DNA of 64,000 nt from Spirirestis rafaelensis WJT71-NPBG6. Its GTDB lineage: Bacteria > Cyanobacteriota > Cyanobacteriia > Cyanobacteriales > Nostocaceae. The stretch is taken from positions 85,802 through 149,801 of the forward strand of contig JAHHID010000005.1 in assembly GCA_019359015.1 (NCBI GenBank), given 5' to 3'. The notes under the pieces are model-generated. The model worked only from the letters and a program-made list of their open reading frames with translations, was not told where the DNA came from and did not search any database. Shown here one piece after another: positions 1-64,000 of this stretch; position 1 is the stretch's first letter; every line of letters starts with the position of its first letter. A program made the translations under genes and the position numbers.

Positions 1-2
1 CT

Positions 3-1136
3 TGCGCTCCTTTAGCGATCGCTAAAGAAAAAGGCTTCTTTGCCAAACATGGTTTAGATGAAGTTAGCCTCGTGCGGGAAAGCAGCTGGCGTGGTATCGT
101 TGATGGCATGACGGGCGGTTATTTAGATGCCGCGCAAATGCCCTCAGGAATGCCGATGTGGTTGACGTTGGGAGGACATAACAACCAACCTTTGCCCATC
201 GTTACTGCCCTCACCATGACTCGCAACGGTAACGCTATCACCCTAGCGAGACACTTCTATGAAGAAGGTGTGCAAAGCTTGTCAGACTTCAAAAATTACC
301 TGCTTCGCACCCGCGACTTGCGCCACACAATGGGCGTAGTGCATCCCGCATCCATGCATAATTTGCTACTGCGCTACTGGCTAGCTGCGGGGGGAATTGA
401 CCCGGATTTAGACGTAGATATGAAGACTATCCCTCCAGCACAGATGGTTGCAGACTTGAAAGCAGGTAGTATAGATGGTTACTGCGTGGGTGAACCTTGG
501 AACTACCGCGCTGCGGTGGAAGAAGTTGGCTTTACGATCGCTACCGATTTAGAAGTTTGGTGGGGACATCCTGGTAAAGTTCTCGGTGTGCGCGAAGATT
601 GGGCAGAAACTTACCCTAACACCCATATAGCGTTAACCAAAGCTTTGTTAGAAGCTTGTTATTATTGTGCAATTCCGGAAAATGCCCTAGAGATTCGGCA
701 AATTTTAGCACGGCGGGAGTACGTCAGCAACGATATTGAGTACATCCAAATCGAAGATCCCAACAACGCTGCCTGTAGCTTAGATTATCCGCTGCGCGAT
801 TATGCCCATCATCAATTTTACTCTGATTCTGCCATCAATCGCCCCAGTCGCACCGAGCAAATTTGGATCATGAGTCAATTAGCACGTTGGGGTGATACTC
901 CCTTCCCTAGAAACTGGGTGGAAGTTGTCGAAAGAGTCTGTCGAGTTCGCGTCTTTAGCACCGCAGCTCGCGAGTTAGGTTTAGATATTAGCTACACCCG
1001 TCAACCGATTGAATTGTTCGATGGAACTGTGTTTAATGCTGACGATCCGATCGCTTATCTCAACAGCTTGCAGATTAAACGTGATGTTTCTGTGGCAGAG
1101 GTGATTCTTGATACACCGACGAGGAGAGTAGCGTGA
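3..1136 (+). CDS. nrtC: NrtC-type nitrate/bicarbonate ABC transporter subunit, C-terminal substrate-binding domain (5'-truncated by window edge)
   Basis: The reading frame is open from base 3, so the gene begins outside the window; an internal GTG at 72 is not a credible start. The visible 377 codons form an NrtA/CmpA-type solute-binding domain: it opens with a CAPLAIAKEKGFF segment and contains GEPWNYRAA and HPGKVLGVREDW, all usual in this family. In cyanobacterial nrtABCD and cmpABCD operons, NrtC/CmpC carries an ATPase domain fused to such a domain and is followed by NrtD/CmpD. That order is seen here, so this is more likely the C-terminal half of NrtC than a free NrtA, which would normally be followed by a permease. 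In the family this domain regulates transport. Nitrate versus bicarbonate cannot be settled from the sequence. Confidence 0.82.
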   Translation, partial: CAPLAIAKEKGFFAKHGLDEVSLVRESSWRGIVDGMTGGYLDAAQMPSGMPMWLTLGGHNNQPLPIVTALTMTRNGNAITLARHFYEEGVQSLSDFKNYLLRTRDLRHTMGVVHPASMHNLLLRYWLAAGGIDPDLDVDMKTIPPAQMVADLKAGSIDGYCVGEPWNYRAAVEEVGFTIATDLEVWWGHPGKVLGVREDWAETYPNTHIALTKALLEACYYCAIPENALEIRQILARREYVSNDIEYIQIEDPNNAACSLDYPLRDYAHHQFYSDSAINRPSRTEQIWIMSQLARWGDTPFPRNWVEVVERVCRVRVFSTAARELGLDISYTRQPIELFDGTVFNADDPIAYLNSLQIKRDVSVAEVILDTPTRRVA

Positions 1137-1167
1137 GTAATGTAGCAGGAGTTTCACCCCCTAACCA

Positions 1168-1278
1168 CTCGTTCCCTGGCTCTGACAGGGAATGCGCTAC
1201 TAGGAGGCTCTGCCTCCGCTACCGAGAGTAGAGGCAGAGCCTCTCGCGATGCATTCCCAGCCTGAGGCTGGGAACGAG
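1168..1278. repeat. palindromic repeat element in the nrtC-nrtD spacer
   Basis: CTCGTTCC at 1168-1175 is the inverse of GGAACGAG at 1271-1278. Between them lie further small hairpins, including GGAGGCTCTGCCTCC and an inverted GAGGCAGAGCCTC. The element enlarges the spacer of an otherwise co-directional operon to 214 bases. It resembles dispersed palindromic repeats of cyanobacteria; mobility is not shown. Confidence 0.7.
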
Positions 1279-1350
1279 TTCAATGAGCCTTTTATCCTTA
1301 ACGATGACCTTCTGAACCTCAACGATGACCTTTTTAACTTTTAAAACGCT

Positions 1351-2208
1351 ATGCAAAACCGCACTTTAAGAACAACTAACCTCGGACAACCATTAAATAC
1401 CCAAATTAACAACCTCAGCAAACCTTTTCTAGAAATTAAGGATGTTTCCAAAGTCTATCCGACAAAGAAAGGACCCTTCACCGTACTCGATGGTGTTAAC
1501 CTGAACGTAGGACAGGGTGAGTTTATTTGCGTCATCGGTCACTCTGGCTGTGGCAAATCGACGCTGTTAAATATGGTATCCGGTTTTAACTTTCCCACTT
1601 CCGGACAAGTGCTGCTAGAAGGACAACCAATCACCAAACCGGGTCCCGATCGCATGGTTGTCTTCCAAAATTATGCCTTGTTACCTTGGCGGACTGCTTT
1701 TGAAAATATTTATCTAGCTGTTAACGCTGTTTCTCCCAACAAACCCGAAGCGGAAAAAAGAGCGATCGTCCGCGATCATTTAGCGATGGTGGGACTAGCT
1801 GACGCGATGGACAAAAAGCCACCGCAAATGTCTGGGGGGATGAGACAGCGGGTTTCTATCGCTCGTGCTTTGGCAATTCGTCCGAAAGTCTTAATTTTAG
1901 ATGAACCTTTTGGTGCGTTAGATGCTATCACCAAAGAAGAATTACAAGAAGAATTGCTGAAAATCTGGGGTGATAACCGCTGTACAGTGTTGATGATTAC
2001 CCATGATATCGATGAAGCGCTCTTTTTAGCTGACAAATTGGTGATGATGACCAATGGACCTCATGCGAAGATTGGCGAAGTGATGTCAATTCCATTTTCG
2101 CGTCCACGCGATCGCTCTCGCATTATGGAAGATCCACAATATTATCAACTGCGTAACTATGCTTTAGACTTTCTCTTTAACCGCTTTGCCCATGATGATG
2201 TAGGTTAG
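1351..2208 (+). CDS. nrtD: NrtD-type nitrate/bicarbonate ABC transporter ATP-binding protein
   Basis: This 285-residue ATPase energises uptake with NrtC and the NrtB permease at the cytoplasmic face of the inner membrane. Walker A GHSGCGKST lies at about residues 63-71, the signature SGGMRQR at 161-167, Walker B LILDEP at 181-186 and the switch His in THD at about 218. The Q-loop context (VVFQNYALLPW) is of the nitrate/taurine/sulfonate ATPase class. Length and position right after the NrtC solute-binding domain fit NrtD. The ATG at 1351 begins an N-terminal extension of about 25 residues ahead of the ABC domain, as in other NrtD proteins. The 214-base gap to the preceding gene holds a palindromic repeat. 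CmpD is the main alternative identity. Confidence 0.87.
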   Translation: MQNRTLRTTNLGQPLNTQINNLSKPFLEIKDVSKVYPTKKGPFTVLDGVNLNVGQGEFICVIGHSGCGKSTLLNMVSGFNFPTSGQVLLEGQPITKPGPDRMVVFQNYALLPWRTAFENIYLAVNAVSPNKPEAEKRAIVRDHLAMVGLADAMDKKPPQMSGGMRQRVSIARALAIRPKVLILDEPFGALDAITKEELQEELLKIWGDNRCTVLMITHDIDEALFLADKLVMMTNGPHAKIGEVMSIPFSRPRDRSRIMEDPQYYQLRNYALDFLFNRFAHDDVG

Positions 2209-2248
2209 CATCTTTCCCTCAACAACGCACGTTAGTACTCTTGTTAAA

Positions 2249-2295
2249 GGTAAAAGTAAAAGGCAAGATTTTGTGCTTTTACTTTTGCCTTTTTT
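2249..2295 (+). terminator. rho-independent terminator after nrtD
   Basis: A 14-base arm at 2249-2262 pairs with 2276-2289 (one non-Watson-Crick position) and is followed by a run of six T. It sits 40 bases after the nrtD stop codon and separates the transporter operon from the sulfate adenylyltransferase gene. Confidence 0.8.
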
Positions 2296-2457
2296 CTTTT
2301 GTAGTTAGGACTTCAGTCCTCCTTCCTCGCGTCTGTACGTGGTTGGTTGTCTCCCCCCCTCCTCCCATCTCCCGATAATCTTTTTTCTCTACGTACCAGC
2401 ATTTTGATAAGTTAGTACATAAGTTGAAAATAATTACGTTGCAAAAAAGGGGTTACG

Positions 2458-3648
2458 TTGAGTTACCATCCAGATACCATTGCCGCCCACGGTGGACAGT
2501 TGGTGAATCGCATTGCTACCGCAGACCAAAGAGAAGAATTTCTCTCTAAAGCTGATGTTTTGCCGCAAGTGCAACTAGATGAGCGAGCTGTTTCTGATTT
2601 AGAAATGATCGCGATCGGCGCTTTTAGTCCTCTGACGGGTTTTATGAATCAAGAAGACTACGATCGCGTTGTCAGCCAAATGCGTCTCGCTAACGGTGTT
2701 GTGTGGTCAATTCCGATTACACTGTCGGTCAGTGAAGAAATTGCTTCCCCTCTCAAAGAAGGCAACTTGATCCGGCTGGATAACCCCAAAGGTGAGTTTA
2801 TCGGGGTTTTGCAACTCACGCAAAAGTATCGCTACGACAAGAAGCGCGAAGCAATTAATGTCTACCGCACCGATGATATAAACCATCCAGGGGTGCAAGT
2901 ACTATATAACCAAGGTTCTGTACATCTTGCCGGCGACATCTGGCTATTGGAACGGAAACCCCATCCCCAGTTTCCCAAATACCAAATCGATCCAGCCGAA
3001 TCACGAGAGATGTTTAAAGTCAATGGCTGGAAAACGATTGTAGGTTTTCAAACTCGCAACCCCATTCACCGCGCTCATGAATATATCCAAAAGTGCGCTT
3101 TGGAAACAGTGGATGCTTTATTTTTGCATCCTTTGGTCGGGGCGACGAAAGATGATGACATCGCAGCTGATGTGCGGATGCGCTGTTATGAAATTTTGCT
3201 GGAACACTATTACCCGCGCGATCGCGTAACTTTAGCAATCAATCCCGCAGCGATGCGTTATGCAGGTCCGCGTGAAGCGATTTTTCATGCTTTAGTCCGC
3301 AAAAACTACGGCTGCACTCACTTTATCGTCGGACGGGATCATGCTGGGGTGGCTAACTACTACGGCACATACGATGCTCAACATATCTTTGATGAGTTCG
3401 ATCCCGGTGAATTAGGGATTGTGCCGATGATGTTTGAACACGCTTTCTACTGTACCCGCACCAAGCAAATGGCGACGACTAAAACCAGTCCCAGCAAGCC
3501 AGAAGAACGCATTCACTTGTCGGGAACAAAAGTACGCGAAATGCTGCGTCGGGGTGAATCACCTCCACCAGAATTCTCTCGTCCGGAAGTAGCAGCAGAG
3601 TTGACACGGGCAATGCGCGTGGAAGATAGCTGGTATATGCACATATAG
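2458..3648 (+). CDS. sat: sulfate adenylyltransferase (ATP sulfurylase)
   Basis: This 396-residue enzyme makes adenosine 5'-phosphosulfate from ATP and sulfate, the first step of cytoplasmic sulfate assimilation. It has the homo-oligomeric Sat/Met3 layout: a PUA-like N-terminal part, then the catalytic nucleotidyl-transferase fold with [10 protein letters not shown] at about 198-207 (both His of the HxxH motif present), GRDHAG at about 292-297, and [15 protein letters not shown] near the C-terminus. Length matches bacterial Sat without an APS-kinase fusion. The start is the TTG at 2458, preceded by AAGGGG about 6 bases upstream; no in-frame ATG gives a complete N-terminus. The gene appears to be a single transcription unit. 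Confidence 0.95.
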
Positions 3649-3760
3649 TAAACTTAAACAAGCTAATGGTTTCCTTTACCCTATGGACTTCAGCCCTTTA
3701 AGCTGATAACTGATGTTCCTTAGACTCGAAGTGGCTCCTAATAGGGTAGGTTGATAACTA

Positions 3761-5938
3761 ATGATGAAGCGGCGAACGTTTTTACAACGGATTGGCTTTA
3801 TACTCGCAGCGTTGGGAGTGACTGAGGCTGGGTTGTTGTCCTTAGGTAATCGCTATTACCAAGCTTTGGCACAACCCAGCCAACGTAAATTGGCGTTATT
3901 GATCGGCATCAATAAATATCCCCAAAATTTAGCACTTGGCGGTTGTTTAACTGATGTCGAACTGCAAAAAGAACTTTTGATTTCCCGCTTTGGCTTTCAA
4001 GAGTCAGATATTTTGACTTTGACTGATGAACAAGCTACAAGAGTTGCAATTGAAAATGCTTTTTTAAATCATCTGGTTAAGGATGCTAAACCATCGGATG
4101 TGGTTGTATTTCACTTTAGCGGTTATGGCAGCCGCATTAAACTGAAAGCACCAGAAGAAGCGATCGCTAATACTCTCATTCCTTTTGATGGAACTTACAT
4201 ATCAGAAAACAACAAAATAGTCAATTGTTTATTAGAAGAAACATTGATGTTATTGTGGCGATCGCTTCCTACACGAACAACAGCAATACTCGATACGAGC
4301 TATCATGCGCCAATAACAGCCAGTTCAGCAGCTTCGCGAATTCGCGCCTATCAAATGCCAGCACAAGCCGAATTAGCAACCGCAGAATTAGACTTTCAAA
4401 AAGAACTTAAAAGCAAAAATATAAGCGATCGCCCGGCACCGCTGCTGCTATCTGCCACCTCGAACCCGGAAGAGTTGGCGAGGGAAATACTATTATCTGG
4501 TTTTAGCGCTGGGTTATTTACCTATGCATTGACGCAGTATTTGTGGGAAGCAACTTCAGCAACGACAATTATTCACACTTTGTCGCGGGTGGGAAATTCG
4601 ATACGCCAACTTGATGGTAAACAGCAGCCAGCTTTATTAGATAGCAAAAAAATTCAATCAGCACTACTTGGGGAGAATTTTCAAAAAGAAAAGATGATTG
4701 GTGCCGAAGGGGTGGTGATAGCAACAGAAGAAGACGGGAAAACGGCTCAAGTGTGGTTAGCCGGATTACCTCCACAAGTGCTGGACTATTACGGAGTGAA
4801 TTCGCGACTAAGTTTAGTGAGCGAGGATGCCAATATACAAATTGTATTGCGATCGCGTAACGGCTTAACCGCAAAAGCGCAAATCTTCGACATTGAAAGT
4901 AAAAGCGGGGTGACACCACTTTTACAAGTCGGGCAATTAGTTCAAGAACAAGAGCGAGTTTTACCTCGTAATATTCATTTAACCGTTGCTCTGGATACTA
5001 AACTAGAAAGAATTGAGCGCGTAGATGCTACAAGTGGTTTTGCGACGATTTCTCGCGTGTCCACTGTAATTGCGGGAGAACAACCAGCCGATTATGTATT
5101 TGATAAATTACGAGAAACAAAAATTCCCGATTCACCAGCATCTCCCAGTCGCTATGGTTTATTTTCTCTGACAGGCGAATTGATTCCCAACACCGTAGGA
5201 GAAGACGGGGAAGCGGTGAAAGTGGCAGTACAACGCTTAGGGCGAAGATTGCAAACTTTGCTAGCGGCAAAATTATGGCGACTTACAGAAAATGAAGGTT
5301 CTTCTCGCTTGGCAGTGAAAGCAAGTTTAGAGATAATTAGCGGTATTACACCTCGCGTAGTCATGCAACGCGAAACAGTGCGAGTGACTGCACAATCGAG
5401 TAAAAAATTACTCAGCAGCGAAGCCGAATATGTTCCCACCGTACCGATAGGTAGCCGGATGCAGTACCGCGTGGAAAATTTAAGCGATCGCCCAATATAT
5501 TTGATGCTGTTAGGATTAAATAGTAGTAGGGCAGCGATCGCATTTTACCCGACGCAAAGCAGCCAAGAACTTAACGCCCAAACCAAACCACCACTCAAAG
5601 AAGTCGTCATCGCCCCTGGTGAAATTATCACCTTACCAAAAAGTGCCACTAATTCGGAATGGGTAATTCCCGGTTCCGCTGATGAATACGAACACCAACT
5701 AATTTTTAGCACAGCACCCTTCACCCAAAGCCTCGCTGCCGTTCAAGGTGCTAAATATTCTACCGCAGATAAACAACCGATTATCGAATTGTCCAAACCC
5801 TTGGAAGTAGCCCAAGCCCTTTTGCAAGACTTGCACAATGCCAGCGCAGCCATAGAGACAACCAGCCCAAATCCTGACTTTTACGCCTTTGATGTGAATA
5901 ATTGGGCAAGTCTCAGCTTTATTTTTCAGGTGCTTTAA
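3761..5938 (+). CDS. caspase-domain (orthocaspase-like) protein with substituted catalytic dyad
   Basis: 725 residues. The N-terminus (KRRTFLQRIGF, then a hydrophobic segment ending near QALAQ at about 38) looks like a twin-arginine export signal, so the protein is probably periplasmic. A p20-like caspase domain follows at about 42-300 (KLALLIGINKYP; a Ca-site-like GCLTDV). The usual HxSGHGS motif reads HFSGYGS at 118-124, with Tyr122 in place of the catalytic His. The usual DxCHSG motif reads DTSYHA at 178-183, with Ser180 in place of the catalytic Cys. Such Tyr/Ser variants are described among cyanobacterial orthocaspases; they are expected to lack caspase-type proteolysis. The remaining ~400 residues are beta-rich and include a DUF4384-like region (RMQYRVENLSDRPIYLMLL). 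ATG codons at 3761 and 3764 are both possible starts. Confidence 0.85.
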   Translation: MMKRRTFLQRIGFILAALGVTEAGLLSLGNRYYQALAQPSQRKLALLIGINKYPQNLALGGCLTDVELQKELLISRFGFQESDILTLTDEQATRVAIENAFLNHLVKDAKPSDVVVFHFSGYGSRIKLKAPEEAIANTLIPFDGTYISENNKIVNCLLEETLMLLWRSLPTRTTAILDTSYHAPITASSAASRIRAYQMPAQAELATAELDFQKELKSKNISDRPAPLLLSATSNPEELAREILLSGFSAGLFTYALTQYLWEATSATTIIHTLSRVGNSIRQLDGKQQPALLDSKKIQSALLGENFQKEKMIGAEGVVIATEEDGKTAQVWLAGLPPQVLDYYGVNSRLSLVSEDANIQIVLRSRNGLTAKAQIFDIESKSGVTPLLQVGQLVQEQERVLPRNIHLTVALDTKLERIERVDATSGFATISRVSTVIAGEQPADYVFDKLRETKIPDSPASPSRYGLFSLTGELIPNTVGEDGEAVKVAVQRLGRRLQTLLAAKLWRLTENEGSSRLAVKASLEIISGITPRVVMQRETVRVTAQSSKKLLSSEAEYVPTVPIGSRMQYRVENLSDRPIYLMLLGLNSSRAAIAFYPTQSSQELNAQTKPPLKEVVIAPGEIITLPKSATNSEWVIPGSADEYEHQLIFSTAPFTQSLAAVQGAKYSTADKQPIIELSKPLEVAQALLQDLHNASAAIETTSPNPDFYAFDVNNWASLSFIFQVL

Positions 5939-5944
5939 TGATTT

Positions 5945-5991
5945 AGGAGTCGAGAGTCGAAAGTCGGGAGTTAGGAGTCAGGAGTTAGGAG
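5945..5991. repeat. heptanucleotide tandem repeats (GGAGTTA-like)
   Basis: Degenerate 7-base units (AGTCGGG, AGTTAGG, AGTCAGG, AGTTAGG) follow the caspase-like gene stop codon. Short tandem heptanucleotide repeats of this kind are characteristic of filamentous cyanobacterial spacers. Confidence 0.7.
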
Positions 5992-6173
5992 TTGTAGAGA
6001 CGCTTCGGTTCCTCGCCTCTCTAGGGGTTAGGAGTTATTAAGCACGTACCCTCTCTCTTCTCTTACCCTCTGCATTGTTCTTTTGCCGATTGGTTTATTA
6101 TTTTTTATTAGGGAATTCACTTACTAAGGTTTGTATATAACTGTGTGCACTGAGCTTATCTAGGGAAATTCTC

Positions 6174-6287
6174 ATGGGAATTAAGAAGCGAGTTGCAAGA
6201 GCGTTTTGTCTCGTTCTATTATCTGCTGGTGTTGCAACTGCTCAACCAAGTTTGTATAGCCTCACCCTAGTAGGCTTTAACACTTGA
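6174..6287 (+). pseudogene. 37-codon signal-peptide-like ORF, probably a broken gene start
   Basis: The ATG at 6174, with AGGGA upstream, opens a basic then hydrophobic segment (KKRVARAFCLVLLSAGVATAQPS) that looks like a cleavable export signal with a site after ATA. The frame ends only ~12 codons later, inside the left copy of a dispersed inverted repeat (6267-6315). I infer a secreted-protein gene whose body was lost or replaced when the repeat arrived. It could also be a genuine tiny secreted peptide. Confidence 0.4.
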
Positions 6288-6315
6288 GTTTTGTTCTGGC
6301 ATCTTGAGTGGTAAA
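6267..6315 (+). repeat. left copy of an inverted dispersed repeat
   Basis: Bases 6284-6315 (32 bases) are the exact reverse complement of 7849-7880, and CTAGTAGGCTTTAA at 6267-6280 is the reverse complement of 7905-7918. This copy lacks about 20 bases present between those blocks in the right copy. The pair brackets the AT-rich orphan-gene segment. Confidence 0.85.
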
Positions 6316-6474
6316 TTGCCAGTCTATTTTTGTTCGCGCTATATTTCGGTTGGTGTTCATTGAGAGGATTACTTTGTAAAGTAATTGATAATTTATTGTT
6401 AAAATAATACTTTTTTGTACCGTAATACTACTTAATTTACTAAAATCAGTAGTTACATTTCCATAAAAACTACA

Positions 6475-6987
6475 ATGTCTTTACCAATAGGTTTGAAATC
6501 AGTAATAAAGGAAGAATACGGTAACTACGGGTGGGAATCAGCTTGCTGTTTTAGTTTCCTTGCAGAGTATTTAGGATATAAAGTCCTGGATGAATCTGAT
6601 GTAATAACAGCGTTAAAAATGATAGCTACTGAGAAGGGCACTAGTTTAAAAAATTACGAAAATACTCCTATTCCATTTTTAGGTTATGATGTGGGAACCA
6701 ATTACGGCAAGGTACATATAGTTTTTACTCAAAACGCAAAAACTATTAAGCATTCAAATGAAGATAGTGAATTAGATAGAAAAAGTAAAGTTATAGAAGA
6801 ATTTATACAACACATAATACAAGGTGATCCAAATTTTTTGAAAATTAACTTTTTTTATAGAGAGTATGTAAAAAATACTGTAAAAGATAGTTTAAAAATG
6901 CGGATTAAAAATCTGTTTAAGTTACAAGAGAAACATATTAATGAAAAGGCTGATAAAAGAAGTAATTACAATAAAAGTAAAGAATAA
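6475..6987 (+). CDS. orphan protein of unknown function (170 aa)
   Basis: I do not recognise this protein. It is a 170-residue, probably soluble protein starting at the ATG at 6475. Visible features are an aromatic, Cys-containing N-terminal part (NYGWESACCFSFLAEYLGY), a central predicted alpha/beta region, and a strongly basic Lys/Asn-rich tail from about residue 140. The base composition is clearly more AT-rich than neighbouring genes (many AAA, AAT, ATA codons, a low share of G and C), and no HIP1 site lies inside it. It sits alone between the two arms of an inverted repeat. These signs fit recent acquisition. Upstream there is only AT-rich sequence without a strong ribosome binding site. 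Confidence 0.6.
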   Translation: MSLPIGLKSVIKEEYGNYGWESACCFSFLAEYLGYKVLDESDVITALKMIATEKGTSLKNYENTPIPFLGYDVGTNYGKVHIVFTQNAKTIKHSNEDSELDRKSKVIEEFIQHIIQGDPNFLKINFFYREYVKNTVKDSLKMRIKNLFKLQEKHINEKADKRSNYNKSKE

Positions 6988-7094
6988 TACATATTAATCT
7001 AAAATTAATCACGCTGTTAGGTGTGGTGATTAGCCAAAGTTTCAGCCGGAATCTACAAATAAGGTAAAAAGCGAAAAATCCGTCAAATAAAGTT

Positions 7095-7127
7095 AAAAAC
7101 CTGGGGAGATATCAAACTTACCCCAGG
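7095..7127 (-). terminator. rho-independent terminator for the minus-strand small peptide gene
   Basis: CCTGGGG (7100-7106) pairs with CCCCAGG (7121-7127) around a 14-base loop. Read on the minus strand the stem is followed by five T, the layout of an intrinsic terminator. It lies downstream of the small Cys-rich peptide gene at 7370-7516. Confidence 0.6.
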
Positions 7128-7232
7128 CTCTATCTCTTAGGGAGATCCAAAAAATAAAATATCAACAGGCATAACCTAGATTGAACTACCGCAACCAACC
7201 AATGGCTATACACGGCACGGGAGCCAGACCTG

Positions 7233-7310
7233 AGAAATAGGGCAGGCTTTTTAATCCATACGATTGGTGTTCGATGCTTTACGACAAGCCAGGAAGCCTG
7301 CCCTATTTCT
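7233..7310. repeat. 17-bp perfect inverted repeat with 44-base loop
   Basis: AGAAATAGGGCAGGCTT at 7233-7249 is exactly reverse-complemented at 7294-7310. The long stem is too GC-rich to be chance in this AT-rich patch. It lies inside the predicted transcript of the small peptide gene; its role is unknown. Confidence 0.75.
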
Positions 7311-7369
7311 TGCGGCAATTTCCAGGGATATTTTATTACTTGTAAGTGCCTTACTTTCTTACGTGTGAG

Positions 7370-7516
7370 TTATTCGTCACAATTTATCTGTGGACAGTCA
7401 GGAGTAGGAGTATTACAAGGGGTTGCTGCCAAGACTGCTAAACCAGTAACTATGCTAAGAGCGAGTGCTGCAACTGCTGCTAGAGAGAGTCTTTTAATCT
7501 GAGTATTTATAGCCAT
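7370..7516 (-). CDS. small secreted cysteine-containing peptide (48 aa)
   Basis: The ATG at 7516 gives 48 residues: a basic start (NTQIKR), a hydrophobic stretch (LSLAAVAALALSIVTGLAVLA) typical of an export signal, and a mature part of only about 17 residues containing three Cys (TPCNTPTPDCPQINCDE). A longer start is excluded because the likely promoter overlaps it. A MerR-family-type operator/promoter at 7544-7575 closely matches the one before the DUF305/CopM-like gene at 16.8-17.5 kb, which suggests metal-responsive expression. I infer a small periplasmic or cell-surface metal-related peptide; no family was recognised. A minus-strand terminator follows at 7095-7127. Confidence 0.6.
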   Translation of the reverse strand: MAINTQIKRLSLAAVAALALSIVTGLAVLAATPCNTPTPDCPQINCDE

Positions 7517-7543
7517 GAGTTTAACAATTGCGAAACTGTTCAT

Positions 7544-7575
7544 AGCATAAACTCTCCAGTTGACTAGAGAGTCAA
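7544..7575 (-). promoter_or_regulatory. MerR-family-type promoter/operator before the small secreted peptide gene
   Basis: On the minus strand, TTGACT (7575-7570) and TATGCT (7549-7544) are separated by 20 bases, longer than the sigma-70 optimum. The spacer is filled by a near-perfect 22-base dyad (7551-7572; arms ACTCTCCAGT and ACTAGAGAGT). An elongated spacer carrying a dyad is the known architecture of MerR-family metal-regulated promoters. A close match lies at 17494-17525. Confidence 0.65.
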
Positions 7576-7734
7576 GCGCCGTTATCACCCACAACCCGAT
7601 ATCAAACCGTGTGACCTGATCACAGGAGGATTAGCTGACTTTTTCACAAGTTGTAAAAAAACCACCAATATCATAGGCATAAGCAGGTGTAGATAAAGTA
7701 ATACCGATTCAAAAAATGTTTGTGACAGATCATC

Positions 7735-7800
7735 ACCCCACCCGCCCTATCGGGCACCCTCCCCTTGGTAAGGGGAGGGCTAGGGAGGGGTTTTGCCAAT
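7735..7800. repeat. GC-rich palindromic repeat (CCCTCCCCTT hairpin)
   Basis: CCCTCCCCTT-GGT-AAGGGGAGGG (7757-7779) forms a 10-bp stem; flanking GGCTAGGGAGGGGTTTTGCC completes a repeat whose relatives occur near 22360, 32940 and 35140. The rest of the 7573-7951 spacer holds this element and the right arm of the inverted repeat; no gene is supported there. Confidence 0.7.
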
Positions 7801-7848
7801 GTGTTGCATTCTTTTTTCAAATTGGTATAACGCCTAAGAAAAATACTG

Positions 7849-7918
7849 TTTACCACTCAAGATGCCAGAACAAAACTCAAACGCCTATACCTAGTTTTTG
7901 GTGATTAAAGCCTACTAG
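7849..7918 (-). repeat. right copy of the inverted dispersed repeat
   Basis: Bases 7849-7880 and 7905-7918 are reverse complements of 6284-6315 and 6267-6280. This copy is the fuller one, with an extra ~24 bases between the two blocks. Together the copies bracket about 1.6 kb that includes the orphan gene and the small secreted peptide gene. Confidence 0.85.
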
Positions 7919-7951
7919 AAGGATGAGGGCATTTTTAATAATCGCCAACCC

Positions 7952-8824
7952 TCACAAATACTTCTGCAACAATAACCCCAACTTTTCCTTTGTCACCGCC
8001 GGTGCTTTTTCCAAATTCGTCAAAATCGCATACTTCAAAGCCGAATGAGCATCACTATGGGGCGGATTTTCGCTCAACCGTCGCACAGTTTCTTGAATCA
8101 CCTTTTGAGCATTTACCGCATTCCGCTGTAAATTTGCAATCACCATTTCCACCGTCACACTATCGTGATCTGAGTGCCAACAATCATAATCTGTTACCAA
8201 CGCCAAAGTTGCATAAGCGATTTCCGCTTCTCGCGCTAACTTCGCTTCTGGTAAATTCGTCATCCCGATTACCGTCGCACCCCAACTGCGGTAAAGATGC
8301 GATTCTGCTTTAGTTGAAAATGCCGGTCCCTCCATGCATACATAAGTGCCACCGCGATGCAGACTTACATCTGGTAAATTGAGAGAAGCGATCGCATCCG
8401 CTAAAACCCCAGCTAAATTCTGACAAACCGGATCGCCAAAAGCAATATGAGCAACAATTCCCTCCCCGAAGAAAGTCGAAACCCGATTTTTGGTTCGATC
8501 AATAAACTGATGCGGAACCACCATATCTAGAGGTTTAGCTTCTTCCTTCAACGAACCCACCGCACTAGCGGAAATTAAATACTCCACACCTAGTTGCTTC
8601 ATCGCATAGATGTTCGCACGAAACGGCAACTCAGAAGGCAAAAGCGTATGATTGCGACCATGACGCGCTAAAAAAGCTACCTGCGTCCCGTCCAAAGTTC
8701 CCAGAATCAAAGCATCAGACGGTGAACCAAAGGGTGTATCAACATGCACCTCCTTTACATCTTTAAGTGCATCCATCTTGTATAAACCGCTGCCACCAAT
8801 AATTCCAATCTTAGCTTCAGCCAT
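7952..8824 (-). CDS. mtnP: S-methyl-5'-thioadenosine phosphorylase
   Basis: This cytoplasmic enzyme of methionine salvage cleaves methylthioadenosine with phosphate to adenine and 5-methylthioribose 1-phosphate. Visible family motifs are the phosphate loop IIGGSGLY at about residues 7-14, [23 protein letters not shown], and [17 protein letters not shown] with the TDYDCWH segment that contacts the base. I chose the ATG at 8824 (MAEAKIGI, 290 residues, the usual length); an upstream in-frame ATG at 8857 adds 11 residues without family support. The gene follows the RppB-like kinase gene on the same strand with a 63-base gap, but no functional tie to metal resistance is evident. Confidence 0.93.
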
Positions 8825-8887
8825 GATCCTTAACCTGTAGATGTGCGACAATGCCAAGTTATTTTACTAGGAATTGGTCATTCTCCA

Positions 8888-10273
8888 TTACCCATTACCT
8901 ATCAACAATTTAAATTGAGAACGAATTCTGTTAAGTGGAGCGACATCGAAGGGTAATTGAACGGTAAAAGTGCTACCTTTACCTAATTCGCTTTGTACGT
9001 TAAAGTTGCCTTGGTTTGCTTGAACAATTGCAAAAGCGATCGCTAGACCTAATCCAGAACCACCACTGCTACGCGAGCGATCGCTATTCACTCGATAAAA
9101 GCGATCAAATATTCGCGGTATCTCTTGTTGTGCAATGCCAATACCAGTATCTTGAACTCGAATTACAGCATAATTATCACTACGGTCTAAAATAACAATT
9201 ACCTTCCCCCCAGCTGGTGTATATTGAATTGCATTCACAATTAAGTTAGAAATTAAACGATAAAGCTGGTCGCAATTGCTGACAATATTTATAGGTTCAT
9301 GCACTCGTATAGAAGATGTCAGCGTCACCTTAGCACTATACGCCATTGCTGCAAATTCCTCAATTAAATCGCTGACAATTTCATTCAAGCAACATTCGTG
9401 TCGCAGTGTCGGTTGTTTATCCAAACGAGCCAGCAACAGCAAATCTGAAACCAGCGTAATCAGTCGCAAATTCTGACGCTGTAGAGTTTGTAGAATATCC
9501 CGCACCTCTGCTTCATCCAGCTGCGGCATTAAAATTGCTGATTCCACCGTTGCTTGTGTCGCTGCTAAAGGTGTTCGCAATTCATGTGCCGCATCCGCTG
9601 TAAACTGTTGAATCTGTCTGTAAGATTGGTAAATCGGTTGCATCGCTAATCCTGCTAACCACCAACTAGCAACAGCAACCAAAGCCATTGCTAATGGTAA
9701 TCCTAATGCTAAAATCAATTTTACCGCATCCAAATAACTATTAAAATCTTCCAGACTTCGCCCGACTTGGATGTATCCCCAATCGCGATTATCTTGGGTG
9801 TGCAGCACAAAAGAAATTTGGTGGTATGATTTGCCTTGGCTATCTTTGAGGGTTTGCCAAAGTTTCTTATTCAAAACAGAAGACAGTCCCTCTGGATAAG
9901 AACCTGCGATCGCAATCAAGCGTCCTGAATTATCAAAAAAACGCACATAATAATAGCCTTGATTGATGGCACTAAGGGTATGACGTTTGGGATTTGATTC
10001 TTCTTGAATGCACCTGTCTCCAACTACGCAGATATTCGGTAAAAGCTCTTGTATGACTGTTTCTAAGCGTCCAGGCTGCTTTAGTTTCAGTTCAATACTA
10101 TCGTGCAAAGTTCCTGCAACAGATTCTACTTCTTGGTCTAATGTTACCCAATGGGCATGAGATACTGCTTTATAGACACCAAATCCACACAAACTTAAAA
10201 TCAGACCCATGACCATTGCATATGACAATGCCAAACGAATCCGGGTCAAATTAAACAGTTTATTTTGATTCAT
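8888..10273 (-). CDS. rppB: RppB-like sensor histidine kinase
   Basis: This 461-residue inner-membrane kinase has one TM segment at about 15-35, a periplasmic loop at 36-185, a second TM at about 186-208, then the transmitter. The H-box AAHELRTPLAA has His at about 230, the N-box is LISNLIVNAIQYTP, and the DTGIGI and GSGLGLAIAF boxes are intact. The periplasmic loop has a Cys pair (NICVVGDRCIQ) of the kind seen in RppB/NrsS kinases of cyanobacteria. The start at 10273 overlaps the regulator stop by four bases (ATGA), the usual translational coupling; the longer frame to 10330 would run back into the regulator gene. By context it senses a metal in the periplasm, perhaps Ni, Co or Cu. Confidence 0.85.
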   Translation of the reverse strand: MNQNKLFNLTRIRLALSYAMVMGLILSLCGFGVYKAVSHAHWVTLDQEVESVAGTLHDSIELKLKQPGRLETVIQELLPNICVVGDRCIQEESNPKRHTLSAINQGYYYVRFFDNSGRLIAIAGSYPEGLSSVLNKKLWQTLKDSQGKSYHQISFVLHTQDNRDWGYIQVGRSLEDFNSYLDAVKLILALGLPLAMALVAVASWWLAGLAMQPIYQSYRQIQQFTADAAHELRTPLAATQATVESAILMPQLDEAEVRDILQTLQRQNLRLITLVSDLLLLARLDKQPTLRHECCLNEIVSDLIEEFAAMAYSAKVTLTSSIRVHEPINIVSNCDQLYRLISNLIVNAIQYTPAGGKVIVILDRSDNYAVIRVQDTGIGIAQQEIPRIFDRFYRVNSDRSRSSGGSGLGLAIAFAIVQANQGNFNVQSELGKGSTFTVQLPFDVAPLNRIRSQFKLLIGNG

Positions 10274-10992
10274 CGCTTGAGATTGAGACGATATCCCAGG
10301 CCATGCAAAGTTTCGATCAAGTTCCCACAACCACTATTAGTTAACTTACGACGCAGCAAACGCATTTGCGCTGCCACTACATTACTAATAGTTTCTGAAC
10401 TTACTTCCCAAAGCTGATAACGAATCTGTTCAGTGGTAAGAATTTGGTTTGGGTGCTTCATAAAATATTCTAATAGCTGAAATTCTTTATTAGTTAGAGG
10501 AATCACCTGTTTATCTGCCTGAGGGTTGTTACTTACAACCGTACTGTTGCCGTAATCTAGAGTGAGGTTGCCAACAGTTAATTCCTGAGATGGAAATTGA
10601 GGCGTAGACGCGGAGCGGCTTGTCGTCAGACATCGCCTTTGCAAAGCACGCAACCTAGCTAGTAATTCCGCCATTCCAAATGGCTTTACCAAATAATCAT
10701 CAGCACCTGCATCCAAACCAGTAACTTTATCTTCCATTGTGTCTTTTGCTGTCAGCATTAACACAGGTAGAGGATTTTTATTTTGGCGTAAACGTTTACA
10801 CAACTCTAAACCTGAGATTCCTGGAAGCATCCAATCAAAAATAGCTAGGGTATATTGCGTCCAGCTATTATCTAAATATGCCCATGCTTCATTACCATCT
10901 AAAACCCAGTCTACCAAATATTTTTGCTGCGTCAGAGTTCGCTTAATAGCAGCACCTAAATCCGGTTCATCTTCGACTAACAGCACCCTCAT
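10270..10992 (-). CDS. rppA: RppA-like OmpR-family response regulator
   Basis: 240 residues. The receiver domain (1-120) has the acidic pocket EDE at 7-9, phospho-acceptor Asp53 (IFDWMLPG) and Lys103 (LVKPFG). A winged-helix DNA-binding domain follows at about 140-238 (LTNKEFQLLEYFMKHPNQILT, GLGYRL). It is the partner of the adjacent kinase, with a 4-base ATGA overlap. In Synechocystis the corresponding pair (RppA/RppB, also called NrsR/NrsS) controls a nickel-efflux operon encoding an RND pump. The gene lies 134 bases downstream of the metal-associated lipoprotein gene, in the same direction. Tandem TTTCAT boxes with 11-base spacing upstream of the lipoprotein and adaptor genes are candidate binding sites. 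Confidence 0.87.
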   Translation of the reverse strand: MRVLLVEDEPDLGAAIKRTLTQQKYLVDWVLDGNEAWAYLDNSWTQYTLAIFDWMLPGISGLELCKRLRQNKNPLPVLMLTAKDTMEDKVTGLDAGADDYLVKPFGMAELLARLRALQRRCLTTSRSASTPQFPSQELTVGNLTLDYGNSTVVSNNPQADKQVIPLTNKEFQLLEYFMKHPNQILTTEQIRYQLWEVSSETISNVVAAQMRLLRRKLTNSGCGNLIETLHGLGYRLNLKR

Positions 10993-11126
10993 AAAAATTA
11001 CCCATAATTAATAGAACTCTTGCATAAGTCTCAATTCTTTCATTGAGAAAGGAGTCAGGAGTATGAATTGTTGCATCACTATAAATAACTATTTTTGCCC
11101 ATTGAAAGCTATTTTTAACTGACAAT

Positions 11127-11609
11127 TTATTTATTAAAATTAAAACGCCCATCCACTTTTTTACCGTCAACATCAGAAGTAACCTTCACTTGATATTGAC
11201 CAGTGGCATTTACAGGAAGCAAAGCTGTATAATGTTTCCCCTCAGTGTCATATTTAAGATTAAAACTTTTTTGAGTTCCATCAGGTAACTGAACTTGAGC
11301 CGTTACTTTGGCGTTAGGAATTGCCTCGTGATTGTCTGCTTTTTGTAAATAAAAATCCATATGTGTTCCGTTAGCTTCTTTTTCAGGAACAAGCTCTAAA
11401 TGATAAGTTCCTGTCTCCACAACTTGTCCCCCATGAGATTCACCATGTCCCCCTGTTTTCGCAATAGGTGAAGCAGAAGATTGAGTACTTGAGGTAGAAG
11501 TCGTTGGGCTATTTTCTGGATTAGTTGCTTGATTTGCGTTACTACAAGCTTGCAAGGAAAACAGTCCGACACTACCTAGAATAATTAAGCTTGATTTAAG
11601 TGAAATCAT
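11127..11609 (-). CDS. metal-associated periplasmic lipoprotein
   Basis: 160 residues. The lipobox LQAC places the lipidated Cys at 22. It is followed by a Ser/Thr-rich linker (about 25-50), a His-rich stretch GGHGESHGGQ at about 53-62, and a beta-sandwich-like domain (TYHLELVPEKEANGTHMDFYL, VTAQVQLPDG) reminiscent of FixH/YtkA-like domains found beside heavy-metal pumps. It probably sits in the periplasmic face of a membrane and binds or buffers metal ions for the adjacent RND system; this is inferred from His content and context. The gene lies between the pump and regulator genes, and two tandem 45-base repeats occupy its upstream region. Confidence 0.72.
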   Translation of the reverse strand: MISLKSSLIILGSVGLFSLQACSNANQATNPENSPTTSTSSTQSSASPIAKTGGHGESHGGQVVETGTYHLELVPEKEANGTHMDFYLQKADNHEAIPNAKVTAQVQLPDGTQKSFNLKYDTEGKHYTALLPVNATGQYQVKVTSDVDGKKVDGRFNFNK

Positions 11610-11710
11610 TGCTGTACTCCTAATTTAAAATAATTAATAAGTAGACCGATGCGAATAAAATATTATTCGTTAAGCTAGGGCATTGTTCACTGCTGTACCT
11701 AATTTCTCAT

Positions 11711-11800
11711 AATCAGATGAAATCAGGATGAAATTTACTAGCGTAAAGTTTACGAAATCAGATGAAATCAGGATGAAATTTACTAGCGTAAAGTTTACGA
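11711..11800. repeat. 45-bp perfect tandem duplication carrying candidate response-regulator boxes
   Basis: Bases 11711-11755 are repeated exactly at 11756-11800; the second copy includes the stop codon of the RND pump gene. Each copy contains, on the minus strand, TTTCATCCTGATTTCATC, that is two TTTCATC boxes 11 bases apart. OmpR/PhoB-type regulators bind such tandem half sites. A related pair precedes the adaptor gene (16754-16774), so I read this as a duplicated operator for the lipoprotein gene. Confidence 0.7.
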
Positions 11801-14800
11801 ATGATTTAGGACTGCTATATTATCCTTGACAACTGATACTCGCTTAGGCAACAAGAACCTACTAAATTTCGCATATAATGCGGGTAAAACAACTAAAGTT
11901 AAAGCTGTAGAAGTGAATAATCCCCCCAAAACTACTATCGAAAGTGGTTGCAAAATTTCTTTTCCAGGACCACTGTCAACTACCAGCGGTGCTAATCCTA
12001 AAGCTGAGGTAAACGCTGTCATTAAAATGGCATTCAGACGTTCCATTGAACCTTTAATTAAGACTTCTTTAATAGGCATCCCTTCGGCAAACTTAGTGTT
12101 GTAATTGTCTACCAACAGTAAACCATTACGAGTAGCAACGCCAAATAAAGTGATAAAGCCAACTAAAGAAGCGATAGAAATAACGCCACCAGTCAAAGCT
12201 ACTGAAAAGACACCTCCCACCAATGCTAAAGGTAAGTTAATCATAATCATGGCAGTAGAAGGAATAGATTTTACTGAAAGATACATGATTACCGTAATCA
12301 CTACAAATGCGATCGCACTAGTAATTAAGATATTCTGGGTAGCTCTTTCTTGCGCTTCAAATTGTCCTGCATACTGAATATAGTAACCTGCGGGTATCTG
12401 CACCTGCTGCTTAACTTTATCTTGAATTTCATTGACGATAGAGCGCAAATCTCTGCCGCTAGCATTAGCAGAAACTACAATAAAACGAGATACATTTTCA
12501 CGATTAATTGTATTTGGACCCGTGCCATTTTCAATTGTAGCAACTTGTGCTAAGGGAATTTTATTGCCATCAGTGGTATCAACTAATAAATTGCGAATGT
12601 TATCCAGATTCTGGCGTGCTTCTGGCTTTAACCAGACAACTAAATCAAAGGTTTGTTGCTTCTCTAAAACTTGGGATACTACTCGTCCATTAAGTGCAGT
12701 TTCGATAATTTCCGAAAGTTTCCCTACTGTCAAATTATATCTTGAAGCATCTCTTCGGTTGAACTTAATTTGAATCTGTTCGATAGGTACTTGGGGTTCA
12801 AGTTGCAAATCGACAATTCCATCAACGGTTTTCATCACTTCATTTACTTGATTCCCAATAGCGCGGAGTTGTTCTAATTCGGAACCGAAAATTTTGACAG
12901 CGATCGCACTCCGCACCCCAGACAACACCTCATCCATTCGATGAGAGATAAAACCGCCAATATTCGGTGCTACACCTGGTAATTTAGCAAATTCTTCTCG
13001 TAGCTTCTCGATAGTCGCTTTTCTGTTTTTCAATCCTTCGTCGCTTAACTCGATATCCAAATGTCCCAAATTCACTCCTGCTGCGTCTGCATCTCCAGGC
13101 GCCCGTCCAGAACGCAATTGCACATAAGGAAATCTGGAATCATTTTTCAATGCATCTTGTAGTGCAAAACCTGCACTATTCGTAGCTTCAAGTGACACAC
13201 CTGGATAAAGTGTTAATGTATTGACTAAAGTTTGTTCTTGAAACTCTGGTAAGAATACTCTTCCAAACGAAGGAAAAATCACCGTGGTTGCTACCAAACT
13301 AACAGTGGCTGCTACTAAAATAATTAGAGAATGCCGCAGAGAAAATGTTAACACAGGATGATAAAGCTTCTTAAAAAATCTCGCTACCCAAGGTTCCCTT
13401 TCTGGCAAATTCCCGTAAGGCAATAAAATTGCACATAAAGCCGGAGTCACTGTTAATGCTGTCACACTCGAAGCAAGAACTGCTACTAAATAACCCAACC
13501 CCATCGGAATAAAAATACTACCTTCTACACCGCTTAAAGCAAAAATTGGAGAGAAGACAACTATTGTAATTATGGTGGCTCCAAATACCGAATCGCGCAC
13601 CTCTTGACAACCTTCAAATACCACATCTAAAACTGGACGTGGCTTAGGAGAATATTTATTTTCGCGCAGGTTACGGTAGACATTTTCGGCATCAACGATC
13701 GCATCATCCACCGCTGAACCAATTGCTACTGCTAACCCACCTAAAGTCATGGTATTCAAGCCTTGTCCCAGCCAATTCAACGCCAGTACTCCGAGCAGCA
13801 AAGATAAAGGAAGGGCAGTTAAACAAATAACTAAATTGCGCCAATTCATCAAAAACGGGATGAGAATAATCGCAACAATAATACTGCCTTCAACTAAAGC
13901 TTCTCTCACATTTTCAATCGAAGAATCAATATAGTTTTTTTGTCGAAATGTAGGCGTAACTTTTATCTCTTTGGGTAAGCCTGCTTGAATTTCCTTGATT
14001 GCCGCTTCAATCGCACGGGTAACGGTGGGAGTATCCGCTTCCGGCTGTTTATTAATCATCACAATAATTGCTTTTTTACCGTTAAAGCTCCCATCACCCC
14101 GTTTAATAGCTCCGCCAATTTGCACATCAGCAATATCGGATATTTTGACAGGCGTATTATTAGGGGCAGTAATTACTGATTGTTGTAAATCTTCGATAGA
14201 TTCAACCCGCCCAATACCTCGAATTAATTTTTCGCGATCGCTAGTGATTAAATAGCCACCAGGAGCATTGACGTTTGCAGCCGATGCTGCTTCTACAACT
14301 TGTTCTAAGGTAATATTAAAAGCTTTCAGTTTTTCCGGATTAACTAATACTTGATATTGACGAACATCACCGCCATACGCCACTACTTGACTAACGCCAG
14401 GGACAGCCAAAAGGCGGTTTGTTACTTGCCAATCAACAATGCGTCGCACTTCCATCAAGTCGATTTGGGGTTTTTGATTGGGAATTCTCCCCCTCTCCCC
14501 CTCCTCATCAACGGTGAAAGCGTATTGCAGTACAGTACCGATGGGGGAACTGATGGGGGAAATTTGCGGCGTTTCTACTCCTTGGGGAAGCTTACTTTGC
14601 GCTTGTTGCAATCGCTCTGTTACCAATTGGCGAGCTTGATAGATGTCGCTTCCCCAGTTAAAAATGATTTTGACAACGGAAATTCCCGACGCGCTTGAAG
14701 ACCTGACTGCTGTAACTCCCGGAGTACCGTTAATTGCACTTTCAATTGGTAAAGTTACCAAAGATTCAATTTCTTCTGGTGCGAGTCCTGGTGCTTCAGT

Positions 14801-14950
14801 TTGAATTTCGACTTGGGGTGGTGCAAAGCTGGGAAAGACATCCAAAGGCATTTGGATAATTGTCCGAAATATCCAAAACGTGACGACAATTGCACCCAGA
14901 ATAACTAGCCAACGACGAGCGATCGCCCATTTAATAATCGCACTGAGCAT
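11795..14950 (-). CDS. heavy-metal efflux RND pump (CusA/NrsA-like)
   Basis: This 1051-residue inner-membrane, proton-driven trimeric exporter has HME-RND layout: TM1 at about 13-30, a large periplasmic loop, TM2-6 from about 353, a second periplasmic half, and the C-terminal TM bundle. The TM4 signature reads GGLAVAIGSAVDDAIVDAEN with acidic residues at about 415, 416, 420 and 422. It differs from the DFGxxxDGAxxxVEN form of Zn/Co/Cd pumps and fits the cyanobacterial NrsA-like (nickel) and CusA-like groups. Its partner adaptor is encoded just upstream and the RppA/RppB-like pair downstream. No outer-membrane channel gene is seen, so a shared TolC-type protein is likely. Ni, Co or Cu are candidate substrates. 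Confidence 0.88.
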   Translation of the reverse strand: MLSAIIKWAIARRWLVILGAIVVTFWIFRTIIQMPLDVFPSFAPPQVEIQTEAPGLAPEEIESLVTLPIESAINGTPGVTAVRSSSASGISVVKIIFNWGSDIYQARQLVTERLQQAQSKLPQGVETPQISPISSPIGTVLQYAFTVDEEGERGRIPNQKPQIDLMEVRRIVDWQVTNRLLAVPGVSQVVAYGGDVRQYQVLVNPEKLKAFNITLEQVVEAASAANVNAPGGYLITSDREKLIRGIGRVESIEDLQQSVITAPNNTPVKISDIADVQIGGAIKRGDGSFNGKKAIIVMINKQPEADTPTVTRAIEAAIKEIQAGLPKEIKVTPTFRQKNYIDSSIENVREALVEGSIIVAIILIPFLMNWRNLVICLTALPLSLLLGVLALNWLGQGLNTMTLGGLAVAIGSAVDDAIVDAENVYRNLRENKYSPKPRPVLDVVFEGCQEVRDSVFGATIITIVVFSPIFALSGVEGSIFIPMGLGYLVAVLASSVTALTVTPALCAILLPYGNLPEREPWVARFFKKLYHPVLTFSLRHSLIILVAATVSLVATTVIFPSFGRVFLPEFQEQTLVNTLTLYPGVSLEATNSAGFALQDALKNDSRFPYVQLRSGRAPGDADAAGVNLGHLDIELSDEGLKNRKATIEKLREEFAKLPGVAPNIGGFISHRMDEVLSGVRSAIAVKIFGSELEQLRAIGNQVNEVMKTVDGIVDLQLEPQVPIEQIQIKFNRRDASRYNLTVGKLSEIIETALNGRVVSQVLEKQQTFDLVVWLKPEARQNLDNIRNLLVDTTDGNKIPLAQVATIENGTGPNTINRENVSRFIVVSANASGRDLRSIVNEIQDKVKQQVQIPAGYYIQYAGQFEAQERATQNILITSAIAFVVITVIMYLSVKSIPSTAMIMINLPLALVGGVFSVALTGGVISIASLVGFITLFGVATRNGLLLVDNYNTKFAEGMPIKEVLIKGSMERLNAILMTAFTSALGLAPLVVDSGPGKEILQPLSIVVLGGLFTSTALTLVVLPALYAKFSRFLLPKRVSVVKDNIAVLNHS

Positions 14951-15145
14951 TGTTATTTAAAATTTTTACTTGTGATTTGTGACTTTTGACCCTTTTTGAA
15001 TTCAAAATTCACGCAGGAAGAAATAAAAAAATAATTTTTAATTAATTAATTTTGGCTTCAAGCCCCCACAGCCACTTTTTAATTTCAGTGGTCTTCCGCA
15101 GAGCGGAGGCTACCGCCAACAATTAGTGGCGCTTCCTTGCCCCCA

Positions 15146-15424
15146 CTAATTGTCTTTTTTTTGAATTTTGAATTTTGAATTTTGAATTGGAGCGTTGGCG
15201 CAGCCTCTCCCCTGGGAGAAGCGACTTGACTCCTGCTGATGAGAGTGCTGGTTATCATCCCATGCTGTTTCTGGCATTGCCGAACTATTGGCGGATTCTG
15301 ATACCTGTGTTTCTGATAGTGAAATTAACTGATGTTTTGTCCGTCTACTAGACCAAAATGTACCAGCCATAAAAGCTACAGTTGCTAACGCAGCTCCTCC
15401 AGAAGTTGCAACCAACCAAGACAC
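15146..15424 (-). CDS. small single-TM ORF between adaptor and pump, possibly the detached adaptor C-terminus
   Basis: The frame from GTG 15424 encodes one hydrophobic helix (SWLVATSGGAALATVAFMAGTFWSS) followed by a hydrophilic tail. No convincing start codon or ribosome binding site was found. The same frame stays open back to the end of the adaptor gene (residues read SKEGEQQSKKVEDSP), so it may be the adaptor's original C-terminus, now out of frame. The last ~25 residues are encoded by dispersed repeat sequence (GCGTTGGCGCAGCCTCTC and repeated TTTTGAA), so the natural end has probably been replaced. I cannot tell a functional small membrane protein from a relic. Confidence 0.4.
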   Translation of the reverse strand: MSWLVATSGGAALATVAFMAGTFWSSRRTKHQLISLSETQVSESANSSAMPETAWDDNQHSHQQESSRFSQGRGCANAPIQNSKFKIQKKDN

Positions 15425-15464
15425 TGGGGAATCTTCTACTTTCTTGCTTTGTTGCTCCCCTTCT

Positions 15465-16640
15465 TTAGATAGCTGTCGATGATTGGTTGGTCAAAACTTC
15501 AAGTTCTGCAAACATCCCTGGTTTGAGAACTCCACCCGAATTGACTATTTCCGCTTTTACAGGTACTACCCGCGTTTCCCCTTCCACAACTGACCCAACT
15601 ACAGCAATTTTACCCGTGAAAGTACGGTCAGCTACAGAAGCAACCTTGACATTTACTGCCTGACCTGTTCTTACTTTGCTTAAATCTTTTTCATAAATAT
15701 TTGCAGTCGCATAAACCCGACTGTCATTGACAATCGTCATCAACTTGCCGCCCGCATCCTCAAAAGATTGACCGATGGTAACTTCCCTATCGGCAACCTT
15801 ACCAGAAATCGGAGCCGTCACCGTCACCAGTCCTTTATCGTTGGCACGGTTTCCTAGCTGTTGCAGCCGAGTTGTATACGTCTTATTACTGAGGTTTATC
15901 CGTGATTTGGCTACTGCAACGGCTGCTGATGCCCGTTGCAGTTGATTTTCCGCCTCAATTACATCCCGACGGCTGGAAGCTTTGGCGAAATCAGCTTTAG
16001 CTTCTGCTAGCTGGGTTTGAGATTCTAGAGCATTGCGTCTTGGCAAAGCCCCAGCATCAGCTAACTGTTTATCTTTGTTATATTTTTCTTGAGCAAATGA
16101 TACTTGACTTTGTGTTTGGGCAATTTCCGCAGCAGCTATTTGCTGATATCGCTCGTAGTTTTGTTCTGCTAGCTTTAAATCAGCTTGGCTGAAGTGCAAA
16201 TCAGCCTGACCTTGAGCAAGTTTTTCTTGAGATTCCACACGCAGGGTCACCAAGTCAGGACTAGTTAAAACGGCTACAGGTTGATTTTGTTTTACTGTTG
16301 CACCAGGTTCGACCAATAACTCAACCACTTTCGCCCCGGAAATTGGCGTAGTTACTTCTACTTTTTGACTGGGCAGAGTTTCAATCTGTCCGGTGGTTTT
16401 AATGCCTACAGCTAGCTTCTGGCGCTTAACTGGCTCGATTTTAATTCCTATACGTTGAGCAGTTTGGGCATCAACTTGAATCGAGCTAGTAGATTGAGTA
16501 GCTTCACTTTCTTGATGAAATTCATCTCCGTGTCCGCCGTGTGCCAAAACTGCTGCGGGATTAGCCAGCAAAAAAAGGCTCAACGTTGTGCCTGAAACAC
16601 AGCGAATTCCGGTCGGTGTTTGGGAACGCAGATTAGACAT
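15465..16640 (-). CDS. HlyD/CusB-type periplasmic adaptor of the metal RND pump
   Basis: 391 residues. A signal peptide (about 1-33) is followed at once by a His-rich mature N-terminus HGGHGDEFH (34-42), a likely metal-binding tip. Then come a lipoyl-like half domain (SGAKVVELLVEPGATVKQNQPV), an alpha-helical coiled-coil hairpin rich in Gln/Ala (about 135-260), the second lipoyl half (VTAPISGKVADREVTIGQSF), and beta-barrel and membrane-proximal domains. It links the inner-membrane pump to an outer-membrane channel. It is the first gene of the pump operon; candidate response-regulator boxes lie about 115-135 bases upstream. The C-terminus may be shortened by a frameshift. Confidence 0.87.
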   Translation of the reverse strand: MSNLRSQTPTGIRCVSGTTLSLFLLANPAAVLAHGGHGDEFHQESEATQSTSSIQVDAQTAQRIGIKIEPVKRQKLAVGIKTTGQIETLPSQKVEVTTPISGAKVVELLVEPGATVKQNQPVAVLTSPDLVTLRVESQEKLAQGQADLHFSQADLKLAEQNYERYQQIAAAEIAQTQSQVSFAQEKYNKDKQLADAGALPRRNALESQTQLAEAKADFAKASSRRDVIEAENQLQRASAAVAVAKSRINLSNKTYTTRLQQLGNRANDKGLVTVTAPISGKVADREVTIGQSFEDAGGKLMTIVNDSRVYATANIYEKDLSKVRTGQAVNVKVASVADRTFTGKIAVVGSVVEGETRVVPVKAEIVNSGGVLKPGMFAELEVLTNQSSTAI

Positions 16641-16753
16641 CGCGATTCAATAATCCTTGAGTACTGGGTTTCATGCGCTCCATAGTGGAGCGCGATCGCG
16701 TATTTGTTTTGGTAAGCGTTGAAATTATGCTTATCTCCCAGTCTGGCATTGAG

Positions 16754-16774
16754 AAATGAAATTAAGATGAAATC
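16754..16774 (-). promoter_or_regulatory. candidate response-regulator operator before the adaptor gene
   Basis: Read on the minus strand the site is GATTTCATCTTAATTTCAT, two TTTCAT boxes 11 bases apart, closely resembling the duplicated element at 11711-11800. It lies just downstream of the DUF305 gene stop and upstream of the adaptor start. Assignment to the RppA-like regulator is inference. Confidence 0.5.
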
Positions 16775-16778
16775 AAGC

Positions 16779-17465
16779 TTACTTGTTGTACCAAGCTTTT
16801 TGCCACTGCTTCATTTGGTTAATCTCTGCATCTTGGGAAGTGATAATTGCTTGGGAGAGTTTCTTAATCTCCGGACGTTGAGACTTTTTCAAGGCATCTT
16901 GTGCCATTGTTACAGCTCCTTCATGGTGAGGAATCATTGCATTGATAAAGCGCAAGTCAAAATCTTTATCAGCCGCACCCAAGTCCATATTCATCATCAT
17001 GCCTTTCATTTGGTCAGATGACATCTCCATCATATGACCCATTTGAGCATCGTAAGCCATTGGTTTATCTCCAGCGTTGGCGTACCAAGTTTTTCGCCAC
17101 TGCTTCATCTGAGTAATTTCTTGGTTTTGCGCTTTGATGATTTCGTCTGCTAGCTTTTTGATTTCCGGACGTTTTGATTTTTGCTGTGCTTCCTTAGCCA
17201 TTTCTATCGCTCCTTGATGGTGCGGTGTCATACCGTCGATGAAGCGCAAATCGTAATTAGCATCGCTTGGACCCAAATCCATCGCCATGCTGTGATTCAT
17301 ACCACTACCGTGCATCTGCTGCTTGTCGCTAGCATTGGTAGCGGTGGTGTTTGGCGTTTGAGCCTGGTTTTGGTCAGCTGTACAAGCTGCAAGTAACCCG
17401 CTAGTCGAGGCGATCGCACTCAAGGTTAACGCCAAAAAGCCATTTCTCAAAGACAGGAGTTGCAT
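16779..17465 (-). CDS. tandem DUF305 (CopM-like) metal-binding lipoprotein
   Basis: 228 residues with an export signal and a lipobox-like LLAAC (Cys at about 28). Two DUF305 four-helix units follow, about 70-128 and 167-227. Each has a Met/His metal-site motif (DGMTPHHQGAIEMA at about 78-90; NAMIPHHEGAVTMA at about 175-188) and an MKQW segment near its end. Between and before them are Met/His-rich stretches (MHGSGMNHSMAMD; MGHMMEMSSDQMKGMMMNMD). The Synechocystis DUF305 protein CopM binds Cu(I) in the periplasm, so a copper-binding role is likely. A MerR-type promoter at 17494-17525 lies 29 bases upstream of the start. The next gene downstream is the RND adaptor. Confidence 0.85.
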   Translation of the reverse strand: MQLLSLRNGFLALTLSAIASTSGLLAACTADQNQAQTPNTTATNASDKQQMHGSGMNHSMAMDLGPSDANYDLRFIDGMTPHHQGAIEMAKEAQQKSKRPEIKKLADEIIKAQNQEITQMKQWRKTWYANAGDKPMAYDAQMGHMMEMSSDQMKGMMMNMDLGAADKDFDLRFINAMIPHHEGAVTMAQDALKKSQRPEIKKLSQAIITSQDAEINQMKQWQKAWYNK

Positions 17466-17493
17466 AACTTTCTTCGGTTAATTTCCTGATTCC

Positions 17494-17525
17494 ATTGTCA
17501 ACTCTCTAGCTGAGTAGAGAGTCAA
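17494..17525 (-). promoter_or_regulatory. MerR-family-type promoter/operator before the CopM-like gene
   Basis: On the minus strand, TTGACT (17525-17520) and GACAAT (17499-17494) are 20 bases apart. The spacer holds a dyad with ACTCTCTA...TAGAGAGT arms (17501-17522, 8 of 10 positions paired). It closely matches the site at 7544-7575. No MerR-family gene is in the window, so a trans-encoded regulator is implied. Confidence 0.65.
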
Positions 17526-17606
17526 CAGAAATGCAAAAAAAATTCACGCATTCAAAAAAAGCGAATTTTCAAAGAAACATACATCAGACTTAGCACCCGG
17601 GAATTG

Positions 17607-17975
17607 AATAAATTGGTCAGCCGTCTCACTTAGATCCGCATGGGAAGATCGAGTTATTTCAACACACGGTGAGTCCAGTCGGCGGGGTCGGTGAGGGGGT
17701 TTCATAAAAAATAGACAAATGTGGACAGCCTTGTATTAAAGATCCTCAATACCCCACGACTAACTCAGAAGAAGGCTGTCCACATTTGTCCGGAGTTAGC
17801 CCAAGGGTCGCAGTCTTGGCGGTTCCCGTCGATTGCGAACCCCCGAACCCGCAAGGGTTTCCGTCTATTCGTACTGGCGATAGCGCAGCGGTAGCGAGGA
17901 ACGAGCGTCACCCGTTCGCGCAGCGTCTCGTTGGCGCAGCCTCTCGTAGAGAAGAGAAGGGCTGACCAATTTATT
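17607..17975. repeat. nested inverted repeats in the spacer before the T4SS-like cluster
   Basis: An outer pair, 16 bases exact (17607-17622 and 17960-17975), encloses an inner 19-base exact pair (17714-17732 and 17772-17790). Between them lie dispersed repeats including GTTCGCGCAGCGTCTCG (17914-17930). No transposase is legible inside, so a decayed or non-autonomous element is likely. From 17976 to 18300 there is sequence with scattered short frames on the minus strand that may be a decayed gene; I could not identify it. Confidence 0.6.
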
Positions 17976-18601
17976 TTTGCACAACCCCTTAGCCTATAGT
18001 ATCTTTCAAGCTGCTGGTATCTCTGGCGATCGCATAACCGTGGCGCAGATACCCTTACCAACTTTACTAGCCTCGTTCGACATTTGAAGCAATGTAGGAT
18101 ACGATATGTCTACGTGATTACCTCAAATTTTCATCTACCTACCAGGACGATCGCTACTCTTGTTCACGCTTGCCAAGGTATCATTTCACGCTTGTTTCTG
18201 TTTGGTCTTCTTGCCCCAAAGAATCCATCTTCTGCATCCTTCAAAGGTAGCTTCGCGGTTTGCTTTGGATTCTCACAGGTCACACTAGAGGCAGCTTGAA
18301 GCCTTTTTTTACCGATTTTTATAGGGTGGTTGGACAGTCGGTTTATTTGGTTGTATTTCAGGATTTTTGGCGATCGCCTCTAAATTAGCCTTGACAAAAA
18401 TTTTCATTAATGTATCACAATTTATCGTTTCATTAATTTTCCCAACCCTCAAAGCGATTGTTTTGAGGTTTACGAAAGTTATGCGGCAAGTGATGCTATA
18501 AGTTAACTATAATACTGGCAGTTATGCCTATTACGAATAATTTGGATGCTACTTCTTCTATAATGTATAAAATATATTTTTCATAAGTAAGAGGAAAATT
18601 A

Positions 18602-19219
18602 ATGTCTAGACAAACTATTCATGAGAGAATTTTTCTCAAAACTTTGACAATTAGTGCAAGCAAAATATCTACTAAGTTGACAGCAACACTCGAATACTGG
18701 CGTTTTCGGCTGATTGAATCTGTTCCATTTCTGATTGCTTGTGCAGTATTTCTAAGCGTTATCAGCCTGAAAAGTCCTATCCTGCTTTTTTGCTTACTTG
18801 TTGGTAGTTTAATTACAATAATTATACAGCAAATTGGGCAGCAGGTGCATCTACCGAAGCGATCGCTTATCTTGTTACAAATCTTAGCAGTAGCGATCGT
18901 CTTGAGTTTATTTTGGTTAGACTATTTTGCAGTTCCCGCACAAGCCCAATTTTTTAAGAGAGCCGAAGATTTCTTTAAACTGAATCTGACCACACAAGGA
19001 GATGCAGCAAACAATGGGACCCAAGCAGTTAGTTTAATATTCAACGTGTTGCGGGCAATTTACCTACTTTACATAGCAGTTTCTTTGGTCGGTGTTATTA
19101 ACGCAGTTCGCAAAGATGAAGATTGGCAAACTATCGCCAGAACTCCCTTATTAGTAGTTGTCGCCGTCACAATTGCTGATGTTCTCACAGGTTTTATAAT
19201 TGGGGACACTAGTCAATAA
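18602..19219 (+). CDS. VirB2/TrbC-like membrane protein (T4SS-like cluster)
   Basis: 205 residues. The N-terminal part has hydrophobic segments at about 40-56, 58-78 and 88-106, then a signal-peptidase-like site VPAQAQ at about 112-116. The remaining ~90 residues carry two TM helices (about 142-166 and 182-200) joined by a short charged loop (NAVRKDEDW). This resembles VirB2/TrbC pilins, where processing after AxA leaves a small two-helix pilin. The long N-terminal extension is unusual. The ATG at 18602 has AGAGGA about 7 bases upstream. As first gene before VirB3- and VirB4-like genes it sits where the pilin is normally encoded. The assignment is by topology and order, not by sequence similarity. 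Confidence 0.55.
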   Translation: MSRQTIHERIFLKTLTISASKISTKLTATLEYWRFRLIESVPFLIACAVFLSVISLKSPILLFCLLVGSLITIIIQQIGQQVHLPKRSLILLQILAVAIVLSLFWLDYFAVPAQAQFFKRAEDFFKLNLTTQGDAANNGTQAVSLIFNVLRAIYLLYIAVSLVGVINAVRKDEDWQTIARTPLLVVVAVTIADVLTGFIIGDTSQ

Positions 19220-19258
19220 TTTATTTAGATAAAATGAAAAAAAGCTAAGAAATTTTCC

Positions 19259-19627
19259 ATGACTCAAGACAAAGACAAAGACTTTCGTCCAGTCAATCAA
19301 ATTTTAGGAAGCCAACCTTCATTAGGACCAATTCCCGCCGATCAAGTTCTTCCTTGGACGCTTATTGCCTTAGCTGCTTATTTTATCATCAACGGAATTT
19401 TTGGGGGATTTTTTTCAGACGACTTTCAAAAATGGTTGTGGACGGTATTAATTACTGTTTGGGGAATGGCGACTTGGTGGATATTAACAGGTGGTAGGAG
19501 TTGGCGCTTTTTAAGTAAATTTGTTGGTGTTCCGGCTTGGACTAGAGGCTTTGCTCGTTATCAAAGCATACTATTCGTTAACCATGAAGCAAAAAATCGG
19601 AAAACAAAGCGTCGGCGTCGCAAGTAG
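19259..19627 (+). CDS. VirB3-like small membrane protein (T4SS-like cluster)
   Basis: 122 residues with a hydrophilic start, two closely spaced TM segments (about 32-50 and 56-76), and a basic C-terminal tail (NRKTKRRRRK). It lies directly before, and overlaps by 44 bases, the VirB4-like ATPase gene. VirB3 proteins are short two-TM inner-membrane partners of VirB4 and are nearly always encoded just upstream of it, so position and topology support the call. No sequence motif is decisive. Translation is likely coupled to the ATPase gene. Confidence 0.55.
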   Translation: MTQDKDKDFRPVNQILGSQPSLGPIPADQVLPWTLIALAAYFIINGIFGGFFSDDFQKWLWTVLITVWGMATWWILTGGRSWRFLSKFVGVPAWTRGFARYQSILFVNHEAKNRKTKRRRRK

Positions 19628-22328
19628 CGAAAGATTAACACCATTTGAAGATGCTTTACACCTAGCGACAATGTTACGCATCTCGCTTGGAGGACGTGAT
19701 ATTGGTGCTTATCTTTTGACAAAGGGAACTCAAAAAAATAGATTTTGCTTTGTTTTTGGTTTTGAATGTCGAGGTATTCATACAACTTTAAGAACAGACC
19801 AAATAGATGTAATTATTAATAATATTGAATCTGGTTTAAAAGATATTCCCGGTAATGAGAGAATAACTTTTCATTTGAGCTCTTTTAGTTCAGATAAAAA
19901 GCGACAAAAAGAACTAAGTTCAATCATCAAAAAAACGCCATCAAAAGATATAAAATACTTGTTAATGGCGGAAAGGGCAAGAACAAAAGAACTTACTGTT
20001 TCTGGTATTCGCAAACCTAAATTTCTCCGAATTTATGTAACTTACACCATTGAACCAAACTCCAACAATGCAGATGATTCGATAGAAAAGCTTTTAGCTA
20101 AAGCTGAATTGTGGTGGTTGAAATTCAAGGGAGAGATGCTAGAAGTTGAAAATCAGCGCATAGAAACCATTGTTAGCAATGCTTATAAACAAGGTTTTTG
20201 TCGCTGGGAACAAATATTATCTAATCAAATGGCGTTGGATGTTAAGCCTTTGACTAGTCAGGAACTTTGGGGAGAAATATGGAGAAGATTTAATGATACC
20301 CCACCGATAGATATTCCGCAATTAATGACTTTAGATGAAAATGGACTGCACGAAGAAGCTTATTCAGAATTAGCTAGTACTAAATTACTTGTAGATAATA
20401 TCCACAGTACAACTTTGCTGATGGAATCTAGTGTACCTTGTGCTAATCGGTCGTGGGTTCATGTTAAGAATAATTATATTGGTGCATTAACATTTTTAGA
20501 AAAACCTGGCGGTTGGCAGAATAAATCTTCTCAACTGCGCTATCTATGGGAATTGTTAGCCAGAGAAACGGTTGTTGATACAGAGATTTTTTGTGAGTTA
20601 ACTGCGGCAAATCCAGCATTGGTAAAAAATACTTTGCAACGAGTGCTGAAGCAGTCGAATATGACAGCAACGATGGCTCAAGAAAAAAGCCGAACTATTG
20701 ATGTCAACGCTCAATTAAAGTTAAGAAAATCCGTAGCAGCACAAGAACAATTATATGAAGGTGCAGTACCTATTTACACGAGTATAGCCATTTTTGTACA
20801 TCGTCCAACTGTGGAGAAATTAGACGAAGCAACAAGATATATTGAAAACTGTTTTCAACGTCCAGCAAGGGTAATTAGAGAAACAGAATATGCTTGGAAA
20901 ATTTGGCTGCAAACTTTACCGATAGTTTGGGAAGGTTTGTTAGCAAAACCCTTCAACCGTCGTCAGTTGTATTTAACAAGTGAAGTTCCGGGATTAATGC
21001 CTTTAGTATTAACTAAAGTTGGCGATCGCGAAGGTTTTGAATTGATTGCGGAAGAGGGAGGAACACCGGTATATTTAGATTTATTTAACGAGCATAAAAA
21101 TTTAGCGCTGTTTGCGACAACTCGCGCTGGTAAATCAGTATTGGTGTCAGGAATTTTAACTCAAGCTTTGGCGCATAATATTCCGGTAGTAGCATTAGAT
21201 TTCCCCAAACCAGATGGTACATCTACCTTCACCGACTATACAGAGTTTATGGAGAAGAGTGGAGCATACTTTGATATCTCAAAACAATCGAATAACTTGT
21301 TTGAGCAGCCAGACTTGCGATCGCTAGATCCAGAACAACAGCGCGATCGCCTGCTCGATTATACTGGCTTTTTAGAATCAGCCTTAATGACAATGGTTTT
21401 AGGGTCATCTACAGATAATCCACTGTTGTCGCAAACCGTGCGATCGCTTCTTAATTTGGCTTTAACAGCTTTCTTTGCTGATGAAGGTATAAAAGAGCGA
21501 TATCGAATAGCAATTGCAGGAGGATTTGGCAGTCCAGCTTGGCAGAAAACCCCCACATTAAGAGATTTTCTCTATTTTTGCACAACAGAACATCTACAAA
21601 TCAACTCTGTAAGTGGCAGAGTTGAAGATGCCTTGAGTCAAATTCAATTGCGCTTGCGGTTTTGGCTTTCTAGTCGTGTAGGACAATCCATTTCTGCACC
21701 ATCTAGCTTTCCCACCGATGCACAACTTTTGGTATTTGCTCTGAGAAACCTCTCAGATAATGAAGATGCAGCAGTGTTATCTTTAAGTGCTTATTCAGCA
21801 GCATTACGACGCGCACTCAGCAGTCCAGCTTCGATATTCTTCATTGATGAAGCACCAATTCTATTTGAATTTGACCAAATTGCTGACTTAGTTGGCAGAA
21901 TTTGTGCCAACGGTGCCAAAGCTGGAATTAGAGTTATTTTATCAGCACAAGACCCCGATACCATCGCCAAATCTAAAGCCGCATCTAAAATTTTACAAAA
22001 CTTAAGCACACGATTAATAGGACGCATTCAACCCGTTGCGGTAGATAGTTTCATGCAAATATTAAAATATCCCCGTGAAATTATTTCTCGTAATGCTTCA
22101 GAAAGCTTCTTTCCTCGCAAAGAAGGCATTTATAGCCAATGGCTGTTAGATAATAACGGTATTTATACCTTTTGCCGCTATTATCCAGGTTACGAACAAT
22201 TAGCAGTAGTTGCTAACAACCCCAACGAACAAGCTGCACGGACTAAAATAATGCGAGATCACAGCGATAAGTATGAAGCAATTTCTACATTTGCACGTCA
22301 GTTAGTAGCTTCGCTACGTGGTAGTTAA
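19584..22328 (+). CDS. VirB4/TraC-like ATPase (T4SS-like cluster)
   Basis: This 914-residue cytoplasmic or membrane-associated ATPase would power assembly or substrate movement. The Walker A motif ATTRAGKS is at about residues 510-520 and Walker B SIFFIDEAP at about 750-758, followed by a conserved-looking SAQDP segment. The N-terminal ~450 residues match the divergent N-terminal region of VirB4/TraC proteins, and the C-terminal half is the RecA-like motor. I chose the ATG at 19584 (MKQKIGKQS); the frame extends upstream to 19521 but would lie inside the VirB3-like gene. There is no evidence for a VirD4 coupling-protein architecture (no N-terminal TM pair). This is the best-supported member of the cluster. 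Confidence 0.8.
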   Translation: MKQKIGKQSVGVASSERLTPFEDALHLATMLRISLGGRDIGAYLLTKGTQKNRFCFVFGFECRGIHTTLRTDQIDVIINNIESGLKDIPGNERITFHLSSFSSDKKRQKELSSIIKKTPSKDIKYLLMAERARTKELTVSGIRKPKFLRIYVTYTIEPNSNNADDSIEKLLAKAELWWLKFKGEMLEVENQRIETIVSNAYKQGFCRWEQILSNQMALDVKPLTSQELWGEIWRRFNDTPPIDIPQLMTLDENGLHEEAYSELASTKLLVDNIHSTTLLMESSVPCANRSWVHVKNNYIGALTFLEKPGGWQNKSSQLRYLWELLARETVVDTEIFCELTAANPALVKNTLQRVLKQSNMTATMAQEKSRTIDVNAQLKLRKSVAAQEQLYEGAVPIYTSIAIFVHRPTVEKLDEATRYIENCFQRPARVIRETEYAWKIWLQTLPIVWEGLLAKPFNRRQLYLTSEVPGLMPLVLTKVGDREGFELIAEEGGTPVYLDLFNEHKNLALFATTRAGKSVLVSGILTQALAHNIPVVALDFPKPDGTSTFTDYTEFMEKSGAYFDISKQSNNLFEQPDLRSLDPEQQRDRLLDYTGFLESALMTMVLGSSTDNPLLSQTVRSLLNLALTAFFADEGIKERYRIAIAGGFGSPAWQKTPTLRDFLYFCTTEHLQINSVSGRVEDALSQIQLRLRFWLSSRVGQSISAPSSFPTDAQLLVFALRNLSDNEDAAVLSLSAYSAALRRALSSPASIFFIDEAPILFEFDQIADLVGRICANGAKAGIRVILSAQDPDTIAKSKAASKILQNLSTRLIGRIQPVAVDSFMQILKYPREIISRNASESFFPRKEGIYSQWLLDNNGIYTFCRYYPGYEQLAVVANNPNEQAARTKIMRDHSDKYEAISTFARQLVASLRGS

Positions 22329-22349
22329 CATGGCAATTTTAAAAAGACC

Positions 22350-22455
22350 TAACCCCCTAACCCCCTTCCCTTGTAGGGAAGGGGGAGGAAATTTCCCTCC
22401 CCTACAAGGGGAGGGACGACTTTGACTGGCGTCAAAGTCAGGGAGAGGTTTTGCC
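22350..22455. repeat. GC-rich palindromic repeats
   Basis: Three adjacent hairpins: CCCTTCCCTTGTAGGGAAGGG, a TTTCCCTCCCCTACAAGGGGAGGGA stem, and GACTTTGA/TCAAAGTC (22418-22439). They belong to the same broad family as 7735-7800 and sit between the ATPase and VirB5-like genes. Confidence 0.7.
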
Positions 22456-22532
22456 TTTAATATGGTTGAACTACTTAAGAGAATAAAGTACAAAATTACA
22501 TAAGTTGTAGAGATTTTTCCCGATTCAGACCT

Positions 22533-23330
22533 ATGAAAAAAATCGCCCTTTTGACACTTTCTTTATCATTCCTCATCATCCTACCAGCAACAGCGCAACT
22601 AGGCAAAGTTTGGACTGATTTTCAATCATATTCTACAGATTTACAAAATTATTTAACAAATAATGTCAACGACAGTTTAAAACCTGTAGAATTTCAATCT
22701 CAAAATGCCATTACTGGTGCAACAGGAGAATTGAGTATACCTAATCCTGTTGAGGCTGGAGAAAGAGTTAGTACAGATATATTTCTCAACTCTATATCAG
22801 ATAAGTTTGAAAATAACCCTGTAGTACGTTCAAGTTTAGTTAGTAATGAAATAAATCGTTTAATTACTCGTAGTTCAGCCGCAGGTGTCTTGGGTGTGAA
22901 TGGTCAAATTAGATCAAAAACAAAGCTACAAGAGACTGAAAATAGACTGGAAAATATTCGCGTATTTGCCGATGATGTTGACGATGATCCAGAAAATATT
23001 CTCGATAAGATTAATGGACAAATTACTCAAATTCTTGGTACACGAAATTTAACTCAGGCAGCTTTAACCCAAGCAGCACAATTGTTAGGTGGACGCGAAC
23101 AATACCAACAAACTCAAATACAACGTGAACAAGTAAAAATTGTAGCCGAAACACTTGGTCAAACAATACAGACGAATCAATCTTTGCAATACACTAATTT
23201 AAATCTCGCAAGTCTTTCTCAGCAAATGGAAGATACAAATCGTGCTAGAAGAGTAGATGCATCCGCAGAAGCAGCGCGACTTTTGCGAACCACTTCTCAA
23301 ACAGATTTGTTTGGCAGAGAAAATAAATAA
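22533..23330 (+). CDS. VirB5/TrbJ-like exported helical protein (T4SS-like cluster)
   Basis: 265 residues with a clear signal peptide (KKIALLTLSLSFLIILPATAQ, cleavage at about 21). The mature part is almost entirely helical and Gln/Asn-rich, with long amphipathic segments (SKTKLQETENRLENIRV; REQVKIVAETLGQTIQTN) and no Cys. VirB5/TrbJ proteins are exported, helical minor pilus components encoded between the ATPase and the polytopic VirB6/TrbL gene. That is the position here. Sequence similarity is not visible by eye, so the call rests on topology and order. Confidence 0.5.
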   Translation: MKKIALLTLSLSFLIILPATAQLGKVWTDFQSYSTDLQNYLTNNVNDSLKPVEFQSQNAITGATGELSIPNPVEAGERVSTDIFLNSISDKFENNPVVRSSLVSNEINRLITRSSAAGVLGVNGQIRSKTKLQETENRLENIRVFADDVDDDPENILDKINGQITQILGTRNLTQAALTQAAQLLGGREQYQQTQIQREQVKIVAETLGQTIQTNQSLQYTNLNLASLSQQMEDTNRARRVDASAEAARLLRTTSQTDLFGRENK

Positions 23331-23433
23331 AATTCATGATTAAGAATGTATTCTTACGTAGTGAGCCAGCGCGGTCTTCTCCCAACGGGGGCTGCTTCAC
23401 CGCATTGGCTCCCCATGAGTGGCTGGCAAATCC

Positions 23434-23530
23434 GTTCGCGCAGCGTCTCGTAGAGAGGAGAAGGGTGAGCGATTTACCACTCATATCAAGGCTCTTAAGC
23501 GCTGTTAGCGGAGCTTTCCCGTAGGGTAGC
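23434..23530. repeat. dispersed repeats in the VirB5-VirB6 spacer
   Basis: GTTCGCGCAGCGTCTCG (23434-23450) recurs at 17914-17930 and, inverted, near 54743-54760. AGCGCTGTTAGCGGAGCTTTCCCGTAGGGTAGC-type sequence (23498-23530) recurs inverted at 62841-62896. The 284-base spacer has no supportable gene. Confidence 0.7.
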
Positions 23531-23614
23531 CATTACGACAAAAAAACCTCTATTTACACTTCTCAGAAATAATTTAATTGAGCCTTAACTTCCTTTTAAA
23601 GGAAATATATAAGA

Positions 23615-24664
23615 ATGAAAGATATTTTCCCTATTTTTTTAATTCAAATTGGCATCAATGATGTTGTCGGTAATGGAGCCACAACTGCTAGAAGTATTGC
23701 CGAAGGTTGGGATAAGCAATGGGTAGATTTATTACAAAATGATACTATTAATAATTTATATGGAGCGCTGACGACTCTGGGTGTCTTTTTTGCCGTCGGA
23801 ACCCTACTGTTCTTTATGCTACAGTGGCTAAGAGATGCTATCAACAGCGACTTTTCGCGTCCAATATCGGCTTTAATTTGGCCTTTTGTAGTAGTGATAC
23901 TATTAACCAATTCCGGAAATGGCACTGTATTGTCGAATTTAACACTAGGGGTAAGGAATTTTCTGAATACGGTAAATCAGCAAGTAGTGACAACAGCAGA
24001 TGCCAATCGAACTTATCAACAAGCATTGAATATGACTGTTGGTGAAGAAATAGCCGGTTCTTTATTGCGTCCTTGTCAGTCACTAACTGGTGAACAACAA
24101 AATCAATGCTTTGTCAAAGCTAAGGAAAAAGCTGACACCCTCTGGCTGGAATATAGAAATTTATACGGAGATCAACCTTGGATAGATAGACTAGAAAATA
24201 AAGTAAATAATATTACATATAATACAGCTAGCATCTCCGAAAATTCATTTAATTCTTTCTTAGGTTCTACAGTCCAAATTAGTATCAAAAACTTTTTAAT
24301 TTCATTGCAATATGCTTTTCAAAATTTGATAGAAGCTACAATGTTGCTGATAGCAGCTTTGGGACCATTAGCTGTGGGTGGCTCTTTACTACCTGTAGCT
24401 GGTAAACCAATTTTTGCATGGCTCACCGGGTTTTTATCGATAGGGATTTCTAAGATTTCATTTAATATTATTGCCGTATTAACTGCCGCAGTTATTGTTA
24501 ATGGACCAGGACAGGATGTTAATGCCGATCCAGACTTAATGTGGTTTATAATTTTTCTGGGAATTTTAGCACCGATTGTATCTTTATTTGTAGCTGCTGC
24601 TGGAGGATTTGCAGTCTTTAGTGCTATCAGCAATACGGCTTCGTGGGTGAGGGAGAGGGTATAA
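23615..24664 (+). CDS. VirB6/TrbL-like polytopic membrane protein (T4SS-like cluster)
   Basis: 349 residues with about six hydrophobic segments: two near 45-100 (TLGVFFAVGTLLFFMLQW; ALIWPFVVVILL), then a hydrophilic stretch to ~210, then a dense C-terminal set (NLIEATMLLIAALGPLAVGG; ISKISFNIIAVLTAAVIV; WFIIFLGILAPIVSLFVAAAGGFAVFSA). VirB6/TrbL proteins form the inner-membrane channel and show this clustering of helices around a central loop. The start ATG at 23615 has AAAGGA about 10 bases upstream. It is followed after 24 bases by the first VirB8-like gene, suggesting co-translation. Confidence 0.6.
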   Translation: MKDIFPIFLIQIGINDVVGNGATTARSIAEGWDKQWVDLLQNDTINNLYGALTTLGVFFAVGTLLFFMLQWLRDAINSDFSRPISALIWPFVVVILLTNSGNGTVLSNLTLGVRNFLNTVNQQVVTTADANRTYQQALNMTVGEEIAGSLLRPCQSLTGEQQNQCFVKAKEKADTLWLEYRNLYGDQPWIDRLENKVNNITYNTASISENSFNSFLGSTVQISIKNFLISLQYAFQNLIEATMLLIAALGPLAVGGSLLPVAGKPIFAWLTGFLSIGISKISFNIIAVLTAAVIVNGPGQDVNADPDLMWFIIFLGILAPIVSLFVAAAGGFAVFSAISNTASWVRERV

Positions 24665-24688
24665 ATCTCAAGTAAGGGGGATGAATAA

Positions 24689-25510
24689 ATGGTACGTTTA
24701 CTGGAGAAAAGACAACGAACAGGAAGTATTTTAACAATTTTTGCGATCGCTACCTTCAGTTTGCATCTCTCAGCTCTATTTGTATTAATATTTCAAGGGA
24801 TAAATATTCGCCAACTCAGCTTAAGAAAACCTCCTAACTTCGTTCAACTGATAGATGGTAAACCAACAGATGTTACTGATGATTTGGAAAGAGAACCAGA
24901 AGCAATTCGCCAATTCGTCAGTAAAACCATGACATCAATGTTTAACTGGTCAGGAAAACTTCCACCACAATCTATCGAAGAAGTCACACAACCTCAAGCA
25001 GATGCAGGAATATCAATTCAAAGTTCACGCGGTGGTAACCAAAAAGTTAGTACTACAAGTTGGATAGCCAGTTTTGCCTTATCTGAAGATTTTCGCAAAG
25101 GTTTCTTAAGCCAAATTGCGGAAATGACACCACCAGAAATTTTTGCTAATAATCCCCGTCAAGTTATTTCAGGACAGTTAGTTATTAAGCGAGTTTATCC
25201 ACCTGAAAAAATTGGTTTGGGTAAATGGCGAGTTGGGATGATAGCCGAGCTGATTCAAAAAAAACAAGCTGACAATAGAACAATAGTAACTCGTTTTAAT
25301 AAAGATTTACTTGTCCGTGCGGTAGATTCTTTTCCTTCTCCACAAGTTGATAATACCACTGTTTTGCAAAAAGCAATTTATAGCGTCCGCGCCGATAAAC
25401 TAGAAATTTACGAAATTCGTAACTTATGTTTAATCGATGAATACAATAACCAAAATGGAGATATAAATGTATGCGGTAATAGACAAAGAACTGATAGTTT
25501 TATCAAATAA
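24689..25510 (+). CDS. VirB8-like bitopic protein, copy 1 (T4SS-like cluster)
   Basis: 273 residues: a short cytoplasmic N-terminus, one TM helix at about 14-38 (TIFAIATFSLHLSALFVLIF), then a periplasmic domain. The domain shares its opening with the next gene (VQLIDGKP...LEREPEAIRQFVSKTMTSMFNWS) and later shows an alternating strand pattern (VIKRVYPPEKIGLGKWRVGMIAELI), as in the NTF2-like fold of VirB8/TraE proteins, which nucleate T4SS assembly. About 50 residues more than copy 2, largely in the middle and at the C-terminus (two Cys). Nothing else in the window has this architecture apart from the paralogue beside it. Confidence 0.6.
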   Translation: MVRLLEKRQRTGSILTIFAIATFSLHLSALFVLIFQGINIRQLSLRKPPNFVQLIDGKPTDVTDDLEREPEAIRQFVSKTMTSMFNWSGKLPPQSIEEVTQPQADAGISIQSSRGGNQKVSTTSWIASFALSEDFRKGFLSQIAEMTPPEIFANNPRQVISGQLVIKRVYPPEKIGLGKWRVGMIAELIQKKQADNRTIVTRFNKDLLVRAVDSFPSPQVDNTTVLQKAIYSVRADKLEIYEIRNLCLIDEYNNQNGDINVCGNRQRTDSFIK

Positions 25511-25536
25511 GTTTTAATTTTTATAGGTAAATATTA

Positions 25537-26199
25537 ATGCAGATACTTAAATCTGAAAATAAGAAAAACAGTATTCTACCATTATTTGCCGTTGCAACAT
25601 TTGGTTTTCATCTGCTCACTTTAGTAGTACTGTTCTTCCACTGGTCTATGTTGCAGCAGTTACAGCGACGATTAACACCTCAAAGCTTAGTGCAACTTGC
25701 TGATGGACGTGCGATAACAGTAGACCCCAAACAGAATTTAGAGCGAGATCCTGAGACAATTCGGCGCTTCGTGGGTGAAACTATGACCTTAATGCTTACT
25801 TGGTCACAGCAACAGCAACCAAAAAGAGTCTGGGAAGTTAGTTCAGAACTGATAGCGAATGAATTGCAGCCCAAATTACAGTCAGAAATTAGTCCGACTG
25901 AAAACTTAAGTAGAGGAACTGAAAATGTATTGGTTATAGAAAGAATTTCTCAACCCACAAAAATAGAAAATGGTAAATGGAAAGTAGAAATGCTTGCTAA
26001 TCAAATAATTTTTACAAATTCTGATAGGTTAGGAAAATCAATTTCTTTTAATAAACAAATTTTAGTGAGAGCAATTGATGAACAAGCTGCTTCACTACCA
26101 AACTCACCGTTACCTTTAAACTTGGCGGCTTATCGACTTGGCGAAGCTAGATTAAAAATTTATAATATCTGTGAAATACAAGATAAAAAATGCACATAA
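25537..26199 (+). CDS. VirB8-like bitopic protein, copy 2 (T4SS-like cluster)
   Basis: 220 residues, a tandem paralogue of the preceding gene with a 26-base gap. The TM helix is at about 12-36 (LPLFAVATFGFHLLTLVVLFF) and the periplasmic domain opens with VQLADGRAITV...LERDPETIRRFVGETM, matching copy 1 position by position. The strand-rich end (VIERISQPTKIENGKWKVEMLANQI) also aligns. VirB8 proteins dimerise, so two diverged copies may form a heteromer. It ends with two Cys (NICEIQDKKCT). Confidence 0.6.
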   Translation: MQILKSENKKNSILPLFAVATFGFHLLTLVVLFFHWSMLQQLQRRLTPQSLVQLADGRAITVDPKQNLERDPETIRRFVGETMTLMLTWSQQQQPKRVWEVSSELIANELQPKLQSEISPTENLSRGTENVLVIERISQPTKIENGKWKVEMLANQIIFTNSDRLGKSISFNKQILVRAIDEQAASLPNSPLPLNLAAYRLGEARLKIYNICEIQDKKCT

Positions 26200-26423
26200 G
26201 ATTCCCAGCTAAACTATACTAAGTAATCGCACGTTGAATTTATATCTAGTCATATTAATTCGTCGTGATGTTGTGCTTCATTCACCTTCCTCTGGAAGCC
26301 TGGAGCTAGACAAACAGAGCTTACCTGCGTGGGCTAATTAGGGTCATTTTTATAGATAAGTGGTGTCACCGCTGAAGATGCTTGCCACAATTGGATTTTT
26401 GAATACTCAATTTAAAATTACTT

Positions 26424-28136
26424 ATGACTCAATATTCAATTCCTTCAGAAAATCTGCCACAAAATCTAATTAGTCCACCCGAGTTAGACACTTTAGATTG
26501 GGAATCACGGATGGCAAGATTGGTTGGCTTGCAAGAAGAATCTTCATCTGCTAATACCGACGAAGCAGTAGAAGAATCAACTTCTTTGTTGCAACCTTCG
26601 TCTGAACCACAAGAAGTTCAGACTAAGGAATCCCTCTCATCTAACCCGTTTGCTAAGTTAGGCTTGGTGGGTGCTAGTACTTTGGGTATAGTTTTGGTGG
26701 CTGGGGTGTTTTTGTCGCAGCTAACGAACACTGGCAAGAAACAGCCAAAAAATAATTCTGCTTCTATACCATCGCAACCAATCAGCGATTCCCGCCCGCA
26801 ACAGCTACAATCAGAACTAGAGACTTTAAAAACTAAATTAGCCCTAACTGAACAAGCAGAAGCGGTGAAAGCAGCACAACAAAAGCTGAGACTTGAAAAA
26901 CCAGCGCCTTCTCCTCAGCTTGCATCTCGACCGACTTCACAACCACAACGGTCAGCTTCTGTCAATACACCGAGGATACCAGTGGAAAGGATACCAACAC
27001 CCGTGCGAACAGTTTATTTGCCTGGTCCCACTGTTGAGCGTATCGTTAAAGTACCCACTGTTCCCCAAAAGGCTATTCCACAAAAGCCTATTCCACAAAA
27101 GGCGATCGCACTAAAGCCTGCTAATTCTCAAATTTTACCATCACGTTTGCCGATAGTTGCACCAAACACTCAGCCAATAGTTACAGCAACTCCCAAACCT
27201 ACACCAGATCCGCTTCAGGAATGGGCAAAGTTAGCAAAAATAGGTAGCTATGGTATGGTTACTATGACTGGGAATAGTGTTCAAGCAGCTACTCCTACTC
27301 CTCCACCTACACCTGTAAATAATACTCAGTTACAGGCAAGAAATACCGAACCAGACGACGAACCGCCAGAAGAGGAAGAGTCAACCCCTCCTGCGGTCAG
27401 CCAAACAAAACAGCAGACCCCGAAATCCGTGCCTGTAGGAACTAAGGCGAAAGGTGTATTTGCGACCGCTGTATTCGGGGAAACTACCAGAGCAACTACT
27501 AATAGCAATAGAAAAGACGAAAGCGGCAAAGACGTATTTGTAGTGCGTTTGAAAGAGCCATTAAAATCTGTGGATGGTGCGATCGCTTTACCTGCTAAAA
27601 CTGAGTTATTAGCTCAAGTTCGTTCTATTTCTGAGCAAGGCTTCCTACAGTTGGATGTAGTCAAAGTTCTTGTCCAAAATAATAACACCTTTACAGAAAA
27701 AAGCTTACCGCCAAATGCAATAACGATTCGCGCTTCTCAAGGTAAACCTCTCATCGCAAGCCAATATTCCAATCAAGGGGGGTCTGGGGTAGGGCTAGCG
27801 GATGTAGGAGCATTCGCCTTGAATGGTATTGGTAAAGCAGCACAGGTATATAATACTCCTGAGACCAGAATCCAGTGCGTCAATAATAATCTTGCTACTG
27901 CTAACAATACTGATAACGGAACTAATATTGTTACTAATAATTGTTTTCAGACCTCCGACTCCAGACGCAACATCTTAGCCGGCGTTTTGGAAGGGGGTGC
28001 GACTACTTTAGGTAACCAAATTAACCAACGCAATCAACAAAATATCTCTAAAAAACTGGCGCAACGCAGTAACGTTTGGTTTTTGCCCGCAGGCAAAGAA
28101 ATTGAAGTATATGTAAATCAAACAACGCAATTTTAA
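26424..28136 (+). CDS. VirB10/TrbI-like envelope-spanning protein (T4SS-like cluster)
   Basis: 570 residues: an acidic cytoplasmic N-terminus (1-76), one TM helix at about 79-99 (LGLVGASTLGIVLVAGVFLSQL), a coiled-coil-prone stretch (LQSELETLKTKLALTEQAEAV), a long Pro-rich linker (about 155-330) with PQKAI/PQKPI five-residue repeats, and a C-terminal beta domain (GTKAKGVFATAVFGE; VVRLKEPLKSVDGAIALPAKTELLAQV). That end also has a Gly-rich VGLADVGAFALNG segment and a final WFLPAGKEIEVYV strand. This order is the one seen in VirB10/TrbI, which spans both membranes and forms the outer-membrane pore with VirB9 and VirB7. It is one of the firmer members of the cluster. Confidence 0.68.
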   Translation: MTQYSIPSENLPQNLISPPELDTLDWESRMARLVGLQEESSSANTDEAVEESTSLLQPSSEPQEVQTKESLSSNPFAKLGLVGASTLGIVLVAGVFLSQLTNTGKKQPKNNSASIPSQPISDSRPQQLQSELETLKTKLALTEQAEAVKAAQQKLRLEKPAPSPQLASRPTSQPQRSASVNTPRIPVERIPTPVRTVYLPGPTVERIVKVPTVPQKAIPQKPIPQKAIALKPANSQILPSRLPIVAPNTQPIVTATPKPTPDPLQEWAKLAKIGSYGMVTMTGNSVQAATPTPPPTPVNNTQLQARNTEPDDEPPEEEESTPPAVSQTKQQTPKSVPVGTKAKGVFATAVFGETTRATTNSNRKDESGKDVFVVRLKEPLKSVDGAIALPAKTELLAQVRSISEQGFLQLDVVKVLVQNNNTFTEKSLPPNAITIRASQGKPLIASQYSNQGGSGVGLADVGAFALNGIGKAAQVYNTPETRIQCVNNNLATANNTDNGTNIVTNNCFQTSDSRRNILAGVLEGGATTLGNQINQRNQQNISKKLAQRSNVWFLPAGKEIEVYVNQTTQF

Positions 28137-28296
28137 GAGTTACAATTTGCAGAGAATGCACCGATGCCCCCAACACCTACCGAAGGGTGTCGCACTAAGT
28201 CCACCTAATCGCGGACTACGGGAAATTAAGGGTTTTATACGTGTAGTTCTACCCTTATAGGGTAGGTGGTTCTATCTATTTATCTCAAATGCAGCC

Positions 28297-28872
28297 ATGA
28301 AAAACGAGACAAAATTTTCCGGAAAAACCCCAGATAAATCTTATTTATTACATCTGGCTTCCTTAATTTTCTCGGCTGCAATTTTATTAGTTGCAGGTCG
28401 GGTTTTAGCTAATAATGCCGTTCTTCGTTCGATGTTTTCCTGCCAAGCACAGGGTTTGGGGGGAGCAACACCTATTATCGATATCTGGTATCAGCAAGGT
28501 ACAAACTTAAGTTTTATTCAAGCGGGAGAAACAATAAAGAAAGTTTGGTTAAACGATCCTTCACAGGTAACTATAGATTTTGACGGTCCGATGTGTATGC
28601 AGTTTGGTCAAGACCGTAATGTTACTCAAGGAGATTGTAAAAACTCAGCCGCGAATGTAATTCAACTTAGACGAATTCAAAAACTGAAAATTGCCGGATT
28701 GCCTAATACTAGTAATACGCTTTTAACAGTAATTACTGAAAAACAAGGCAAAACAAAGTTGTATGCATTTCGAGTAATATATGGCGAAGGTAGCCCTGAA
28801 TATAGCACTTTAGCAATTTTCCCTGACCCTCCTTCCAATAATCAAGCGGCTTGTGTCAGAACTGCAAAATAA
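28297..28872 (+). CDS. VirB9/TrbG-like periplasmic protein (T4SS-like cluster)
   Basis: 191 residues with a hydrophobic N-terminal helix at about 19-40 ending in RVLA, either a signal peptide or an anchor. The mature part has a VirB9-like beta pattern: a strand with TNLSFIQAGETIKKVWLNDPSQV (here read as the conserved gap-filling opening of the family), then QKLKIAGLPNTSNTLLTVIT, then a KTKLYAFRVIYGEG strand resembling the Y-x-F/L end of the VirB9 N-terminal domain. It is shorter than usual VirB9 (about 250-300) and may lack the C-terminal domain that pairs with VirB7. It follows the VirB10-like gene after 160 bases. Confidence 0.55.
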   Translation: MKNETKFSGKTPDKSYLLHLASLIFSAAILLVAGRVLANNAVLRSMFSCQAQGLGGATPIIDIWYQQGTNLSFIQAGETIKKVWLNDPSQVTIDFDGPMCMQFGQDRNVTQGDCKNSAANVIQLRRIQKLKIAGLPNTSNTLLTVITEKQGKTKLYAFRVIYGEGSPEYSTLAIFPDPPSNNQAACVRTAK

Positions 28873-29003
28873 TTTTAAAAGAATGACCGCAGGCTTATTT
28901 CATCAAGATTAATCATTCGTAAAGTTGCCCGCAGAGATATTTGGGAAACGTCTCTACAGTGCAAAATTATAATCACAACTCTTGAAAGGAATATTATATT
29001 AAA

Positions 29004-29111
29004 ATGAATAACGATTTAGTAATTTTTCTTATTAGTATTGGTGTACTTGTTTTGTATCTCGTCTTCTCGGCGCTGACTGAGATGGGCACCAAACTACCTT
29101 GGAAAAAATAA
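29004..29111 (+). CDS. 35-residue single-TM peptide downstream of the T4SS-like cluster
   Basis: The ATG at 29004, with GAAAGGA about 14-20 bases upstream, encodes a 35-residue peptide: short polar start, one TM helix (VIFLISIGVLVLYLVFSAL) and a short basic end (PWKK). It lies in the same direction as the T4SS-like genes, 131 bases after the VirB9-like gene and before the convergent kinase gene. It has no lipobox, so it is not a classical VirB7. It may be a small accessory membrane subunit, or unrelated. Confidence 0.5.
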   Translation: MNNDLVIFLISIGVLVLYLVFSALTEMGTKLPWKK

Positions 29112-29167
29112 CGCTCCTCAGTTTTGAGATTTAGGCGATCGCTTTTTACCAGCCTATGAAAAAACCC

Positions 29168-32100
29168 TTACCACCGAGGATTAGCCATAATTAACGCCTC
29201 TGCCGCAGAACTATCTAATGGACGGGAGAAAAAATATCCCTGTCCGTATTCACACTTCAGCTTTCTCACAAGTGCTAATTGCTCTTGAGTCTCCACCCCT
29301 TCGGCAGTCACATCCATACCTAGTTTGTCTGCCAGCGTGACAATTATCTCAATAATTTCTAAATTCCTGTTATTAGCGTCCATCGGGCTGACGAAGGAAC
29401 GGTCAATCTTCAACACATTAATCGGAAACGTATGGAGACGACCTAATGAGGAATAGCCCGTACCAAAATCATCAATTGATAACTCAATGCCCATCTCTCG
29501 AAGTTGTGACAGCGCGGTATTTGCCTCATCACCATTTTCCATAATTGCGCTTTCAGTAATCTCTAACACCAGACTGCACGCATCAAGACCAGTCGAGCGC
29601 AAAATTTCTGCAATCTGCTCAATCAAATCCGCCTGGTAAAATTGCTTGGCACAGAGATTAACACTGATTTTATCTAGAAAGCTGGTAGGATAGCGCATCT
29701 GCCAGACTTGCATCTGGCGGCAAGCCTCAAAAAGCACCCAGTAGCCAATCTCGACAATCAGTCCAGTTTCCTCCGCTAGGGGGATAAAATCTGCCGGATA
29801 AACCAGACCACGCTCTGGATGCTGCCAGCGCAACAGAGCCTCAAAACCTGAAATTGTGCCACTAGAAAGCGAAACAATCGGTTGGTAATAAACCCGAAAC
29901 TCCTGGCGTTCAATTGCTCGACGCAGATCGGTCTCTAACTGCAATCTGTCCACAGCATTAGTATACATATCTGGGTTGAACAGCTCGTAGCGTGCCCTGC
30001 CCAGCACCTTAGCTCGGTACATTGCCGTGTCAGCATCCCTCAGCAGGTTTTCTGGTTGGTCATAGGTGAGTATCGAATTCAGAGCGATGCCAATACTTGC
30101 CGTAGTGAAAACTTCTTGCCCGTCAAGGTCAAAGGGTAACGCCAGTTGCTGTTGAATTAGCTCAACCACCTCAATTGCCTCTGACAAATTCTCGATTCCC
30201 TCAAGCAAAATTGTAAATTCGTCTCCCCCAAGCCGTGCAGCTGTATCTATCGAGCGTAGGCAAGCTTTTAGCCTGCTTGCTATTTTAATCAGAAATTGGT
30301 CTCCAACTAGATGTCCGAGGCTGTCATTGATCACCTTAAAACGATCCAAGTCCAGAAACAGCACAGCAAATAAATAATTCTCCTGCTGTTTAGCTCGCTC
30401 GATCGCATCTTTTAAGCACTCCATAAACCAAGCTCGGTTGGGTAAACCTGTGAGTGCATCGTGAAACGCATTGTGCAGTAGTTGTTCCTCTGCCCGTTTG
30501 CGCTCAGTGATGTCATGGGTGATGCCAAGAATTTGATGAATTTCCCCATGCTCATTTAAAATCGGCACGTAGGTGACAACTATGGTAAAAGAGCAACCAG
30601 GCAAACTGATATTGCATTCTCCGGTTTGCTTGGTGCGCGTCTCCACAGTTTTTTGCAGAAGTGGTAAATACGCATTCGTGACTTCTTTTGGGTGTATCTC
30701 GTCATCCGTACGACCAATATATGCCTCTAGAGGAAAGCCACCGCGATTAACTCCGAAAGCTTTGAGAATGCTGTTTAAATCGAGTTCAGAAGATGCTTTT
30801 GAGTCGGTGGATAAAATTGTTGTGGTAGTCTTGGTGGAAGTTGACGGCGTTTTGGCAAAAAACTGGGGATACTGTTGTTCCAAATCCTTGACCTTTGCTT
30901 TTGCTCCCCAGCGAACATAACCATAGTGAGCTTTTGTCATGTATAGTTGGGCAAACTCCTGCATTCCACGCGCTAGATAAAAATTTGCCGCTAACTCATA
31001 AGCTAATGCTTCCTCTTGAATGTATCCGTTATCCCTTGCTCCTTTTATAGCTCGTTCATACAAATCCATTGCTTCAACAACTTGACCCAAAACTCGCGCT
31101 TTTTCTGCCTCGACTAGATCGTAAGTGTGCTGAAAATTCATCGGCGCATGAACTGCCCAAGTTTTCATTTCTTTTTGGTTAGCTGCCACTTGTTTTATAT
31201 ATTGTTTTCGTTCTCGATCTTCTTGGTTAAGATAATTGGCTAGAAGAGAGAGAGAGTAATATAAATTATGTTCAGCATAAGCCAATAGACCTGACAAAGA
31301 TTGTTTATTGCCTGCTGCATTTTCGGCACTCTTAACTGCGGCAGTATAATTCTTGAATAAATAATTGAGCCGAGTTTTAGCTAGCTCGATGACAAACAGA
31401 GATTGAAGGTTATTATTTATTTGTAAAATGGGTAGCATTTCAGTTTCATTGAATAGCTCTCCCACCAGTCTGTTGGATTCTCTAGAATCCGCCATTAAAT
31501 TTAATACTAATTGACCCCATATTTTAGCATAATGCAGAGAAAAGTCCTGTTTAATAGATTGCACTAGGCTGATATAATTTTTATAGGTTTTATTGACAGA
31601 TTCTAAAGGGTCTCCCACTAAAAGCAAATTAGAGCAATAGTTAATAGCTGCATAAGAAGCATATTCTATATCTCCAGTTTCCATTAATACTTTAAGCGTT
31701 TCCTGCAAAGATTCTAAAGTGTTGCGTTTATGTTCTTTCCAGGGTCTGATAAAACAGTTAAACAGTAAGTTAACCTTACCTTCTATTTCTGAACTATCAA
31801 ATTGCTTCAACATTTTCAACGATAGCTTGCCAAGCTGATAGCCAAAATCGAGGTTACATTGCGTCTTACAAAGAAGGAAACCATATAAAACATAGGCAAA
31901 AGCAGCAAAAGATGAATTTCCATAGTTTACGCATAGCTCCATCATTGTAAATATAATTAATGGAGCTAGTGAGGAATTCGTTGTATGAACCGGAGACCAT
32001 ATAGTCTTTAAAATTCGCATAGCTACAAGCTTATCTGGGTCAGTCATTGGTGGAAGATTGTATAAATCATCAATGACCAATTGGCTTGGCGGTGATTTTG

Positions 32101-34774
32101 ACAGAGATATGCCTAACATCTTCAAAAATTGCAGCCCAATATCTATTGATGCCTGCATCTGGTTTTGAGCGATATAAAGCTGAATTTTAGTTTCATACAC
32201 ATTAGCTTTTTCGCGTACAGTCTTAACTTGTTGTAGAACAACATTAGACAGCAATTCGCTTCGTTCGTAGTTAGTGTTTAAATATTCCGCATATACTGCT
32301 GACTCATACAAACTTAGCGTCAAGTCGTACTGAGTCTGCCAACTATCTTCTGCTAATAGATTCAGCCCTACATTCAAATACTTAACTGCTGCTTCATAAG
32401 CCATTGCTGACTTTGCTTTCTCACTTGCCCTCAAATTCAGTTTGGCGATTTCATCGCGTTCGGCTTGATCACTTATAAATTCACTGCCCAGATTGAGATG
32501 ATCGACTATTTCAAATAACTTCTCTGATAATGCTTCTGGTGCAGTATTATGCAACAGCAAGCGACCTATTTTTAAGTGAATAGCTGTTTTTTCCGTCTCA
32601 TCAATTAAGGCATAAGCCGCTTGTTGTACCCGGTCATGCAGGAATTTAAAGCTAACTTCATTTATCGCAAAATCATCTTCAGTTTCTATCAATTTGTACT
32701 TATTATCCAAAGGAACAATTAAGCCTTTTTGGATGGCGCTTAACAAATCAGCCAACGCTTCAGCAGGTTGATGTTGATAGATAATCCCTAAAGTGGATAA
32801 ATCGAATTTATTGCCAATGCAAGCGGCTAACTGCAATACCATTTGGGTGGAAGTTGGTAACTTGCCAATCTTAGCCGCCATCAATTCCACCACATTGTCT
32901 GTGATATCCTTAGCTTGGATTTGTGCTACATCCCATTGCCACCCCCCTACCCCCCTCTGTGCCCCCTTAGTAAGGGGGGTGGGGGATTGAGGGGGGTACT
33001 CAAAAGTTAATAACCCTTCGGTGTAGAGCGACTTCAAAAACTCAGTGGTGAAAAAGGCATTACCTTGGGTTTTGTCATACACTAAATCGGTTAACGGCTG
33101 CGTTGAAGTGGGTTGAGACTTTAAAGCCTCAGCGATGAGAGCGTTGACATCTTGCACAAGCAGATTATCTAAGTGAATCGATGACAACACTGCTTGTTTT
33201 TTTTCAATTTCTTCTAACGTCATCATCAGCGGATGGCTAGGATTAACTTCGTTGTCGCGATACGCACCGATGATGAGTAAATATTGAATAGTGGCATCGC
33301 TCATGATTGTTTTGAGCAGCTTCAGTGATGCTTTATCTGCCCATTGCAAATCATCGATAAATAAGACTAAAGGATGTGACTTTTGGCAAATAACTTTGAT
33401 AAAGTTTTGAAAGACTAAATTAAAACGATTTTGTGCTATGGATGCTTCCACTTGGACGACAGGTGGCTGAGTACCAATGACTCGTTCCAAATTAGGGATA
33501 ACATCTATCAAAACTTGTCCATTATTGCCAACTGCGGCTAATATTTTCTCTCGCCATTGATTTAATACTGCTTCAGTTTCAGTCAGCAGTTGTTTGCATA
33601 AATCATCGAAAGCTTGAGAGAGCGCGTAGTAAGGAATATTGCGTTGGTACTGGTCAAATTTGCCCCAAATGAAACTCCCACGTCTTGCAGTAATTGGTTT
33701 ATGGACTTCTCGAACCAAGGCAGATTTGCCGACACCGGAATATCCAGTAACCAAAATCATTTCAATTTGGGATTGGGTAGAAATTGAGGAATTCTCTGTT
33801 TCTCCACCTGCCACTCTCGTAAAAGCTTCTAGGAGAGTTTCAATCTCTCGCTCCCTACCATACAATTTCTGCCCAATAGTAAATCGCTCGGAAATATCTT
33901 GTTCACCAAGAGCAAAGACATCAATTTGCCCATTTGTTTGTAGCTGGTGCAGACATATCTCTAAATCCGCTTTTAGACCATAAGCTGATTGGTATCGGTC
34001 TTCAGCGTTTTTTGCCATTAACTTCATGACAATATCTGAGACGATTGATGGTAGGGAAACGACATCTCGTGTCCCTACAACCTCATGCGGTGGCACGGGT
34101 TGTTTGGCAATATGACTATGCACCAATTCCAACAAATCTAAACTCTGAAATGGCAAAATACCCGTTAGCAATTTATAGAAGGTAGCACCTAAGGAGTAAA
34201 AATCGCTGCGATAATCAATTGCCCGATTCATCCGTCCTGTTTGTTCAGGTGAAATATAAGCGAGTGTGCCTTCTAAAATATTAGGATTACTCAATGTGGG
34301 ATTTTCTCGTGAAAGTACTGTTGAAATCCCAAAGTCGATAATTTTGACTTGTCCGGTGGTTGGATTGAGAACAATATTGCTGGGGTTGATGTCTTTGTGG
34401 ATAATGTTGGCAGCATGAATTTGACCTAAAATGTCAGTGATGGCGATCGCCAACTTCAAAAACTCACATAACTCAAGTTGACCCGCTATTGCCAACAGAT
34501 CCAACGAGTCACCACCGAAATCTTCTAAAACCATCACGACTGCTTCAGCGTCCCGAAAAAGGGCGTAAGCATCCACCACTCCTGGGATTGTCAGGTTACG
34601 GGTGACTTCATATTCTTGCTTAAACCAAGCAGTGCGCTCTGGAGTAGGATAGGACTCTTTGAGCATTTTCAGCACAACGGGTTGCTCCGTATCCACCCGC
34701 CGACCACGATAAACTAGAGAATTGGCGCTTTCATACAGTTGCGCCACCAGGTGGTAAGCGGAAATCGTCAACAT
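29168..34774 (-). CDS. giant Ser/Thr kinase - AAA ATPase - PAS - GGDEF - EAL signalling protein
   Basis: 1868 residues from the ATG at 34774 (MLTISAYHLVAQLYES, the usual start of this kinase class; an upstream ATG at 34828 adds 18 residues). Order: protein kinase (about 1-270; catalytic HKDINPSN, DFGIS, and the activation-end TLAYISPEQTG), AAA-type ATPase (about 300-480; Walker A GYSGVGKS), a long helical TPR-like region (to ~1280), PAS (about 1290-1410), GGDEF (motif RLGGDEF at about 1510, with the product-inhibition RxxD five residues before it), and EAL (FEALLRW at about 1640, DDFGTGYSS). Cyanobacterial proteins of this type often end in a histidine kinase or cyclase; here both c-di-GMP synthesis and breakdown domains are present. 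A palindromic repeat is translated in frame at 32937-32998. Confidence 0.9.
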   Translation of the reverse strand: MLTISAYHLVAQLYESANSLVYRGRRVDTEQPVVLKMLKESYPTPERTAWFKQEYEVTRNLTIPGVVDAYALFRDAEAVVMVLEDFGGDSLDLLAIAGQLELCEFLKLAIAITDILGQIHAANIIHKDINPSNIVLNPTTGQVKIIDFGISTVLSRENPTLSNPNILEGTLAYISPEQTGRMNRAIDYRSDFYSLGATFYKLLTGILPFQSLDLLELVHSHIAKQPVPPHEVVGTRDVVSLPSIVSDIVMKLMAKNAEDRYQSAYGLKADLEICLHQLQTNGQIDVFALGEQDISERFTIGQKLYGREREIETLLEAFTRVAGGETENSSISTQSQIEMILVTGYSGVGKSALVREVHKPITARRGSFIWGKFDQYQRNIPYYALSQAFDDLCKQLLTETEAVLNQWREKILAAVGNNGQVLIDVIPNLERVIGTQPPVVQVEASIAQNRFNLVFQNFIKVICQKSHPLVLFIDDLQWADKASLKLLKTIMSDATIQYLLIIGAYRDNEVNPSHPLMMTLEEIEKKQAVLSSIHLDNLLVQDVNALIAEALKSQPTSTQPLTDLVYDKTQGNAFFTTEFLKSLYTEGLLTFEYPPQSPTPLTKGAQRGVGGWQWDVAQIQAKDITDNVVELMAAKIGKLPTSTQMVLQLAACIGNKFDLSTLGIIYQHQPAEALADLLSAIQKGLIVPLDNKYKLIETEDDFAINEVSFKFLHDRVQQAAYALIDETEKTAIHLKIGRLLLHNTAPEALSEKLFEIVDHLNLGSEFISDQAERDEIAKLNLRASEKAKSAMAYEAAVKYLNVGLNLLAEDSWQTQYDLTLSLYESAVYAEYLNTNYERSELLSNVVLQQVKTVREKANVYETKIQLYIAQNQMQASIDIGLQFLKMLGISLSKSPPSQLVIDDLYNLPPMTDPDKLVAMRILKTIWSPVHTTNSSLAPLIIFTMMELCVNYGNSSFAAFAYVLYGFLLCKTQCNLDFGYQLGKLSLKMLKQFDSSEIEGKVNLLFNCFIRPWKEHKRNTLESLQETLKVLMETGDIEYASYAAINYCSNLLLVGDPLESVNKTYKNYISLVQSIKQDFSLHYAKIWGQLVLNLMADSRESNRLVGELFNETEMLPILQINNNLQSLFVIELAKTRLNYLFKNYTAAVKSAENAAGNKQSLSGLLAYAEHNLYYSLSLLANYLNQEDRERKQYIKQVAANQKEMKTWAVHAPMNFQHTYDLVEAEKARVLGQVVEAMDLYERAIKGARDNGYIQEEALAYELAANFYLARGMQEFAQLYMTKAHYGYVRWGAKAKVKDLEQQYPQFFAKTPSTSTKTTTTILSTDSKASSELDLNSILKAFGVNRGGFPLEAYIGRTDDEIHPKEVTNAYLPLLQKTVETRTKQTGECNISLPGCSFTIVVTYVPILNEHGEIHQILGITHDITERKRAEEQLLHNAFHDALTGLPNRAWFMECLKDAIERAKQQENYLFAVLFLDLDRFKVINDSLGHLVGDQFLIKIASRLKACLRSIDTAARLGGDEFTILLEGIENLSEAIEVVELIQQQLALPFDLDGQEVFTTASIGIALNSILTYDQPENLLRDADTAMYRAKVLGRARYELFNPDMYTNAVDRLQLETDLRRAIERQEFRVYYQPIVSLSSGTISGFEALLRWQHPERGLVYPADFIPLAEETGLIVEIGYWVLFEACRQMQVWQMRYPTSFLDKISVNLCAKQFYQADLIEQIAEILRSTGLDACSLVLEITESAIMENGDEANTALSQLREMGIELSIDDFGTGYSSLGRLHTFPINVLKIDRSFVSPMDANNRNLEIIEIIVTLADKLGMDVTAEGVETQEQLALVRKLKCEYGQGYFFSRPLDSSAAEALIMANPRW
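32937..32998. repeat. GC-rich palindromic repeat inside a coding region
   Basis: CCCCCTTAGTAAGGGGG with flanking C/G runs matches the spacer repeats near 7757 and 22380. Here it is translated in frame, giving YPPQSPTPLTKGAQRGVGG in the ATPase region of the kinase protein. Confidence 0.75.
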
Positions 34775-35079
34775 TTGAGTCAATTTGATACAAGATGCGG
34801 TAATAGCTAAATAGCCTCTGTGTACCAAGCGCGAGTGCGAGGATCAAAGGTGGCGCTAACTCGAATTACTTGATGCGATTACCTTGGTTATCAGTGGTCT
34901 AGATATGGTAATTCCCACCCGTTGATTAGTCAATGACTTGGATTACTACTAAACTATGACTTACGCACTGTACAAATTGAATATCATCTAATAAAAACGC
35001 GATTCGGTCGTTTTCAAGAAAATTCTTACAGCAGTTTTCAGGTAATTAAACTATACGCTGACCTCACTTCCATTCCTCT

Positions 35080-35195
35080 CTCCTGCGTTCGCGCAGCGTG
35101 CCGAAGGCAGGAGAGAGGCTTTGAATTTCTCCCCTTCCCTCTCTTCTCCTGTCGGAGACCAAGGCGAACGTAGGGAAGGGGCTGGGGGTTAGGTT
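35080..35195. repeat. dispersed repeats in the spacer between the kinase and ABC genes
   Basis: CTCTCCTGC (35085-35095) and its inverse GCAGGAGAG (about 35109-35117) flank GTTCGCGCAGCGTG; a CCCCTTCCCTC...GGGAAGGGG pair follows at about 35141-35181. The rest of the 34775-35288 spacer shows no gene. Confidence 0.65.
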
Positions 35196-35288
35196 TCATG
35201 GTTGTGGTTCATTTACCTGAAAATCGCTGTAAATCGAGTTTGTTGATTTCCGGAAAATTTGGCTTGCTCATAACTGCCTTTGCGTTGA

Positions 35289-36365
35289 TCAACTGCGAAG
35301 TGCATCCCCCGACTGAACATCAAACCAGTGGATATTCTGCGGCGGCAGAGCTACTGTAATTTCGGCATCATCCCAATTTTGGTCTGTAGGTAACAAAGCG
35401 CGTAAAATTGGCGATTCTGCCTGAGAACTGGCAACACGCACGCTGACTAAATTGTGCATACCTAAGTTTTCCACTAGATAAACTCGACCTTGAATTGTCT
35501 GTGTATCTTCTGGTCGGGCAATACGGACGTTTTCTGGACGGATGCCTAGGACAATTTGCGGTGGAACTGTTGGTATATCTGGTAAATTAACGCGAAAATT
35601 ACCTAATATGGCGTAACTTTCTTGACAAGGCAATGTAAGCAAATTCATTTGCGGACTGCCAACAAATCCAGCCACAAATAAGTTAGCGGGATGGTTATAA
35701 ATGCGTTCTGGCGGGTCGAGTTGCTGCACATAACCGTTGTTTAATACTGCCACTTTCGTGGAAAGCGTCATCGCTTCTGTTTGGTCGTGAGTAACATAAA
35801 CTACCGGGGCTTTTTGAGTAGAAAATATTTGCTTGATATCTGCGCGGACTCTTTCGCGGAGTAGTGCATCCAAATTACTCAGCGGTTCATCTAATAAATA
35901 CGCTTGGGCACGACGCACTAATGCTCGTCCGACTGCAACCCTTTGGCGTTGTCCCCCCGATAATTGACCGGGTTTGCGCTGTAATAATTCTTCTAATCCT
36001 AAAAGTTGGGATACTTCTGTGACTCGCTGTTGAATTTCTGCGCGAGGTGTTTTTTTCAGTTTCAGTCCAGAGGCAAGATTTTCAAAGACGGTCATGTGGG
36101 GATAAAGCGCGTAGCTTTGAAACACCATTGCCATATTGCGATCGCCTGGACGTTTCGATGTAATATCTTCATTACCAAGGAAAATTCGACCGTGAGTAGG
36201 TTCTTCCAATCCCGCTATCATCCGCAGCGTCGTAGACTTACCACAGCCACTCGGACCAAGTAAAGTGAGAAATTCATTGTCATCGACAGTTAAGCTAATG
36301 TCTTTAACTGGAATAACTTTAGGGTTATAGGTTTTATTTAAATTTTTTAGTTCTAGTTTAGCCAT
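35289..36365 (-). CDS. CUT1-type sugar/osmolyte ABC transporter ATP-binding protein (MalK/GgtA-like)
   Basis: 358 residues. Walker A GPSGCGKST at about 37-45, signature QLSGGQRQR at about 134-142, Walker B AYLLDEPLSN at about 155-164, and THDQTEAMTL. A C-terminal OB-type regulatory domain (about 235-358) contains LGIRPENVRI, as in MalK, UgpC and GgtA. It is the last gene of a four-gene operon after two permeases and a solute-binding protein. In cyanobacteria such ATPases serve transporters for glucosylglycerol, sucrose, trehalose or glucosides; the substrate here is not determined. A 28-base palindrome and heptanucleotide repeats lie in the 149-base gap upstream. Confidence 0.9.
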   Translation of the reverse strand: MAKLELKNLNKTYNPKVIPVKDISLTVDDNEFLTLLGPSGCGKSTTLRMIAGLEEPTHGRIFLGNEDITSKRPGDRNMAMVFQSYALYPHMTVFENLASGLKLKKTPRAEIQQRVTEVSQLLGLEELLQRKPGQLSGGQRQRVAVGRALVRRAQAYLLDEPLSNLDALLRERVRADIKQIFSTQKAPVVYVTHDQTEAMTLSTKVAVLNNGYVQQLDPPERIYNHPANLFVAGFVGSPQMNLLTLPCQESYAILGNFRVNLPDIPTVPPQIVLGIRPENVRIARPEDTQTIQGRVYLVENLGMHNLVSVRVASSQAESPILRALLPTDQNWDDAEITVALPPQNIHWFDVQSGDALRS

Positions 36366-36387
36366 TTTATTAAGGAAGTCAGGAATT

Positions 36388-36415
36388 GTAGAGACGCGAT
36401 TAATCGCGTCTCTAC
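36388..36415. repeat. 28-bp perfect palindrome
   Basis: GTAGAGACGCGAT followed directly by its inverse makes a loopless 14 + 14 base palindrome. Similar GTAGAGACG sequence occurs near 5993. It sits between the second permease and the ATPase genes, followed by AGGAGTTAGGAG heptanucleotide-type repeats. Confidence 0.75.
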
Positions 36416-36514
36416 TGTACAGGAATTAGGAGTTAGGAGGGACGGGGTAAAGAGCGCCGGTAAAAAAGGCGCGGAGTCAGTTGGGAATTCTCCTGTCTCC
36501 TGTCTCCCGTCTCC

Positions 36515-37399
36515 TTATCCTTTAACAGCACCAGCCGTTAGACCTTGAATAATCTTGCGCTGGAAGAACAAAACAAGTAAAACTAAAGGCAATGTCCCGA
36601 TAATAGTTGCTGCGGCAATTGGACCATAGGGAATTTCAAATTGGGTTGCACCACCCAATTGCGCCGCAGCTACGGGAATTGTTTTCATCTCTTCACGAGT
36701 AATAAATGTAAGGGCGAAGATAAACTCATTCCAGGCAAATATAAAGGTGAGAATTCCTGTTGTCACTAAAGCAGGAATTGTCATTGGTAATAAAATTTGT
36801 AATAGCATTTGCAAAGTGCTATAGCCATCTACCTTGGCGGAATCTTCTAAATCTTTTGGTAATTGTTCAAAGAAGCTACGTAATACTAAAATTGTTAAAG
36901 GCAAGTTAATTGCGGTGTAGGGAATAATTAAAGCTAAATAATTATTACCCAAGTGCAGCTTTTGAATAATTTCTAACAGTCCGAAAAACAATAAAATTCC
37001 CGGAAATAAGGTGATAATCAGAATACCACCTAGGATGAATTTTCCACCCCAAGGACGTAACCTTGCTAATGCGTAAGCAGCGGGCGCGCCGAATGCTAAA
37101 GAGAAAGCTGTAGAAATAATCGATACAAAAGCGCTATTTAAAATGTAGCGCCAAAACGGATAGCGAGTGAATAATGCTGTGTAGTGATTGAGGGTGATGC
37201 GAGTTGGAAAGTAAACGGTGGGAACTTGGGAAATATCTTGATTCACCTTAAATGAAGTCAACAATTGCCACATTACAGGTGCTAAACAGAAAATTACCAC
37301 ACAAGCGATCGCTATTCCCAGCAAGATGTTTTTTCCAGGATTCTTTACCCTAGTTGTAGGTTTGGGAGTCGTCAGAGTTACTTGAGGAATTACAGCCAT
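36515..37399 (-). CDS. CUT1-type ABC transporter permease (MalG-like)
   Basis: 294 residues with six TM helices starting at about 25 (ILLGIAIACVVIFCLAPVMW). The cytoplasmic EAA loop that docks on the ATPase reads DSAKVDGYSTLQMLLQILLPM at about 190-210, and the C-terminus ends QRKIIQGLTAGAVKG, typical of MalG-type subunits. It pairs with the upstream permease to form the heterodimeric channel. The spacer before it (37400-37501) contains ATTTTAG and CTAGTCC heptanucleotide repeats. Confidence 0.9.
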   Translation of the reverse strand: MAVIPQVTLTTPKPTTRVKNPGKNILLGIAIACVVIFCLAPVMWQLLTSFKVNQDISQVPTVYFPTRITLNHYTALFTRYPFWRYILNSAFVSIISTAFSLAFGAPAAYALARLRPWGGKFILGGILIITLFPGILLFFGLLEIIQKLHLGNNYLALIIPYTAINLPLTILVLRSFFEQLPKDLEDSAKVDGYSTLQMLLQILLPMTIPALVTTGILTFIFAWNEFIFALTFITREEMKTIPVAAAQLGGATQFEIPYGPIAAATIIGTLPLVLLVLFFQRKIIQGLTAGAVKG

Positions 37400-37403
37400 A
37401 GCG

Positions 37404-37518
37404 ATTTTTGGATTTTAGATTTTAGATTTTAGATTTTGGATTTGTAAGATGTATTACTAAATAGTCACTCCTAAAAATATTTCTTCCCCACTCCCTAGTC
37501 CCTAGTCCCTAGTCCCCA
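37404..37518. repeat. heptanucleotide tandem repeats between the two permease genes
   Basis: ATTTTAG is repeated about four times at 37412-37440, and CCCTAGT about three times at 37493-37513. The latter run touches the end of the upstream permease gene. Confidence 0.75.
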
Positions 37519-38407
37519 CTCCCTTACCTCGATATTTGTTGAGAAAGAAAAGTGCGATCGCCACCATAAAAATTAACAAACTGAAAGTACATACTACCAA
37601 CGCCGCGCCATAACCAAAATCTAAGTAGCGCATGATGGTAGAGTAAATATACAACGATACGACTTCCGTTGCACCCCCAGGACCACCGTTAGTCATCACC
37701 GCAATTAAGTCGAACACACCAAAAGCTTGAGCAAAGCGAAACAAGGTAGCTATCAGAATTTGCGGTATCAACAGCGGTAGTGTAATTTGCCGAAAACTTT
37801 GCCAAGGTGTCGCACCATCTATAGCATGAGCCTCATACAAATCTGATGAAATTGACTGCAAACTAGCTAACACTAGAATACTAATAAAAGGCGTAGTTTT
37901 CCAAATATCAGCAACTATTACCGCTATCATTGCTAGTGTTGGTTCTCCCAACCAGTTTATATTAGCTTGAATTAAATTTAGTCGCCGCAAAATATCATTG
38001 ACAAGACCAAACTGATCGTTAAAAATCCACGCCCAAGCTAGACCAATCAAAGCTGTTGGCAAAGCCCAAGGTAAAATAGCGATGGTCCGCACTACACCGC
38101 GTCCCAAAAAACGCTGGTTGAGAATCAAAGCAACACCCATTCCCAGAATTAATTCTAGAAACACAGTTACTGTAGTAAATATTGAAGTTGTCCAAAAACT
38201 TTGCCAAAAACGACCATCTCCTGCCATCCGTGCGTAATTGTCGAACCCAGAAAAGACAGGTTGCAGTTTCGTTCCCAAATTTTGAGTAAAGAAACTTAAC
38301 CAAAAAGCACGAGCGATCGGGTAGCCAAAAACAAACAATAGCATTAATAAAGCTGGCAATAATAAAATTAATGCTGTGCGTTGTTCTCTACCTCGAATTG
38401 TTTGCAT
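37502..38407 (-). CDS. CUT1-type ABC transporter permease (MalF-like)
   Basis: 301 residues with six TM helices, the first at about 12-33 (ALILLLPALLMLLFVFGYPI). The EAA loop reads EAHAIDGATPWQSFRQITLPLL at about 190-212. The short periplasmic loop after TM1 is normal for CUT1 permeases of this size. Gene order (binding protein, MalF-like, MalG-like, ATPase) is standard. A 90-base spacer with TTGTTAG heptanucleotide repeats separates it from the binding-protein gene. Confidence 0.9.
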   Translation of the reverse strand: MQTIRGREQRTALILLLPALLMLLFVFGYPIARAFWLSFFTQNLGTKLQPVFSGFDNYARMAGDGRFWQSFWTTSIFTTVTVFLELILGMGVALILNQRFLGRGVVRTIAILPWALPTALIGLAWAWIFNDQFGLVNDILRRLNLIQANINWLGEPTLAMIAVIVADIWKTTPFISILVLASLQSISSDLYEAHAIDGATPWQSFRQITLPLLIPQILIATLFRFAQAFGVFDLIAVMTNGGPGGATEVVSLYIYSTIMRYLDFGYGAALVVCTFSLLIFMVAIALFFLNKYRGKGVGTRD

Positions 38408-38414
38408 ATTTCTT

Positions 38415-38445
38415 AGTTGTTAGTTGTTGGTTGTTAGTTGACGGT
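38415..38445. repeat. heptanucleotide tandem repeats (TTGTTAG)
   Basis: Units TTGTTAG, TTGTTGG, TTGTTAG and TTGACGG follow one another in the spacer between the solute-binding protein and first permease genes. Confidence 0.75.
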
Positions 38446-38497
38446 TCATAATCAATAGTTAACAGTTATCTACTAAGCACTATCCACTATGAACTAT

Positions 38498-39790
38498 CTA
38501 TTTCAACAATCTTCGCGTTTCATTAGCGGCAGCTTTCATGGCGCTTTCCGGAGTCATGCTATTTGTTAAAGCGGCACTTAAATAACGTTGCAAAATATCT
38601 GAGGCTTGGGCATATTGGGCTATGGGTGGACGTAAAACTGCTTTATCAACTATTTCTAATAATTTGGGATAATGGGGATATTTAGCGATAATTTCTGGGT
38701 CTGTAAATAATGCGCGTCGGCTGGGTACAAAACCGGCATTTAAAATAAATCGCCGCTGTGCTTCTTCGCTTGTAAAATATTTAATTGCTTTCCAGGCTTC
38801 CTCGGGATGTTTCGATGATTTGGCAATTCCTAAACCCCAACCACCTAAACAAGCTGCGCCACTTTTTGGGTCAATACCAACCATTGATTTAATGCCGATT
38901 TTGCCTTTAATTGGCGAATCTTTGGCATTTGCAAGGGGCCAAACATAGGGCCAGCTACGTAAAAATGCTGCTTGACCACTTTGGAAAATTCGCCTTGTAT
39001 CTTCTTCTATGTATGTTGTGACTCCAGGTGGAGAAATGCCTTCTTGAATTGTTTGTTTGAGAAAGGCGATCGCTTTTAATGCTTCTGGTCGATCTAGTCC
39101 TACTTCTAACGTGTTCGCATTTACCCAAAATCCCCCAAAGCCTTCTAAAACTTCGGCAAACATCGCTACAGCACCTTCATATTGGCGACCTTGCCAAAGA
39201 TAACCCCAATTAATTTTTCCTTGCTTTTTCAAAGCTTGAGAAATTCTCAGCAAATCTGCAATCGTTTCTGGTGGCTGAAATCCCGCTTGCTGAAGCAAGT
39301 CTTGCCGATAGTAAAGTACTCCCACATCGCTTCGCATGGGAATTTTATATAATTTGCCCTCGATAATTCCTGCTTCTACATCTTTGGGTGAAAATGCGGC
39401 TAACTCTTCTTTTGTGATGCGATCGCTTAAATCTTCTAACCATCCACCCGCTGCAAATTTAGGTGTCCAAATGACATCCATATTCACTATGTCATAAGGA
39501 GAATCGCCTAAAATAAAAGCCGAAGTATAAAGGTCTTCTAGCAAATTTGTGGCATTGGGTCCTTCGATAACATTAATCCGAATTCCGGGATTTTTAGCTT
39601 CAAAGTCTTTGACAATGCCCGTTTTCCAAGGCTGGGCATCGGGTGCCGTCATCAACAAATTCAAAACTACTGGCTGCTGCGATAAAACTTGCTGAATGGA
39701 TAGAATAATACCGAATAAAACAGCGAAAAATATTGCAACTGGCGATTTAAGCTTTTGTAGGATTTTTTGCTTATATTTATGTTTTTTCAT
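38498..39790 (-). CDS. ABC transporter solute-binding protein, family 1 (sugar/osmolyte)
   Basis: 430 residues from ATG 39790 (MKKHKYKQK); an upstream in-frame ATG at 39817 adds nine residues. The basic N-terminus and hydrophobic helix (about 17-36) form a signal peptide or anchor. The body is a family-1 periplasmic binding protein: VLNLLMTAPDAQPWKTGIVKDFEAKNPGIRINVIEG near the start, the GWLEDLSDRIT segment, and GGWGLGIAKSSKHPEEAWKAIKYFTS at about 310-335, typical of sugar-binding members. It delivers substrate to the two permeases encoded downstream. It is the first gene of the operon. Nothing clearly regulatory was seen in the AT-rich 39791-40212 spacer. Confidence 0.9.
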   Translation of the reverse strand: MKKHKYKQKILQKLKSPVAIFFAVLFGIILSIQQVLSQQPVVLNLLMTAPDAQPWKTGIVKDFEAKNPGIRINVIEGPNATNLLEDLYTSAFILGDSPYDIVNMDVIWTPKFAAGGWLEDLSDRITKEELAAFSPKDVEAGIIEGKLYKIPMRSDVGVLYYRQDLLQQAGFQPPETIADLLRISQALKKQGKINWGYLWQGRQYEGAVAMFAEVLEGFGGFWVNANTLEVGLDRPEALKAIAFLKQTIQEGISPPGVTTYIEEDTRRIFQSGQAAFLRSWPYVWPLANAKDSPIKGKIGIKSMVGIDPKSGAACLGGWGLGIAKSSKHPEEAWKAIKYFTSEEAQRRFILNAGFVPSRRALFTDPEIIAKYPHYPKLLEIVDKAVLRPPIAQYAQASDILQRYLSAALTNSMTPESAMKAAANETRRLLK

Positions 39791-40212
39791 TTCCAAAATG
39801 TTGCTTAAAAAATGCAACTAATCAATAATTTTATTTGGAAAAATTATTTTAAACCTTCTTTGTTAAATATATCTTTGTTGATCATACCTGATGGATAAAT
39901 ATAATAGACTGCTTGTAAAAAAATATTAAGTTTTATAATGAATAATTTTTAATTTTATAAGAACTGATACTTTTATTAACGAAGAAAAAATATAGCTTCT
40001 ACATCAGGTGTGTAGAGCCACATGAGGGTAATGAACTAAGCAATAAACATTTCCAAAAACCGATTTTTTAAAGCTATAGTTCAAAAAAAAACTACATATT
40101 TTTCCAAATAAACATCTAAAAGCCTGATTATACAATCGAGAATGATTAATTTTGCTATCAACCCCATATTGACAAAAAAGACATTTAGGAAGATGCAATG
40201 CCATATAATTAT

Positions 40213-40650
40213 CTATATGTAATACATAAATTGCACCTGTTGCCGATTATCTCGCAGATCGCAAAGGTCTTGGAGTGTATACTTTTGCCAAACTGAGTTA
40301 GCAGCCTGACGCGCTTCACACCAGATCTCTTGAATTATTTTACTTTCTGTTGTTTTGGATGTTGTATCACCAGCAGTCGAAGTACTTTCTACGCCTTCAA
40401 TGCAGTTTAATACATCTAAAAGCGTAATCTGTTGGGGGTCTCGTGCCAAGATATAACCGCCCTTTGCTCCGCGTATGCTTTTAATTAAACCTCCACGTCT
40501 CAATATCGCTAGCAGTTGTTCTAAATAACGATTGGGTATATTTTGCAGTAAAGCTATCTGTTGGATTTGCAGAGATTCGTTACGGCAATAACAATTTGCC
40601 AACTCTAACAAAGCTAAAAGTGCATATTCCGATTTGCTTGATAGTTCCAT
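40213..40650 (-). CDS. Rrf2-family transcriptional regulator
   Basis: 145 residues. The N-terminal winged helix-turn-helix (1-60: SKSEYALLALLELA, IPNRYLEQLLAILRRGGLIKSIRGAKGGYILARDP) is diagnostic for the Rrf2 family. The three closely spaced Cys that bind a cluster in IscR are not present; only two isolated Cys lie after residue 80. It may therefore be a cluster-free, CymR-like regulator. It is not in an obvious operon. The divergent 40651-41133 spacer is AT-rich and unassigned; it could hold its own operator. Confidence 0.88.
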   Translation of the reverse strand: MELSSKSEYALLALLELANCYCRNESLQIQQIALLQNIPNRYLEQLLAILRRGGLIKSIRGAKGGYILARDPQQITLLDVLNCIEGVESTSTAGDTTSKTTESKIIQEIWCEARQAANSVWQKYTLQDLCDLRDNRQQVQFMYYI

Positions 40651-41133
40651 AAATGTAATGCTTTAAATTCACACGATCATGATAAAAAGGAGGGATTTAA
40701 TTTGCATTTAGCACTCTTCGTGCTATAATTAAAAATTTCAATTCATCACATCAATCTTGATAGCTTCTTACCAAATATAGGTTGAATTAACTTTAGAAAT
40801 TCTCTTTGATAAAAGCAAATATATTTTTTTTTCAATTTAATAAAAAAAAGTGATGAATTCAGACAAAGCAGGTATTTTCATTTATACCCGACATTCTGTA
40901 AGGGTGGATTCCGGTAAATTAACCTAAATTTTGATAATTTTTAACTAAACCTTTACTGTTATTGACTTACTTTGTTTAGCAGATTTTAGATAAACTACAT
41001 AAATCCTGTCGTTTTTTAGATGTATGCAATAAGAAACGATAGTGTACCAAACTCAGACTCAAAGCTTTGAAAAATTGCTGCTTTCTAGCTTTTTTCTCTA
41101 ACGAAGGAATAACAATAGATTTGAGGAGTACAA

Positions 41134-41253
41134 ATGCTTGAGGCGATCGCTACGTCTACTCAGACTAAATCTGCGTTCCTCGCTGATTCAGATAGAATAA
41201 CGAAAATACTAAGTTTTTGTTGCATTTGCGTAAATAAAATAGTTGTTCGTTAG
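41134..41253 (+). pseudogene. 39-codon ORF with a strong ribosome binding site, probably a truncated gene start
   Basis: The ATG at 41134 is preceded by GAGGAG with ideal spacing and opens LEAIATSTQTKSAFLADSD, which reads like a genuine N-terminus. It then runs into the 3' end of the convergent methyltransferase gene and stops at 41253. I infer the 5' end of a lost gene. The upstream 40651-41133 region otherwise shows no gene. Confidence 0.35.
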
Positions 41254-41899
41254 CTTAACATCAGCCTGAAACCCAACTTTTAGCAACTTTTTATAAAGTT
41301 CATCGGGCTGATAAAAAATCTTGACTATCTGAAATTCTTCACCATTATTTAACTTCCGGGTTTGATAAATCTTTTTGTCGTCTTCAAAAAAATGATTTTT
41401 CGCTGTGGATGTAGGCTCAAAGCGTGAGTCTACCAGAAAAACTTGTCCCCCCAACGCGAACAGAATTATAGACTTTCATCAAAAACAAATCAAGTAATGT
41501 TGGTGGTACATGAGAAAGCCAAAAGGCAAAAAATACTAAATCATATTCAATGTCCGGTTCCCATGTGAATAAATCAAGTTGGTGATATTTCACATTCGGT
41601 GAATGTAACTTTCTGCGATTAATTTCTATTACTTCCTTGGAAGCGTCGAAGGCAGTAATTTTCTTGCCAATCTTTACAAGTTCTTCCGTCCAGATACCTG
41701 TTCCACAGGCTAATTCTAAGATGTTCTCTGCGGCTTTAAGTTGATGTAACGCACGTTTGACAACAGCAACTTCGTCTTTCCAACGCTGGTTGAATTCTTC
41801 ACCGCGATCGTAGCGACCAAGCCGATAGAACCACTCATCATATTCGTTTGCCCTGGCACGATAGTAAGCGATTTGTTCTTGAATAATTTTATCTGTCAT
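41209..41899 (-). pseudogene. SAM-dependent methyltransferase interrupted by a frameshift
   Basis: Two overlapping frames together make one class I methyltransferase of about 230 residues. The first (41899 to 41417) begins TDKIIQEQIAYYRARANEYDEWF and carries the SAM-binding motif ILELACGTGIWTEEL at about 60-74 and a DASKEVIEINRRKL acidic loop. It leaves frame after VRVGG. The second (to 41209) resumes QVFLVDSRFEPTSTAKNHFF, the expected strand 6-7 region, and runs to the C-terminus. The break falls in a run of six G (41447-41452, C on the plus strand); five G would restore one frame. It may be a real mutation, a slippage site or a sequencing error. Confidence 0.82.
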
Positions 41900-42070
41900 C
41901 GTCTGGAAGCCTGGAATTATACTAACAAAGCCCGCCTAATCGCGGGCTACGAAACTCTTGATTTTACCTAGTAGACTTGGGCGGACTTTGTTCGTTTAGC
42001 CACACCCTTACAAGGTGTCGGAGCTTGACCCAACACATGAGTTAAGGCAAATTTAGATACGTTTGCCCTA

Positions 42071-42244
42071 TTATACAGGGTCTAAAAACTCTAGCTGGCA
42101 ATCCATCTCTACACCGTTAGGAAGTTTTACGCGCACGCTGCCAACTCTAGACGGGTATAAATCGACAATCACCATCTGTCCTAATACTTTATGGCGTACT
42201 GGTTTGTTGGCTATGTAATATTTGGTGGCTGTTTCAATAGTCAT
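42071..42244 (-). CDS. small protein of unknown function (57 aa)
   Basis: The ATG at 42244 has a good GAGGTAG ribosome binding site about 7 bases upstream. The 57-residue product reads as a compact beta-type domain (VRHKVLGQMVIVDLYPSRVGSVRVKLPNGVEMDCQLEFL) with no signal or TM segment. The balanced codon use and well-formed start make it a credible gene. I do not recognise the family. It lies 39 bases downstream of the chromate transporter gene on the same strand, so the two may be co-transcribed. Confidence 0.65.
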   Translation of the reverse strand: MTIETATKYYIANKPVRHKVLGQMVIVDLYPSRVGSVRVKLPNGVEMDCQLEFLDPV

Positions 42245-42283
42245 ACAATCTACCTCTATATTACCTTTATGCTTACACAGTGA

Positions 42284-43495
42284 TCATCGAGTGTAACCTA
42301 AAAGTGAAGCTACCCATCCGATAAAAGCGCCACCAAAAACTAGCCATGCAGCATTGATGCGGAAACGAATTACTAAAACGGCTGAGATAATAGCGATCGC
42401 CACAGCTAAAAAATCCACATACGCAGCTTTTGGTATTAAAGTCGCTGCTGCTAATTCCAAGGTAACAACAAGCATCAACGCTACAGCACTGACATTCACC
42501 GCATCGAGAAATGCACTTGTCCATTTTGAAGCGCGTAACCGAGGAACAAGCGGATTAAGAATAGCCGTGAAGAAAAACGACGGAAGGAAAATTCCCACCG
42601 TTGCGACAATTGCACCTTGAACACCTGCAATGACATAACCGATAAAGGTAGCGGTAGAAAGAACCGGTCCTGGAGTAAATTGACCGATCGCGATCGCATC
42701 GAGTAACTGTTGTTGCGTTAACCAGCCGTATTCCTGAACTAATCCACCTTCGATAAACGCGACCAACACAAAACCACCGCCAAACAACACACTACCGACT
42801 TTCAGGAAAAATAAACCCAGTTTCCACAAAGAGACATTTGTTATTGTATGTACAGTAGTCGCCGCACTAACTGCTGTTGTCTTAAAAGCCGCACCTGTGG
42901 TTAAATTAGCGATGAGAAAATTTGCTGTGCTTGGTGGAGTTTTGCCGCGATCGCCATTACGCAACCAAATCATACCTAAGATACCGCCAATTAAGAGGGC
43001 AATCACTTCATTCAGCTTTAACAGCAATAACAACACGATTACACCCAAGGCGATCGCCAAATAGTAACGACTTTTTACAGCCTTTTTTCCCAAACGCCAA
43101 AGCGCATCCAAAATTACTGCTAAAACAGCAGGCTTAATTCCATACAATAAAGGAGCGACTTGGGGCAAATTGCCATAGTTTACATAAATCCAGGCAAATA
43201 TACCTGTAATTAACACCGCAGGTAAAATAAAGCAAACACCCGCAACAATCAGCCCCAGCCATCCCGCGTAGACATATCCTACATGAATCGCCATTTCTGT
43301 AGAATTCGGACCCGGAATCAAATTAGTTGCCCCAACTAAGTCAAGAAAATGCTCTCGTGTCATCCACTGACGTCGCTTGACCACCTCATCTTCAATCATG
43401 GCGATATGGGCAACCGGACCCCCGAAACCGATGATACCCAACTTGAAAAAGAGTACGGCGACTTCCCCCAAACGACCGAGCGTTAAGTTACTCAT
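42284..43495 (-). CDS. chrA: chromate transporter (ChrA, two-domain form)
   Basis: 403 residues of the CHR superfamily in the long bidomain form, about 10-12 TM helices. The N-terminal CHR domain shows FGGPVAHIAMIEDE and NLIPGPNSTEMAIHVGY; the C-terminal domain repeats the pattern as GGGFVLVAFIEGGLV and QFTPGPVLSTATFIGY. ChrA proteins export chromate, and some relatives handle sulfate-like anions. The start ATG at 43495 gives the standard MSNLTLGRLGEVAVLFFKLG N-terminus. No chrB regulator is nearby. Confidence 0.92.
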   Translation of the reverse strand: MSNLTLGRLGEVAVLFFKLGIIGFGGPVAHIAMIEDEVVKRRQWMTREHFLDLVGATNLIPGPNSTEMAIHVGYVYAGWLGLIVAGVCFILPAVLITGIFAWIYVNYGNLPQVAPLLYGIKPAVLAVILDALWRLGKKAVKSRYYLAIALGVIVLLLLLKLNEVIALLIGGILGMIWLRNGDRGKTPPSTANFLIANLTTGAAFKTTAVSAATTVHTITNVSLWKLGLFFLKVGSVLFGGGFVLVAFIEGGLVQEYGWLTQQQLLDAIAIGQFTPGPVLSTATFIGYVIAGVQGAIVATVGIFLPSFFFTAILNPLVPRLRASKWTSAFLDAVNVSAVALMLVVTLELAAATLIPKAAYVDFLAVAIAIISAVLVIRFRINAAWLVFGGAFIGWVASLLGYTR

Positions 43496-43703
43496 GACTG
43501 CTGCACAGGCTAGTAGGTTAACTGTTCTCTGTCTTCCTTGCAGTGTAATTCTCTTGGTCTAAATTCAAACCAATCTAATAAACTTTCCCAGTGATTTGCT
43601 CATACTTTTTTGGCGTTTTTAAATAATACATTATTCCGATATACTTCTCGTACTTTAATTCTGTACTTTGAAAATTAACCATCCTGTCTAATTATTTATA
43701 TTT

Positions 43704-43940
43704 TCATAAAGATGTATTGACTTTTTCGACAGTAGATGAATCTAATTGCGATTGTTCAGGTTGCGCTTCACTAATAGCATCGTTGAAGTAAGAGCCAACA
43801 ATCTTATCGTAGTTAGAAGCAACAGCTAAAAATGCCCCACCCAAAATATAAATTGGTAGCGGTAGGGAAAGTTCCTGCACCCAGTCAAACAATTTTGCTA
43901 GGGCAAACAGCACGAAAAAGCAAGCAAGCCAAACTCTCAT
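43704..43940 (-). CDS. small two-TM membrane protein of unknown function
   Basis: 78 residues from ATG 43940 (MRVWLACFFVLFALAKLF); the frame extends to 43961 but the inner ATG gives a cleaner N-terminus. Two hydrophobic segments (about 3-17 and 28-46, PIYILGGAFLAVASNYDKI) are followed by a polar tail. It resembles short hypothetical membrane proteins common in cyanobacteria, but I cannot name a family. It is 208 bases beyond the chromate transporter start. The following 43962-44324 spacer holds a G-rich purine run (44023-44078) and no supported gene. Confidence 0.6.
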   Translation of the reverse strand: MRVWLACFFVLFALAKLFDWVQELSLPLPIYILGGAFLAVASNYDKIVGSYFNDAISEAQPEQSQLDSSTVEKVNTSL

Positions 43941-44324
43941 GTTTCTATCCGAACCCTTCAAACAATTTTACAGGAAACTGACGGGAGCATGAAGTCATAC
44001 CGTTTCACTTTAAAGTTGATACAAATGGGCAGCAGGGGAAGCAGGGGAGGCAGGGGGGCAGGGGGAGAGGAGGAAAAAGAATTTATATCACATAAGTGTA
44101 AATAAATCTCCAGCCCAACGGGAGAATCACTACGAATAGATGGCATAGGCTTCCTTTCGACTCCCAACACCGTCAAAGCTACAGCCAAGGGTATCCACGA
44201 AAAAACTTAATACACGAGTGGTGATTTATTTTTATAAATCTCCCTAAGTAAATGTAAATCATGAATTCAAATCTGGGAACTATGTAATTAATTATCTAAC
44301 TTTTCAATTGTTGTTAAGGTAGTA

Positions 44325-47114
44325 ATGCTACTTAAATCAACGCCTGAAACTGGTATAAAAAACTTGCAAAAATTATCACTACGCCTGATTCTTGTCGTTC
44401 CTTTTGTGCTGCAAATCTTTGCCGCTGTTGGATTGACCGGGTATCTATCGTTACGTAATGGGCAGAGAGCAGTTAACGAACTTGCTTCGCGAATGCGGGG
44501 TGAAGTCAGTTCGCGTATCGATCAACACCTTGATAGCTACCTGGAAACGGCTCGGCATTTGGCTCAAGTTAATGGAGATGCTTTCGACTTGGGTTTGCTG
44601 AATCCGCAAGACTTAGAAGGTATTGGGCATTACTTTTGGAAGCAAATGCAGTTGTATAACGTTGGTTATATTAGCTTTGGCTCTAAACTAGGTGAATTCT
44701 CTGGCTCTGGATATTACATGAACAATGGTCGCATCATTGTTAATGATCTTTCCCAAAAGCGATACGGTAACAATGATACATACAACTACCAAACAGATAA
44801 CCAAGGCAATCGTCTCAAGGTGATTAGCACTTTTACTGACTACAAATTTCAGAAAGAAGCTTGGTATGCAGAGACAGTCAAAGCTGGTAAACCTATATGG
44901 AGCCAGATTTATCAGTGGGAAATACCGCCATTTCCCCTAGCAATTTCTGCCAACCGTCCTGTTTATGATAAAAACAAAAACTTAATAGGTGTCATCGGTA
45001 TTGACCAGCGTTTGTCTCAAATTAGTGATTTTTTGCAGCAGTTAAAAATTAGCCCTAACGCCAAAACTTTTATTTTAGAGCGCAACGGTTTAATAGTTGC
45101 CACCTCCAGCAGCGAGAAGCCTTACACAATGGTAGGTAATAAACCACAACGGCTAAAGGCAATAGATAGTAGTGACCCCTTAGTTCAAGCAAGCACAAAA
45201 TATCTAACACAGCATTTCGGCGACTTTAGCAAAATCAAAAATAGCCAGCAGCTTGACTTTTTAGTTAATGGTCAGCACCAGTTTATTCAGGTAACACCTT
45301 GGGGGGATGAATGGGGGCTAGACTGGCTGGTGGTGGTTGCGGTTCCAGAATCTGACTTTATGGCAGAAATTAACGCCAACACCCGCAGTACGATTTTACT
45401 GTGTTTGGGGGCGTTGGTATTGGCAAGTTTGCTGGGCGTATATACATCGCGTTGGATTACCCAACCGATTTTACGGCTAAGTAAAGCCTCGGAAGCGATC
45501 GCATCCGGTGAGTTAGACCAAAAAGTACAAGAGTCAGCAGTCGATGAATTAGGGGTTCTTGCTCAATCGTTTAACCGCATGGCGCAGCAGTTACGCGAAT
45601 CTTTCACTATTTTAGAAAAAAACAATCAAGAATTAGAAATTCGGGTTGAAGAACGTACAGCAGAACTGAAAGAAGCCAAAATCAAGGCTGACACTGCCAA
45701 TTATGCTAAAAGCGAGTTTTTGGCAAACATGAGCCACGAACTGAGAACGCCGCTTAATGGTATTTTAGGCTATGCCCAAATTCTTCAGCGATCGCCAACC
45801 CTCACAGAAAAAGAACGCAACGGCATCAGCGTCATTCATCAGTGTGGTTCTCACCTATTAACTTTAATAAACGATATTTTAGACCTCTCGAAAATTGAAG
45901 CACAGAAAATGGAACTTTACCCTACAGATTTTCATTTTCCTGCCTTTTTGCAAGGTGTCGCCGAAATTTGCCGCATCCGCGCAGAACAAAAAAACATTGC
46001 ATTTACTTACCAAGTAGAATCAGAAATTCCTCAAGGTATTCATGCTGACGAAAAACGTTTGCGGCAAGTGTTAATTAACCTACTTGGTAACGCCATCAAA
46101 TTTACAGACAAAGGAAAAGTAACTTTTAAAGTAAAGTTATTAGCTAATAGAAAAGAAGAATTTCCATTTACCAAAATTCGCTTTCAAATTGAAGATACTG
46201 GAGTGGGGATGAGTCATGAGCAATTAAAGAAAATATTTTTGCCCTTTGAGCAAGTTGGTTCTGAATGTCGCAAGTCAGAAGGAGCCGGCTTAGGATTAGC
46301 AATTACGCAAAAAATTATCTCTCTCATGAAGAGTAGTATCTCAGTGCAAAGTCAGCTTGGTGAAGGCAGTATTTTTTCATTTGATGTCGAGTTATTAACA
46401 GCCCCCAATTGGTCAGAAACAGCCAAAACATTTTCAAATAAAATTATCATTGGTTTTTCTGGGAAACAGAAAAACATTTTATTAGTAGATGATAAATGGG
46501 AGAATCGTTCGGTTCTTGTCAATCTACTAGAACCAATTGGTTTTAACATTATCGAAGCGAAAAATGGTCAAGAGGGTTTAGATAAAGCCGTTGAGTTTCA
46601 ACCAAACTTAATTATTAGTGATTTAATTATGCCTGTGATGGATGGTTTTAATATGATACAGCAACTGCGGCGATCGCCTCAGTTAAAAGAAGTCGTAATA
46701 ATTGCTTCTTCTGCCAGTGTGTTTGAAACTGACCAACATAAAAGTTTAGATGCTGGAGCAAACGAGTTTCTACCTAAACCCGTGCAGGTAGAAACTCTGC
46801 TGGAATTATTACGAGTACATTTGAAATTGGAATGGCTTTATGAAAAAAACAACCAAGCCGATAATGAGCCAGATGAAAGTATTTCACCTACACCTGGCAT
46901 AATAGTACCACCGCCCGCCGAGGATTTATCTCGACTGTACGATTTAGCTTTGAAAGGTCGCGTTAAAGCTATACAAGACCAAGTTGATAAGCTTGCACAA
47001 TCAGATGAAAAATTGACTTTCTTTGCTCAAGAAATTATACAATTAGCCAATAAGTTTCAAATAGAAAAAATTCAAATCTTTATTCAGCAATATTTAACGA
47101 ATAACCAAACTTAG
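44325..47114 (+). CDS. hybrid sensor histidine kinase with dCache sensor
   Basis: 929 residues: TM1 (about 20-42), a large periplasmic double-Cache sensor (about 45-350; [35 protein letters not shown]), TM2 (about 357-377), HAMP (378-430), coiled coil, then HisKA ([14 protein letters not shown], His at about 470) and HATPase ([32 protein letters not shown]). A receiver domain follows ([14 protein letters not shown], Asp at about 765, and FLPKPVQ), then an extra ~110-residue helical tail. It senses an extracellular ligand, unknown. The next gene encodes a receiver-kinase protein 31 bases later, so the two may form one phosphorelay. Confidence 0.9.
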
Positions 47115-47145
47115 TTAATATTTATTTATTTATTGTTATAAAAAT

Positions 47146-48492
47146 ATGCATTACTCCGAAAATAATATTATTTTAATTGTGGATGATAACCCCACTAACT
47201 TAGCAGTACTATCGGAAGCTTTGATTGATGCAGGCTTAGAAATTGCTGTAGCAACGAGCGGTGAAAATGCCCTCAAACAAAGCAAATATGACCCACCAGA
47301 CCTAATTTTATTAGATATTCAGATGCCAGGAATTAACGGTTTTATGACCTGTGAGAAACTCAAGGATAATCCGCTAACTCATGACATTCCTGTGATTTTT
47401 ATGACGGCTTTACATGATACGGCAGATAAAGTCAAAGGTTTTAATTTAGGAGCAGTAGATTATATCACTAAACCGTTTCAGCAAGAAGAAGTTCTCGCCC
47501 GTGTTCGCCTGCATTTAAAAATACGAAATTTAACCAAGAAGCTGGAAGAACAAAATATTCAACTTAAGCAATTCACAGAAGAGTTAGAGGATCGGGTAAA
47601 AGAGCGAACGGCTGAACTTTCTAAATCTCTAAATGACTTAAAAGAAGCTCAAATTCAATTAGTACAAAGTGAAAAAATGTCTGCTCTTGGTCAGTTGGTG
47701 GCTGGTATTGCTCACGAAATTAATAACCCACTTACTTATCTTTCAGGTAATGTTGACCACCTGGAAGAATACCTTCATGGTTTGCTTGAACACTTGCAGA
47801 TATACCAGCAATACTGTAAACATCCAAAAATTGAGAATCATGCAGTAGAAATTGACTTAGAATTTATGGTAGAAGACATACCAAGAATAATTAATTCAGC
47901 TAAATTAGGAACGAAACGTATACGTGATATTAGCAATTCTCTACGAACGTTCTCCCGTGCTGATACTACTTATAAGGTGTTAGCTGATATCCACGAAGGC
48001 ATCGATAGCACTTTGATGATTTTGCAACATCGTTTGAAAGGTAATGATATTCGTCCCGAAATTAAAATAATTAAAGAATATGGAAACTTGCCTTTGATAA
48101 AATGTTATTTAGGGCAACTAAATCAAGTATTTATGAATGTTATAGCAAATGCAATAGACGCATTAGATGAATGTAGTCAAGGACGCAGTTTTGAAGATAT
48201 AGAAAGAGTACCTAATATTATTATTATAAAAACACAAGTTTCTCTAGATAATCAAAGCGTGATAATTAAGATTAAAGATAATGGCAAAGGTATATCAGAA
48301 AAAGTAAAATCACAAATATTTGATTATTTGTTTACTACTAAATCAGTTGGGAAAGGTACAGGTTTAGGCTTATCTATCAGTCGTCAGATAGTGGTCGAAA
48401 AACATGGAGGCTTTTTGAGTTGTGAGTCAGTCTTGGGAGAAGGGACAGAGTTAGCGATCGCCATTCCCATAACTGAATTTGTTGCCTCTTAA
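47146..48492 (+). CDS. receiver - histidine kinase hybrid (cytoplasmic)
   Basis: 448 residues: an N-terminal receiver domain (acidic VDD at 12-14, phospho-acceptor Asp57 in LILLDIQMPGING, Lys in YITKPFQ), a coiled coil (about 120-175), then a kinase with GIAHEINNPLTYLSGN (His at about 188) and HATPase boxes (NQVFMNVIANAIDALDE, IKDNGKGIS, GKGTGLGLSISRQI). There are no TM helices. This 'receiver first' layout is common for proteins that pass phosphate on from a membrane sensor. It lies 31 bases after the dCache hybrid kinase in the same direction. The 48493-48909 spacer downstream shows no gene. Confidence 0.9.
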   Translation: MHYSENNIILIVDDNPTNLAVLSEALIDAGLEIAVATSGENALKQSKYDPPDLILLDIQMPGINGFMTCEKLKDNPLTHDIPVIFMTALHDTADKVKGFNLGAVDYITKPFQQEEVLARVRLHLKIRNLTKKLEEQNIQLKQFTEELEDRVKERTAELSKSLNDLKEAQIQLVQSEKMSALGQLVAGIAHEINNPLTYLSGNVDHLEEYLHGLLEHLQIYQQYCKHPKIENHAVEIDLEFMVEDIPRIINSAKLGTKRIRDISNSLRTFSRADTTYKVLADIHEGIDSTLMILQHRLKGNDIRPEIKIIKEYGNLPLIKCYLGQLNQVFMNVIANAIDALDECSQGRSFEDIERVPNIIIIKTQVSLDNQSVIIKIKDNGKGISEKVKSQIFDYLFTTKSVGKGTGLGLSISRQIVVEKHGGFLSCESVLGEGTELAIAIPITEFVAS

Positions 48493-48909
48493 TCTGGGGA
48501 AGTGCTGCTACTGATTTAATTTATCGCTTTGAGGACATCAGATGATGTGAATTATTAACTTGCATTCTGGTACAGAATTTGTCATTAAAATTCCGTGAAA
48601 TAGTTAGAAATTGTTTTGCTGTATCAGGATTATCCGTTGTCGTTGTGTAGTTGCACTAGTGGTAAATCAGTTATTGTAGATAATTCTTGCAAATTGCTAA
48701 CTTCAAAAGATTAGATAAAAACAGGTGCGTCTTCTTTTTTATAGCCGTTTGCGTGCAAAGTTGCAATTAGGGGTGTTGAGAGCGATCGCCCAATCGATTT
48801 AAAATATGAATGCAAAATGCTAATAACCCCATCCCAGCATATGGCTAGAATGGGGCCGCGACTTTGGTTCAATACTGTAGTTTGGGATACCTAAACGTAA
48901 CTGAAGTTG

Positions 48910-49404
48910 CTACTGCCCAAACTTAGAATTGAGGGTGTCATTGCCAGCACCACCAAGCAGGATGTCATTCCCATTGCCACCACTGAGCAAGTCATTGCCG
49001 CCCTCAGCAAAGAATTGCACATCACCAAAGATTACGTCGTTGTCGTCTTCACCAAAGAGTTGGTCATCTCCACCGCCCCCAACAATGATGTCAACTCCAG
49101 AACCCCCAAAAACCCGGTCGTTGCCAGCAAGACTAAATATGCCATCATTGCCCTCCAGCCCGAAGATTATATCGGCATTATTGGTACCAACGATAACGTC
49201 ATTACCAGACGTGCCATTGATGCTATTGGGTTGAGAAACTTCAAGCACAAGCGTCGAAATTGCGACTTCCCCTTGCTGGCGTGAGACTATTGGCTGGGTT
49301 TGAGCTTGCAGTTCCAGTTCCAGTTCCTCCACTAACTCTTGCGGAGGGACTATGGATCGCTCTGCGTAAGATTGCAGTTTCTGGAGTGAGTCTTTTAAAG
49401 CCAT
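48910..49404 (-). CDS. small RTX (hemolysin-type calcium-binding repeat) protein
   Basis: 164 residues. The N-terminus (ALKDSLQKLQSYAERS, about 1-60) is helical and charged. From about residue 65 there are nonapeptide GGxGxDxUx-type repeats (GNDVIVGTNNADIIFGLEG, GGSGVDIIVGGGG, GGNGNDILLGGAGNDTL) that bind Ca2+ in a parallel beta roll. RTX proteins are usually exported by type I secretion, but no type I exporter gene is adjacent. The protein is short for the family, which suggests a minimal surface or secreted module. The upstream 49405-49710 spacer is AT-rich with no gene seen. Confidence 0.8.
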   Translation of the reverse strand: MALKDSLQKLQSYAERSIVPPQELVEELELELQAQTQPIVSRQQGEVAISTLVLEVSQPNSINGTSGNDVIVGTNNADIIFGLEGNDGIFSLAGNDRVFGGSGVDIIVGGGGDDQLFGEDDNDVIFGDVQFFAEGGNDLLSGGNGNDILLGGAGNDTLNSKFGQ

Positions 49405-49692
49405 CAGTTTTCACCTTGTTGTTTAAAGAACTTATGTGGCAGAAGCGTTCTTATTACTGAGCTTGACCTTCAATAGAGCTAAACAATCGTACAATTTATC
49501 CTAAATACTACTTACGTACCCTTGAGTGTTAATTATTTATTTATATTTCTTTACGACACCAATACTCAGTAATTAAGTTTAATAATTAGTATAAAAACAT
49601 AATAAAAAATCAAAGCCGTGCTACGTGAAGGCTCCTGTTATCCGTTGTTGCTAAACCAGATGCAAAGCCTTGGCGGTTAAACTAGAGTCTGA

Positions 49693-51759
<2,067 letters not shown>

Positions 51760-51764
51760 TACTG

Positions 51765-51797
51765 AGAAACCCGGTTTCTCAAAGAAACCGGGTTTCT
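51765..51797. terminator. perfect 15-bp hairpin between convergent genes
   Basis: AGAAACCCGGTTTCT (51765-51779), loop CAA, then the exact inverse (51783-51797). It lies 5 bases beyond the ligA stop and just before the convergent peroxidase gene end, a position for a bidirectional terminator. It lacks a long T tract, so it may instead be a dispersed palindromic repeat. Confidence 0.65.
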
Positions 51798-51808
51798 ATA
51801 GTCGTGTG

Positions 51809-53902
51809 CTAATTAGTGCTGCTCAGGAAATTCGGTGTACCACTACCACCGTTACGACCAACAGCAGGAATTTCCAACAGCTTTTCTGTAGCTTTTCCGG
51901 TGCCGTCGTTGGTAACAGATGATGTGTCACCCGGATGTCCGTTGGGGACGAACAGTTGCGGATGGTCGAAGGGTGCTTTGTCCTGGCGGACTCGCTCATC
52001 GGTAAGCGATTTCATGAAGGCTACCAGCGCCTCTTTGTTCTCCTCGCTCAGATTAAGCACCCGGAGGCGAGGTTTGTTTTCGTCGTCCCCCGCGCCGCGA
52101 CTGTAGAAATCCACCACTTGCCGCAGGGTCAACATTCCACCATTGTGCATATAGGGGGCAGTTAACTCCACATTGCGGAGTCCGGGAGCCTTAAAGACTG
52201 CGTCCGCTTCCGCTTTATCATTGGGACCAAAGGTGATATTGGGCGCTTCGCCGAAGACCTGCTGAAAGCTTCCCTGCTGGGCTAGCCGCGCTTCCGAGAG
52301 TGGGCGCGACACAGGTTGCAGCTGGTCGTCAGCGCCCACGCCCAGGTCTTCCAGCTCGGGTGTGACGCCGATTTTGAAGAAGCCGGTGTCTTCGATGGGG
52401 TTACCAGGTGCTGGCGAGCGTGTGAGTCGTCCGTTTTTCTGCACGTTGCTAACCGAAGCAGCGGTGAATTCTGCTCCTGCGTGGCAGAAGATGCAACCGT
52501 TGTTCAGGAAAAGATTGAGACCCTGCTGTTGCTGGGCAGTTAGGGCGCTAGTGTTCGGTTTTTGTTCCTGGAACTGATCAAAGGGTGTATTGTCAGAGAC
52601 GAGTGTAGCCTCGTACATCTGAACCGACAGCCCGAAGAACAGCGGGAAGTTGTACTCCATCAGCGTGTACTCGTTGGTAGCCAAGGATTTATCCGGCTTC
52701 TTGACAATATTCCGTTGACCCTTCTCATCAATTTGGATCATGCGGTTAGACTTCCACCACTCTGACTTAAAGGCATCCTCAATCAACTTTTCGTAGGTAG
52801 CCGTCTTTAGACCGGGTTGAGAGACTCTGCTATCGCTACCTAAAACGCTGTCATCTGGATGTACAAGCTGCTTGCCTAAGGGACGAAGGGGAAGTAATTT
52901 CTTACCAGTTTTTCTGAGAGGCTTTTTGCCTTTAGAAGCACTCTTAGATTTCTTGTCGATGTCTCCGAACTTATCGCCAATTTCTTCAAAGGTGCGACCG
53001 TCGGCAGACTGCTCAAAGGAACTGAGTGGGGGACCGACTGCTTGGGAAGCTAAAGACGAATTGTTAAGGCTGATTTTCACCAAATTTAGTTTGGCGGGGT
53101 TGTCTGCCTTGCCGACAAAGGCATTCGGGTCTCTTAAGCCGAAGGGATTCACGCCGTTGAAGATGTCCTGCGCCCTTCCATCCCAGAAGTTGCGGAAGTT
53201 GTACACCGCGTTAATTACGGTCGGGGTGTTGCGCGGCTCGACTCGGCGCACATTTACGCCTCCGACGTTAAAGACCGGATCGGGCTTAAAGTTTACGTTA
53301 TCCTCCGCCTTACCTGGTGTGACATCAACGAACTCTGCATTGAAGGCTCCTTGGGAGGAGGCGACATCGTTAATGCTAGACAAAACGGTACTGTCCGCTT
53401 TATTCGGGTCTAACAGCTTGTGGAAGGGATAATCTTCTGGCTTTAGTTGATAGTTCGGTGCGCCGCCAAGTTGGAAAGTTGCATCTGGGTTCGGAGTAAC
53501 CAAAAGACCGGGATTTATTTGATTTTTGGATCTGTTGTCGGCTCCCGCATGAAAGTGACAACTAGCACAGGACAACAAGCCATCGCTGCCGACCTGCATA
53601 TCCCAGAAAAGGGATTTTCCTAGCTTAATCGCCGCTGTTTTGTCCTTAATGAAGTCTGAGAGATTGTTCGGTTCAGGAACCTTCACGGTTTTGAGCGAAG
53701 GCGGAGGTGTAATCTGCGCGGACACAGTATGTCCACTTATAACCGCTGCAATAACTATTACCGCAATTGTTATAGCTTTTGAATTCTTTGATACCAGTCG
53801 GGTAAGGTTGACAAACTTAAATCCCCTACCTGAGGCTAGTAGTAAGTAAAGTAAAAAACTTGCAAAAAGTAATACTAAAATCAGATTAAGTAGTATAGCC
53901 AT
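51809..53902 (-). CDS. di-haem cytochrome c peroxidase-like protein
   Basis: 697 residues. The N-terminus has two hydrophobic segments (about 4-24 and 44-58, the second ending HTVSAQ), so the catalytic part is probably periplasmic. Two haem c motifs are present, CASCH (about 112-116) and CIFCH (about 465-470), and MHNGGM, a likely axial-ligand or active-site segment, lies near the C-terminus. The layout is that of bacterial CCP/MauG proteins, but the chain is about twice their usual length. The extra length is mostly a middle region containing a Lys-rich stretch (KKSKSASKGKKPLRKTGKK). Such enzymes reduce hydrogen peroxide or oxidise partner proteins; the electron donor is unknown. Confidence 0.85.
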   Translation of the reverse strand: MAILLNLILVLLFASFLLYLLLASGRGFKFVNLTRLVSKNSKAITIAVIVIAAVISGHTVSAQITPPPSLKTVKVPEPNNLSDFIKDKTAAIKLGKSLFWDMQVGSDGLLSCASCHFHAGADNRSKNQINPGLLVTPNPDATFQLGGAPNYQLKPEDYPFHKLLDPNKADSTVLSSINDVASSQGAFNAEFVDVTPGKAEDNVNFKPDPVFNVGGVNVRRVEPRNTPTVINAVYNFRNFWDGRAQDIFNGVNPFGLRDPNAFVGKADNPAKLNLVKISLNNSSLASQAVGPPLSSFEQSADGRTFEEIGDKFGDIDKKSKSASKGKKPLRKTGKKLLPLRPLGKQLVHPDDSVLGSDSRVSQPGLKTATYEKLIEDAFKSEWWKSNRMIQIDEKGQRNIVKKPDKSLATNEYTLMEYNFPLFFGLSVQMYEATLVSDNTPFDQFQEQKPNTSALTAQQQQGLNLFLNNGCIFCHAGAEFTAASVSNVQKNGRLTRSPAPGNPIEDTGFFKIGVTPELEDLGVGADDQLQPVSRPLSEARLAQQGSFQQVFGEAPNITFGPNDKAEADAVFKAPGLRNVELTAPYMHNGGMLTLRQVVDFYSRGAGDDENKPRLRVLNLSEENKEALVAFMKSLTDERVRQDKAPFDHPQLFVPNGHPGDTSSVTNDGTGKATEKLLEIPAVGRNGGSGTPNFLSSTN

Positions 53903-54186
53903 GATGGCAACTCCTTTTCCGATGTAATCAATACATAAATATAATCAAACTGCTTGTAGCCCAAAAAGATGAGAAATATAAGTATTACGTAAAATAACTT
54001 ATTACTTCTTAGTGTAAAAACGCTAAACTACTGAAGCTGAGTTGGAGTAAAAGATAAAAGTAAATTTTTCTTTTTTACTTGAGAAAATCTTTTAGCATAG
54101 CCCAGAAGCAGTCTAATTATGGATTAAAAAAGTCTTTGGTGATGCTATTACTAAGTGAACAACCCCAATTAGGAATAAGGCAAAGT

Positions 54187-54654
54187 ATGAATAACAAAAA
54201 TAAAGATAATTCAAGTCAGGATACAAAAGATACTGAAGCGAACATTATTTCTCAGGCATCTAATCAAGAACTGAAAGAAACTCCTAAAACACTTGACGTA
54301 GATGGTCATCGTCCAATTGACCCAAGTAGTATTCAGGTTCAGGATACTTATGACATAGATGGTGAGCGTCCAATTGGCAAGAGTAATTTTCAGATTTCTG
54401 ACACTATTGAGATAGATGGTCAGCGTCCAATTGGTAAAAGTGATTTTGAGGATAATGATACCCTAAACGTAGACGGCAAGCGTCCAATTGACCCAAGTGA
54501 TTTAGAAGTTGGGGATACTTATGATATAGACGGTGAACGTCCGATCGCTAAAAGTAATTTTCAGATTTCTGACACGATTGACATAGATGGTCAACGTCCA
54601 ATCACCTCAAATAACCCGGAAAAATCCGACATTATAACGGATTATGTAGACTAG
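54187..54654 (+). CDS. protein built of six 19-residue DGxRPI repeats
   Basis: 155 residues from ATG 54187 (AAGG about 6 bases upstream); an upstream TTG at 54079 would add 36 residues of poor quality. After a charged, disordered-looking start (1-36) come six units of 19 residues (37-55, 56-74, 75-93, 94-112, 113-131, 132-150). Their consensus is [DEN]-[IV]-D-G-x-R-P-I-x-x-S-x-[FL]-x-x-x-D-T-x. Units 1-3 resemble units 4-6 in order, so a three-unit block was duplicated. There is no signal peptide or TM segment. No function is recognised; the regular acidic DG turns suggest a ligand- or ion-binding solenoid, as inference only. Confidence 0.75.
   Translation: MNNKNKDNSSQDTKDTEANIISQASNQELKETPKTLDVDGHRPIDPSSIQVQDTYDIDGERPIGKSNFQISDTIEIDGQRPIGKSDFEDNDTLNVDGKRPIDPSDLEVGDTYDIDGERPIAKSNFQISDTIDIDGQRPITSNNPEKSDIITDYVD
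54295..54636 (+). repeat. six 57-bp tandem repeats within a coding region
   Basis: The DNA repeats every 57 bases (6 x 57 = 342), with GATGGT.AGCGTCCAATTG-like cores. Units 2 and 5 and units 3 and 6 are the closest pairs, showing a 171-base higher-order duplication. Confidence 0.85.
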
Positions 54655-54742
54655 TTCTCATACTTGAGGAAGTGCGATCGCTTTCCCTTTGACAATCCCC
54701 CAATCAGGTGAAGCGATACTCATGATTGAGTCGCTTCTCTGC

Positions 54743-54760
54743 GAGACGCTGCGCGAACGC
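54743..54760 (-). repeat. inverted copy of the GTTCGCGCAGCGTCTCG dispersed repeat
   Basis: GAGACGCTGCGCGAACGC is the reverse complement of the repeat seen at 17914-17930 and 23434-23450, here in the spacer before the acetyltransferase gene. Confidence 0.75.
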
Positions 54761-54820
54761 GATCGCAATACCACTTCCCGTAGTATGCTTGTAGTTGCAT
54801 ACTACTAGGCGATAAAGATC

Positions 54821-55996
54821 ATGACGCCTCAATTTGAATACAGCCAGAATGTCAACCCAGAAGATATTCAGCGGCTGGGTAATATTCTTGACCAGTGTTT
54901 TCTCGAATTAGGTGAAAGCAAAAGCTACTTTAACCGCATTGGTGTAGAAAACCTCCGCGTCATCCATCAAAATGAGCAAATTGCTGGGGGACTTGCGCTG
55001 ATTTCGATGGCTCAATGGTGGGGTGGTGTTAATGTACCGATGACGGGAATTGCCGCAGTTGGCATTGCTCCAGAATATCGTGGAACAGGAGCTGCGATCG
55101 CCTTGATGCAGCACACTGTCAAAGAACTTTATGCCAATGGTGTGCCCATCTCCGTACTCTATCCAGCTACTCAACGCTTGTATCGCAAAGCAGGGTATGA
55201 GCAAGCTGGTACTACTTGCATTTGGGAAATTCCGGCTCAGAGTATCCAGGTTCGAGAGCAACCGTTACCTGTCAAACCTGTAGTTCCTATCAATCTTGAA
55301 GTATTTCATGACTTATATCAAAAGCAGGCAAGACTTAACAATGGGTATTTAGACCGCAATCAATTCATCTGGCAAGAAGTCAGCCGACCATTAGAAAAAC
55401 AAACGCCATACGCTTATATTATTGGGGAAGCAAACCAACCTCAAGGCTATATTATCTTCAGCCAACACCCAGACAAGGATGGTGCTATTCTGCGAATTCG
55501 GGATTGGGTAGTCCTGACAACTGCTGCTGCACAAAGTTTCTGGTCTTTTATAGCCAATCATCGATCGCAAATTGACAAAATATTATGGAGGAGTTCTGCG
55601 GTTGACTCTCTAAGTTTGATACTACCAGAGCAAGCTGCCAAGGTAAAGTATATGAGCCGTTGGATGCTGCGCGTGATAGATGTAGTCAAAGCGTTAGAAA
55701 AGCGGGGTTATCCAACGAAAATTCAAACTGAACTTCACCTAAAAGTAGAAGATGACTTAATAGCTGAAAACAACGGTAAGTTTATCTTATCTGTTGCCAA
55801 CGGACGCGGTGAAGTCACAAAAGGCGGAAAAGGTGAATTGCAGCTAGATATCAGAGGGTTAGCACCCCTTTACACAGGTTTATTTACACCGCAACAATTG
55901 CAAATAGCCGGAAAACTTCAAGGTACAGAAACATCTCTAGATACAGCTACACAACTATTTGCAGGTTCCTCCCCTTGGATGGCAGATTTCTTCTAA
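54821..55996 (+). CDS. Eis-like GNAT N-acetyltransferase
   Basis: 391 residues in the Eis layout: an N-terminal GNAT domain (about 1-140) with the acetyl-CoA binding motif VGIAPEYRGTGAAIALM at about 84-100 and a SVLYPATQRLYRKAGYE end, a second GNAT-like domain (about 150-290), and a C-terminal SCP2-like domain (about 295-391, ending in SSPWMADFF, where the carboxylate at the terminus contributes to catalysis in Eis proteins). Eis acetylates lysines and amines such as aminoglycosides; the natural substrate here is unknown. Start ATG at 54821. Confidence 0.85.
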   Translation: MTPQFEYSQNVNPEDIQRLGNILDQCFLELGESKSYFNRIGVENLRVIHQNEQIAGGLALISMAQWWGGVNVPMTGIAAVGIAPEYRGTGAAIALMQHTVKELYANGVPISVLYPATQRLYRKAGYEQAGTTCIWEIPAQSIQVREQPLPVKPVVPINLEVFHDLYQKQARLNNGYLDRNQFIWQEVSRPLEKQTPYAYIIGEANQPQGYIIFSQHPDKDGAILRIRDWVVLTTAAAQSFWSFIANHRSQIDKILWRSSAVDSLSLILPEQAAKVKYMSRWMLRVIDVVKALEKRGYPTKIQTELHLKVEDDLIAENNGKFILSVANGRGEVTKGGKGELQLDIRGLAPLYTGLFTPQQLQIAGKLQGTETSLDTATQLFAGSSPWMADFF

Positions 55997-55999
55997 GGG

Positions 56000-56108
56000 G
56001 GAGTGGTTAGCGGTTAGTAGTTAGTGCTTAGTGGATAACTGTTAACCGTCAACTAACTACTAACAACTACCAACTAACAAGTAACACCCAACAACTAACA
56101 ACCAACAA
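56000..56108. repeat. heptanucleotide tandem repeats
   Basis: GGTTAGC/AGTTAGT-type units run into CAACTAA/CAACTAC/CAACTAA/CAACCAA units on the opposite phase, so the two halves could pair. They fill the spacer between the acetyltransferase and EamA genes. Confidence 0.7.
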
Positions 56109-56112
56109 AATC

Positions 56113-57030
56113 ATGCATCAAAGTTCAGGTCGCTGGCGTTTAGGACTTTTGCTATCGCTTTTGACCGCTTTTTTATGGGGAATTCTACCAATTGCTTTGG
56201 CGGTAACATTGCAAGTGCTTGATGTTTACACCGTCACTTGGTTTCGCTTTATCGTCTCGTTTGCATTGCTTGCGGTTTATTTGGGGGTTCAGGGGAAATT
56301 ACCGACTTTAACACAACTGCGTTCTGCTTCTTGGAAATTGTTAGCGATCGCTATTATCTTTTTAGCTAGTAATTACGTTCTTTTTTTGCAAGGTTTAGCG
56401 TTAACATCACCCGCTAATGCAGAAGTTATCATTCAGTTAGCGCCGGTGTTATTAGGTTTCGGTGGTTTAGTTCTTTTTCACGAACGTTATATATTACGTC
56501 AGTGGCTTGGTGTCAGTGTACTACTTGTTGGTTTTTTGTTGTTCTTTCATGAACAACTAAATAATTTAATTACAGCGCGTGGTACATATTTTTTAGGTAC
56601 TAGTTTAATTGTGCTGGGAGCAATCGCATGGGCTATTTATGCTTTAGCACAAAAACAATTATTACAATCTCTATCTTCTGCCAGCATAATGCTAATTATT
56701 AATGGCGCATGTAGTTTATTATTCACTCCTTTTGCTCATCCGAATATAATTTTTACACTCGATTTGTTGCATGGGGGAATGTTGTTTTTTTGTGCTTTGA
56801 ATACTTTAATTGCTTACGGTGCTTTTGCAGAAGCATTAGAGCATTGGGAAGCATCGCGGGTTAGTGCAGTATTGGCTACGGCTCCGATTGTTACTTTAAT
56901 ATCAGTTGAAGTTGTATCCTTTGTGGCAAGTAATTTAATTCCACCAGAACGCCTAACTTTGACTGGTATAGTTGGCGCGGTTTTGGTTGTATCTGGTTGT
57001 GTAGCGATCGCTTTGGGAAAATCCAAGTAA
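56113..57030 (+). CDS. EamA/DMT-family transporter
   Basis: 305 residues with ten hydrophobic helices in two EamA repeats. The first opens LGLLLSLLTAFLWGILPIAL, and the end of repeat one contains SPANAEVIIQLAPVL. The second repeat (from about 155) has GAIAWAIYALAQKQLLQ and ends ERLTLTGIVGAVLVVSGCVAIALGK. Members of this drug/metabolite transporter group export amino acids, purines or other small metabolites; the substrate cannot be predicted. Start ATG at 56113. The 57031-57355 spacer downstream is AT-rich and shows no gene. Confidence 0.9.
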   Translation: MHQSSGRWRLGLLLSLLTAFLWGILPIALAVTLQVLDVYTVTWFRFIVSFALLAVYLGVQGKLPTLTQLRSASWKLLAIAIIFLASNYVLFLQGLALTSPANAEVIIQLAPVLLGFGGLVLFHERYILRQWLGVSVLLVGFLLFFHEQLNNLITARGTYFLGTSLIVLGAIAWAIYALAQKQLLQSLSSASIMLIINGACSLLFTPFAHPNIIFTLDLLHGGMLFFCALNTLIAYGAFAEALEHWEASRVSAVLATAPIVTLISVEVVSFVASNLIPPERLTLTGIVGAVLVVSGCVAIALGKSK

Positions 57031-57355
57031 TCTAAGTTTTTCTATAAGTAAATTTACGGTAGATTCAAGCAAATTAATTTCTTCTTCATTGTTGCATTTG
57101 TCATACTGAAGCGGGTCAATTTATTATTTGTTATGATGTCATAGCTACCGTAAAATTGTTAATTCATGTCTTGCGGAGTAAGTAATTTGACTTATGTTAA
57201 TAACTCTGAAGAAATTTTATTTTGAATTTCTTAAGTAGAGAAAAAAACAAAAATCAATACTTTTGAGGCGAATCGAATTTCAAAGATCCAGGGTGTCCGT
57301 AACTACCAAAGCTAACGCCTCGCGCTCACAACATCACCTACAAGATCGTTGATCG

Positions 57356-59053
57356 ATGAACAGCTTGTTTGGTAATTGGACCAGCACCCTGAGAAAAAAC
57401 TTTCTATGGCTGGTTCTCTCGACGCTGCTGCCTACACTTGGGATGAGTAATTCAGCACAGGCAGCAGAGCGAATTTATGCATCTTACTCGGCTCTAGAGC
57501 GTTCTATTTCCATTAATGCTTTGGAAGATTACGCGAAAAAGGGTGTAATTGACGACGATTTGGCAGTTTATCAGCAATATGTGCAACCACAAAAGCTTCA
57601 GGAGTTGCGTCGGGCTTTACTGACGCCTATCAAAGTTAACTCGGTAGCGGTTTCGCAATTTCTCTACACACCCCAAGGAAAATTTCTTCTAGAAAGGTTG
57701 GGAGAAATCATTAAAACTGAATCTCGTGAAGCCAAACCAAGTTTTCATGCTTTACGTTCAGCGCTGATTTTAGCTTCTGCGGAACCGTCCGGCTTAACGT
57801 TATTAAATTTGTTACGAAAGTATCCCAGCCCTAGCATTCACATTGATTTGGCGCGTAGCCTGGGGATAGCAGGAGAACTGGAAAAACTTGTTAGTGAAAC
57901 TAATCGAGCGATCGCCGCAGTTTCCCAAAAGTCTAATACAGAAGCCGCTATCATTCAACCGTCGGTAAATTTCTCACAATTGCCAGATTTACGCCGCAAG
58001 GGACAGTTTGCAGTCAAGAATAAAGAAACACTAAAGATTTTTGACTTAGCGCGCAATCGGCTTTTACTGACTGATGTTTATCTTCCCAATGTTTCCACAC
58101 CTGCACCCGTAATTGTTATATCTCATGGTGTCGGTTCAGACAGCGGTAATTTTGAATATTTAGCGACTCACTTAGCCTCCTACGGATTTGCTGTCATCGT
58201 TCCCAATCATCCGGGTAGCGATGCGAAACAATTGCGATCGCTTTTGGATGGACGCGCTAGTGAAGCGGCAAAACCACAGGAATTTGTTGATCGTCCTTTA
58301 GATGTCAAACATGTACTTGATGAATTGGAGATGCGGAACAAATCCGATTCCCGATTTAAAGGACACCTAAATCTGCAACAAGTTGGTGTAATTGGTCAAT
58401 CCTTTGGTGGCTACACAGCATTAGCCTTGGCTGGTGCGAAAATAAACTTTCAGCAACTAGGAAAAGACTGTACTAAACAGGCGCTTAAAGATACTTGGAA
58501 TCTGTCTTTATTGCTTCAGTGTCAAGCTTTGCAATTGCCAAATAACCAAGACTATAAGTTGCGGGATGAGAGAGTTAAAGCAGCGATCGCTCTTAATCCA
58601 ATCACTAGCAGTATCTTCGGAGAAGCTGGCTTAAAGGAAATTCAAACTCCCGTAATGATTGTTGGCAGCAGTGATGATACCATTGCACCAGCTTTATACG
58701 AACAAATTCTGCCGTTTTCCTGGATTGCTAATACCCAAAAGTACCTAGTTGTGCTTGAAGGTGGAACCCACTTTTCTACAATTGGCGAAAGCAAGAGTAG
58801 CAACCAACAAGTAGGATTACCTTCTGAGATAGTTGGGGACAACCCAGCACAAGCGCGTCAGTACTTGTTACGTATGAGTTTGCCTTTTTTTGAAACTTAC
58901 GTAGCACAAACCTCAAAATACATTCCTTACCTAAACGCTGCTTACGTCAAAACCATTTCTAATCAGCCTGTAGGTTTAAGTCTTGTCCAGTCATTGACAA
59001 CAACCGAGTTGGCACAAGCGCTAAATGGTCAGGTGAAAGAAGTAAAACCGTAA
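57356..59053 (+). CDS. exported DUF1400-type alpha/beta hydrolase
   Basis: 565 residues with a signal peptide (about 1-37, ending SNSAQA). Residues ~40-170 match the DUF1400-type N-terminal region found in cyanobacterial esterase-like proteins (ERIYASYSALERSISINALEDYAKKG). The alpha/beta hydrolase domain follows: VIVISHGVGSD (oxyanion region), GQSFGG nucleophile elbow (Ser at about 349), SSDDTIAP (candidate acid) and GGTHFSTI (candidate catalytic His). The catalytic triad therefore appears complete. It is likely a periplasmic esterase or lipase-like enzyme of unknown substrate. Start ATG at 57356. Confidence 0.85.
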   Translation: MNSLFGNWTSTLRKNFLWLVLSTLLPTLGMSNSAQAAERIYASYSALERSISINALEDYAKKGVIDDDLAVYQQYVQPQKLQELRRALLTPIKVNSVAVSQFLYTPQGKFLLERLGEIIKTESREAKPSFHALRSALILASAEPSGLTLLNLLRKYPSPSIHIDLARSLGIAGELEKLVSETNRAIAAVSQKSNTEAAIIQPSVNFSQLPDLRRKGQFAVKNKETLKIFDLARNRLLLTDVYLPNVSTPAPVIVISHGVGSDSGNFEYLATHLASYGFAVIVPNHPGSDAKQLRSLLDGRASEAAKPQEFVDRPLDVKHVLDELEMRNKSDSRFKGHLNLQQVGVIGQSFGGYTALALAGAKINFQQLGKDCTKQALKDTWNLSLLLQCQALQLPNNQDYKLRDERVKAAIALNPITSSIFGEAGLKEIQTPVMIVGSSDDTIAPALYEQILPFSWIANTQKYLVVLEGGTHFSTIGESKSSNQQVGLPSEIVGDNPAQARQYLLRMSLPFFETYVAQTSKYIPYLNAAYVKTISNQPVGLSLVQSLTTTELAQALNGQVKEVKP

Positions 59054-59127
59054 ATTTGTTAGTTGGAGCATTGTTGGTTCTGAGTTGCCTGACATATTGT
59101 GGCATTATCAATTAGTCTTCTGACCCG

Positions 59128-59246
59128 CCAGGAATTTAAATTCCTGGCTAATAGCCAAAGTCCATTAAAATGGACTGAAATTATAAAGTAAGTTTTTAGT
59201 CCTCTAAAGAGGACTTTTGCTATTAGCCAAGGATTTTAATCCTTGG
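59128..59246. repeat. compound palindromic element with four hairpins
   Basis: In order: CCAGGAATTTAAATTCCTGG (59128-59147, perfect), GTCCATTAAAATGGAC (59160-59175), GTCCTCTAAAGAGGAC (59199-59214) and CCAAGGATTTTAATCCTTGG (59227-59246). CTAATAGC after the first and GCTATTAG before the last are inverse, so the whole block is itself roughly symmetrical. No coding potential is seen. Confidence 0.85.
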
Positions 59247-59323
59247 TGGTTGTTGCGACTAAACTACCATTACTCAAACTCCGCTCCTATTAACCACGCT
59301 CCTACTAACCAATTTCAAAATCT

Positions 59324-60184
59324 GTGCAAGGCTTTCTAAATCTCAACAAACCATTAGACTGGACATCTCACGACTGCGTAGCGAAGACGCGCAAACTTTT
59401 ACGTCTCAAGCGCGTGGGACACGCAGGAACGTTAGATCCAGCGGCTACCGGGGTGTTACCAATAGCACTTGGTAAAGCCACAAGATTATTGCAATATCTA
59501 CCAGGAAATAAAGCTTATAAAGCCACAATTCGCTTGGGTGTACGTACTACAACTGATGATTTAGAAGGTGAAATTATTGCATCTGTTGCTTGTGCAGTCA
59601 GTTTAGCAGATGTGGAAACTGCACTTAAACAATTTGAGGGAAAAATTCAGCAAATTCCCCCAAGTTACAGTGCAATTCAAGTTGAGGGGAAACGTTTGTA
59701 TGATTTGGCACGTAAAGGCGAAGCAGTGGATGTGCCGGCGCGAACAGTTGAAATTTTTCAGATAAAAATTTTGGATTGGCGATCCGGTGATTTTCCCGAA
59801 TTGGATGTAGCGATCGCCTGTGGATCTGGTACATATATTAGAGCGATCGCTCGCGATTTAGGTGCAGTTTTACAAACTGGTGGTACTCTCGCTGCCTTGA
59901 CACGCACTGAAAGCAGCGGTTTTCACTTAGCAGACAGTCTCACTTTTACCGACTTAGAAGCAGGAACCTTTCAACCAACTCCCCCGGATGCACCTTTGCA
60001 GCATCTGCCATCTGTTAGTTTACCAGCAACATCTGCTCAAAAATGGTGTCAAGGACAGCGCATTCCTTTCATGGATATTGCTGGCACAGTGCGAGCCTAC
60101 GATGAAGACGGGGTTTTTTTAGGAATTGCCCAAACCGAAGCCGATGTATTGATTCCCACAATGGTGTTTGAGCCTATTTCTTAG
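59324..60184 (+). CDS. truB: tRNA pseudouridine(55) synthase
   Basis: This 286-residue enzyme converts U55 of the tRNA T-loop to pseudouridine. The start is GTG at 59324, giving the standard [18 protein letters not shown]-terminus. The catalytic Asp is in [14 protein letters not shown] (Asp38). Other family segments are [24 protein letters not shown] and [15 protein letters not shown]. The C-terminal PUA-like part (about 225-286) is short but present. It is preceded by the four-hairpin repeat and followed by a repeat-rich spacer. Confidence 0.95.
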
Positions 60185-60362
60185 ACCTTCCATGAACCCC
60201 TACCCAACACCCGCGATCGTGCCGCGTTGTGCGTACCAAGCACCCCTACGCAGACTATAAAAATGGTTTTCAGCCTGCGTAGGCAGGCTTTGTTCGTAAG
60301 CCCCAGGCTTCCAGCCTGAGGGCTTCCAGGATTTGAAAACAATCCCTAGTCCTGAAGTATGA

Positions 60363-60446
60363 CACCCTGTCTTTTGACATATTTTTGCGACACAAGTAAA
60401 AATCACAAATGATTGGTGTTTTTACTTAGTGTGAGGAAACAGGGTG
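60363..60446 (+). promoter_or_regulatory. structured leader that can sequester the TonB-receptor start codon
   Basis: CACCCTGT (60363-60370) is complementary to ACAGGGTG (60439-60446), which contains the GTG start codon at 60444. Inside lies a second hairpin (AAGTAAAAA at about 60394-60402 with TTTTTACTT at about 60419-60427, extended by CAC/GTG across a bulge). The arrangement could limit translation initiation. No known riboswitch consensus, including the cobalamin box, was recognised. Confidence 0.45.
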
Positions 60447-62516
60447 ACAAGGTATTTTCTTTTGCTTCCAGTTGCAGTAGTCAGTTTATTGACTGCCTTT
60501 CCCAGTGTAGCTGCGGTTAAACCATCTCAGGTAATTTCAGACATTCCTAATTTAAGCGAAATCAAACTACCTTTAACTGAAGCTAAATTATTAACTCAAC
60601 CAGATAAATTAGATAAACTTAGCCAGTCACCACCAACAACTGAACCAGAACCAGAAACCACCGATGATGCGGATATTAACATCGAAGTGACTGGCGAAGA
60701 AGATACTCAGCCTCAATCTACTCCAGTTTATGTAATAGATAAAGATGAAATTGAAAAACAAGGTGCTAATAGTGCAGCCGAAGTATTAAGAGGTTTACCC
60801 GGATTTGCTATTAACGATGTAGGTTATGGCGCAGATATTCACACCGGAACCTTCTATCGAGGACAGTCAATTAATCAGTCTGTATTTTTGCTAAATGGCA
60901 GACCTATCAACAGCAATATCAACACTTATCATGGCAACACTGACCTCAATAGCATTCCCGTAGAATCGATTGAGCGAGTAGAATTATCTAGTGGTACAAC
61001 TTCCACATTATATGGTTCAGAAGCCGTTGGCGGAGTAGTTAATATCATTACCAAACAAGGTGAAGGTCCACCCAGATTCAGTGGTTTAGTCCAATATGGT
61101 TCTTATGGTGAAGAAAACTATCGCAGTAGCTATGGTGGTGCTCTTGGCTCAGTAAAATTTAATATAGGCTACGAAAAATACGACGCAGAAAACGATTATC
61201 AAGTACCTGTTGGGGCTGTAAATCGTGATGCCAATGGACGGTTTTTTAATGGAGATACCGCTACTAGCAACTACTTTGGTAATATTACCTTAGATGTAGA
61301 TCCAAAAAATACTATCAGTTTTGATACTAATATAATTAGCAGTCGCCGAGGTTTAACTTATTTTGGTTTCCCTCTCCAAAGAGACAGACTTGACCACGAT
61401 GTATTAAACGCTGGTTTATCTTGGAAAAGTCAGCTTGGTAATGGTAAAGATTCTATTCTTAATGCCACCATCGGCTACGCTCAAGATTACTTCAGCACTT
61501 ATGGTCCAAGTGGCAGTACTTCTTCTCGTCAAGCTTCATTAAATTCTCAAGGATTGACTGCTAGAGTAGAACATCAGTGGCAATTCGATCAGAATAACCT
61601 TCTGCGTTGGGGATTAGATTTAAAAAATAGCAACCTTGAGGGTGATGTACTTAGCAATGTTGCCGATCGAATTCCTTTTAATGGTAATGAAACTAGAGAT
61701 AGATTTCAAACAGCGATATTCGCCTTAAATACTTGGAATTTAACAAAAAATTTCCAAGCAGATTTAGGATTTCGACAAAACTTTAATAGTGAGTTTGGTA
61801 GTTATCTTAACCCTAGCGTGGGTTTAAGATATGCCCCTAGCGAAAATATTGCAGTGCGTGGAAGTTGGGCTTCAGTGCAGCGCAACCCAGGTATAGACCA
61901 ATTATATGTTTATGATACCGTTCATGGCTGGTTGCCCAACCCCAACCTCAAACCAGAAACTGGTTCTTCTTGGACAGCAGGAGTTGATGTCAAATTATCT
62001 AATAATTTAACAGGACAATTTACTTACTTTGCCAGTAGTTTAGACGACCGTTTAGCAGTAAGCGGAGGGAAGTGGACTAATATTGGATTAGTAAATACAA
62101 ATGGTTTAGAAGCAGCTTTACGGTTGCGAATCGCTCGTGAGTGGTCAACTTTTCTCAACTATACTTATACTGATGCCCGCATCGAATCAGGTCTAGAAAA
62201 GGGATTGCAATTAGGCTTCGTTCCCTACTCAGTAGCACAAATGGGTCTAGGTTATGAATCCAACGGTTGGCAGGTTAATCTGATTGCTAGTTACAACAGT
62301 GGTTCGCGCAGAGCCTTTTTTACGCTACCTGGTCAGTCTACCACAGATTTCTCACCCTCTTGGTTGAACTTGGATCTTGGTGGTAGGATTCCCATAACGA
62401 AAACCTTAGGGCTAAATATTTTTGTAGAAAACTTAGCTGATGTTCAGTATGAAAAAGCCAATCGCGTTTATCAACCCGGACGCACCTTTAGAATTGGTGT
62501 ATCGTCGAGTTTTTAA
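60444..62516 (+). CDS. TonB-dependent outer-membrane receptor, probably for haem or a related metal chelate
   Basis: 690 residues: signal peptide (about 1-23), a linker rich in Glu/Thr/Asp, INIEVTGEE (about 74-82) in TonB-box position, plug domain (about 90-205: PVYVIDKDEIEKQGANSAAEVLRGLPG, LYGSEAVGGVVNIITK), then a 22-strand barrel ending in the aromatic-type FRIGVSSSF. NPNLKPE at about 500 matches the NPNL box described in haem receptors, though it also occurs in other receptors; a FRAP box is not clear. Start is GTG at 60444. The product of the third gene downstream resembles HugZ/HutZ, which supports haem as substrate. Cobalamin is an alternative. Confidence 0.85.
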   Translation: MTRYFLLLPVAVVSLLTAFPSVAAVKPSQVISDIPNLSEIKLPLTEAKLLTQPDKLDKLSQSPPTTEPEPETTDDADINIEVTGEEDTQPQSTPVYVIDKDEIEKQGANSAAEVLRGLPGFAINDVGYGADIHTGTFYRGQSINQSVFLLNGRPINSNINTYHGNTDLNSIPVESIERVELSSGTTSTLYGSEAVGGVVNIITKQGEGPPRFSGLVQYGSYGEENYRSSYGGALGSVKFNIGYEKYDAENDYQVPVGAVNRDANGRFFNGDTATSNYFGNITLDVDPKNTISFDTNIISSRRGLTYFGFPLQRDRLDHDVLNAGLSWKSQLGNGKDSILNATIGYAQDYFSTYGPSGSTSSRQASLNSQGLTARVEHQWQFDQNNLLRWGLDLKNSNLEGDVLSNVADRIPFNGNETRDRFQTAIFALNTWNLTKNFQADLGFRQNFNSEFGSYLNPSVGLRYAPSENIAVRGSWASVQRNPGIDQLYVYDTVHGWLPNPNLKPETGSSWTAGVDVKLSNNLTGQFTYFASSLDDRLAVSGGKWTNIGLVNTNGLEAALRLRIAREWSTFLNYTYTDARIESGLEKGLQLGFVPYSVAQMGLGYESNGWQVNLIASYNSGSRRAFFTLPGQSTTDFSPSWLNLDLGGRIPITKTLGLNIFVENLADVQYEKANRVYQPGRTFRIGVSSSF

Positions 62517-62528
62517 TTAAGCAACTCT

Positions 62529-62825
62529 ATGAGAGCCAGAATTGAAAACAGCGTACTTTTCTTGCACCATGAGGACTTACCAGAATTTAAAAAAGGTGGT
62601 TCTGTGGTGAGGAATTCTTATTTTTGGGCGTTGCGTTCAATCGCAGGTCGTGCTACACGTTATCGTGATTGGGAATATGAATCTGAGGTTTGGATAGCCC
62701 TATCGCGGATGCTTTTATCCTTTACCGAATCGGGTTATTTAGGCTTAAAAGAAACCACCCTCGAATTTCCTCTATCTCAAGGTGAAATTCCCGACGTGCT
62801 GCGGTCTGTTTCCACATGGGAATAG
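62529..62825 (+). CDS. 98-residue protein of unknown function in the TonB-receptor operon
   Basis: The ATG at 62529 lies 12 bases after the receptor stop codon. The 98-residue product has no signal or TM segment and contains several aromatic/charged stretches (SYFWALRSIAGRATRYRDWEYESEVW) and two adjacent His near the N-terminus (FLHHEDLPEF). Close spacing suggests translational coupling and a role in uptake or in handling the receptor's substrate. I do not recognise a family. Confidence 0.65.
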   Translation: MRARIENSVLFLHHEDLPEFKKGGSVVRNSYFWALRSIAGRATRYRDWEYESEVWIALSRMLLSFTESGYLGLKETTLEFPLSQGEIPDVLRSVSTWE

Positions 62826-62840
62826 TTTTTCTCGTAGTGA

Positions 62841-62896
62841 GCGCTACCCTACGGGAAAGCTTTCCTGCGGAACGCTCCGCGAACGCTAACAGCGCT
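62841..62896 (-). repeat. dispersed repeat, inverted relative to 23498-23530
   Basis: GCGCTACCCTACGGGAAAGC...GCTAACAGCGCT is the reverse complement of the repeat in the VirB5-VirB6 spacer, here with an additional CTGCGGAACGCTCCGCGAAC insert. Confidence 0.7.
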
Positions 62897-62961
62897 CAAA
62901 TAGCATAGTACCTTATGAAGAAATAGCGCTTCAGCGCTAACTACAAACTATATATCTACCT

Positions 62962-63450
62962 ATGAGCAAAATTGAAGAAGCACAAGCTGCGTATCAAAAT
63001 TTTACAAATCAGTTTCAAAGTCTAATTCTCAGCACAGTTAGCGAAGAAAATCAACCTAACGCCAGTTACGCACCTTTTGTTATGGATGAGGCAAAAAACT
63101 TTTATATATTCGTTAGCGGTCTTTCGCCTCACACGCGTAACTTGTATGCTAATTCTCAAGCTTGCATTCTCTTTATTGACGATGAATCGAAAACCGAGCA
63201 AATCTTTGCTCGTCGTCGTTTAACTTTTGATTGTTCTGCAAGTTTAATTGAAAGAGAAACTTCAGAGTGGAATCAAATTGCCGATCGCTTTGAAGAACGT
63301 TTTGGAGACATGATCCAAGTCTTTCGTGGCTTGGCTGATTTCCGCATCTTTAAGCTTACACCTCATGAAGGACGGTTTGTAGTTGGCTTTGGTGCGGCTT
63401 ATCAAATAACTGCTGATGATTTTAATAGTTTAAAGCATATTAAAGGTTAG
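62962..63450 (+). CDS. HugZ/HutZ-like haem-utilisation protein (FMN-binding split-barrel fold)
   Basis: 162 residues of the pyridoxamine-phosphate-oxidase-like split barrel. Visible are an N-terminal SLILSTVSEENQPNASYAPFVMD strand pair, FYIFVSGLSPHTRNLYAN, and the characteristic HugZ/HutZ-type end HEGRFVVGFGAAY (about 138-150). HutZ and HugZ degrade haem in other bacteria, with a haem-ligand His near this C-terminal segment; here the residue after AAY is Gln, so haem binding may differ. The gene follows the receptor and 98-residue genes after a repeat of about 60 bases, consistent with a haem-acquisition set. Confidence 0.75.
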   Translation: MSKIEEAQAAYQNFTNQFQSLILSTVSEENQPNASYAPFVMDEAKNFYIFVSGLSPHTRNLYANSQACILFIDDESKTEQIFARRRLTFDCSASLIERETSEWNQIADRFEERFGDMIQVFRGLADFRIFKLTPHEGRFVVGFGAAYQITADDFNSLKHIKG

Positions 63451-63506
63451 TTTGTAGTTAAAGGAATTACGTTATTGTATAGGCGATCGCTTGGCTTCAC
63501 ACAATC

Positions 63507-63742
63507 TCAAGTCTGACGAAATCTTGCTAACAACTCCTCACGAGATGATTGCAGCAAAAAACGAGTAAACTCTTCTGGTGGTAATACAAGCATTGGCTCA
63601 ATAATTGCTACTAACTCCTCATCCAATGTCCCAAAGCGGACACGCAGCAAGTTTTCTATTGTGATACGACGTTCCGTCTGAATACCTTGCTGCATACCTT
63701 GCTGTTGTCCTTCTTGTCTTGCCTCTGCTAGCCGTTGTTCAT
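63507..63742 (-). pseudogene. C-terminal fragment of an Rpn-type (PD-(D/E)XK, DUF4351-like) nuclease/transposase-associated protein
   Basis: The frame encodes LAEARQEGQQQGMQQGIQTERRITIENLLRVRFGTLDEEL and PEEFTRFLLQSSREELLARF, the usual C-terminal end of Rpn-family proteins common in cyanobacteria. Everything upstream of residue ~20 of the open frame (which runs to 63803) is encoded by the 124-bp repeat, so the catalytic N-terminal part is missing. The gene was presumably cut by insertion or expansion of that repeat. Confidence 0.8.
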
Positions 63743-64000
63743 CAGGACTTACGCAACTGGCATAAAGCGCGAGTGGGCAGACAGGGCAAACACATCTGAA
63801 CATGACAAGCGCGGGGGTAGTGCGAGGGATTTGCGCTTCAAGGCATTCTCACAGACAGGCGATCGCCATGCGGCAACAGGACTTACGCAACTGGCATAAA
63901 GCGCGAGTGGGCAGACAGGGCAAACACATCTGAACATGACAAGCGCGGGGGTAGTGCGAGGGATTTGCGCTTCAAGGCATTCTCACAGACAGGCGATCGC
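63743..64000. repeat. 124-bp direct repeats (two copies, running to the window edge)
   Basis: Bases 63743-63866 and 63877-64000 appear identical over 124 positions, separated by CATGCGGCAA. Each begins CAGGACTTACGCAACTGGC and ends in a HIP1 octamer. More copies may lie beyond the window. ORFs through the repeat on the minus strand are not considered genes. Confidence 0.85.

Follow-up and report, generated by a model that had tools for sequence, protein, structure and literature searches.

The window, that is, the whole 64,000-nucleotide stretch of DNA analysed here, derives from a 150-kb draft contig of Spirirestis rafaelensis WJT71-NPBG6 and encodes a core of VirB type, made up of nine plus-strand genes between positions 18602 and 28872 (Table 1). 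Judging by orthologues in Nostoc PCC 7120 and other genomes, which reside on multi-megabase contigs, the cluster is likely chromosomal. We place the virB4 start at 19584; the open reading frame of the original prediction began at a TTG at 19521.

Table 1 Genes of the VirB-type cluster and the adjacent peptide, with positions in the window
Feature	Length (aa)	Position	Strand	Characteristics
VirB2-like pilin candidate	205	18602..19219	+	Long hydrophobic leader; hydrophobic segments past a processing-like site
VirB3-like protein	122	19259..19627	+	Hydrophobic segment; 3' end overlaps the virB4 start
VirB4-like ATPase	914	19584..22328	+	Family matches and Walker motifs
VirB5-position protein	265	22533..23330	+	Hydrophobic segment at the N-terminus, remainder largely polar
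VirB6-like polytopic protein	349	23615..24664	+	Hydrophobic segments; homology and position
VirB8-like protein, first copy	273	24689..25510	+	Structure model compared with solved T4SS chains
VirB8-like protein, second copy	220	25537..26199	+	Paralogue of the first copy (37% identical)
VirB10/TrbI-like protein	570	26424..28136	+	Pfam TrbI
VirB9-like protein	191	28297..28872	+	Matches the N-terminal (I-layer) domain; structure model
Membrane peptide	35	29004..29111	+	Outside the conserved unit

With scores below the curated cut-offs, VirB4 matched the NCBIfam families TraC-F (3.9e-14) and VirB4_CagE (8.6e-13), and VirB10 matched Pfam TrbI. The Walker motifs previously noted in VirB4 proved to be present in all 80 loci compared (the best 80 of 150 confirmed relatives from one scan of named genomes), with an identical Walker A throughout. 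VirB4 was the sole ATPase recognised among the cluster proteins, and family-profile searches of the nine products returned no VirB11. When VirB4 and VirB10 were each run as a single sequence against the PDB, no match was found, and profile searches with the B9, B8, B10 and B6 alignments yielded one chance-like match apiece; structure comparison was needed. The best matches of the structure models of the first VirB8 and of VirB9 were solved T4SS chains, at middling model confidence. Four further parts are putative assignments from the homology and order common to cyanobacterial conjugative plasmids. The cluster thus holds a VirB4-family ATPase together with VirB8, VirB9 and VirB10, VirB9 being absent from some loci of the window's type, hereafter called resident.

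These family matches and models confirm the nine-gene VirB-type core put forward by the original prediction, which had called for profile and structure checks of the VirB8-, VirB9- and VirB10-like proteins: VirB10, VirB9 and the first VirB8 copy all led to T4SS families or structures. A 35-residue membrane peptide was dropped from the proposed cluster, as it has a significant match near the cluster in 4 of the 80 loci (on the opposite side in L039); its end, EMGTKLPWKK, is conserved. Further downstream, positions 29168-34828 encode a 1886-aa protein with Ser/Thr kinase, AAA, PAS, GGDEF and EAL domains. A defence-system reading was also considered and rejected: the PADLOC profile mad8 matches VirB4 (1.9e-15), a hit that we read as a shared ATPase domain because the other eight proteins match nothing in PADLOC.

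Resident and conjugative gene contents

Cyanobacterial conjugative plasmids such as Trichormus variabilis plasmid A and Nostoc pCC7120alpha (virB4 alr7206, virD4 alr7213) carry homologous B2, B3, B4, B6, B8, B10 and B9 genes in the same order (the class MPFc in the excerpted text of PMC8600333), and the VirB4 of most of those listed is ~52-62% identical to that of the window. Following the same excerpted text, we term these conjugative kin MPF_C. Homology and order common to the conjugative plasmid cores would place the cluster in this class too, while the PLSDB tool types L114, L118 and L119 as MPF_T.

Gene by gene, the homology to conjugative loci is uneven. For the VirB2-like protein it spans residues ~83-204, with an AQA-Q processing-like site noted by eye around residue 116; family profiles returned no VirB2 match for this product. 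The VirB3-like homologues are 39-50% identical and lie directly before virB4, and the VirB6-like homologues, found in the same place, are 33-39% identical. The protein at the VirB5 place matches no VirB5 family profile and, in some conjugative loci, has weak matches (20-30%) at the corresponding position; it is kept across resident loci.

Comparison of gene content in 20 further loci, of which L028-L033 are short and mostly duplicate others and L119, L125 and L129 are truncated where their record or contig stops, revealed two types. Conjugative-type loci have a VirB4 41-62% identical to the query. VirD4 and a protein that we call X were both seen in seven of them (L114, L120, L123, L126, L127, L130 and, via the extension L131, G170), and six of these seven carry a single VirB8, no VirB8 being detected in L130. 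Resident-type loci have a VirB4 at ≥75% identity and two VirB8, and are without X and VirD4: the VirD4 and X queries that succeed in conjugative loci gave no match in the 80 resident loci (1,632,179 bases, with some loci cut short). Plasmid A, typed MPF_T by PLSDB, illustrates the difference: along with a MOBV relaxase it encodes VirD4, protein X, a single VirB8 and a VirB9 of 246 aa. In the resident cluster VirB8 is present twice and VirB9, where there is one, measures 191 aa, while X, VirD4 and a nearby relaxase are all lacking. Protein X itself (399 aa at L114:25937-27136) sits between VirB9 and VirD4 in the loci that show both and has no match in Pfam.

To this comparison we added a VirB4 tree of 27 resident rows (the window, 22 chosen from the 80 loci, L118, L122, L124 and L128) and 9 conjugative-type rows. 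A 100/100 branch parts all 27 resident rows from the 9 conjugative-type ones. With L130 as the outermost row, the residents nest within the conjugative rows (99/93), the root resting on a long branch (long branches are those of L121, L125 and L130). This nesting suggests a single capture of the resident clade from conjugative rows, the direction of which we infer.

Distribution, neighbours and coupling proteins

A resident VirB4 at 80-100% identity and free of internal stops is present in at least 150 of the 217 genomes of the family of S. rafaelensis, each match listed coming from a different genome; orthologous VirB4 proteins are mostly named 'hypothetical protein' in the protein database. 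Across a phylum-wide sample of 386 genomes, VirB4 at ≥75% was found in at least 23, namely 22 of the 43 family members and 1 of the 343 others (G133), a minimum count with at most two candidates scored per genome. Of 114 plasmid records in which a VirB4 relative was found, part of them inspected, one fell in the resident identity range (76%): an 880-kb replicon of Gloeothece verrucosa PCC 7822 (L118). A resident-type VirB9 (71% identical) was also listed on P0193, a 170,638-bp plasmid-labelled contig of Nostoc sp. NIES-4103. The two resident-type clusters seen outside the family, L118 and L122 (G133:C237), have two VirB8 each; VirB9 was not found in either, and their B5-B10 block is rearranged relative to B2-B4.

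Within the 80 loci, the order of the nine-gene unit is kept among the genes present. In 60 loci the ORF caller returned complete reading frames for all nine genes, and the remaining 20 reflect contig-end cuts or gene(s) that it missed. Closer inspection of 11 loci with caller gaps showed that the missed gene(s) could be aligned without internal stops in ten, three of which are also without B9; the eleventh, L089, is decayed and lacks B6, the first VirB8 and VirB9. A profile search that was positive in four control loci did not find VirB9 in L092, L098, L099, L118, L122/L132, L124/L133 and L089 (L113 ends before the VirB9 position could be judged), and VirB9 is therefore dispensable in part of the clade.

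Selection was assessed by pairwise Nei-Gojobori dN/dS over seven chosen pairs and nine genes. The values ranged from 0.028 to 0.689, that is, below 0.7 in all 63 gene-by-pair combinations. VirB4, VirB3 and VirB6 were the most constrained (0.03-0.19; VirB6 alone 0.05-0.16), and VirB10 and VirB5 the least, reaching 0.69 in the window's genus.

The synteny survey across cyanobacteria proposed alongside the original prediction showed that, from genome to genome within the family, the unit stays the same and its neighbours differ. Of the gene families flanking the cluster within 3-4 kb, the commonest occurred in 14 of 63 loci, and we rejected a functional neighbour gene on this ground. The window's own neighbours do not travel with the cluster, with the exception of the downstream kinase, which recurs in L036. 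Downstream of the cluster in the closest relative of Nostoc PCC 7120 lies a long ORF (L055:18679-22743) that is TamB-like by eye.

A VirD4 coupling protein was found neither by a PF02534 profile search of the S. rafaelensis genome, which was positive in 150 of the 217 family genomes, nor by searching that genome with a cyanobacterial VirD4 protein that finds VirD4 in other loci. At least 150 family genomes carry the resident cluster; of the 150 listed, 113 have VirD4 elsewhere in the genome, and 37, S. rafaelensis included, gave no VirD4 match. Among these 37 assemblies, 34 are ≥90% complete and seven are single-contig. A PF03432 search of the S. rafaelensis genome found no relaxase linked to the core, which lies on contig C5, and returned three matches on contigs C52, C76 and C82, which in this 143-contig draft are neither tied to nor separable from the replicon of the cluster. 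These relaxase genes in a VirD4-less genome possibly mark mobilisable plasmids. The earlier statement that no VirD4 or relaxase lies within reach therefore stands at the locus and, for VirD4, in the entire genome. The view that the cluster is a resident envelope machine and not a conjugative element likewise gains support from the lack of VirD4 in the genome and from a unit kept beside changing neighbours, help in trans being conceivable in the 113 genomes.

Possible links to nitrogen starvation and heterocysts

In Nostoc PCC 7120 the VirB4 bears the protein-database name all0469, and that of Nostoc parmelioides (L055), where six genes follow virB4, is 99.2% identical to it. For all0465, Table 1 of PMC10406281 gives a FurC box 91 bases from the ATG. 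This box is found with 0 mismatches in L055, directly before the second VirB8 gene and ~64 bases from the ORF start, the two distances presumably reflecting another start codon or ruler. Counting from the box, all0464 would be VirB10 and all0463 VirB9, and gene order would make the window's VirB9-like protein the counterpart of all0463, a gene not named among the 120 database matches listed. VirB10 and VirB9 are separated by 12 bases in L055 and are thus likely to be co-transcribed.

Table 6 of Simm et al. 2015 (PMC4365693) places all0463 among unknown-function genes of heterocyst-specific groups; that paper reports the gene as absent from Nostoc azollae and, from the data of Flaherty 2011, as induced 7.7-fold 12 h and 10.6-fold 21 h after nitrogen step-down, a second-hand measurement of one gene whose identity is deduced from order. 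As this deduced VirB9 counterpart is reported to be induced ~8-11-fold, the cluster may be used in or around nitrogen-starved heterocyst-forming filaments. The excerpted text of Larsson et al. 2011 (PMC3141437) counts two TrbI-like genes among heterocyst-specific orthologues, and PMC3141674 contains no occurrence of all046 or all047.

Regulatory sequences gave no general signature. The DIF+ motif TCCGGA occurred in none of 78 upstream regions, and the NtcA-like GTAN8TAC in 11 of 78 versus 6.7 expected, a count reached in 12 of 200 shuffles, so that a nitrogen-type promoter was rejected. FurC control as a conserved feature was likewise discarded, the exact box being present in L055 only; the best of 71 other loci with a called second VirB8 had 5 mismatches, and the window had 7. 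Nor is the cluster strictly a heterocyst or nitrogen-fixation gene set, as ruled out by G133 (cluster present, no nifH found over the cut-off), by G338, G051 and G425 (nifH present, split in G425, and no VirB4 match found) and by Nostoc azollae (all0463 absent). Pieces of nifH lying kilobases apart were seen at G425:C1:1302160-1309219, G284:C1:4102855-4108849 and in G562:C250, and would fit the heterocyst excision elements that interrupt this gene.

Possible functions and significance

Starting from the directly established parts list, the conservation of the unit, the lack of VirD4 and X, two VirB8 paralogues and dN/dS below 1, we consider it probable that the cluster is a chromosomal VirD4-less T4SS core, most likely working as an exporter or (pseudo)pilus machine and not as a conjugation system. 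Its ancestor would have been a conjugative element of the cyanobacterial type that shed X, VirD4 and the relaxase on a single occasion, at the root of the resident clade. VirB4 would power assembly of a VirB2/VirB5 fibre by way of inner-membrane VirB3, VirB6 and VirB8 and an envelope ring of VirB9 and VirB10. As VirB4 is the sole ATPase recognised in the cluster and a coupling protein is lacking, the machine is unlikely to export cytosolic DNA, for whose recruitment there is no VirD4. Its substrate may instead be delivered to the periplasm by Sec and picked up there, a route reported for Ptl, or the end product may be the fibre, which has been proposed for Bartonella Trw. Ptl, Brucella VirB and Bartonella Trw belong to other T4SS lineages and possess VirB11, unlike the resident cluster, among whose proteins none was found. 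What they have in common with the latter, as described in PMC12857230, is a VirB core without coupling protein; section 20 of that review describes Ptl as lacking VirB5, whereas the resident cluster has a VirB5-position protein. Two-step periplasmic export or a fibre as end product would best fit the VirD4-less class of that section. Granted an exporter or (pseudo)pilus machine, periplasmic export or a fibre is the probable form, with another use a minor option and DNA uptake of the ComB kind a slighter one.

The ComB kind of uptake, in which a pseudopilus powered by VirB4 would draw DNA in as far as the periplasm, to be recombined or used as nutrient, also has to be weighed as a reading of its own, and we consider it unlikely. 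Cyanobacterial transformation uses type IV pili, flanking genes, whatever their kind, accompany the cluster in 14 of 63 loci at most, and no competence link was seen. The likeness is one of parts, VirB4 being the sole ATPase recognised in the cluster: according to section 20 of PMC12857230, Helicobacter pylori ComB consists of VirB2-4 and VirB6-10 homologues with neither VirD4 nor VirB11, of which VirB2-4, 6 and 8-10 are common to the resident cluster, although ComB has no VirB5 and the resident cluster keeps a protein at that position besides a second VirB8.

It is similarly doubtful that the resident core helps conjugation in trans by serving the VirD4 and relaxases of visiting plasmids. Such a role would suit the 150 of 217 family genomes with a VirD4, among them 113 of the 150 listed with the resident cluster, as well as the three relaxases without VirD4 in S. 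rafaelensis; yet the 37 VirD4-less cluster genomes still keep a VirB4 free of internal stops, the VirD4 loci inspected have a core of their own, and VirB8 duplication with loss of X suggests a changed role. Most improbable is a decaying relic of an integrated conjugative element. The disappearance of VirD4, X and relaxase, the loss of VirB9 in some loci, the three genes missing from L089 and the fast-evolving VirB10 and VirB5 of the window's genus, with dN/dS values of up to 0.69, would agree with decay, but all 63 dN/dS values are below 0.7, with VirB4, VirB3 and VirB6 at 0.03-0.19, Walker A is identical in 80 of 80 loci, all nine ORFs are called in 60 and, in ten more, the missed genes align without internal stops, and the neighbours change between loci.

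Relaxase-less ('MOBless') T4SSs with cyanobacteria among the carriers, and a suggested function in protein secretion, were described by Guglielmini et al. 2011 (PMC3158045), where the excerpted text does not specify, for the cyanobacterial cases, a locus, a gene set, a distribution or a link to nitrogen. The main text of the 2025 review PMC12857230 has no word beginning 'cyanobacteri', and no paper treating the cluster as a secretion system was found in the open-licence full-text literature. Relaxase-less cyanobacterial T4SSs have been on record since 2011; the nine-gene unit as defined here, its distribution, its doubled VirB8 and the likely nitrogen link were not found in the open-licence literature searched.

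The cluster amounts to a large envelope machine retained by most of the genomes surveyed in a family that serves as a model of bacterial multicellularity and in which septal junctions are the known routes of intercellular exchange. One speculative scenario, which we regard as rather unlikely, is that a conjugation core was captured once in the ancestry of heterocyst formers, stripped of its DNA loader and given a second VirB8, and became a developmentally induced conduit or fibre between vegetative cell and heterocyst of one filament, that is, a T4SS for multicellularity. If functional, the cluster would to our knowledge be the first T4SS without a coupling protein to perform a house-keeping role in a photosynthetic bacterium and, should the nitrogen link hold, the first to do so in cell differentiation. 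Taken side by side, the resident and conjugative loci give a before-and-after view of the possible domestication of a conjugation apparatus.
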